From a virus: DNA of 28,001 nucleotides. The stretch is from positions 1 to 28,001 of the IMG/VR virus record IMGVR_UViG_3300049811_000194. One strand, 5' to 3'. Below are positions 1 through 28,001 of this stretch, in pieces (the first letter of the stretch is position 1; each line of letters begins with the position of its first letter). The notes below the pieces were generated by a model that ran no database searches, was not told the DNA's origin, and worked only from the letters and a program-made list of their open reading frames with translations. A program made the position numbers and the translations under genes.

Positions 1-138
1 AATATCCTTTAGAGACGTTACCGCCTGGGTTAGCTCTCGCGTGGTGCTCTTTATCTGGCCTACAATCCAGGTGACCGAAACGACAAGCACCAAAATCTCA
101 ACCATGAGGCCCCAAGAGATAGAAAGATCGAAATTCAT
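1..138 (-). CDS. Small single-pass membrane protein, holin- or spanin-like (3' end outside window)
   Basis: This open frame starts at an ATG (complement of 136-138) and is still open at the window edge, giving 46 visible residues. Residues about 9-27 form one hydrophobic segment (MVEILVLVVSVTWIVG), followed by a polar stretch rich in T, Q, K and E that could form a helix. An AAAGG ribosome-binding site lies 7-8 bases before the ATG, and the start is only 3 bases after the stop of the transglycosylase gene, so the two are probably co-translated. A short N-terminal membrane anchor plus polar helix fits holins, inner-membrane spanins or similar lysis proteins, and the position at the end of the virion operon agrees. 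The C-terminus is missing, so the class cannot be fixed. Confidence 0.7.
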   Translation of the reverse strand, partial: MNFDLSISWGLMVEILVLVVSVTWIVGQIKSTTRELTQAVTSLKDI

Positions 139-141
139 ATT

Positions 142-3100
142 TTATACCTTTATGGGTGAATTTTTTATTTTATTCAAGCGTCTAAGCACGCTGCTTGCGT
201 ACTTCTGGCCAACGGGACCAAGTAGCGGCAGAATGTCTGCCAATGTCTTGCCCTTGGTCTGCCTGAGTAGTCGTCTAACGCGACCTTGGCCGGAGTGATA
301 GGCCGTTAATGCAAGCTCTACATCCCCACCAAATTGATCCAACAATTGCTGTAAGTACATTGTGCCGAGTTTTACATTTTGCTCGGGATCGAATGGATCG
401 TATTTTCCAGGTAACCCCGATTTCTTGAATAGTTCTCTTCCCGTAGCTGGCATGAGCTGCATCAATCCCTGAGCGCCAACACTAGAAACAGCTTTAGGAT
501 TTCCCGCTGATTCCTGTTGGATAACTGCCCGCACTAAAGAATCTAATTCACTGGGCGGCTTTGCCGATCTTGGCGCTGCTGTTCTTTTAACTCCTGGCAT
601 AAATCCTCCAATGTTGTCACCGCTTATTTTTTTTTTGACTCCGAAAAGAGCCTCTGTTCGTTCTGTGTTGGGTCGGAACGGCTGTTCTTCAAAATCGGGT
701 AGCTCCGGTTGCTTCGTTGTGGAATTCATCATAGCAACTACTGCCGATCTTGCTTTTGGATTGCTCAATAATTTCTCTAAATTATTTTCAGCAAGGAAAT
801 AACTGACCGGCCTTCCCACAAGTTTAGAAGCTGCCACGGCTGCGGCCCAAATCGCCGCCGTTGCTCCCTGCTGGCCTCCGATTGCCTCCCCTATATTCTT
901 AGCGCCCTGCAAACTAGCGCCTCCGGTTGTATAGCCAGCCTTTTGAGCTACGCCGATCAAATCTTCTGCCATCGCCGTCGGCAAGCCCTTTGCGTAAGCA
1001 TTGCGCAGATTGATTAGATCTCTCGATTCTAAATTTAACTTTTTTATGCGTGATAGATAGTCGGCGGGCAGCTTTCCTTGCTTGACCATGCGATCTACTG
1101 TGTTTTGTAAGGTCGACCGGAAATCATCCGCTACTGCTGTTACAGCGTCTTTGTAAGCTGGATCAACCTTATAGAATGGGTTTAATGCCTTCAGTTCTTT
1201 GTGGATGCTTGACAATAAAGCCCCATCTTTTAAGTCCTTATTCTTTTCTGCAAATTCCTTTATAATATTATCGCCTTCTTTCTTTAAGGCTTCCTCGTTG
1301 GCTGCAAGCCCCTTTTTTGCCATTTTGACAAGATTGTTGTTTTCTACTGCAACGCCCTTACCCTCTTTTAATAAAACCTGATCCGCCGCCTTAACAATAT
1401 CGTCGATCTCCGCTTGCCGTGACGCGATACTACTTTGCGCCTTGGTGACCAAATTCTGTAAAACATTCTCATTGCTGTTTACCAAATCTTTTACCCCTAT
1501 TCCCTGCTCTTTTTTCAGCAAATCAAAAGCACGATTGAATGCTATTTTTGATTTCAAAAGCTCCGTTTTACCAAGGCGCTTGGCTACTGCTCGATAATCG
1601 GCTGCTGTGATGCCCGTTAATTTATTGAAGGTGTCTTTCGCAAGTGGTGCTAACTTAGATCCCCCTTTCACTAGGGTATCTAGTCCAACGCTCAAAAGCG
1701 CCGTGCTCCCTGCGTCTGCGGCTGTTGGCGTTTCGCCTTCGCCTAGTTTCTGCGCGGCTCCAATTCCTGCGTAGGTTGCAGCTCTACCGGCTACGCCACC
1801 TAATCCGCGTGCCTTCGTGATCGCCTGAATCGGCTTGAGTTTATTGATAGGTGACACGATAGCGCCCGCAATGTCTCCGGCTGCTGATGACACTGGAGCC
1901 TGTCGCTTGGCCTCTTCAAATCCAGCATCTACTATGGCCTTTTCCATTGCGTAATTTTCGCCGAGCGAAAGATTATCGCCAACGCCGAATAGATCGCGCC
2001 CCTCTTGATAAAGCGCCCTGGCCCCTGCTGCTAATTTTCTAGGGACTCCAAATAGTGCCGCATCGGCTGCATTGCCTATAAGTGCAGTGCTAATTTGTGC
2101 GGCCTCTTCCCCTAGTCCTACCTGTGGCATTGTCGGCTCTGGTTCTGCTGCTTGTGCCTCTCCTGCTGGCTGTAATGCTTGCGGCGCGATCTCCTCTTCT
2201 TGTGGCGCTGCTGGCTGCTTGCTGGCTGATTGCTGGCCTCCTCTTAGCAAGTCTCTTATATCAACGCCCTGGCGCTTCATGTCGGCAAATGGAATGCTGG
2301 CTACATCAAGCTCGGCCCGATCCGGATTTAGTTCGCCGCCTTTAAATAGCGGCAATTCTCGATCAAGTTGGCCATAAAGTCTCTGTGCCTCAAATGGCGT
2401 GTACCCTGCTGCTGCCGCCGATTCAATAAAGTCAGCCCGTTGCCCCGTTAGCGTTAAAAGTCGCTCTGCACGCTCAACAAATCGTTTATTTGTTTCGGGT
2501 AGCTTATCAACTCCGGGAACTGCGCCGAGATATTTTAAAAACTCTCTTTCACTAGTTGGACCTGGGAACATCTTTCTAATTTCTCCAGCCCAGTTAAGCG
2601 CTTGAGATTCTAGGTCGGCTCTTGCTCCGGCTCTCTGTGTTGCAGCCTCATTGCCGACCACCTGGCCTAACCCTAATCTTACGGATCGACCGGCCCGTTC
2701 AATAATATTTCCTCCTGTTTGCCCTGCATCTTCTAGCGTTGTTTTTAAGGATTCTAGATTGTTTTGCAAGCTAAATTGATTTTCACGGATCGGCTTTAGG
2801 TATTCAAAAACAGCTTTTTCGTTAGCTAACTTTTCATCTTTTTTACTTCTAATTATATCCCGTGCAAGCGCTGGATCTCCAGTTTCATCAAGCAGTCGAT
2901 TGTATTCATCGGCTTCGGATATTTCTGGCTTTTCTGGGACTGGGATTTCTGCTGCTCCGGGACTTGCGCTAGGAGCTGTGGCCGGTGCTGCTTTCAATCC
3001 TGTTCCGCCCTCGCCAAGCATATTAATCAAGCGCTGCGCTGCGCGTGGATTTGTAGCGGCTAGCTCCACCACTTTTTGCCTCATAGCATTTTCGGCTTTC

Positions 3101-3528
3101 AGATTCTCGATCGATTCTAGATCTTTCATTTTCTGAGCTGATTCAGCTTGTGAAAATAATTGCTGCAACTGGAGCTGTTCACCCTGGTCTTTTGCGGATT
3201 TAAATAGTTTATCGCTTAGAACGTCTGGCTGGTCCACTTCCTGGCCCATTGCAGATCCGATCATAGCTTTTCTATACGCATCGGCGGCTCGATTTTGATA
3301 ATCTTCCGATAGCCCTTCTACAACTCCACTACCTAACCCCGACAATAGACCAGCAACTAGCAAATCTCTATTTGAATAATCTCCTGTTTGTGCTGCCCGC
3401 ATCGTTAGCGCTTGCGCCAAATCTGGCGCGGCCTTGAATCCAATGTAAGGATCGTCGGCTGCAACTGCTGCACGGGCTTGAGAATTCGCGCCCAGAAATA
3501 ACTTTGCTAATTCCGTTAGGTCTGCCAT
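142..3528 (-). CDS. Large internal virion/ejection protein with C-terminal lytic transglycosylase domain
   Basis: This 1128-residue protein ends in a soluble-lytic-transglycosylase (SLT, goose-lysozyme-like) domain at about residues 995-1121. The motifs are QQESAGNP with catalytic Glu near 1006, then GAQGLMQLMP and the AYHSGQGRV segment. Upstream are long Ala-, Lys- and Glu-rich helical stretches and a Pro/Gln/Glu-rich linker near residues 430-470. In T7 the related enzyme is part of gp16, where the SLT domain is N-terminal; here it is C-terminal. The likely role is to enter the periplasm with the DNA and locally cut peptidoglycan during ejection. It is the last of three adjacent internal-protein candidates, and its ATG lies 3 bases after the preceding stop. 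The SLT assignment is firm; the ejection role is inferred from size and position. Confidence 0.88.
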   Translation of the reverse strand: MADLTELAKLFLGANSQARAAVAADDPYIGFKAAPDLAQALTMRAAQTGDYSNRDLLVAGLLSGLGSGVVEGLSEDYQNRAADAYRKAMIGSAMGQEVDQPDVLSDKLFKSAKDQGEQLQLQQLFSQAESAQKMKDLESIENLKAENAMRQKVVELAATNPRAAQRLINMLGEGGTGLKAAPATAPSASPGAAEIPVPEKPEISEADEYNRLLDETGDPALARDIIRSKKDEKLANEKAVFEYLKPIRENQFSLQNNLESLKTTLEDAGQTGGNIIERAGRSVRLGLGQVVGNEAATQRAGARADLESQALNWAGEIRKMFPGPTSEREFLKYLGAVPGVDKLPETNKRFVERAERLLTLTGQRADFIESAAAAGYTPFEAQRLYGQLDRELPLFKGGELNPDRAELDVASIPFADMKRQGVDIRDLLRGGQQSASKQPAAPQEEEIAPQALQPAGEAQAAEPEPTMPQVGLGEEAAQISTALIGNAADAALFGVPRKLAAGARALYQEGRDLFGVGDNLSLGENYAMEKAIVDAGFEEAKRQAPVSSAAGDIAGAIVSPINKLKPIQAITKARGLGGVAGRAATYAGIGAAQKLGEGETPTAADAGSTALLSVGLDTLVKGGSKLAPLAKDTFNKLTGITAADYRAVAKRLGKTELLKSKIAFNRAFDLLKKEQGIGVKDLVNSNENVLQNLVTKAQSSIASRQAEIDDIVKAADQVLLKEGKGVAVENNNLVKMAKKGLAANEEALKKEGDNIIKEFAEKNKDLKDGALLSSIHKELKALNPFYKVDPAYKDAVTAVADDFRSTLQNTVDRMVKQGKLPADYLSRIKKLNLESRDLINLRNAYAKGLPTAMAEDLIGVAQKAGYTTGGASLQGAKNIGEAIGGQQGATAAIWAAAVAASKLVGRPVSYFLAENNLEKLLSNPKARSAVVAMMNSTTKQPELPDFEEQPFRPNTERTEALFGVKKKISGDNIGGFMPGVKRTAAPRSAKPPSELDSLVRAVIQQESAGNPKAVSSVGAQGLMQLMPATGRELFKKSGLPGKYDPFDPEQNVKLGTMYLQQLLDQFGGDVELALTAYHSGQGRVRRLLRQTKGKTLADILPLLGPVGQKYASSVLRRLNKIKNSPIKV

Positions 3529-3531
3529 CGC

Positions 3532-4356
3532 TTATAGTCCTGGTGGTGGTGTGTTGTTAAATGGATCCTCTTCTTGTGGCGCTCCGCCGCCGGTTGGTTG
3601 GTTCAATGCTTGCTGCTGTATTTGTAGCTGCTTTTTTCTTAGAGCAAAATCTTTAGAGGCTAAATCAAGGTCAGTAAGGCCGCTTATTTCTTGCAATTGC
3701 TGATCGCGAACTCCTGCGGCCTGATTGTATTGATTGCCAATTATTTCCTCTTGCACGCCCGTTAATCCCTGTAACTCTTGCAGACCTAATATGGAAGCAC
3801 TGTTGCGAGCATTTTGGGTAATCGTGTCATAGCGATCATTAAATTGCTGCATCTGCTGATTGTATAGCTCTGAGCCTACAGGTATCCCGCGATTAGCTAA
3901 AGATTGAGACAACTGCTCTGCGTCTCTCGCTTTATCAGATTCTAGATTTTTGGTTAGATTCTTGAATAGCGCTTCTTCTACCGCTGCCCGCTGCGCTGCG
4001 ATGTCTTCTTGACTTGCCCGTGCCATTACGTCGGGGTTAAATGCCTGTCCTAGTTCCGTTTGTCCTAGATTTGAAGTTGCAGCATCTATGGCTTTTCTTC
4101 CTAAGAACCGCAAATTATCTTTTGGCTTGGGTGCTGTATATTCGGGATCGATAGCAGCAAATGTATCTGGAGCTTGGGCGCCCGATGGAGGAACTTCGGG
4201 CGCTGCTGCCTGCGGCGCGTTTCGCATCGCGCTAATCTGCTGATCTATCTGAGCCAGTTTTGCTGCAAATCCCGGCGCTTTGGCTTTGCCGCCGCGACGT
4301 TGAATCTCTGCGATTATTTGCGCTCTCTCCGCTTGTAGTTGTTCCATTGATGCCAT
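3532..4356 (-). CDS. Putative internal virion (DNA ejection) protein, Gln/Ala-rich
   Basis: This 274-residue protein is rich in Gln and Ala and is mostly predicted helix. It begins with a helical segment (residues about 4-45), followed by a Pro/Ala linker. A long amphipathic region at about 110-250 includes the stretch LANRGIPVGSELYNQQMQQF, a style seen in podovirus internal or tail-associated proteins. The C-terminus is a Pro/Gly-rich tail. There is no signal peptide or membrane segment. A GGAGGG site lies about 10 bases before the ATG and overlaps the stop of the preceding gene. It sits between a Gly/Ala-rich protein and the transglycosylase protein, the usual place for a set of three ejection proteins. 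I recognise no named domain, so the role is inferred from context. Confidence 0.72.
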   Translation of the reverse strand: MASMEQLQAERAQIIAEIQRRGGKAKAPGFAAKLAQIDQQISAMRNAPQAAAPEVPPSGAQAPDTFAAIDPEYTAPKPKDNLRFLGRKAIDAATSNLGQTELGQAFNPDVMARASQEDIAAQRAAVEEALFKNLTKNLESDKARDAEQLSQSLANRGIPVGSELYNQQMQQFNDRYDTITQNARNSASILGLQELQGLTGVQEEIIGNQYNQAAGVRDQQLQEISGLTDLDLASKDFALRKKQLQIQQQALNQPTGGGAPQEEDPFNNTPPPGL

Positions 4357-4357
4357 T

Positions 4358-5608
4358 TTATATTAACCCTCCAGATTGATTTTGAGATTGTGGTCCAGTC
4401 CACTGGCCCGCGAGTTGACTTTCGTCGATTGTGTAGCCACGTTGGGCCGCCTTCTTGCGCTCATATTCATTATAATCAAAATAGGCCATCGGATCTTTTC
4501 CAGGATTTTCCGCTTGCCACTTTTTATAGGCATTATAGCGGGCCTGCACTTCCGGATTGCTTACGTATTCACCGTATCCGCTCTTGAGCGCGTCTTTGTC
4601 TTTAATGTCGATTATTCCTTTTTTGCCACCAACTAGTCCTTTATCAACGGCATACTGTGCCGCAGCGAATCGCTCAAATTCGTTCATCTTAGTGAAATAC
4701 TCAGGACCAAACGTTTCTTTCATTCCAGTTGAATCCCATACCATTAACGGATTTTTCATCGCAGTATCTTTTATCCTCTTCCACATCTGATCGTCGGCTT
4801 TCGGATCATAGAAGTTGCTTTGTACCTGTTCGGGTGTAAAGCCCATGTCAATTAGGCCCGCAGCCTTGCGGTTTTTGTAATCCTTGGTGCTTTCATGGGC
4901 CAACAAAGAGTTAAGACCACCGGCTAATCCACCTATTCCAGCGCCCACTATAGTGCCTACTGGCAAGCCTCCCGCAACCGGATTAAAAAAACTACCAATG
5001 CCTGCGCCACTTGCCGCACCCTGTAGAACTCCTCGCGCTCCCTCGCGCTTGTTAATAAACAGGTCTGCTGCGCCTATTAATCCCAATCCTGGCGCGAGAT
5101 AATTCCCCGCTGAGCCAAATCCGCCTAATGCAAACGGACTAGCTGCGGCCTCTCCCGCTGCCGCTGCTCCGGCCCCTCCTGCGGCATCAAGTCCAAATGC
5201 TGGCGCTTCATAGCCGAAAGATGGCAATTGCGTTGCGCCCAATGCTGTCCCTGCTGTACTGCCAGCTCCGCCCGTTGCTGCTGCGGTTCCGGCTGTGCCA
5301 GCAACTTCGGAAGCACTGCCAATACCTACGGCATCTTTAACAAGACCAGGAAGGCTCGATCCGATCTCTTTGGCCGCTGCTGCTCCACCTACAACCGCTA
5401 CGCCGGGTAATATCTGGTCTGCTAAACTTGGCTGCTTGGGTTCCTCAATTAAGCCCTCTTGGGTGTACTGATTTTTAACGGCACGCGGATCAATGTAGTA
5501 TTGATCATTGTAAGGATAATACACATAGCCCGGAACTTCGCCGTATTTGCGATAATTATCGCCCACAAATGGATATTTAGAATTTGGTGACGGATATCTA
5601 TTTGCCAT
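4358..5608 (-). CDS. Putative internal virion protein with Gly/Ala-rich membrane-active core
   Basis: This protein has 416 residues. The N-terminus (about 1-65) is rich in Tyr, Pro and Asn (YPSPNSKYPFVGDNYRKYG). Residues about 70-240 are very rich in Gly and Ala, with glycine-zipper-like hydrophobic runs such as GTIVGAGIGGLAGGLNSLL, which could insert into membranes. The C-terminal third is charged and probably folded, with a Trp/Tyr-rich end. Such Gly-rich zippers are common in phage ejection proteins that form a channel across the host envelope. The gene is 1 base from the next start and 3 bases from the preceding stop, so it is part of the tail/ejection operon. The function is inferred; no catalytic motif was seen. 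Confidence 0.72.
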   Translation of the reverse strand: MANRYPSPNSKYPFVGDNYRKYGEVPGYVYYPYNDQYYIDPRAVKNQYTQEGLIEEPKQPSLADQILPGVAVVGGAAAAKEIGSSLPGLVKDAVGIGSASEVAGTAGTAAATGGAGSTAGTALGATQLPSFGYEAPAFGLDAAGGAGAAAAGEAAASPFALGGFGSAGNYLAPGLGLIGAADLFINKREGARGVLQGAASGAGIGSFFNPVAGGLPVGTIVGAGIGGLAGGLNSLLAHESTKDYKNRKAAGLIDMGFTPEQVQSNFYDPKADDQMWKRIKDTAMKNPLMVWDSTGMKETFGPEYFTKMNEFERFAAAQYAVDKGLVGGKKGIIDIKDKDALKSGYGEYVSNPEVQARYNAYKKWQAENPGKDPMAYFDYNEYERKKAAQRGYTIDESQLAGQWTGPQSQNQSGGLI

Positions 5609-5611
5609 ATA

Positions 5612-6511
5612 TTAAAATGTCCAACTCCCCCACTGTGTCTGATAGCTCGGACCCGTTCGGCCCCTATTACCCATTGATCCCCTATAGGAACCGTTATAAC
5701 GGGTAATAGCTGTGTTTAGTAGCTTCTTATACTCGCTGGCCTCAACCGCATAATCGCGCCCCTTGGCTTTGAGCCAGCGCCATTTAAAGCCCGTTGTAAC
5801 AACATCCTCATCGTATAAAACCAAATCGTTATTAGATACGATTGTCTCATAAGTGCCGGTGACGGTGCCTGTTCCGGTAGATAGTACAGCCCATGTCACG
5901 CCGCCATCAACGCCCGCCGCTGTTGGTGCAGTGGTGCCCGTTGTGCCCGTGGTGATTGCGGTACATTTTAGATATAAGTTGTTCGCAAATCGCCAAGTGT
6001 TTACGGTGATCCCCGTTTCGGAGGGCCTCCAAAATGGAGGTACAAATAGATTAGCAGTGAAATAATCAAACGATAAATTACCACCGTTTGCCGTCGGAGT
6101 AGGATCGATCTGGAATTGGCCGCCCGCTGTGTAAATGTTAGAATCAATCGATCTGATGCGAAATGCTTTATCAATTCCGCTGCTTCCTAGTCCATACAAG
6201 CGATCACTAAATTGTCCATCGGACATCGGCCCATCTAAGCGCCATCGATTAGCCTGATCCCACTGCGTATCAGCAAGCGCCGTATAAAAATCAGCCGGTA
6301 ATGGGTAAAATGCTCTGTTGGCCTCAAGTGTAAATGTGTGAGTTTTTTTAGCTTGCGGCCATTTTGCTATTGTTCGTAAATATCTTAGTTCGGCATACAA
6401 CAGCGCCTTCAATTGTAGCTGCGTTTTATCGGTCGTAGATAGCAATGAACTCGGCGGCTCGATACCGATCTCCCTGAGTGCATTTTGTACGATTATCAGC
6501 GCTGTTTGCAT
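5612..6511 (-). CDS. Head-to-tail adaptor, P22 gp4-like
   Basis: This 299-residue protein resembles podovirus tail adaptors (P22 gp4 / T7 gp11 group). It has an N-terminal helical segment (ALIIVQNALREIGI), then an Arg/Tyr-rich helix (LYAELRYLRTIAKWPQ), a YPLPADFY motif, and an RWRLDGPM segment. A Thr/Gly-rich beta insertion lies near residues 175-220 (TTGTTGTTAPTAAGVDGG). The C-terminal helix and Gly/Arg tail (YKKLLNTAITRYNGSYRG) suit docking against the portal. Adaptors of this type bind the portal and recruit the nozzle, and a nozzle-like protein is encoded directly upstream. No clear ribosome-binding site precedes the ATG. The beta insertion is longer than I would expect for gp4 and may carry an extra surface domain. 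Confidence 0.75.
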   Translation of the reverse strand: MQTALIIVQNALREIGIEPPSSLLSTTDKTQLQLKALLYAELRYLRTIAKWPQAKKTHTFTLEANRAFYPLPADFYTALADTQWDQANRWRLDGPMSDGQFSDRLYGLGSSGIDKAFRIRSIDSNIYTAGGQFQIDPTPTANGGNLSFDYFTANLFVPPFWRPSETGITVNTWRFANNLYLKCTAITTGTTGTTAPTAAGVDGGVTWAVLSTGTGTVTGTYETIVSNNDLVLYDEDVVTTGFKWRWLKAKGRDYAVEASEYKKLLNTAITRYNGSYRGSMGNRGRTGPSYQTQWGSWTF

Positions 6512-6552
6512 GGTTTAATCGTGCCACAATAAAAGTTTTATGCGAGTACCCT

Positions 6553-8061
6553 TTAGCCAATATCGCCAACTTCAAATATAATCTCGGTAGCCTGGAGCGC
6601 CCATTCTTTGTTAACTACGGAGTCCTGAATTCTTAGCGCTGCGGCCTTGCCGTATTTATCTAAATCTATAGTCGGTTGGTACAAATCATAGGTAAGGCTT
6701 GTTGTGTCAGTTAGGGTATCAGTCGGAGGATCATCTTGATAATCGACATCGACCCCAAGCGTGATTTCTAATCCCTGGCTTTGTTTAATCAATGGGATGG
6801 CCTGTATAAATTGTTTATTTAAAGACCTATCGCCGAAATAATTAAATGCTTGTTTCATTTTTATATTTCTAGCTTTGAAATCTCCAGGGTTAGCCGGATC
6901 TTCGTCGGCATCGCCAATATCAGCAAGCATTACGTTTGCGCCTTTCCCGAAATATAGCTTCCCGTCCAGCACTTCCCATGACCAGGCATCCCAACCGGTA
7001 AACTTTGCCCATGCTTGATTGAAGAACGAATAAACCCACTGAGCGCCACCCGTGCGAGCTTCCGCCGAAATATTAACAATAAAATACCCCCCGGCTGCGT
7101 GATTAGCGGCGCACCAATCACGATTGCCAATTGAGTCCTGAACGTCCGCAGTAAATAACGGATCGATATTCTCCGACAAAGTGATATATTTCCCGCCTAT
7201 TCTTTGACCGGCCATGACCGCCGTCATTGAGATTATTCCCTGCTCGGTGAGGATATATAGATCGGCTCCGATATACACAAAGGCCCTTGTGGATAATGGC
7301 CTCGGAATAACATAACGCCCAAGTAGCGCCCAATTGGTCGCGGTTGGGAAATCGCCTTGATATACCAACACTTCGCCCTTTGTGGAGACAATGCAAAACA
7401 GTTCATCCTCTGAAAAATCCTTAGCTCTTGTGACCGTGCCCATAAATCGGGTATAGCCGCCCATTGTCATCAATGATGTATAATCGAATAGCGTTAAGGG
7501 ACCGGTGATAGCATCAACGCCACCATAATAAAGACGGTGTGAAAGTAATTGATTAAAATATATTCGGGACTTATACGCCGCCATACCACCAAGGTTATTG
7601 GTAGCTACTCCGCCAATGGTAAATCCCGCAACGGCAATATTTCCCGCGCCGGTCCAAGAGTAAACGTCATCGAGCGCTGTCGTTATGAATAGCCGATCTC
7701 TAAATTGAAGCATTTCGGTAAAGTTATTAGCAACCGGCGCGGCACCTTTGATATTTACGGCAGCTCCGGCGCTTGTCACGTTCCAAATTCCTGTAGCGTC
7801 GTCGGTAGCAACAAGAAAATTTCCTGTTGTTGTTGCAAATGCTCTAAGCAGGAAAACGCCGCCCGAAATCAGGCCTGTTGTTGGTATGCCTGTCGCATGA
7901 ATTTCAGATCCGGCCCTGAGTTTTAATTCGGACCCAATAGGAATTAGATTCTCAAGCGTAAGCGCATAGCGAGAATCCATGCTTGAGATAGGATCTTTAT
8001 AGTTCAGCCCTAGCAATGGCGGCTCTAGGGTGAAGCTCTGCGCTGTGCTGCGTTTCGGCAT
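6553..8061 (-). CDS. Tail nozzle / packaged-DNA stabilisation protein, P22 gp10-like
   Basis: This 502-residue protein is mostly beta strand and resembles P22 gp10 (472 residues), the nozzle that closes the portal-tail channel. Supporting features are the early motif GLNYKDPISSMDSRYALTLEN, repeated aromatic strand motifs of a propeller fold (QFRDRLFITTALDDVYSWTG, YKSRIYFNQLLSHRLYYGG) and the segment FNQAWAKFTGWDAWSWEVLDG. Each blade-like unit carries a 'DxxxY/F' turn. There is no signal peptide or membrane segment. A GGGAG site lies about 9 bases before the ATG. The adaptor gene follows 41 bases downstream, so the two interacting tail proteins are made from adjacent cistrons. Confidence is good for a nozzle-type role but lower for exact family. 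Confidence 0.75.
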   Translation of the reverse strand: MPKRSTAQSFTLEPPLLGLNYKDPISSMDSRYALTLENLIPIGSELKLRAGSEIHATGIPTTGLISGGVFLLRAFATTTGNFLVATDDATGIWNVTSAGAAVNIKGAAPVANNFTEMLQFRDRLFITTALDDVYSWTGAGNIAVAGFTIGGVATNNLGGMAAYKSRIYFNQLLSHRLYYGGVDAITGPLTLFDYTSLMTMGGYTRFMGTVTRAKDFSEDELFCIVSTKGEVLVYQGDFPTATNWALLGRYVIPRPLSTRAFVYIGADLYILTEQGIISMTAVMAGQRIGGKYITLSENIDPLFTADVQDSIGNRDWCAANHAAGGYFIVNISAEARTGGAQWVYSFFNQAWAKFTGWDAWSWEVLDGKLYFGKGANVMLADIGDADEDPANPGDFKARNIKMKQAFNYFGDRSLNKQFIQAIPLIKQSQGLEITLGVDVDYQDDPPTDTLTDTTSLTYDLYQPTIDLDKYGKAAALRIQDSVVNKEWALQATEIIFEVGDIG

Positions 8062-8137
8062 TGGGAATATCTCCCTTAAAAATCGGTCCCCCAGATCCTC
8101 ATTGCTGAATGACCCAAGAGACCGACCAGAGGATCAG

Positions 8138-8548
8138 TTAATCTTCAATCGTTAGTCTGTAGACTGCAAATGATGTGTCTCCAGTACGCAACACAAGCCC
8201 CGGAGTAGCCGCAGCCAGCGTAACTGCTGCCCCTGCTGATTTACCAAGCAGCGTAAATGAGGCAGACGGCGGATAAAGATTTAGTGGGTTTGCCCCGCCG
8301 TTGTAAACTATTCCCATCTGTCCTTTAGGCCATGCGCTCGGTAATTTAACGCCTGTATTCAGTGCAGTAGTTTGCACATTGGCATAAAAGGTCGTTATTT
8401 GAAGTGCATCGGCAATCGTGGTCCCGGTTGCTGTTAGCGCTGCCGTTGATATGTTGTAACCGGGTGAGCTATCAACCTCTAGTTTGTTTAAAACAGCCGC
8501 AACCTCCGGCTGCATCCCAACCCCAATCAAATTATCAATAAATGGCAT
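8138..8548 (-). CDS. Small virion-type protein of unknown function
   Basis: This protein has 136 residues. The N-terminus reads MPFIDNLIGVGMQPEVAAVLN, with a helix that could be an assembly handle. Next come Thr/Ala-rich strands and the segment NGGANPLNLYPPSASFTLLG, a beta-barrel-like surface pattern seen in small phage head or tail ornament proteins. It has no cysteine, signal peptide or membrane segment. A strong AGGA site sits 6 bases before the ATG. It lies between the AT-hook/coiled-coil gene and the nozzle, in a region where podoviruses carry small structural or head-fibre proteins. I do not recognise the family, so the structural role rests on composition and location. Confidence 0.65.
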   Translation of the reverse strand: MPFIDNLIGVGMQPEVAAVLNKLEVDSSPGYNISTAALTATGTTIADALQITTFYANVQTTALNTGVKLPSAWPKGQMGIVYNGGANPLNLYPPSASFTLLGKSAGAAVTLAAATPGLVLRTGDTSFAVYRLTIED

Positions 8549-8570
8549 AAATTTTCCTTTCTAAAATGAA

Positions 8571-9416
8571 TTAAACCTTAACCGCTGTGCTCCCTTTCGG
8601 TCGCCCTCGGCCCCTCTTAATTACTGGCTCCTCTGATTCTCCCTCGCTAAATACGGTCGACGCTAACGACTCATCGAACGCTTCATCTATCGCTGGACCT
8701 TCGCTTGCTTCTTTCTGCACCAACCCTACTGGAGCATTGAAGCCTTGTGTTTCTTGCCTTTCAAGAAACTGCATAAGTTTCTGCTGCATTTCAATAAGTT
8801 GTTTTTTCAACTCGGCGTTAGCATCTGCGAGCTTCTTTATCTCTTCGTCATTCTTAGCAAGAACGGCGCGGTTATCTTTTGCCGCCATAAATTGATGCGC
8901 CCTCTCCCATGCCTCAACATATTCAGAAGGTAACATGCTAACGACTTTCCCCTTCGGAGTTGCTGCAAATTGTTCAATGCTGAATATTCCTTTGTGTGCA
9001 AGCGTTGAGACTTGGCCATCTGTAAGCACGCCCCATTTAGATAGTGGTGTCCCTGGCGCTGCTCTGCCTTCTTTGAAGCGCTTATAGGCTTCGGCATATA
9101 ATCCGCGTGGCGCTTCTGTATCGCTCAAATCTAATAGCGCTTCAGGCAATAACCTGACAAGCTCCACCGGCTGATCGAATCTGTCCCTAAACCATCTAAT
9201 TATTTCTAACTCGTCGTAATATTCGTATTTGAGCTGTTTAGATTTAAGCGGATTGTACTGCGTGTGAATCTCGAATCTAAATGGCAATCCTTTTGCATCA
9301 TGCTCTACGATGCGCTCAATTCCGCCGCCTAGATTTTGGGCGGTAAGATTACGCCGTGAAAGTGCATCGTGTGCCACTTCTGGTAAATTGTATTGGTCGA
9401 ATATATTATTTAACAT
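8571..9416 (-). CDS. Coiled-coil protein with C-terminal AT-hook, virion or assembly associated
   Basis: This protein has 281 residues. Residues about 1-120 look like a folded alpha/beta domain with an acidic, aromatic helix (YEYYDELEIIRWFRDRF). A short helical segment follows at about 125-175 (GVLTDGQVSTLAHKGIFSIEQF). A clear heptad coiled coil comes next (about 185-225, NDEEIKKLADANAELKKQL), then an acidic linker. The end is a classic AT-hook core, RGRGRPKG, at about residues 268-275, which would bind the minor groove of AT-rich DNA. It has an AGAGG site 8 bases before the ATG and follows a terminator-like hairpin. I do not know the family. A DNA-touching head or packaging accessory is possible, as is a regulator placed inside the late operon. 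Confidence 0.72.
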   Translation of the reverse strand: MLNNIFDQYNLPEVAHDALSRRNLTAQNLGGGIERIVEHDAKGLPFRFEIHTQYNPLKSKQLKYEYYDELEIIRWFRDRFDQPVELVRLLPEALLDLSDTEAPRGLYAEAYKRFKEGRAAPGTPLSKWGVLTDGQVSTLAHKGIFSIEQFAATPKGKVVSMLPSEYVEAWERAHQFMAAKDNRAVLAKNDEEIKKLADANAELKKQLIEMQQKLMQFLERQETQGFNAPVGLVQKEASEGPAIDEAFDESLASTVFSEGESEEPVIKRGRGRPKGSTAVKV

Positions 9417-9432
9417 TTTACTTTCCTCTGGT

Positions 9433-9470
9433 AAAAATATGGCCCGGTGTCTCCTCTAGAACACCAGGCC
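9433..9470 (-). terminator. Intrinsic terminator after the decoration-like gene
   Basis: On the minus strand, a 10-bp stem (arms at 9461-9470 and 9441-9450, one G-U pair) closes a 10-base loop and is followed by AUAUUUUUAC. It lies 8 bases past the stop of the 157-residue gene. It would reduce transcription between the capsid genes and the genes that follow. Confidence 0.7.
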
Positions 9471-9477
9471 AGCTAAA

Positions 9478-9951
9478 TTAGAACGCTGCGCCGGTGATCA
9501 ATCCCATTGCATAGAGATTGACTGGTCCAGCTCCACCAACTGCCGAAGTACAAGTAACTCCAGCAAGTGGCGAACCCGCTGCCGTGTCATCTACGTTACC
9601 ATTGGAGGTAAAGTAAATTTTCACGTTGGCTGCAATTGCTGCGGCTGCTACGCCAACAAATGCACCACCACCACGGAACACCCAACCATATTGGTTAGCT
9701 GTAGCCGTTACGGACCCTTGATAGAATCCGGCTTGTGCTGGCTCTGTAGTTGCAAATGAAGCAGAAGCACCCAAAGACGCTGTAAAGTTTCCATCTGTGG
9801 AAATCTTTACACCGATCCCAGTGGCAGTATTTGAAGCAAAGCGAACGTACTGCCATGTTTTGCCTTGCTGGTCTACATACACCTGACCGGGGTTAGAAGT
9901 TGGCACCGTCGATAGCGACGATAAATCAACCGCTGTTTGTTGAATTGACAT
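9478..9951 (-). CDS. Head decoration-like protein
   Basis: This 157-residue protein is rich in Ala, Gly, Thr and Val, with almost no charged residues after the first 60 positions. Its strand-like pattern (GQVYVDQQGKTWQYVRFA, GKNF-type turns, GWVFRGGGAFVGVAA) fits a small beta-rich capsid surface protein. It is the first gene after the major capsid gene, the usual place for head decoration or stabilisation proteins. It is flanked on both sides by hairpins, as expected for a gene made at a high, separately set level. A GGAG site lies 8 bases before the ATG. No named family is recognised, so the role comes from composition and position. Confidence 0.65.
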   Translation of the reverse strand: MSIQQTAVDLSSLSTVPTSNPGQVYVDQQGKTWQYVRFASNTATGIGVKISTDGNFTASLGASASFATTEPAQAGFYQGSVTATANQYGWVFRGGGAFVGVAAAAIAANVKIYFTSNGNVDDTAAGSPLAGVTCTSAVGGAGPVNLYAMGLITGAAF

Positions 9952-9981
9952 AATTATATCTCCAAAATTAAATTAGTTTTT

Positions 9982-10005
9982 GGGGCCGAGTTATTACCCG
10001 GCCCC
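9982..10005 (-). terminator. Hairpin after the major capsid gene, possible weak terminator
   Basis: A perfect 7-bp GC stem (GGGGCCG at 9982-9988 with CGGCCCC at 9999-10005) closes a 10-base loop just past the capsid stop. On the minus strand the next bases are A-rich, then AAUUUAAUUUU, so the U tract is poor. It may act as a partial terminator or protect the capsid mRNA 3' end. Confidence 0.45.
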
Positions 10006-10014
10006 GTTTAAACA

Positions 10015-11025
10015 TTAATCGAATCCAACCCAGTTTAGTTTAGCAAGGCCGCCGATTGTCATCGTCGCCATGGTGAACATCAACCGTGATACTGCTGCCT
10101 GGTCTGCGCTGTTGACCGGCTCCAACATGTCGAACTCTGCTTTCTCATGGAAAACTAAGTTCACGCCACCGGGTTTAGTGCAGAATAGGTAAGTACGGTT
10201 TGTGGTTGCCGCTGTTTGGCCGCTGTAGTTTACGCCGTTACCGAAATACATCGGGACGCCGCGATAGACTAACTTGTCGAAACCAACTTTGCCGGTGCCA
10301 TTCTCATTAACGATCTGCTGGATCGCTTGAGTTGCACTAGTCAAGAACTCAAAGTGAGTTTGGCCTAGGAATCCAAGAGTTGATTGGATCTGGCTATTTC
10401 TCATGGTTGAGTTCAAGCCCTTATCCAAAAACCTCTTTACGTTTCCGGCATCAACAGCACCTTCGGTCCAGTCTGTAGCGGTATTGAAGGCCTGATTGCG
10501 GAACCATGCGGCATTGGCGTTGGAGCGATCAATACCACCAACAGTACCAGTTGCGGGAGTAGTAGAAACTAGGAGCGCTACGCCGCCTAATTGCAATCCG
10601 CCCGATCCAGTTCCGTTTGATAGCATACCGGCGTGGAATTCGTTCATCATGCTGGCTTCGAGCACCTTGAATTTTCCGGCTACTACGTCGATTAGCTTGG
10701 TGTCGCTTCCGCCGCTATTTTTCAATCGCTCTGCAACGGTCCAAGAAACTGATCCAAGCTGGTAAACCCAGTTGAACTCAGAAGCATCTAGCACTTTCTC
10801 GTCAGCAATCGAAACAGCACCGGATTCTCCAACCCAGTTTACTGATCCATTCTGGCCAGTCATCGCCTCTTCAACTACGGTGCGACCACCGTCAATTCTT
10901 TTGATTCCGCCCTCATCTTTCATTGCTTTCATGAGAGGGTGATTGTCTGTAACCGCATCTTTCAAAACGCGGCTTCTATAACGGCCAGTTGTCGTAACAA
11001 GTTGGCCTAATCCTACGTCTGCCAT
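10015..11025 (-). CDS. Major capsid protein
   Basis: This 336-residue protein has the composition and pattern of an HK97-fold coat protein. Its N-terminal arm (MADVGLGQLVTTTGRYRSRVLKDA) is followed by a strand with GGRTVVEEAM and an E-loop-like segment (NGSVNWVGESGAV). A long spine-like helix follows (about 95-130, AERLKNSGGSDTKLIDVVAG and on), and the C-terminal region includes GVPMYFGNGVNYSG and a final beta segment. Placement directly after the scaffold gene and before a decoration-like gene is the standard podovirus order. An AGGAG site lies about 10 bases before the ATG, inside the end of the scaffold gene, so synthesis of the two is linked. No separate capsid protease is visible nearby. 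Confidence 0.88.
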   Translation of the reverse strand: MADVGLGQLVTTTGRYRSRVLKDAVTDNHPLMKAMKDEGGIKRIDGGRTVVEEAMTGQNGSVNWVGESGAVSIADEKVLDASEFNWVYQLGSVSWTVAERLKNSGGSDTKLIDVVAGKFKVLEASMMNEFHAGMLSNGTGSGGLQLGGVALLVSTTPATGTVGGIDRSNANAAWFRNQAFNTATDWTEGAVDAGNVKRFLDKGLNSTMRNSQIQSTLGFLGQTHFEFLTSATQAIQQIVNENGTGKVGFDKLVYRGVPMYFGNGVNYSGQTAATTNRTYLFCTKPGGVNLVFHEKAEFDMLEPVNSADQAAVSRLMFTMATMTIGGLAKLNWVGFD

Positions 11026-11027
11026 AT

Positions 11028-12233
11028 TTAAAATACTCCTTTTCTAAGGTTGTTAAGAGCTAATCTAACCGTATCGTGCACATCGTTAGGGATTTTTGCC
11101 GGTGTTATCGTTCCACCTGGACCCCCCACGGATCGGCCCCTTACTGATGCAGTTGCGGCTGGTGCTCTGTTTTGTTGAGTGTTTGCGCGGAATGCGGTTG
11201 CTGTGGTCGGTCTTGCTGTTGATATGACGCTCTGATTCAGGTTCCCAGATTCTCCTCTGATTATCGCTACAGCACGCCGTAAAGCATCGCCGTATGATAA
11301 ATCTGGAATGGCCTGAGCCATTGCCGAAACAAGTGGCCGGACCCGTGTATTCAAGATCGTGGCATCCCTTAACTCTGGATAAAGGTACTGCCCGAAATTG
11401 TCTACCTCGTTAGCAATTGCGCGGCCCTCTTCGACTACAGGAGCTATTTCACTCTCCTGCTGCTTATTGAGGAATCCGCTTAGTGTAGATTCTAGGCTAG
11501 CTATTTTATCTTGCAAGGCCCTAACTTCTGGAGCCGCAGATATTCCAGCGGTATCAGGTAGGCCGGTTTCCTCCTTTAGTGAAGTCAATATCTCAGGCTC
11601 AATACCGATACTGGCCCCAATTTCTAACCACTTTGTTTTTCTCGTGGTCGGGTTTGGATCTGTTAGCTTGGCGTGCGCCTTGGCTAATCCTTCGAACGCC
11701 TCTACCGGGTTTAAATTGCGGCCCCTAAATTGTGGAGTCCATTTTTTGACAACCTCGGTAAATTGCTGATTCTCATCAATCAGCCGCTTGGCTTCCATCT
11801 GGGTCTTAGTCATCAATGCTTCATGCTGCTTGAACATACGAGCAACGGCAGGTTTTAACTCCTGTGGCATAGCATTGAATATTTTCTTTTCCTCGTCAGA
11901 CAAACGACTCGGAACGCTCCAGCCCTCTTGGTTGTCTGCCTTTAATGCAGGAGCATTTGGCCCAAGGGCATTTTTGCTTGATTTCTTAGCCGTTTCGCCT
12001 TTATTGACCGCCTTGTTTTTATTCCCAGCGTTCGCATCTTGCCCCGGTTCTTCAGCATCGTTTTTGGTCTCTTCGAGCGCTCTTTTGACGGTTTCTTCAA
12101 CGGATTCGGGGCCAGTGGGTTCGGTTTCTTGGGGCTCATCTTCAATGATCTCCTGTTCTTCAACGTGGACTTGGGCTTCTAGTACCCCAGTCTCTTCTTG
12201 TGCGCTTTGAATCGTCTCTCCTCTTCCAGACAT
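11028..12233 (-). CDS. Capsid scaffolding protein
   Basis: This 401-residue protein has a strongly acidic, Glu/Gln/Pro-rich N-terminus (about 1-70), then a Lys/Asn-rich segment. A helical core follows, with NAMPQELKPAVARMFKQHEAL, the heptad run TQMEAKRLIDENQQFTEVVKKW and NPVEAFEGLAKAHAKL. A second coiled-coil segment lies near residues 235-260. The last 60 residues are basic (RAPAATASVRGRSV... LNNLRKGVF), as expected for a C-terminus that binds coat protein. Length, acidity, helices and position right before the capsid gene match podovirus scaffolds that direct procapsid assembly. Its start overlaps the preceding gene by 55 bases and is preceded by AAGGAAAAAG. Confidence 0.8.
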   Translation of the reverse strand: MSGRGETIQSAQEETGVLEAQVHVEEQEIIEDEPQETEPTGPESVEETVKRALEETKNDAEEPGQDANAGNKNKAVNKGETAKKSSKNALGPNAPALKADNQEGWSVPSRLSDEEKKIFNAMPQELKPAVARMFKQHEALMTKTQMEAKRLIDENQQFTEVVKKWTPQFRGRNLNPVEAFEGLAKAHAKLTDPNPTTRKTKWLEIGASIGIEPEILTSLKEETGLPDTAGISAAPEVRALQDKIASLESTLSGFLNKQQESEIAPVVEEGRAIANEVDNFGQYLYPELRDATILNTRVRPLVSAMAQAIPDLSYGDALRRAVAIIRGESGNLNQSVISTARPTTATAFRANTQQNRAPAATASVRGRSVGGPGGTITPAKIPNDVHDTVRLALNNLRKGVF

Positions 12234-12607
12234 ATAGCTTTTTCCTTTTCATCAATCGGGATTCGGTCGTACTTAATATCATAGTAGGCTTTCTCGGCAG
12301 CATCCCGAATAGCTGCTTCGTCAACCTCTACGGGTTTATACTTTGATGGTGTCCACTTCCCGACCTCTATACATCCGTTTTCTCTATAGTGCTGTCTTAA
12401 CTTGGCTTTGCTTGTAAAAACTCGGCCTTCCTTTGTTGCGTGGCTTAGTGTTGGCGGTATTTCATCAGTAATAACGCTCGGTAGCTCAATTGGTGCCTTT
12501 TTATAACGCGTGACCGGTACGAGTTTTTGCTTCACCGTATCAAACACGAATAGCCCGCGAGTAGCGTCTTTTTCCTCAGTAATTCTTTGCTTTATTTCTT
12601 TGCTCAT
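12179..12607 (-). CDS. Small basic/acidic protein of unknown function between portal and scaffold
   Basis: This 142-residue protein is highly charged. The middle contains FTSKAKLRQHYRENGCIEVGKW, a pattern seen in small proteins encoded near podovirus capsid genes. The C-terminal half is a charged helix (EAAIRDAAEKAYYDIKYDR, EEERRFKAHKKRL). It has one cysteine, no membrane segment and no signal peptide. Its ATG forms a 4-base ATGA overlap with the preceding stop and lacks a clear ribosome-binding site, which points to translational coupling. Its 3' end overlaps the scaffold start by 55 bases. The function is unknown; location suggests a minor assembly factor. Confidence 0.7.
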   Translation of the reverse strand: MSKEIKQRITEEKDATRGLFVFDTVKQKLVPVTRYKKAPIELPSVITDEIPPTLSHATKEGRVFTSKAKLRQHYRENGCIEVGKWTPSKYKPVEVDEAAIRDAAEKAYYDIKYDRIPIDEKEKAICLEEERRFKAHKKRLGY

Positions 12608-12876
12608 AAATCATCAAATGCCAAAGCCAACAGTAGTAATTCCTGATCTTCCTTTTCTATTTCTTCCCGCGTGTATTTGCGCGGTATAAATATTTCCTTT
12701 GCCTCTAGAATTCTGCTTAATGGTGTTGGGCCGAGTCTGTATTGAATTGTGTAAACCTTGCGGATTTTCTTTTTCTTTCGCTTCTTTTCGTGCTGTTCCT
12801 CTGGCCCCAATCCATGTACGGGAATGCCACCGCCACCGCGTCGGTAATGGGGTTTGTAGTAATAAAGCAGGGTCAC
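12604..12876 (-). CDS. Small Lys/Arg-rich protein of unknown function
   Basis: This 90-residue frame starts with GTG (complement of 12874-12876). A second frame of similar length overlaps it, starting at ATG 12884-12886. I prefer this one because its stop overlaps the next start as ATGA and because its GAGG site is about 11 bases before the GTG, while the same site is only 1 base from the other ATG. The protein has a Tyr/Arg/Gly-rich N-terminus, a very basic centre (HEKKRKKKKIRKVY) and an acidic C-terminal helix (YTREEIEKEDQELLLLALAF). It may bind nucleic acid or pack against an acidic partner. No family is recognised. Confidence 0.6.
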   Translation of the reverse strand: MTLLYYYKPHYRRGGGGIPVHGLGPEEQHEKKRKKKKIRKVYTIQYRLGPTPLSRILEAKEIFIPRKYTREEIEKEDQELLLLALAFDDL

Positions 12877-12889
12877 TGTAGATCATACC

Positions 12890-13822
12890 TCATCTGGTGA
12901 CTAATCCTTCGACCAAGCAAAAATCGGTTAGCAATAACCTAGCCGTTGCCCCTAGAGATTTAATTATATTGTGCCCATGTCCGGTGCGCCGTGCGCTGCC
13001 CGTTGGGATATTTGTTGTGTGCGTTTGCACTAAAGACCCGTTTAGATAAAATTCTACTGATGTCCCTGCGGCGTTGACGCGAATTTCGTATGATACCCAA
13101 ACATTTACAATTGCAGTCACGCCGGAATCTGTAACCGTGGAAACTGAGTTAGATACCGTTACACATTCATAACGCCCACCGTTCACAGAGTGAGTATATC
13201 GAAAATACGCTCCGTCGGCGCTTACTCCTGATGTGAACGTGTCTTGAAATCCAATTGTGGCGGTGTAAGTCTCAGTTCCATCGGATAAATTCCTGATTTG
13301 AAATTCTCCGAGCGATCTCCATGCAAATGTGCCGAATTGAATTGTTACCGGCTCAAGATAACTATTACAAGCCCTGCCCGTCGATGTTGTGCCCGTCGTT
13401 GATTGCGCCACACCGGGGTTAGCATTATCAGAGTTTGCAGTATTAAACGTGACTGCGGCGCTGGTGCCTGATACTAATGTCCCGAAATCTCCGACCGCTG
13501 CGCCGTCGTGCCAGAATCGAGCCATCCTAAACGGATTAGGCGACCATTCAAGTGTGATAGTAGATTTGGCTCCGGCATCCGTTAAAGTCATCTGTGAACC
13601 CGCTGCCAATTGCCGATCATGAGTGAGAGATCCGTTAAGAGCAACCACTACATAATCCGCCCCAGCCGGTGCTCCGCCACCGCCTCCAGTGGATGCGATC
13701 TCGATGTCCTGGCCTACTTGCGTTAGGGTGATATTGGTGCCTTCTGATAGCGTAATCTCTCCAGTTAGTGCGGAATCACCCTGTTTCGATAGTCCAGACA
13801 CCTGGGCATTAAATAACGGCAT
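12890..13822 (-). CDS. Virion fibre/adhesin-like protein with lectin-type beta sandwich
   Basis: This 310-residue protein is rich in Thr, Ser, Gly and Asn and nearly all beta strand. The first 70 residues carry short fibre-type units (GTNITLTQVGQDIEIAS, then GGGGGAPAGADYVVV). A region at about 95-310 reads like a concanavalin/laminin-G sandwich: FRMARFWHDG, the strand EPVTIQFGTFAWRSLGEFQI, a central FRYTHSVNGGRYEC, then WVSYEIRVNAAGTSVEFYLNGSLVQTH (split by turns) and a final strand. Such domains bind sugars. The 5' end overlaps the preceding stop by one base (TAATG). It may be a head fibre or a tailspike; no enzyme motif is visible. Confidence 0.7.
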   Translation of the reverse strand: MPLFNAQVSGLSKQGDSALTGEITLSEGTNITLTQVGQDIEIASTGGGGGAPAGADYVVVALNGSLTHDRQLAAGSQMTLTDAGAKSTITLEWSPNPFRMARFWHDGAAVGDFGTLVSGTSAAVTFNTANSDNANPGVAQSTTGTTSTGRACNSYLEPVTIQFGTFAWRSLGEFQIRNLSDGTETYTATIGFQDTFTSGVSADGAYFRYTHSVNGGRYECVTVSNSVSTVTDSGVTAIVNVWVSYEIRVNAAGTSVEFYLNGSLVQTHTTNIPTGSARRTGHGHNIIKSLGATARLLLTDFCLVEGLVTR

Positions 13823-14214
13823 TAGATATAATCTCCCGTTTCTTCTGCCGCCAATACTGTCGCTGACGCTGTTGGCGAGAATACAAATACATCACCCGTA
13901 TACACGGGCTGCGGTAGCTCAAAATAAGAATCAGCGCCCCTAAGTTTTAATTTGAATGTACTTGCATCCGGCGCTGCTCCGTATCTTACAAATACGGTCG
14001 TTGCTGAATTTAGATAAATGCTTGCGCTCAGCCTCTTGTCGTTTGCTGGCAATACGTTTGCAGAGTTGCCTATAGCAATTATAAAACTCTGCGTCGTTGC
14101 CGCTGTCGCGCCATCCTGCCGGATATGCTGAACAGTGCCACCTGTTCCGGGCCTTGTGCTCTCCGTGACGAGGTACGATCCAAGTGCGTTATTATCAACT
14201 TTTTGGCTGCTCAT
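13822..14214 (-). CDS. Small virion-type beta protein of unknown function
   Basis: This 130-residue protein is Ala/Thr/Ser-rich and beta-like. The N-terminus is polar (MSSQKVDNNALGSYLVTEST). Strands with Val/Phe alternation follow (TTVFVRYGAAPD, STFKLKLRGADSYFELPQPVY), then GDVFVFSPTASATVL. No cysteine, signal peptide or membrane segment is seen. The start is 1 base past the portal stop region with a GGATG site, and the stop shares one base with the next start. The location beside portal and a lectin-like protein suggests a small head or neck ornament or a fibre partner. No known family is recognised. Confidence 0.65.
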   Translation of the reverse strand: MSSQKVDNNALGSYLVTESTRPGTGGTVQHIRQDGATAATTQSFIIAIGNSANVLPANDKRLSASIYLNSATTVFVRYGAAPDASTFKLKLRGADSYFELPQPVYTGDVFVFSPTASATVLAAEETGDYI

Positions 14215-14215
14215 A

Positions 14216-16609
14216 TCATCCTATTGGTACTATTTCCGGCGCTGCGTCATCAATTTCAAGCATTGCCCCGCCTAATTCATCCCTGATGATTCTTGCGCGT
14301 CGTTTTTTTGGTTCTGCTTTGAGATTAATTGTGATCGGCGGTATTTCAGGCGGCGCGACCTGTATGATCTGCGGCCCTGGTGGTAGCTCTGGCATCTTAA
14401 ATTTCTCTTGCATCTGGAGTGCTGCCTCAAGCGCTAAGCGCTGCTCTTCAATCATGCGCTCACGCTGCGACATAATAACTTCATAGCGCTCATTCTGTAG
14501 GCGTTGAGCTTCCGATGCTTGAATAAACTTCTGCATCTGGTTATCCATCTGCGTCTTAATAACTTCAAGCTCTCGGCTAAACTCTCTGTCTCTTTCCTCT
14601 AAAGATAGTTCCATTGCTTGCTGATCAAGTTTCCGCTGCTCAATAGCGGATTTGGCTTGCGATTCCATCGCCTTAAGCTCAATTTTCATGCGCTCATAGT
14701 CTGGTGGCGGCGGGGCTGCTGGTGCTGGCTGATTCTTTCTCGCTATCAAAGCGCGTACCGATTGAATAACCTGATCTTCGAATTCTTTCGAGCCACCAAC
14801 GGCTGAAAGAGTGTACAGCAATGTTTGTAAGACAACTGGTGCAAATTCTTGATTCTCCATCTTGCCAAGCATTGCCAACCCGTTAATCACGGTATCTGCA
14901 ATCGTTTTGCGCTTCAATATCTCCGCTTGCTGGTCAATAAATGATGTAGAATCGGTTTCTAAATCTATTCTGATTATTCGGGCCTGGTCGTTCTTTAGAA
15001 GCTCAAGAGCTGGCAAGAATCTCTGCTGATGCTCTGGCCCCATAAATTGCAGCCCTACGATCTCGGCGATCTGCTCGGGCGGCATAATTTTTACAGAGAG
15101 ATCCAGCATCATTTCGATGGATTCTCTGACCATCTCTTGCACGGCGATTTTTGTTATCTTGAATCTATCGTGCGCTGCGGTAGATTTGATTTGCTGAGTG
15201 CCTAATGCCTCTTGAGGATCGGAAACACCTCGCAGAATATCCGGCACGCCCCACAACTCATATACGGTGGTCTTGAACTCTTCAACTAAAGAATTAATTT
15301 CGGATATCGCCTGAACTAGTTCCTGCACTGGAACAAATAGCACGAGATTTGAAATCCCGCCTTTCTCCAGCATCGTTTGCAGGTTCTTGCACGCTATGTA
15401 CTCGGTAGAATCTAGGCTATTTAAAGCATCGATCAACTCTGGTTCGCTGCCATCAACCAGGCATCTCCGGCGAATACCGTCAATTAGCCTGAACTTTCGG
15501 GCATACAGATCATGCAATTGATTTAGAATCGGCCTGAGTCGGCTGTAATTATTGCGTGGGTATAGATTCGATGTTGGCTTATTGGTAAGAACAAATTTAG
15601 TTATTGGAAAGAATTTAGCCAGTTGGAATAGATCGGGCTTTTCGTCCAGGAACTCTTCGCAACCTTGCGAGTCGATCCATCGTACTGTTTTTGTTTTTAA
15701 GTCCCATATCTCCCAACCTTCCAGATAGCGGCCTGGAATGTCGGCCCTGTCTCTGTCGGAATCTTCATCATGGTATGATGTGTTGGATTTAAATTGTAGA
15801 TTTATCTCTCTCCTGCTGCCATCTTCATTACGCCCGAATCGCTCTTCGGCTTCGCCCGCATCCATTTCAAAATGCAGTGCAATTTCTGTAATATCTTCCT
15901 GGCACTTGGCTTCCGGTGTGTGCAGAATTTCGTTATAAATTACAGGTTTTACGCCAACCTTCTTGACTAGTACCTTAGTTTTGATATTCGCAAAAAATTG
16001 ATTATTAGCGCCGGCGATAACATCCGTGTAAGCATTGCCAGCCTGGTCAACAAATAGATCGCCCTGTGGAATTACGGGTATTTGCTGATCGACCTCGACA
16101 GAATCCTCTTTAGCGATAAGCTGCGTACACGATTTTGAGCCGTGAAGTAGTTCCATCACTGCCGCGTGCATCGTCGAATCAAATCCGGTGTTCTTCATGT
16201 TATAGATGCTGAGCCGTTCGGCTATTAGCGATGCTGTAAGCGCCACACCGTCATTTATGTCGAACTCCCTACGGCATATAACTTTAGGCTGGCGGGCATA
16301 ATATGCGGCTGCTACTGTTTCGCACACGGACCAGTAGAGCGGGAAGGTGCGCGCATATTCCTCTGTTTCGTCGCGCTCTGTTTCCTCTGACGTTCTGCGC
16401 CCGTTATCATACTCTCGATTCGCTTCCTTGGTATCTTCCCAGGTGTGCTTAGCTGCCTTCTTGGCGCCAGTGATCCACTTGCGCCAGAATTGCACGGTTT
16501 TTCTGTTGGCGTGCGGATCTAGCTGCTCAAGTTGCGCCTCTTCTGAGGGTTCGTTCTCGTCAGGATCAACCGATTCCGTTGATAATTCGTCGTTATCGTA
16601 ATCTTCCAT
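14216..16609 (-). CDS. Portal protein, P22-type
   Basis: This 797-residue protein (P22 portal is 725) has the order of a podovirus portal. It has an acidic N-terminus, then RKWITGAKKAAKHTWEDTK, YWSVCETVAAAYYARQPKVI and an alpha/beta body with FFPITKFVLTNKP and YPRNNYSRLRPILNQ. These are followed by the DGIRRRC/AHDRFKITKIAVQEMVRE segment. From about residue 640 to 740 a long coiled coil (SAIEQRKLDQQAMELSLEER and on) matches the P22 'barrel' that reaches into the capsid. The end is a Pro-rich and basic tail. As a dodecamer it forms the vertex for packaging and ejection, working with the terminase encoded just upstream. Its start overlaps the TerL stop by 17 bases. Confidence 0.92.
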   Translation of the reverse strand: MEDYDNDELSTESVDPDENEPSEEAQLEQLDPHANRKTVQFWRKWITGAKKAAKHTWEDTKEANREYDNGRRTSEETERDETEEYARTFPLYWSVCETVAAAYYARQPKVICRREFDINDGVALTASLIAERLSIYNMKNTGFDSTMHAAVMELLHGSKSCTQLIAKEDSVEVDQQIPVIPQGDLFVDQAGNAYTDVIAGANNQFFANIKTKVLVKKVGVKPVIYNEILHTPEAKCQEDITEIALHFEMDAGEAEERFGRNEDGSRREINLQFKSNTSYHDEDSDRDRADIPGRYLEGWEIWDLKTKTVRWIDSQGCEEFLDEKPDLFQLAKFFPITKFVLTNKPTSNLYPRNNYSRLRPILNQLHDLYARKFRLIDGIRRRCLVDGSEPELIDALNSLDSTEYIACKNLQTMLEKGGISNLVLFVPVQELVQAISEINSLVEEFKTTVYELWGVPDILRGVSDPQEALGTQQIKSTAAHDRFKITKIAVQEMVRESIEMMLDLSVKIMPPEQIAEIVGLQFMGPEHQQRFLPALELLKNDQARIIRIDLETDSTSFIDQQAEILKRKTIADTVINGLAMLGKMENQEFAPVVLQTLLYTLSAVGGSKEFEDQVIQSVRALIARKNQPAPAAPPPPDYERMKIELKAMESQAKSAIEQRKLDQQAMELSLEERDREFSRELEVIKTQMDNQMQKFIQASEAQRLQNERYEVIMSQRERMIEEQRLALEAALQMQEKFKMPELPPGPQIIQVAPPEIPPITINLKAEPKKRRARIIRDELGGAMLEIDDAAPEIVPIG

Positions 16610-18164
16610 TGGCTTGGCGCGCTTGTTTTAGTTGTTTCAATATTGTTACAGGGGTCAGTGTAGATAAATCTCTAGGCCTTGCAATGGGCTGAACGGGGGC
16701 ATCTTTAATTAGCGGCGTTAGCTGGCATCCTACCCGCAGGGCATCTGTTGAGTGTGTGGCCTCGCCGTCTGATACCGCATCGTCGGGATCGTTCTTTGAG
16801 CGCTGGAGTGCTGGCATATAATCGCGTAGGTACTGGCAGCCCTCGCAGATGTAAAGCATGGGGAGGCGCTCTAGGGCCGATATTTCTTTGCCGATTAGCC
16901 TGGATCTGATTGCTTGATATCCTGGGATGCGCTTGGTGTCTCCTAGCGTTAGCGGTACACCCTCGCGCTTGAATACGTCTGCAATAGTGGGGCCGCCCGT
17001 GCCTATGAACGGGTAGGAATCCGTTAGGGTTATTCCGCAGGTCGTCTCTCTGGTGCGGGATAGTATTCCCTGGGCGATATCCTCGTTTCTCATGCGTAAG
17101 CCCTTGGCGGGGTCAGAGGGATCGCACCCGTACCATTCGCGGTATACGATGATCGCGCCTCTGGGATACCAACGTTTGCGGCCTTTATGGTCGGTAAATT
17201 GTTCGCCGTCGGACGTCGTTAGCCAGTAAACGGCAAAGGGATCGGCGAAACCCCAGTCGAATGAGCGCCACTTAAACCAATGCGCCGGCGGCTCAAAATC
17301 CGGTATGCAGTGATAGGGTTTGCCATCTTTGAACTCTTGGTACTCTCTGAAGAAATCACCCGTTAGCTGGTCCCAATCGCCCTCAAGAATTGCTTTTGCT
17401 GTTGCAGCATCGCCCATACCTGCAACACGGCGGGCCACGGCTTGAGCATCTTCGGACGGGTTATCAGTGACAAGCGCTGGGATATATTGGCGCATAAATC
17501 CGCCGTCATCGTCTGGCGCTCTGTGTATTTCTCCCACGGGCCATATCTTTACAAAGGCCCGCCTAAAATATCCCGCTGAAATTCCTAACGGGTTAGCGGT
17601 ATAGATTACTTTTGGAAAGAATTGCTTTAGCAGTTCCGGCTTGATGTCTGGATAAACGGGTCCTAAATATTGCGGTAATTTAGCTTGCATTTCTGGCTGA
17701 CAAGTTACCCAAGCTCTGAGCCAACGGATTCGGCGCTCTGCTATCTGCGTTGCCTCTTCGAATGTCCTGACGTGCTTTTCGATACCCTGGTGCTTGAGCA
17801 TTACGTCATCGCTGCTGCAATGCTCTAGCGAGATCAGCGATCCGGTCTCAACCCAACGAACTTCAGTTTTGTTGATTTTTACTATACCGTCTCGATCCCA
17901 AGGCGCGAGCAATTCTGGGAATGAGTAGCGCCCATCCATGTGGTTGGCGATAACGTCATCTTCGAATAAGCGGAATATGTCCAGTTGCAGATTAGGCACT
18001 GCAGCCGCCCAGATAATGTACTGAAATCTAGTCAGTGCAGATTTACCGCCGCGAGTAGCGCCGCCGAATAAATATTCATTGGCCAGCGTGGTAAATGCTT
18101 GCTGCTGCTTCGGATGCAGATTAGGTATGTAAATCTCACTCTTTCGAGTCTGGCTTCTTTCCAA
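16593..18164 (-). CDS. terL: Terminase large subunit (packaging ATPase/nuclease)
   Basis: This 523-residue protein is the DNA-packaging motor. The ATPase half has Walker A GGATRGGKS at 34-42, a Walker B-type FEEATQ at about 135-140, and a coupling motif YTANPLG at 188-194. The C-terminal RNase H-like nuclease has the three expected acidic sites: Asp303 in SFDWGFADPF, Asp382 in LTDSYPF, and Asp474 in HSTDALR. It acts with the small subunit upstream and the portal downstream, and overlaps both genes (29 and 17 bases). The start is a TTG (complement of 18162-18164) with only a weak GGTG site; the N-terminal IPNLHPKQQ motif lies a few residues in, so no better start exists downstream. Confidence 0.95.
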   Translation of the reverse strand: MERSQTRKSEIYIPNLHPKQQQAFTTLANEYLFGGATRGGKSALTRFQYIIWAAAVPNLQLDIFRLFEDDVIANHMDGRYSFPELLAPWDRDGIVKINKTEVRWVETGSLISLEHCSSDDVMLKHQGIEKHVRTFEEATQIAERRIRWLRAWVTCQPEMQAKLPQYLGPVYPDIKPELLKQFFPKVIYTANPLGISAGYFRRAFVKIWPVGEIHRAPDDDGGFMRQYIPALVTDNPSEDAQAVARRVAGMGDAATAKAILEGDWDQLTGDFFREYQEFKDGKPYHCIPDFEPPAHWFKWRSFDWGFADPFAVYWLTTSDGEQFTDHKGRKRWYPRGAIIVYREWYGCDPSDPAKGLRMRNEDIAQGILSRTRETTCGITLTDSYPFIGTGGPTIADVFKREGVPLTLGDTKRIPGYQAIRSRLIGKEISALERLPMLYICEGCQYLRDYMPALQRSKNDPDDAVSDGEATHSTDALRVGCQLTPLIKDAPVQPIARPRDLSTLTPVTILKQLKQARQANGRLR

Positions 18165-18507
18165 AGTTTATCACCATCGCAAGGGGCTGACCTTTTGGAT
18201 CTGATAATTCTAAGCGCTGCGAGTCTTTCCACTGCATCTGAGCTTTAGCCCAGAATATCGCTGCTGTGAGATTTTTCTGTGCTTGGGTGTAAAGGAATTT
18301 GCAAATCGTGGCGTTAGCTTTAGCGCGGCCGTTTTCGAACTCTTCGAGGTAATGGGTTCTCACGCAATCGCGGCCAATCTTTAGAATGCGCCCGATATCC
18401 TCTTGCGGCACTCCGTACCCTGCGAGCGTCTCGACCATGCTGCGCGACTGCTCCGTAGGCTGATGAGGCGGGCGGCCTCTGAGTTTTTTTGGTTTTTCTT
18501 CTGTCAT
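18136..18507 (-). CDS. terS: Terminase small subunit-like protein
   Basis: This 123-residue protein resembles small terminases that recognise packaging sites. It starts with a basic RGRPP segment (residues about 10-14, AT-hook-like). A helix-turn-helix follows at about 25-60 (YGVPQEDIGRILKIGRDCVR), then a helical oligomerisation segment (ENGRAKANATICKFLYTQAQ) and IFWAKAQMQWKD. Its position immediately before TerL, overlapping it by 29 bases, matches. Its ATG overlaps the methyltransferase stop as ATGA without a clear ribosome-binding site, so translation is likely coupled. Confidence 0.78.
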   Translation of the reverse strand: MTEEKPKKLRGRPPHQPTEQSRSMVETLAGYGVPQEDIGRILKIGRDCVRTHYLEEFENGRAKANATICKFLYTQAQKNLTAAIFWAKAQMQWKDSQRLELSDPKGQPLAMVINFGKKPDSKE

Positions 18508-19703
18508 AAGTTTATTGATTTCGGATCGAAATCCTCCCCGTTTATTTTAATTTTAACATCTTTCCCCGCATCGTTACGGTATTTTATATAACGCTCTAGA
18601 ATGACCTGGCAGGACTTAGGGCTTATCTCCATGCCGTAGCAGATGCGGTCTATCTGGTCGGCTGCGATTAGTGTGGTGCCAGAACCCAAATATGGATCTC
18701 CTATAAACTTATAATCATGAAAATTAATAAGCTCTAAAACCTTTTGAAAAAGTCGAATCGGTTTTTGTGTAGGATGCCCCGTAGATCTATCATGCCCACG
18801 CGCCGCAAAAGCTCCCGTTTGTTTTAATTCTCTAACTATTTGTCTTTTAATTTTTTTTGACACCCAAATAGTTTCAAAATCTGAACCAATCGCCCCATCA
18901 AGTAGCCCAATCTGATTGTCATTGCTTCTTTTATCCCATACAAGCAACGCCCCTTTGTTGCGTTCTGGAATATGTTCAATAAAATAATCTGAGCCGAATA
19001 TAATTTGAAATTTAGAATTCCAATTTGTAAAAATACATTTTATTAAATTTTCATTCCAATCATCACCATCGCCGACTATAGTTCTTTTGTTTTTCCCGTG
19101 CCAAGATGAATCCATTGAAATCCCGTAAGGCGGGTCAGTCAAAATAATATCAATACTTTCTTTTCCAATTAATTTTTTAACATGTTCTACATACGTTGTA
19201 TCCCCGCACATAACCCTATGCGGCCCAAGCTCAATCACATCGCCTATCTTGATGAACGGCTCTTCTGGTAATTCGCCGGGGCCGCCGTCTTCAAATACTT
19301 CGTTTTCTTCCTCAACTGGTGCGAGCTTTAGCAACTCATCGAGGCCCCAGTCTTCTGAGTTGAATTGTAGATCTTCTAGGTTATCTAGTTCGATTTTTAG
19401 ATTTTCGAAATCCCATTCGCTGTCATTCTGCAACTTGTTATCGAGTATGCGGTAGGCTTTCTTCTGAGCTTCCGTCAGCCCAGATATTTTATAGGTCGGC
19501 ACTGTTTTAAGGCCCAGTTTTTTAGCCGCCTCTAGTCTGCCGTGGCCGACTAAAATGATATTGGCCTCGTCAATTACTATGGGCTGATTAAAGCCAAATA
19601 GGTCGATGGAATTAGCTATAAGATTTACCTGCTCATCTGAGTGGACGCGATTATTGAACTGATATGGTATTAGTTGATCTATTTTTAGCTGCTCGATTTT
19701 CAT
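18504..19703 (-). CDS. ParB-like domain fused to a DNA methyltransferase
   Basis: This 399-residue fusion has two parts. Residues about 1-90 form a ParB/Srx-type domain (IDQLIPYQFNNRVHSDEQ, then VGHGRLEAAKKLGL and AYRILDNKL). Residues about 150-375 form a DNA methyltransferase of beta order: catalytic DPPY at 190-193, then HPTQKP at 310-315, and the S-adenosylmethionine site DPYLGSGTT at 336-344. DPPY suggests N6-adenine methylation, though N4-cytosine cannot be excluded. I chose the ATG at 19701-19703, which overlaps the previous stop as TGATG and lies 6 bases from AGAGG; the GTG just upstream is only 3 bases away. It directly precedes the terminase genes. It may mark phage DNA against restriction or affect packaging or late control. 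Confidence 0.9.
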   Translation of the reverse strand: MKIEQLKIDQLIPYQFNNRVHSDEQVNLIANSIDLFGFNQPIVIDEANIILVGHGRLEAAKKLGLKTVPTYKISGLTEAQKKAYRILDNKLQNDSEWDFENLKIELDNLEDLQFNSEDWGLDELLKLAPVEEENEVFEDGGPGELPEEPFIKIGDVIELGPHRVMCGDTTYVEHVKKLIGKESIDIILTDPPYGISMDSSWHGKNKRTIVGDGDDWNENLIKCIFTNWNSKFQIIFGSDYFIEHIPERNKGALLVWDKRSNDNQIGLLDGAIGSDFETIWVSKKIKRQIVRELKQTGAFAARGHDRSTGHPTQKPIRLFQKVLELINFHDYKFIGDPYLGSGTTLIAADQIDRICYGMEISPKSCQVILERYIKYRNDAGKDVKIKINGEDFDPKSINL

Positions 19704-20047
19704 CACGATCCTCTATTCATCTTCTGAGCGCCTTTGCCTGGCCACTTTAAAGTTATCTCTGCATGATTATGCGCTAGGAATCTCCGCAGAAATCCGTTTT
19801 TGGTGCGCGGTGCCAGCTTCTCAAGTGTAGCATCACAACTGTATACCTTGCGAGCGATATCTCTAAGCACTTGCGGGTCTAGTTCCAAGTGTTCGCAAAT
19901 GTACAGAAACGTAAACGGCTTTGTGCTTTTGTTGTCGATCCATTCCATCGCGCTCATTCTGATAGCCCCACGATGAGTAAATATATCGAGCAGAGCGCGT
20001 TCCAGAATTGCGGTAATTAGCGCTTCTTCTGGTGCTTGCACGTTCAA
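19703..20047 (-). CDS. Small protein of unknown function, possible helical DNA-binding type
   Basis: This protein has about 114 residues and starts with TTG (complement of 20045-20047), forming a TTGA overlap with the previous stop; a GTG two codons in is an alternative. The middle has the pattern WIDNKSTKPFTFLYICEHLE then LDPQVLRDIARKVYS, a helix-rich segment seen in conserved small proteins that I cannot name. The C-terminus is basic (RTKNGFLRRFLAHN, KGAQKMNRG). There is one internal Cys pair (ICEH, YSCD). It is sandwiched between a nuclease-like gene and the methyltransferase in a tightly overlapping group, so it may work with one of them. Confidence 0.65.
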   Translation of the reverse strand: MNVQAPEEALITAILERALLDIFTHRGAIRMSAMEWIDNKSTKPFTFLYICEHLELDPQVLRDIARKVYSCDATLEKLAPRTKNGFLRRFLAHNHAEITLKWPGKGAQKMNRGS

Positions 20048-20406
20048 CCCGTTGTAAATATTTCATCGCACCATTTGCCTAGAATTTCTATTCTAGGGTC
20101 TTCTGAGTCTGGAGTGAAGCTGATGAGGTGCAGCGGTAGGGCTGACAGCCAATACTTAATGGGCTTACCCTCTGTGACGAGTGCCTCAATCTTTGTTCGG
20201 TGCTTGCCGTGGGAGGTGTTGTCTGTGAATTGTACGCCGATCACTTCGCCCTCCTTGAGCGCCAAACAATCGATGCACCCTAGAAGATCGTGTTTGCGAA
20301 ATCGCTGACGCACTCCGCGAAACTCGGTAGCAACTAGGGTATACCCGCGAGCCTCGTAATATTTTTTAGTCTTTTGCCAGGTATTGAGGGTTTTTTGTTT
20401 TGGCAT
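20044..20406 (-). CDS. Possible PD-(D/E)XK-type nuclease, first gene of the late operon
   Basis: This 120-residue protein has the outline of a small restriction-like fold. A basic N-terminus (TWQKTKKYYEARGYTL) is followed by the segment RFRKHDLLGCIDCLALKEGE with Asp40 and Asp46. Then comes EVIGVQFTDN, where the usual E-x-K is replaced by a Q-x-T form known from divergent Holliday-junction-resolvase-like nucleases. The segment GKHRTKIEALV supplies a later Lys/Arg. Without a structure prediction the fold is a suggestion. It lies just downstream of the control region and has no Shine-Dalgarno site before its ATG, which is unusual. It could be a late endonuclease or resolvase that acts on DNA before packaging. 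Confidence 0.62.
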   Translation of the reverse strand: MPKQKTLNTWQKTKKYYEARGYTLVATEFRGVRQRFRKHDLLGCIDCLALKEGEVIGVQFTDNTSHGKHRTKIEALVTEGKPIKYWLSALPLHLISFTPDSEDPRIEILGKWCDEIFTTG

Positions 20407-20413
20407 TTGAAAA

Positions 20414-20483
20414 AGGTGACCGGGTGGACACGACAGATCTTTTTACCGGACAATTTTTATTTTTATAAGGAACCCGGTCACCT
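20414..20483. repeat. Perfect 12-bp inverted repeat (AGGTGACCGGGT / ACCCGGTCACCT)
   Basis: The arms lie at 20414-20425 and 20472-20483, separated by 46 bases. Each arm contains the odd palindrome GGTGACC. The left arm ends 8 bases before the ATG of the nuclease-like gene; the right arm abuts a TATAAA-like box on the minus strand. It fits a pair of operators for a looping repressor or activator, or a long RNA stem in the late leader. Confidence 0.7.
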
Positions 20484-20626
20484 GAGGGCTAAATACTAAA
20501 TTTTTTTTATTTGTGCAACAATTATCGTGCAATGAGATAAATTAATCCCGTCGCCTAAATATTCGGCGTAATTTCTGACAGGCCCTAGAAGCCAAAATTC
20601 CCAGTTAATATTCCAGGCCGCGCGAG

Positions 20627-20650
20627 CCTATCGAGGGGGGGGGGGATAGG
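20627..20650. repeat. 11-G homopolymer inside a 6-bp stem
   Basis: CCTATC (20627-20632) pairs with GATAGG (20645-20650) around a G-rich loop; the run of G spans 20635-20645. It is just past the stop of the 96-residue gene. Runs this long are prone to slippage and to sequencing error. Confidence 0.6.
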
Positions 20651-20668
20651 GTTACCCCTAGACTGACC

Positions 20669-20959
20669 CTAGATCTCCTCGCCTTGACCGTCCTGGAGCG
20701 TATGCGGGGCTATTAAACGGTCCCTCTGATGGCGGTCATAGGTGCGGGCCTGTGGGTCGAGGCTTAGGGCCATATCGGGATTAAGTACCAGCTCTATCTT
20801 AAAACCCTGTTCTGGTAATTTATTATTTTGCGCAAGGTAATTTCTGACGAGCCGAAATAATTCCAATTTATGAATTTGTAATAATTCGGGAGAAATAAAT
20901 TTCATAAATAAATTACCCAACCCGAAATCTTTTTTGTAGCTCCCGCGCTGAGGTTTCAT
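20669..20959 (-). CDS. Unknown small protein in the early block
   Basis: This frame encodes up to 96 residues. From the ATG at 20957-20959 it overlaps the previous gene by 47 bases; a later ATG at 20903-20905 (protein beginning MKFISPELLQ, 78 residues) starts 7 bases after that gene's stop and may be the true one. Neither has a good ribosome-binding site. The protein is helical at first (LQIHKLELFRLVRNYLAQNN), then has a strand (GFKIELVLNPD) and a polar acidic tail. No family or motif is recognised. It is the last gene of the leftward early operon and its stop codon lies within a CCCTAGA motif. Confidence 0.55.
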   Translation of the reverse strand: MKPQRGSYKKDFGLGNLFMKFISPELLQIHKLELFRLVRNYLAQNNKLPEQGFKIELVLNPDMALSLDPQARTYDRHQRDRLIAPHTLQDGQGEEI

Positions 20960-21188
20960 CCCATGCCCACATTTCGACAGGGGTATTTTTAATTATGATA
21001 TTTCCAACGGGTACTAGCCCATCGCGGGGATACGTAAACACGTAAGAGAACCCGCGAGGCATTGGGGTGAATACAAGCACGTCGCCCCGCTTGTGCTTCC
21101 AAGCGTAATCCTCTGCCCACTCATCATCTGAGCTGGTTAGGTATTCGCGCAGCACGCCATCCGAACACATTACGGTATATTTTTTCAT
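20913..21188 (-). CDS. Unknown small protein in the early block
   Basis: This protein has 91 residues: Trp/Asp/Glu-rich helices at the N-terminus (SSDDEWAEDYAWKHKRGD), central strands (VLVFTPMPRGFSYVFTYP) and the segment NIIIKNTPVEMWAWDETS. No signal peptide or membrane segment is visible. A strong GGAGG site lies 7 bases before the ATG, so expression seems well supported. It follows the helicase-loader-like gene by 19 bases. I do not recognise the family; small aromatic and acidic early proteins of this kind often interact with host enzymes, but that is speculation. Confidence 0.65.
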   Translation of the reverse strand: MKKYTVMCSDGVLREYLTSSDDEWAEDYAWKHKRGDVLVFTPMPRGFSYVFTYPRDGLVPVGNIIIKNTPVEMWAWDETSARELQKRFRVG

Positions 21189-21207
21189 TGTCTGTCCTCC
21201 GATAAAG

Positions 21208-21750
21208 TTAAATCAATTCCTGGATTCCTTCCTGGGTCATCGCCGGGATTTCTAATTGTTGTTTGCGGCCGTGGCGCGTGGCCTGATTTTGCTGATCGGC
21301 TGTCTGGTAGCCGGGCAAGCGTGGGTATTCGTAGGCCCACAAGGCTTTGGCTTCCTCTGCAAGCTGCTGGCGCTTGGTTGCTGTTACGCCGCGAGCAAAC
21401 ATAGCCATCATGAGCTTAAAGCACTGGTGCTCGAGTTTTATTTTCTCGGGTGATGGTGGGGCCCATCCGTCTTTGGCTTGCGGCGCTGCTGCTGCGGCTT
21501 GGGCGTTTAGGGTGCCTTGAGCTTTGATAAGTGCTTTTTTCAGGTCGCGATAAGTGGGGGCCTTCTCGCCGTGCTCGATCATAGAATTGATTGCGAGCCG
21601 GAAAGCGTCTTCGGTGAAGTGCTCAAGTTTCTTCAGCCAGGCTAAGCGCTGCTCGGCTGATAGCCGTAGGCCGCCATAAAAGTTTTGCAGCTCTTTGATC
21701 GCGGTGTCAAAAAATATTGGGTCAAGCGTTCTAGTGTTCCTCATCGTCAT
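21208..21750 (-). CDS. Putative helicase loader / replication accessory protein
   Basis: This protein has 180 residues. The N-terminal half is a helical bundle (FFDTAIKELQNFYGG, LAWLKKLEHFTEDAFRLAIN, then KAPTYRDLKKALIKAQ), a shape and motif style like the SPP1 G39P-type loader family. An Ala/Gln-rich linker (NAQAAAAAPQAKDG) leads to a C-terminal helical part. It overlaps the replication initiator gene by 20 bases, matching the initiator-loader pairing of many phages (lambda O and P; SPP1 gp38 and gp39). Two ATGs occur at 21748-21750 and 21742-21744; GGAG is better spaced for the second. No ATPase motif is present, so it is not a DnaC-type loader. The function is a reasoned guess. Confidence 0.62.
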   Translation of the reverse strand: MTMRNTRTLDPIFFDTAIKELQNFYGGLRLSAEQRLAWLKKLEHFTEDAFRLAINSMIEHGEKAPTYRDLKKALIKAQGTLNAQAAAAAPQAKDGWAPPSPEKIKLEHQCFKLMMAMFARGVTATKRQQLAEEAKALWAYEYPRLPGYQTADQQNQATRHGRKQQLEIPAMTQEGIQELI

Positions 21751-22615
21751 AGTCTCCTGAGTTAATCGATTTTAAATCTGCTAAGGCCAGAAATTTGCGA
21801 CTGGCCTCTGCCTCTTCGTCGTGAGCCAAGGAATTAAATGATTTTGGCGGGGCTAAGGATTTTTTATTTTTCATGACTTCTTGCAGCGGCCAGGCGCATA
21901 GCACCCTAGCGTGGTCCTTGTACTTCTGGAATTTCTTGGCGTTGCCGTTCTGGGCGTAGTTCTCGAGGATCTCACATGCTGCGATTATGTCTTCACGGGT
22001 TAGCCCGTGGGATTCAAACTTGGCTTTGACGATTTGGGCCTGGGCTTTGGTGAGCTTGACGCTAGGACAATTGGGGATCGGGATCGTTGGGACTGGTGGG
22101 GGGGGGTCTTCCTTCAGGACGGGTGGCGGGGCTGCGGTAGCGGCCCGTGTATTTGTTTTCTTGTCATTCTTAACATTATTTTCATTCTTATCATTCTTAT
22201 CATTCTTGTTTATGTACCGTCTGCTGTCCGTCTGCTGTACTGTCTGCTGTCCGTCTGCTGTACTGTCTGCTGTATCGTCCGAGCCGCCCTGGTAAGAATC
22301 ATAGTTCAAAACAGTAATAATTGTAGTGAGATAGCGGTCTTTAACTTGTATAATCTGCTGTCTCGTTTCTAAGAATCTTAGAAAGCGCCGGACCTTCCCT
22401 TTGCTCCACTGCCAACGTTGCGCCAATGTAATCTCGCTCCAGCCGATTTGGCCTCTTTTGATCGGAATTATGTTGCCGCGGATATTGATTTCGCCGTCCG
22501 TGTGGTTGGCAAATATGATTAGGTCCAGCCAGGCTTGGGCCTTGGTGAATGGCTCCAGTAGGTATATGGGATTGTCCTCAATCTGCCTATGAATCCGCAC
22601 CCACCCCTTTTTCAT
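21731..22615 (-). CDS. Replication initiation protein (lambda O / DnaD-like) with in-gene origin
   Basis: This 294-residue protein begins with GWVRIHRQIEDNPIYLLEPF, then AWLDLIIFANH and the segment GQIGWSEITLAQRW/SKGKVRRFLRFL, a winged-helix pattern of phage replication initiators (residues about 1-110). A low-complexity linker follows at about 111-185 (TADSTADGQQTVQQTD, NDK repeats, Pro-rich). The C-terminal domain (about 186-294) includes LTREDIIAACEILENYAQNG. The initiator is expected to bind origin repeats and recruit the helicase through the protein encoded next. The linker DNA itself carries iteron-like repeats and an AT-rich tract, as in the lambda O gene. The ATG has a GGCGGA site about 5 bases upstream. 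Confidence 0.82.
   Translation of the reverse strand: MKKGWVRIHRQIEDNPIYLLEPFTKAQAWLDLIIFANHTDGEINIRGNIIPIKRGQIGWSEITLAQRWQWSKGKVRRFLRFLETRQQIIQVKDRYLTTIITVLNYDSYQGGSDDTADSTADGQQTVQQTDSRRYINKNDKNDKNENNVKNDKKTNTRAATAAPPPVLKEDPPPPVPTIPIPNCPSVKLTKAQAQIVKAKFESHGLTREDIIAACEILENYAQNGNAKKFQKYKDHARVLCAWPLQEVMKNKKSLAPPKSFNSLAHDEEAEASRKFLALADLKSINSGDYDDEEH
22150..22273. other. Candidate replication origin inside the initiator gene
   Basis: Five copies of GTCTGCTGT lie at 22219, 22230, 22242, 22253 and 22265, spaced 11 or 12 bases (about one helical turn). They form two perfect 23-bp units plus a partial one. Directly beside them (22150-22217) is a T/A-rich tract with four TCATTCTT copies (22164, 22182, 22191, 22200). 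The 23-bp period is not a multiple of three, so the repeat is not protein-driven. Lambda ori has the same layout in gene O: iterons then an AT-rich unwinding element. Confidence 0.62.
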
Positions 22616-22629
22616 TGCTTCCGCCTTTG

Positions 22630-22827
22630 TTATTTATTGCCTAATTTATTCTGGGCTGATTTCTCTATTTGGGCGGCTGCCCATGCTTCGACATCTTTGC
22701 GCCGAAAACGGTAATCCACACCTACCCGGAAGTGCGGCAAGCCCTTTTCAATCAATGTTCTAAGAGTTCCGTTAGAAATCTTTAAGAGGGCTTTAACCTC
22801 TTTGAAAGTCATAAATTCGTCATTCAT
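22630..22827 (-). CDS. Small helix-turn-helix protein, excisionase/AlpA-like
   Basis: This 65-residue protein has the MerR-type winged helix used by excisionases and AlpA-like regulators: FMTFKEVKALLKISNGTLRT (first helices and turn), LIEKGLPHFRVGVDYRFRRK (wing and strand), DVEAWAAAQIEK (C-terminal helix). It is the first gene of the leftward early operon, close to a promoter-like pair on the minus strand, and faces the Bet gene across a divergent control region. It could control early transcription or direct recombination. No integrase is present in the window, so excisionase activity is unproven. The site before its ATG (AGG) is weak. Confidence 0.78.
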   Translation of the reverse strand: MNDEFMTFKEVKALLKISNGTLRTLIEKGLPHFRVGVDYRFRRKDVEAWAAAQIEKSAQNKLGNK

Positions 22828-22859
22828 AAATATAACCTATTAATATTACTACTCTTTAT

Positions 22860-22888
22860 AGTATACCCTAAAGCTCCACTTAATGCAA
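22860..22888 (-). promoter_or_regulatory. Putative leftward early promoter
   Basis: On the minus strand, TTGCAT (22883-22888) is followed by exactly 17 bases and TATACT (22860-22865), a five-of-six match to the -10 consensus. It lies about 33 bases before the start of the helix-turn-helix gene. Confidence 0.55.
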
Positions 22889-22934
22889 TAGAAATATTTC
22901 TTTATTCATTAGTGTATATTTGTATCTTTATCTA

Positions 22935-22963
22935 TTTACTTGCATCCAAATTTATACGATACT
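22935..22963 (+). promoter_or_regulatory. Putative rightward promoter for the Bet operon
   Basis: TTTACT (22935-22940), 17 bases, GATACT (22958-22963): both boxes match the sigma-70 consensus at four of six positions. The start would be near 22970, just before a 15-bp palindrome. Confidence 0.45.
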
Positions 22964-22972
22964 ACTCACATA

Positions 22973-22987
22973 GCAGCACGGTGCTGC
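22973..22987. promoter_or_regulatory. 15-bp palindromic operator candidate
   Basis: GCAGCAC, one G, then GTGCTGC form a perfect dyad with a one-base centre, so a hairpin is unlikely and a dimeric repressor site is more plausible. It covers the expected transcription start of the rightward operon and ends 7 bases before the GGAGG site of the Bet gene. Confidence 0.5.
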
Positions 22988-23003
22988 ATTTAACGGAGGA
23001 CAA

Positions 23004-23864
23004 ATGGACAACAACAAAAACTTACCAACATTAAATTTAGACGACAGCAAGATCGTTGCGACGCTCAAGGCGACAATTGCAAAGGATCTCACAAGCGAAG
23101 AATTCGATCTTTTCCGGGAGATTTGCCGAGGGACGGGCTTAAATCCTTTCAAACGTGAAATATGGGCGATAAAAAGTAAGAGCTACACAAATAAGCGCGG
23201 CGAGCACGTTGAGGGCAAATTGCAAATTATGACCGGAATAAATGGGTTTTACGAAATTGCCAATAACGATGCAAATTTTGACGGCATAGAAAGTGGCCTA
23301 GTCGGTCCTATGGGCGACCTAGTAAACCAAGCGTACCCCAAACAGGATTGGATCGGAGCGTGGGCGCGGGTCCACTTAAAGAGCCGTAAAGTGCCGGTTG
23401 AATATTGCGTTATGCGTGACGAGTGCGATCAATCCCGCCTCGATCCATACTACCCCGAGCGCGGAATCTGGCGGGTGCGGCCCAGAATCATGACTATGAA
23501 ATGTGCCGAGGCGCTAGCACTACGAAAGGCGCTGCCACAGAAACTAAACTTCTTGTACGTCGAGGAGGAGATTCTTGAGTCGTCGACTGAAGAGCCGATA
23601 AAGATTGAAACGATTGCACCAAAAGCAATAGGAGGCCCGTTCTATTATTCGGGGCGTTCGTTATCTCCAGATCGTCAACCCAAGTTTGACGAGTACATGA
23701 GGAAGAAGAACGCGATTAAGTTCGCCGATGGTGTTTGGAAATCTTCTGAAGAAATAAAGAGCAAGGAAGCTGCCGCCCAATTGATTAGCGAAACCGAAGC
23801 TTTTGAATTAGCAGTAGTCGTTGAAGCTGATGCTATGGAGAAGGAGGCTGCAAGCAATGAGTGA
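23004..23864 (+). CDS. bet: Bet/RecT-type single-strand annealing protein
   Basis: This 286-residue protein matches the Redbeta/RecT annealing family. Residues about 29-58 contain the family-typical run LTSEEFDLFREICRGTGLNP followed by FKREIWAI. Downstream are GKLQIMTGINGFYEIAN, an aromatic strand region (WIGAWARVHLKS), and RPRIMTMKCAEALALRKALP at about 160-180. The C-terminus is acidic and helical, as expected for a segment that contacts partner proteins. It anneals complementary single strands during phage recombination or replication. No Exo-type exonuclease is seen beside it; a Gp157-like protein follows with an 8-base overlap. A GGAGG site lies 4 bases before the ATG. Confidence 0.9.
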   Translation: MDNNKNLPTLNLDDSKIVATLKATIAKDLTSEEFDLFREICRGTGLNPFKREIWAIKSKSYTNKRGEHVEGKLQIMTGINGFYEIANNDANFDGIESGLVGPMGDLVNQAYPKQDWIGAWARVHLKSRKVPVEYCVMRDECDQSRLDPYYPERGIWRVRPRIMTMKCAEALALRKALPQKLNFLYVEEEILESSTEEPIKIETIAPKAIGGPFYYSGRSLSPDRQPKFDEYMRKKNAIKFADGVWKSSEEIKSKEAAAQLISETEAFELAVVVEADAMEKEAASNE

Positions 23865-24336
23865 GCCGCTTTATAAGTTAGCCCAAGAATATGATCGATT
23901 GCTGGCGCTGCTGGACGATTCTGAAACGAATTACGAAACGGCAGTCCTTGAGATAGAAAAACTTCAAGCTGAAATGTCGGCCAAGTTCGAAGCGTTGCTC
24001 AAGGTGCTGTTCTGGAAGGAATCAATGGTTGAGCAAGTTGACGCTGAGATTAAACGCCTTCAAATTCGCAAACAGTCGATTGAAAACCGTTGCGAGTGGA
24101 TTAGGTGGTATCTTGGCAAGAACCTAGGCCCTGGCAACACGTTCGAATGTGCAATTGGTAAAATGAGCTGGCGCAAGTCGGAAGTAGTCGAGCGAGTAAG
24201 CGACGATCCACTACTGCCGGAATATGAGCGCGTAAAGGTCGAGCCGAACAAGGAAGCGATTAAACGTGACTTGAAAGCTGGCCTAGTTGTGCCTGGTTGG
24301 GTTCTGCAACAGCGAATGAATTTACAAATTAAGTAG
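23857..24336 (+). CDS. Siphovirus Gp157-like protein
   Basis: This protein has 159 residues counted from the ATG at 23857, which has a GGAGG site 9 bases upstream; a longer TTG reading is not supported. The sequence follows the Gp157 family outline: LYKLAQEYDRLLALLDD, a long helical pair through EIKRLQIRKQSIENRCEW (residues about 35-90), IRWYLGKNL, then the strand IGKMSWRKSEVVERV and the closing motif LPEYERVKVEPNKEAIKRDL with GLVVPGWVL. In phage of Gram-positive hosts this family has been linked to resistance to phage infection and is usually found with recombination genes. It overlaps Bet by 8 bases. Its molecular activity is not known. Confidence 0.85.
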   Translation: MSEPLYKLAQEYDRLLALLDDSETNYETAVLEIEKLQAEMSAKFEALLKVLFWKESMVEQVDAEIKRLQIRKQSIENRCEWIRWYLGKNLGPGNTFECAIGKMSWRKSEVVERVSDDPLLPEYERVKVEPNKEAIKRDLKAGLVVPGWVLQQRMNLQIK

Positions 24337-24343
24337 GAATTAT

Positions 24344-24961
24344 ATGAAATTATCAATATTGCTTGCCGCATCAATTCTATCCTCGGTCGCAATGGCCGAG
24401 CCGATTAAGGTTCAGCCGATTAGGTTTTTAGGGTCGGACGCCCCAAGTCGAGCGTACACCCGAGAAGTTTTAAACGGAATGGAGGCTAAGTTTGCTGAGG
24501 CTGGCGTAAACGTCAAAGCAAAGCGCATCAAAACGCACATTGATCCGTTTAAAATTGCGACAACTTTAGAGAATCGGCTGCAATCGTTTCGCAAGCGGGA
24601 AGGCTGGGCGCTGCGACGTGGCTATGATGATCCGAATGAGTTGAAGCTGGCATTTTCCGGAAGAGCCGATCAACAATGGCTGTACGGCTACGCGAATTCA
24701 ACAAATTGCTATCAGCGCGGGTGCTCACCTTTTGCGCTGGCCGCCATAGCCGAGACAAACGCTGCTGGAGAGTCGCGCTATGCCCAATCGGTAATAGCTG
24801 CAACGCATGAAACAGCGCACTTGCTAGGCGCGAATCATATCGACTCGTATCCGAACGTCATGCACGGAAATGCAATGTCCTACGCAATGCCGATCAATCT
24901 GCCGTGGGCACCGAATACGGTGTTGATCATGCAAAGCTGGCAATTGCGCGGCGCTAAATAA
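24344..24961 (+). CDS. Secreted metzincin-type zinc metallopeptidase
   Basis: This 205-residue protein starts with a clean Sec signal peptide (MKLSILLAASILSSVAMA, cleavage before EP). The C-terminal part has the extended zinc site HETAHLLGANH at residues 155-165 (His155, Glu156, His159, His165), the metzincin form HExxHxxGxxH. A candidate Met-turn follows (NVMHGNAMSYAM, Met173 or Met178). Two cysteines (NCYQRGC) suggest a disulfide in the periplasm or outside the cell. At about 185 mature residues it is small for the class. It sits 7 bases after the Gp157-like gene with an AGGA site, inside a recombination operon, which is unusual. Substrate unknown: a host surface or periplasmic protein is likely. 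Confidence 0.87.
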   Translation: MKLSILLAASILSSVAMAEPIKVQPIRFLGSDAPSRAYTREVLNGMEAKFAEAGVNVKAKRIKTHIDPFKIATTLENRLQSFRKREGWALRRGYDDPNELKLAFSGRADQQWLYGYANSTNCYQRGCSPFALAAIAETNAAGESRYAQSVIAATHETAHLLGANHIDSYPNVMHGNAMSYAMPINLPWAPNTVLIMQSWQLRGAK

Positions 24962-25031
24962 AATCTCAATCTGAGACCTGACGGCGGCAGGAGATGTACC
25001 GCCACTTTAACTTTAAATCGTGAGGGGAAAA

Positions 25032-25226
25032 ATGGACACGACGATAAGAAAAAGCTACGAGGTACCTAAGTCTGAGCGAATCGCCGAAGCGCTGTTGGGA
25101 CGCTACGCGCGCGAGATTTTGGAGCTAATGCAAAAACCTAAATTGACGCCGGAAGAATTGCGGCGACTGCCCGAGCTGCGCGAATTCGCGCGGCTGCACA
25201 AAATGTTTATGTCTAAACACGTTTAG
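25032..25226 (+). CDS. Small charged protein of unknown function
   Basis: This 64-residue protein starts at the ATG 25032-25034 with GAGGGG 4-5 bases upstream; a GTG at 25020 is less likely. The sequence is helical and charged (SERIAEALLGRYAREILELM, PEELRRLPELREFARLHKMF). It has no signal peptide, membrane segment or cysteine. It lies between the exported protease and a lipoprotein gene, both of which have strong ribosome-binding sites. The repeated Glu-Leu-Arg pattern suggests a helical hairpin that binds another protein. The family is unknown. Confidence 0.65.
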   Translation: MDTTIRKSYEVPKSERIAEALLGRYAREILELMQKPKLTPEELRRLPELREFARLHKMFMSKHV

Positions 25227-25235
25227 GAGGATGCC

Positions 25236-25484
25236 ATGATAGCTAAAATTGTAATTCAAGTTGGAATTGCTTGCGGCTTGATTGCTGCGGCTCTGAATCT
25301 AGGCGGGTGCGCTGTGTTTAATCCTAACGGGTTCGAATTCGGCGCTAAGGCTGGAATGTATGCGGTCGATGAGCGACACGACGAGTCGCGTACCAACGCC
25401 AACAGAAAGCCTATGCTGTGTTCGTTGTGGGGATCGCTTGCAATGTGTAACCAAAATCAGGGAGGTGAAGTACATGGAAGCTGA
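25236..25484 (+). CDS. Small lipoprotein
   Basis: This 82-residue protein has a lipoprotein signal: a hydrophobic stretch (residues 3-22) and a lipobox-like NLGGC with Cys25 as the lipidated residue. The mature part is about 58 residues, with polar turns and a Cys pair (LCSLWGSLAMC) near the end that may form a disulfide. A strong AGGAGG site precedes the ATG. Small phage lipoproteins such as Llp and Cor block receptors to stop superinfection, and o-spanins are another class; this one lies in the early region beside an exported protease, which favours an envelope-altering role over lysis. It overlaps the next gene by 11 bases. Confidence 0.72.
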   Translation: MIAKIVIQVGIACGLIAAALNLGGCAVFNPNGFEFGAKAGMYAVDERHDESRTNANRKPMLCSLWGSLAMCNQNQGGEVHGS

Positions 25485-25602
25485 ATCATTTTTCACAATT
25501 TACAAATTGTGGTGGTGCCTAGTGTACAACCTAATGATGATCGGTTTTGTGACTGCTCTTGTAGCAATTACCGACACGTTCAAAGCAGCAAATTTGTTGT
25601 AA
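25474..25602 (+). CDS. 42-residue single-pass membrane peptide
   Basis: The ATG at 25474 follows a GGAGGTG site by about 6 bases inside the lipoprotein gene. The product is mostly one hydrophobic segment (residues about 12-33: WWCLVYNLMMIGFVTALVAI) with polar ends (MEAESFF and DTFKAANLL). A longer frame begins upstream but has no supporting start. It is a likely membrane partner of the adjacent lipoprotein or a small envelope modulator. Family unknown; assignment rests on the start signal and hydrophobicity. Confidence 0.6.
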   Translation: MEAESFFTIYKLWWCLVYNLMMIGFVTALVAITDTFKAANLL

Positions 25603-25615
25603 TCCGTTGGGCGTG

Positions 25616-25637
25616 GTCCCGGCCATACGGGACATTT
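25616..25637 (+). terminator. Hairpin with short U tract after the membrane peptide gene
   Basis: GTCCCG (25616-25621) and CGGGAC (25628-25633) form a perfect 6-bp stem with a 6-base loop, followed by ATTTT. The U tract is short, so it may be a partial terminator or an RNA end-protecting stem. Confidence 0.4.
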
Positions 25638-25651
25638 TGAGAAAATAATTT

Positions 25652-25870
25652 ATGACACGAGAAGAAGAAAACCTAGTAGAATGTTATGCCGCAAGTCTGG
25701 AGCTTGCGAGGCGATCAGCCGATATGAGAGATGCGATCCGCAATTCTGTGGACCGTATGGCTATCTTGTTGAATTCGGTTGATCGTTTTTTAGATGCGCA
25801 GGATCGATGGTCCGAAAATCGGATCAAGAGTCTGGCGAAAATAATTGAGGGAAACGAAAATGGCAACTAA
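25652..25870 (+). CDS. Small helical protein of unknown function
   Basis: This 72-residue protein is fully helical in character, with heptad-like spacing (EEENLVECYAASLELARRSA, NSVDRMAILLNSVDRFL and KSLAKIIEG). It has no signal or membrane segment and one cysteine. The site before the ATG is weak (GAG about 10 bases away). Its last codons overlap the start of an 18-residue basic peptide. A two-helix coiled-coil binder is the simplest reading. The family is not recognised. Confidence 0.6.
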   Translation: MTREEENLVECYAASLELARRSADMRDAIRNSVDRMAILLNSVDRFLDAQDRWSENRIKSLAKIIEGNENGN

Positions 25871-25916
25871 GAAGAAAAGTAAGGGTGGAAAGAAGGGCGG
25901 CAAGAAAGGCTGCTAA
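25860..25916 (+). CDS. 18-residue Lys/Gly-rich microprotein
   Basis: An ATG at 25860 preceded by GAGGGAAAC (GAGG about 9 bases away) opens an 18-codon frame reading MATKKKSKGGKKGGKKGC, then TAA. It contains eight lysines and five glycines and ends in Cys. It overlaps the previous stop by 11 bases and is followed at 25937 by a good terminator. Such a basic tail could bind nucleic acid or the acidic surface of a partner, and the end Cys could cross-link. It is too short to judge by homology, so the call rests on the start signal and the strict composition. Confidence 0.5.
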   Translation: MATKKKSKGGKKGGKKGC

Positions 25917-25936
25917 TTCCTAGACCTGGTAGGCCA

Positions 25937-25964
25937 GCCGTGAGCCTTAATCACGGCAATTTTT
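25937..25964 (+). terminator. Intrinsic terminator before the RNA ligase gene
   Basis: GCCGTGA (25937-25943) and TCACGGC (25951-25957) form a perfect 7-bp stem with a 7-base loop, followed by AATTTTT. It separates the envelope/microprotein genes from the RNA ligase cassette. Confidence 0.7.
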
Positions 25965-25977
25965 AAAGGAATTACAA

Positions 25978-26586
25978 ATGAAAAAAATGCCTTGTTTATT
26001 CGAAAGAGAATTCCACGGGAAAGGCTCCTTCACTTTGCTGAAAACAATTACTCCTGGTTGTGAGTGGGTAGAGGAAGGGTTGGGCGTTGCTACGCGTAAA
26101 TGGGATGGTACCGCCGTCATGTTCGACGGCGCACGCTGGTATCAGCGATACGATGCGAAATCCGGGAATCCACCGCTTTATTGCTTCATTGCTTGCGAAC
26201 CTGAGCGAGATCCGATTACAGGCCATTGGCCAGGGTGGACTCCTGTGAATATGGGCAATGAATCGGCGTATATTCGCGAAGCTATTCAGCACTATGAAGC
26301 ATTCATCGGTGATTCTGGACTTTGTCGAGAACGCGGCACCTTTGAGGCGTGCGGTCCAAAGATCAACAGTAATCCTGAGAAGCTCGCGGAGCATAGATTA
26401 TTCAAGCATGGAAATAGTATTTTAGATTGCCCGCGAGATTTTGAAGGGATCAAACAGTTTTTAACGGAAACAATGATTGAGGGCGTTGTCTTTCATCATC
26501 CCGCATGCGGCGCACATCAATTTCCAATGTGTAAAATCCGCCGTGCTGATTTTGCGTTGCCGTGGGGAAAACATGGCAGAAATTAG
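25978..26586 (+). CDS. RNA ligase, DUF5565 (RNA ligase 1) family
   Basis: This 202-residue protein is a nucleotidyltransferase-type ligase. Motif I is RKWDGTAV with the adenylated Lys41; QRYDAKSG follows near 57, and the family signature GHWPGW at 82-87. Motif III is TFEACGPK (Glu123), followed by INSNPEKLAEHRLFKHG. Motif IV is IEGVVFHH (Glu168) and motif V is CKIRR (Lys186). The set and spacing match the DUF5565 RNA ligase family. It would seal broken RNA ends, for example tRNA cut by a host nuclease. It has an AAAGGA site 7 bases before the ATG and starts a new unit after a terminator. A short protein begins inside its end. Confidence 0.9.
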   Translation: MKKMPCLFEREFHGKGSFTLLKTITPGCEWVEEGLGVATRKWDGTAVMFDGARWYQRYDAKSGNPPLYCFIACEPERDPITGHWPGWTPVNMGNESAYIREAIQHYEAFIGDSGLCRERGTFEACGPKINSNPEKLAEHRLFKHGNSILDCPRDFEGIKQFLTETMIEGVVFHHPACGAHQFPMCKIRRADFALPWGKHGRN

Positions 26587-26794
26587 AATCTTAATCACGG
26601 CTGACGGCCTGAAAGTTATGGAGTCTGGCGATTTTGCGCCCACACGAACAGTGTGTCGTGTTTTGCGAAAAAAAATCACTTATGGAACGGCTGAAGAGGT
26701 AGGGTTACTGCCCGCAGACGCTGCAACGATGTCTAGAGAGTACGAGCTGGTCGGTCACTCAGGGCGCGTTCTGATTTACGAAGAGAAAATTTAA
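26573..26794 (+). CDS. Small protein of unknown function, overlapping the RNA ligase
   Basis: This 73-residue protein is read from the ATG at 26573 (GGGG site 5 bases away), 14 bases inside the ligase gene. Strands alternate with turns (RILITADGLKVMESGDFAP, EYELVGHSGRVLIYEE), with a basic helix between (RTVCRVLRKKITYG). The overlap suggests linked synthesis with the ligase. No signal or membrane segment is present. It could be a ligase partner or RNA-binding helper, but I do not recognise the family. Confidence 0.65.
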   Translation: MAEIRILITADGLKVMESGDFAPTRTVCRVLRKKITYGTAEEVGLLPADAATMSREYELVGHSGRVLIYEEKI

Positions 26795-26797
26795 TTA

Positions 26798-26822
26798 CCT
26801 TGTCTCGTACTGATAGACAAGG
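26798..26822 (+). other. 8-bp perfect RNA hairpin between small genes
   Basis: CCTTGTCT (26798-26805) and AGACAAGG (26815-26822) pair perfectly around a 9-base loop. No T tract follows, so a terminator is unlikely. It may protect or process the mRNA, or be a target for the neighbouring RNA ligase. Confidence 0.45.
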
Positions 26823-26846
26823 CGCTCGATCTAATAAAGGGGGTAT

Positions 26847-27158
26847 ATGACTAAAAAAATTACGTGCAAAATGAGCGACGAAAAGAAGTTGTCAGATCTT
26901 GGTGAGAAGATGTGGCGCAACATGCATAAGATAGAGTTCTACGACTCTATTTGGTACGGCGAGGCGTTCGAACACGAGCGGTTGAAAACCACGAAAGAAG
27001 TTTGGGTTTACACAGAGGAAGAGCGCCGCGAGCTGGTGCGGCTTTGCCTTAGAAAAGTATTCGCAGAAATCGAAGAGGCGGGAATTCGGTTTAGCAGGTT
27101 GGACTGGCAGCTTATCGACGAAGATATAGAAGCATTTGTTAAGAGAGAGGGATTTTGA
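26847..27158 (+). CDS. Small charged protein of unknown function
   Basis: This 103-residue protein is strongly helical and charged. It has Trp/Tyr/Phe motifs (MWRNMHKIEFYDSIWYG), a helix run TEEERRELVRLCLRKVFAEI and the end WQLIDEDIEAFVKRE. A GGGGG site lies 6 bases before the ATG. It sits between the RNA ligase group and the GEVTGH gene, whose start overlaps its end region, so it is part of the same cassette. No domain or catalytic motif is recognised. Confidence 0.62.
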   Translation: MTKKITCKMSDEKKLSDLGEKMWRNMHKIEFYDSIWYGEAFEHERLKTTKEVWVYTEEERRELVRLCLRKVFAEIEEAGIRFSRLDWQLIDEDIEAFVKREGF

Positions 27159-27178
27159 ATAAACAAGGAGGTAAAATT

Positions 27179-27496
27179 ATGAATAAACTAAAACAAAATA
27201 TTTATGGTCACGGCGATGTTATCGTGAGGCCAATTGATAAAATTCCTGATGCTGCAAAGCAAAAGGAGGGGAAAGCGGTGCTTGCTTACGGCGAGGTAAC
27301 CGGACATTCGCACCAAATCAGTTCTGGTGTGGCCTCAATGTTCACCTTTGAGGATAAAACCTATCTGCGTGTGCAGTCCGAGATTGCGTGTCTAACACAT
27401 GAGGAGCACGCAAAGGTAGAGCTACCGGCAGGCGACTATGAGGTGATTATACAAAGAGAATATGAGCCGGACGGTTGGCGAGCTGTGATTGATTAA
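27179..27496 (+). CDS. Conserved 'GEVTGHSH' protein of unknown function
   Basis: This 105-residue protein is read from the ATG at 27179, which has a perfect AAGGAGG site; an upstream TTG at 27155 is not needed. It contains the strongly patterned segments YGHGDVIVRPIDKIPD, YGEVTGHSHQISSG, ACLTHEEHAKVELPAGDY and VIIQREYEPDGWRAV. The His-rich repeats (TGHSH, HEEH) look like a metal or nucleotide site of a small beta barrel. From memory this protein type occurs next to DUF6745 repeat proteins, and here such a gene begins 25 bases later. Its function is unknown, and the link between the two is inferred from order and shared operon. Confidence 0.75.
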   Translation: MNKLKQNIYGHGDVIVRPIDKIPDAAKQKEGKAVLAYGEVTGHSHQISSGVASMFTFEDKTYLRVQSEIACLTHEEHAKVELPAGDYEVIIQREYEPDGWRAVID

Positions 27497-27521
27497 CAAA
27501 AATACTAATACGGAGGCGCGC

Positions 27522-28001
27522 ATGATTAATAAAATAACCGCAGAACAAGAAGAGCTTATTCCTAAACTCTACAAAGAATATTTGGATATAGGGTTATCAA
27601 CTGAGCCCATTAATCTCGGCGAAATGAAATCCGTCATCGACGAGTGGTATAGGCATATCAAACAGAAGACGCCAGTATATTTTGTATTAAGCTCCCCTGC
27701 TATGTGTTCGATTTTTTGCGGTTTATTTTTGAGCGGTAATTCGCACTCGCAGTTGGGCTCGCAGTTGGACTCGCAGTTGGAATCGCAGTTGGAATCGCAG
27801 TTGTACTCGCAGTTGCACTCGCAGTTGGACTCGCAGTCGCACTCGCAGTTGTACTCGCAGTTGCGCTCGCAGTTGTACTCGCAGTTGGAATCGCAGTTGG
27901 AATCGCAGTTGGAATCGCAGTTGGAATCGCAGTTGTACTCGCAGTTGCACTCGCAGTTGGACTCGCAGTCGCACTCGCAGTTGTACTCGCAGTTGCGCTC
28001 G
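27522..28001 (+). CDS. DUF6745-like protein with tandem Ser-Gln-Leu-x repeats (3' end outside window)
   Basis: A frame opens at the ATG 27522 (GGAGG site 5 bases away) and stays open for 160 codons to the window edge. Residues about 1-72 form a small domain (ITAEQEELIPKLYKEYLDIG then LSTEPINLGEM and YFVLSSPAMCSIFCG) that resembles the start of DUF6745 proteins. From residue 74 on it is made of SQLx units, each 12 bp (TCGCAGTTG plus a variable codon). The variable residue cycles through G, D, E, Y, H and R. It may be a repeat scaffold that binds protein or RNA; its C-terminal part is unseen. The minus-strand reading of the array is a shadow. Confidence 0.82.
   Translation, partial: MINKITAEQEELIPKLYKEYLDIGLSTEPINLGEMKSVIDEWYRHIKQKTPVYFVLSSPAMCSIFCGLFLSGNSHSQLGSQLDSQLESQLESQLYSQLHSQLDSQSHSQLYSQLRSQLYSQLESQLESQLESQLESQLYSQLHSQLDSQSHSQLYSQLRS
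27747..28001 (+). repeat. 12-bp tandem repeat array with a 132-bp higher-order copy
   Basis: There are 21 full units of TCGCAGTTGNNN and a partial one up to the window edge. Bases 27771-27869 are repeated exactly at 27903-28001, a shift of 132 bp (11 units), which indicates a recent block duplication. Two units carry TCGCAGTCG (Leu to Ser) at the same place in each block. Length changes always add or remove four residues, keeping the frame. Confidence 0.92.

What the first reader, a model, noticed from the sequence alone, without database searches (positions are those of the whole stretch)
24344..24961. Phage-encoded exported metzincin protease in a recombination operon
A signal peptide, the complete HExxHxxGxxH site and a Met-turn are all visible in a 205-residue protein. 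Such proteases are not standard phage genes, and the position between a Gp157-like gene and small envelope proteins is unexpected. It could trim a host receptor, block superinfection, or act as a toxin or lysogenic-conversion factor.
Basis: partly seen in the sequence, partly recalled or inferred. Interest (0 to 1): 0.68.

Follow-up and report, generated by a model that had tools for sequence, protein, structure and literature searches.

The report
Phage-encoded exported ADAM-like zinc protease
An uncultivated bacterial virus carries a gene for a small exported zinc protease shaped like animal ADAM and snake-venom proteases, and at least five other uncultivated phage contigs carry the same undescribed gene family, probably to cut proteins of the infected bacterium's envelope.

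Summary
Window 24344-24961 encodes a 205-aa protein with a Sec signal peptide (AMA|E), HETAHLLGANH (residues 155-165) and a methionine exactly 8 residues after the third His. It is tightly coupled to RecT and Gp157 genes in a phage contig. An AlphaFold2 model (pLDDT 79, pTM 0.79) gives a metzincin of the adamalysin/ADAM type (ADAM8: Z 15.3, 173 residues, 3.4 A) that starts directly after the signal peptide, so it has no prodomain. Five other IMG/VR contigs encode relatives. With the selecting motif masked, a leave-one-out profile recovers each of the six at rank 1 (this protein E=8e-9; best decoy of 553 E=41). The family matches no PHROG. Two contigs are syntenic relatives of this phage, yet the gene sits in different places, so it behaves as a mobile accessory gene. 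More broadly, at least 120 IMG/VR contigs encode short-spacer metzincins, most exported; in one group they adjoin an amidase endolysin. Best reading: an exported zinc endopeptidase that needs no prodomain removal and cuts host envelope proteins, perhaps aiding lysis/release (about 0.4) or receptor removal (about 0.3). Substrate, activity and host remain untested.

The parts
24344..24397 (+). Sec/SPase I signal peptide, 18 aa (MKLSILLAASILSSVAMA|EP)
   Evidence: sequence; maximal 12-aa hydrophobicity 2.3; AxA|x site; nearest relatives L178 (AVA|EL) and L181 (ALA|QR) also have signal peptides
24398..24958 (+). mature metzincin, 187 aa, catalytic domain only, no prodomain
   Evidence: AF2 model with 24-row alignment pLDDT 79.1, pTM 0.79, first strand at residue 21; ADAM/adamalysin fold
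24806..24838 (+). zinc-binding site HETAHLLGANH, residues 155-165
   Evidence: H155, E156, H159, G162, H165 invariant in the 24-row alignment (rows were chosen partly by this motif)
24860..24862 (+). Met173, probable Met-turn methionine, 8 residues after third His
   Evidence: nearly invariant column (most rows chosen by this spacing); same spacing as fragilysin in the phmmer alignment
24707..24724 (+). Cys122-x4-Cys127, possible disulphide before the active-site helix (inferred)
   Evidence: sequence; periplasmic location inferred from the signal peptide
23004..23864 (+). RecT/Bet-like single-strand annealing protein, first gene of the operon
   Evidence: PF03837 91 bits; phrog_2780 E=4.5e-26
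23857..24336 (+). Gp157-like protein (PHROG label: Mu Gam-like end protection), directly upstream of the protease
   Evidence: PF05565 92 bits; phrog_253 E=1.1e-28
25020..25226 (+). 68-aa ORF of unknown function downstream
   Evidence: no significant family
25236..25484 (+). putative small lipoprotein (LGGC lipobox), conserved in related contig G523
   Evidence: blastp 44% over 48 aa to L203:17728-17928
25474..25602 (+). 42-aa single-TM ORF overlapping the lipoprotein gene; same pair order in G523
   Evidence: sequence; G523 map
25937..25957 (+). terminator-like hairpin after the operon
   Evidence: consensus match only; such sites are not above chance in this region

Best explanation
The gene encodes a small zinc endopeptidase of the metzincin clan with an adamalysin/ADAM-like catalytic domain. 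It is translated with RecT and Gp157, exported through Sec into the periplasm of the infected bacterium (or released at lysis), and folds there without a prodomain, so it is expected to be active at once. It cuts one or more host envelope proteins. The gene is an accessory cassette that recurs in related phages at different genomic positions. The most likely benefit is weakening or remodelling of the envelope so that lysis and virion release work better (about 0.4); removal of surface receptors so that other phages or progeny do not re-adsorb is the main alternative within the same mechanism (about 0.3). Shown here by computation: motif, signal peptide, operon coupling, predicted fold, phage family, changing position. 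Inferred: zinc-dependent activity, periplasmic site, envelope substrate, benefit.
For: Motif and Met-turn at 0/100 shuffles. Model pLDDT 79/pTM 0.79 against 38/0.30 without relatives. Foldseek top hits are ADAM8, ADAMTS5, TACE, fragilysin and snake-venom proteases, best E 5.7e-6, probability 1.00; second look ADAM8 Z 15.3, 173 aligned, 3.4 A. Phage family L178, L181, L179, L193, L186 recovered at rank 1 each with the motif masked (P0001 E=8.4e-9, best decoy E=41); L178, L179 and L181 pass Pfam Reprolysin_5 and/or Reprolysin_3 thresholds. Signal peptides kept in L178, L181 and L186 while sequences diverge to 21-27% identity. Synteny of G523 and G525 with the window but different gene positions. 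Exported: 83 of 105 phage short-spacer metzincins have an N-terminal hydrophobic segment against 29 of 264 other ORFs. Link to lysis: 17 contigs of a different phage group carry an Amidase_2 endolysin near an exported matrixin, 16 of them next to it; Listeria phage-origin Mtz with its lipoprotein Tim sensitises cells to phage lysis and lies downstream of holin-lysin in prophages (PMC8235301).
Against: In the window the gene is in the recombination operon, presumed early, not in a lysis cassette; relatives lie in accessory or early arrays (G525, G526), directly before or overlapping the terminase gene (L178, G527), or at the end of the late operon (G523), so timing does not point to one role. 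The endolysin-linked matrixins belong to a different sub-family. L179 has no clear signal peptide. No activity, substrate or host is known. The model used an alignment chosen partly by the motif, and residues 61-130 have pLDDT 64-73.
Confidence: 0.6

Rival explanations
1. Superinfection exclusion: the protease is made early, reaches the periplasm or surface and cuts the phage's own or a competitor's receptor, so infected cells stop adsorbing phages and progeny are not trapped on debris.
For: RecT/Gp157 operon context in the window; accessory-region context in G525 and G526; export and no prodomain.
Against: Late or terminase-linked contexts in G523, L178 and G527. No receptor or host known. 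No phage protease with this role was found in the paper library searched.
Confidence: 0.3
2. Metzincin-lipoprotein pair as in Listeria: the protease acts on the phage's own small lipoprotein (25236-25484), releasing a factor that weakens the cell wall.
For: A lipobox ORF lies two genes downstream in the same operon; Listeria Mtz cleaves Tim (PMC8235301).
Against: The homologous lipoprotein with its TM partner in G523 is about 7 kb from the protease and on the other strand, so the two are not a fixed pair; it is only 82 aa.
Confidence: 0.1
3. Host-benefit or conversion factor, or extracellular public good: a secreted protease picked up from bacteria that degrades proteins outside the cell.
For: Small exported metzincins also occur in bacterial chromosomes (L143, L151, L160); integrase matches in G527 and G529 show that some carriers may be temperate.
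Against: No tyrosine-integrase match in the window, G523 or G525, though these records may be incomplete; the gene is embedded in a phage operon without its own promoter-like site upstream.
Confidence: 0.15
4. The protein is a decayed or non-catalytic metzincin kept as a binding protein.
For: Residue 158 is Ala where Gly is usual; the protein falls below Pfam thresholds on its own.
Against: All three His, Glu156, Gly162 and Met173 are intact; L181 and L186 also have Ala at the Gly place.
Confidence: 0.06

Closest known systems
Adamalysin/ADAM catalytic domains (MEROPS M12B; PDB 4dd8, 1iag, TACE)
   Same: Predicted fold over about 173-187 residues, HExxHxxGxxH, catalytic domain size
   Different: 12-13% identity; no prodomain or disintegrin part; the third His is not followed by Asp; Met 8 residues after the His, shorter than in M12B enzymes (general knowledge); bacteriophage-encoded
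Fragilysin family (M10C; TIGR03935)
   Same: HxLGANHxD then Met at +8 (phmmer alignment), ADAM-like catalytic fold
   Different: 14 bits against a 190.7 cut-off; no N-terminal prodomain; a phage gene
Listeria Mtz (metzincin of phage origin, PMC8235301)
   Same: Secreted metzincin of phage origin with a Met-turn; a lipoprotein gene in the neighbourhood
   Different: Gram-positive; consistently paired with Tim; under a CI/Cro switch; sequence relation not tested here
Phage proteins annotated as matrixin/M10 (e.g. Maribacter phage Colly_1 A0A8E4XY18)
   Same: Small phage metzincins, best viral structure hit E 1.1e-5
   Different: 14% identity; the matrixin-like ORFs behave as decoys to this family when the motif is masked

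Membership tests
Metzincin clan | HExxHxxGxxH zinc site | tested here: met
   residues 155-165
Metzincin clan | Met-turn methionine beneath the zinc site | tested here: met
   M173 at +8; position by sequence, model coordinates not inspected
Metzincin clan | metzincin fold | tested here: met
   predicted model only; Foldseek probability 1.00 and Z 15.3 to ADAM8
Metzincin clan | zinc-dependent proteolysis | not testable with these tools
   needs biochemistry
M12B reprolysin-like (Pfam Reprolysin_5, PF13688) | score above the Pfam gathering threshold | tested here: not met
   18.5 bits against 27; relatives L178, L181 and L179 score 29-32 bits
M12B reprolysin | Asp directly after the third His and a longer Met-turn spacer | tested here: not met
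   H165 I166 D167, M at +8; the second metzincin of contig G528 has the longer spacer
Fragilysin (TIGR03935) | equivalog cut-off | tested here: not met
   14 bits against 190.7
Fragilysin / M12B | N-terminal inhibitory prodomain | tested here: not met
   about 18-residue signal peptide, first beta-strand at residue 21
Listeria Mtz-Tim pair | metzincin immediately followed by a TIMP-like lipoprotein and linked to it across genomes | tested here: not met
   lipoprotein two genes downstream here, about 7 kb away on the other strand in G523; TIMP likeness not tested
Exported (Sec) protein | n-h-c signal peptide with AxA cleavage site | tested here: met
   MKLSILLAASILSSVAMA|E; sequence criteria only, no dedicated predictor
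PHROGs phage families | match to a described phage protein family | tested here: not met
   no match for P0001 at E<=1; none with annotated function for the five relatives

The most novel reading that the evidence does not exclude
A family of phage-encoded, prodomain-less ADAM-like 'sheddases', absent from phage family databases, that phages carry at early, terminase-linked or late loci to cut bacterial outer-membrane or periplasmic proteins, either clearing receptors during infection or unfastening the envelope for lysis. If so, proteolytic shedding of bacterial surface proteins would be a general phage strategy.
Probability: 0.3. Interest if true: 0.8.

Novelty: new variant of a known kind. 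Interest (0 to 1): 0.55.

Why it matters
Phages are known to break the cell wall with lysins and the outer membrane with spanins or disruptins, and to block superinfection with binding proteins. Exported proteases are hardly described: the only experimental precedent found here is Listeria Mtz. A recurring family with an ADAM-like fold, together with more than a hundred phage contigs that encode small metzincins and one group that places them beside the endolysin, suggests that cutting envelope proteins is a common, overlooked phage tool. It is directly testable in laboratory strains and could yield small prodomain-free proteases.

Tried and rejected
1) Direct sequence search for the protein: no relatives with peptide patterns in viral or genome contigs, no tblastn match in phages or plasmids, for phages even at E=10. 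2) My first motif pattern was one base short and its single hit L008 is meaningless. 3) Single-sequence AF2 failed (pLDDT 38) and was not used. 4) Binatota/Myxococcota lipoproteins (L143, L151, L160), first taken as homologues, lost all support once the selecting motif was masked; they are kept only as superfamily relatives. 5) Searches of 148 and 369 genomes for the profile gave only motif-level matches, apart from the genome already known to hold L151. 6) A general link of phage metzincins to membrane-protein neighbours was tested: immediately upstream 13 of 45 TM-like, immediately downstream 11 of 62, background 224 of 1259; not convincing. 7) A fixed partnership with the downstream lipoprotein was rejected by G523. 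8) A tree groups nine viral sequences (84/78 support), but branches are very long and it is not relied on. 9) Papers on phage matrixins, reprolysins or protease-based exclusion: nothing beyond the Listeria study.

Full report
1. What was checked. The ORF at 24344-24961 (+) is real and reads as described: an 18-residue Sec signal peptide ending AMA|E, HETAHLLGANH at residues 155-165, and Met173 eight residues after the third His. The motif with its Met spacing occurs once in the window and never in 100 shuffles. It lies in a phage contig with portal, terminase, major capsid, an internal protein with a transglycosylase domain, and DNA methyltransferase genes, directly behind a RecT annealing protein and a Gp157 protein. 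Gp157 overlaps RecT by 8 nt and the protease begins 7 nt after Gp157; a terminator-like hairpin is at 25937-25957, though such sites are not above chance in this region. The contig is a 28,001-base virus record; completeness was not given.

2. Fold. Sequence libraries give only sub-threshold hits: Reprolysin_5 18.5 bits (cut-off 27), Peptidase_M10 14.6 (cut-off 24), fragilysin 14 against 190.7, PDB best E 0.052, no PHROG. With 24 aligned sequences AlphaFold2 reaches pLDDT 79.1 and pTM 0.79, against 37.9 and 0.30 alone. Foldseek ranks ADAM8, ADAMTS5, TACE, profragilysin and snake-venom proteases first, E from 5.7e-6, probability 1.00; VIA-align gives ADAM8 Z 15.3 over 173 residues at 3.4 A, and the best fifty entries are nearly all adamalysin/ADAM domains. 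The first strand begins at residue 21, so there is no room for the prodomain that keeps ADAMs and fragilysin latent. Central residues 61-130 are modelled less surely (pLDDT 64-73).

3. Family. Motif-guided scans of IMG/VR brought relatives that peptide-pattern searches missed. L178 scores 47.7 bits by phmmer, L181 36.7. Because the loci were chosen by the motif, I masked the 19-residue motif and repeated the test: each of six phage members is recovered at rank 1 by a profile of the other five (P0001 E=8.4e-9; L179 4.5e-11; L193 3.3e-10; L181 2.7e-7; L186 5.5e-5; L178 1.8e-4), while the best of 553 decoys, including the phage matrixin-like proteins, stays at E 5-41. L183 is a probable seventh (E 0.0026). 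With the motif masked and this protein alone as query, only L178 is significant (E 0.002), so the family rests on the profile. Bacterial lipoproteins that looked related fail the masked test, so only superfamily kinship is claimed for them. The phage members have no informative PHROG match, and the three tested by tblastn (P0001, L178, L181) have no match in 50,697 phage records.

4. Genomic setting. G523 (33 kb) and G525 (35 kb) are syntenic relatives of the window phage (terminase 35-46%, portal, capsid and tail-module matches). In G523 the protease is the gene after the internal transglycosylase protein and a 90-aa TM protein, overlapping the latter by 8 nt; in G525 it is in a run of small, presumably early genes; in L178, which also encodes a RecT 55% identical to the window's over 49 residues, it overlaps the terminase start; in G527 it overlaps a terminase-like gene behind structural-type genes; in G526 it lies in an array of small genes behind a nuclease-like gene. 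Position is therefore not conserved and timing cannot be read from it. The small lipoprotein downstream in the window has a 44% homologue in G523 with the same TM partner, but about 7 kb from the protease and on the other strand, which argues against a fixed protease-inhibitor pair.

5. Wider picture. The pattern scan stopped at 120 IMG/VR contigs with a short-spacer metzincin; all decoded as open frames. Of the 105 with lengths of 120-320 aa, 83 have an N-terminal hydrophobic segment against 29 of 264 control ORFs. In 17 contigs a PG-binding/Amidase_2-type endolysin lies near such a gene on the same strand, immediately upstream in 16 (some contigs are near-duplicates); these are one sub-family and count as one association. 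The published precedent is Listeria Mtz, a secreted metzincin of phage origin which, with the lipoprotein Tim, sensitises cells to phage lysis and raises virion release about five-fold (PMC8235301).

6. Mechanism. Shown computationally: motif, signal peptide, fold, operon, family. Inferred: zinc catalysis (about 0.93), periplasmic export (about 0.9), envelope-protein substrate (about 0.65). Role: lysis or egress about 0.4, receptor removal or superinfection exclusion about 0.3, other about 0.3. The first two share one mechanism, cutting host envelope proteins, and differ in timing and substrate.

7. Verdict. The gene is neither a lone oddity nor well known: it is a recurrent, apparently unnamed phage family within a wider, little-studied set of phage metzincins. 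It works like an ADAM/adamalysin catalytic domain; it fails the formal thresholds of M12B and fragilysin models, so it is filed as a metzincin only.

Noticed in passing
L013, L023, L027, L034, L051, L053, L056, L058, L065, L067, L069, L091, L094, L096, L103, L110, L121: A group of IMG/VR contigs carries a conserved order on one strand: small 88-97-aa gene, PG-binding/Amidase_2-type endolysin, then an exported matrixin-like metzincin of about 180 aa. It looks like a lysis cassette that includes a protease; the one matrixin tested has no match in cultured-phage records.
   Followed up: partly
G528 (L212:16270-16968 and L212:18495-18917): One phage contig encodes two metzincins about 1.5 kb apart, one with the short and one with a longer Met-turn spacer; the latter passes Pfam Reprolysin (M12B).
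   Followed up: partly
L002:1631-4219: Terminase large-subunit ORF with an apparent in-frame intein at the Walker A motif.
   Followed up: no
L178:246-2705 and L178:1376-2209: Terminase ORF with an intein-like insert, and an HNH-like ORF reading antisense within the same stretch.
   Followed up: no
window 27745-27995: About 21 copies of a 12-bp unit, giving SQLx tetrapeptide repeats, run to the contig end; related contig G523 has another low-complexity repeat stretch at L203:18738-19636.
   Followed up: no
window 25236-25602 and L203:17565-17928: Small lipoprotein followed by a short TM protein, conserved as a pair in two related phages; function unknown.
   Followed up: partly
window 25978-26586: RNA-ligase-like protein (phrog_14301, E 2e-60); closest phage homologues are in mycobacteriophages and a large-genome Burkholderia phage.
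   Followed up: no
window 18504-19706: ParB-like nuclease domain fused to a DNA methyltransferase, next to the terminase genes; kept in G525.
   Followed up: no
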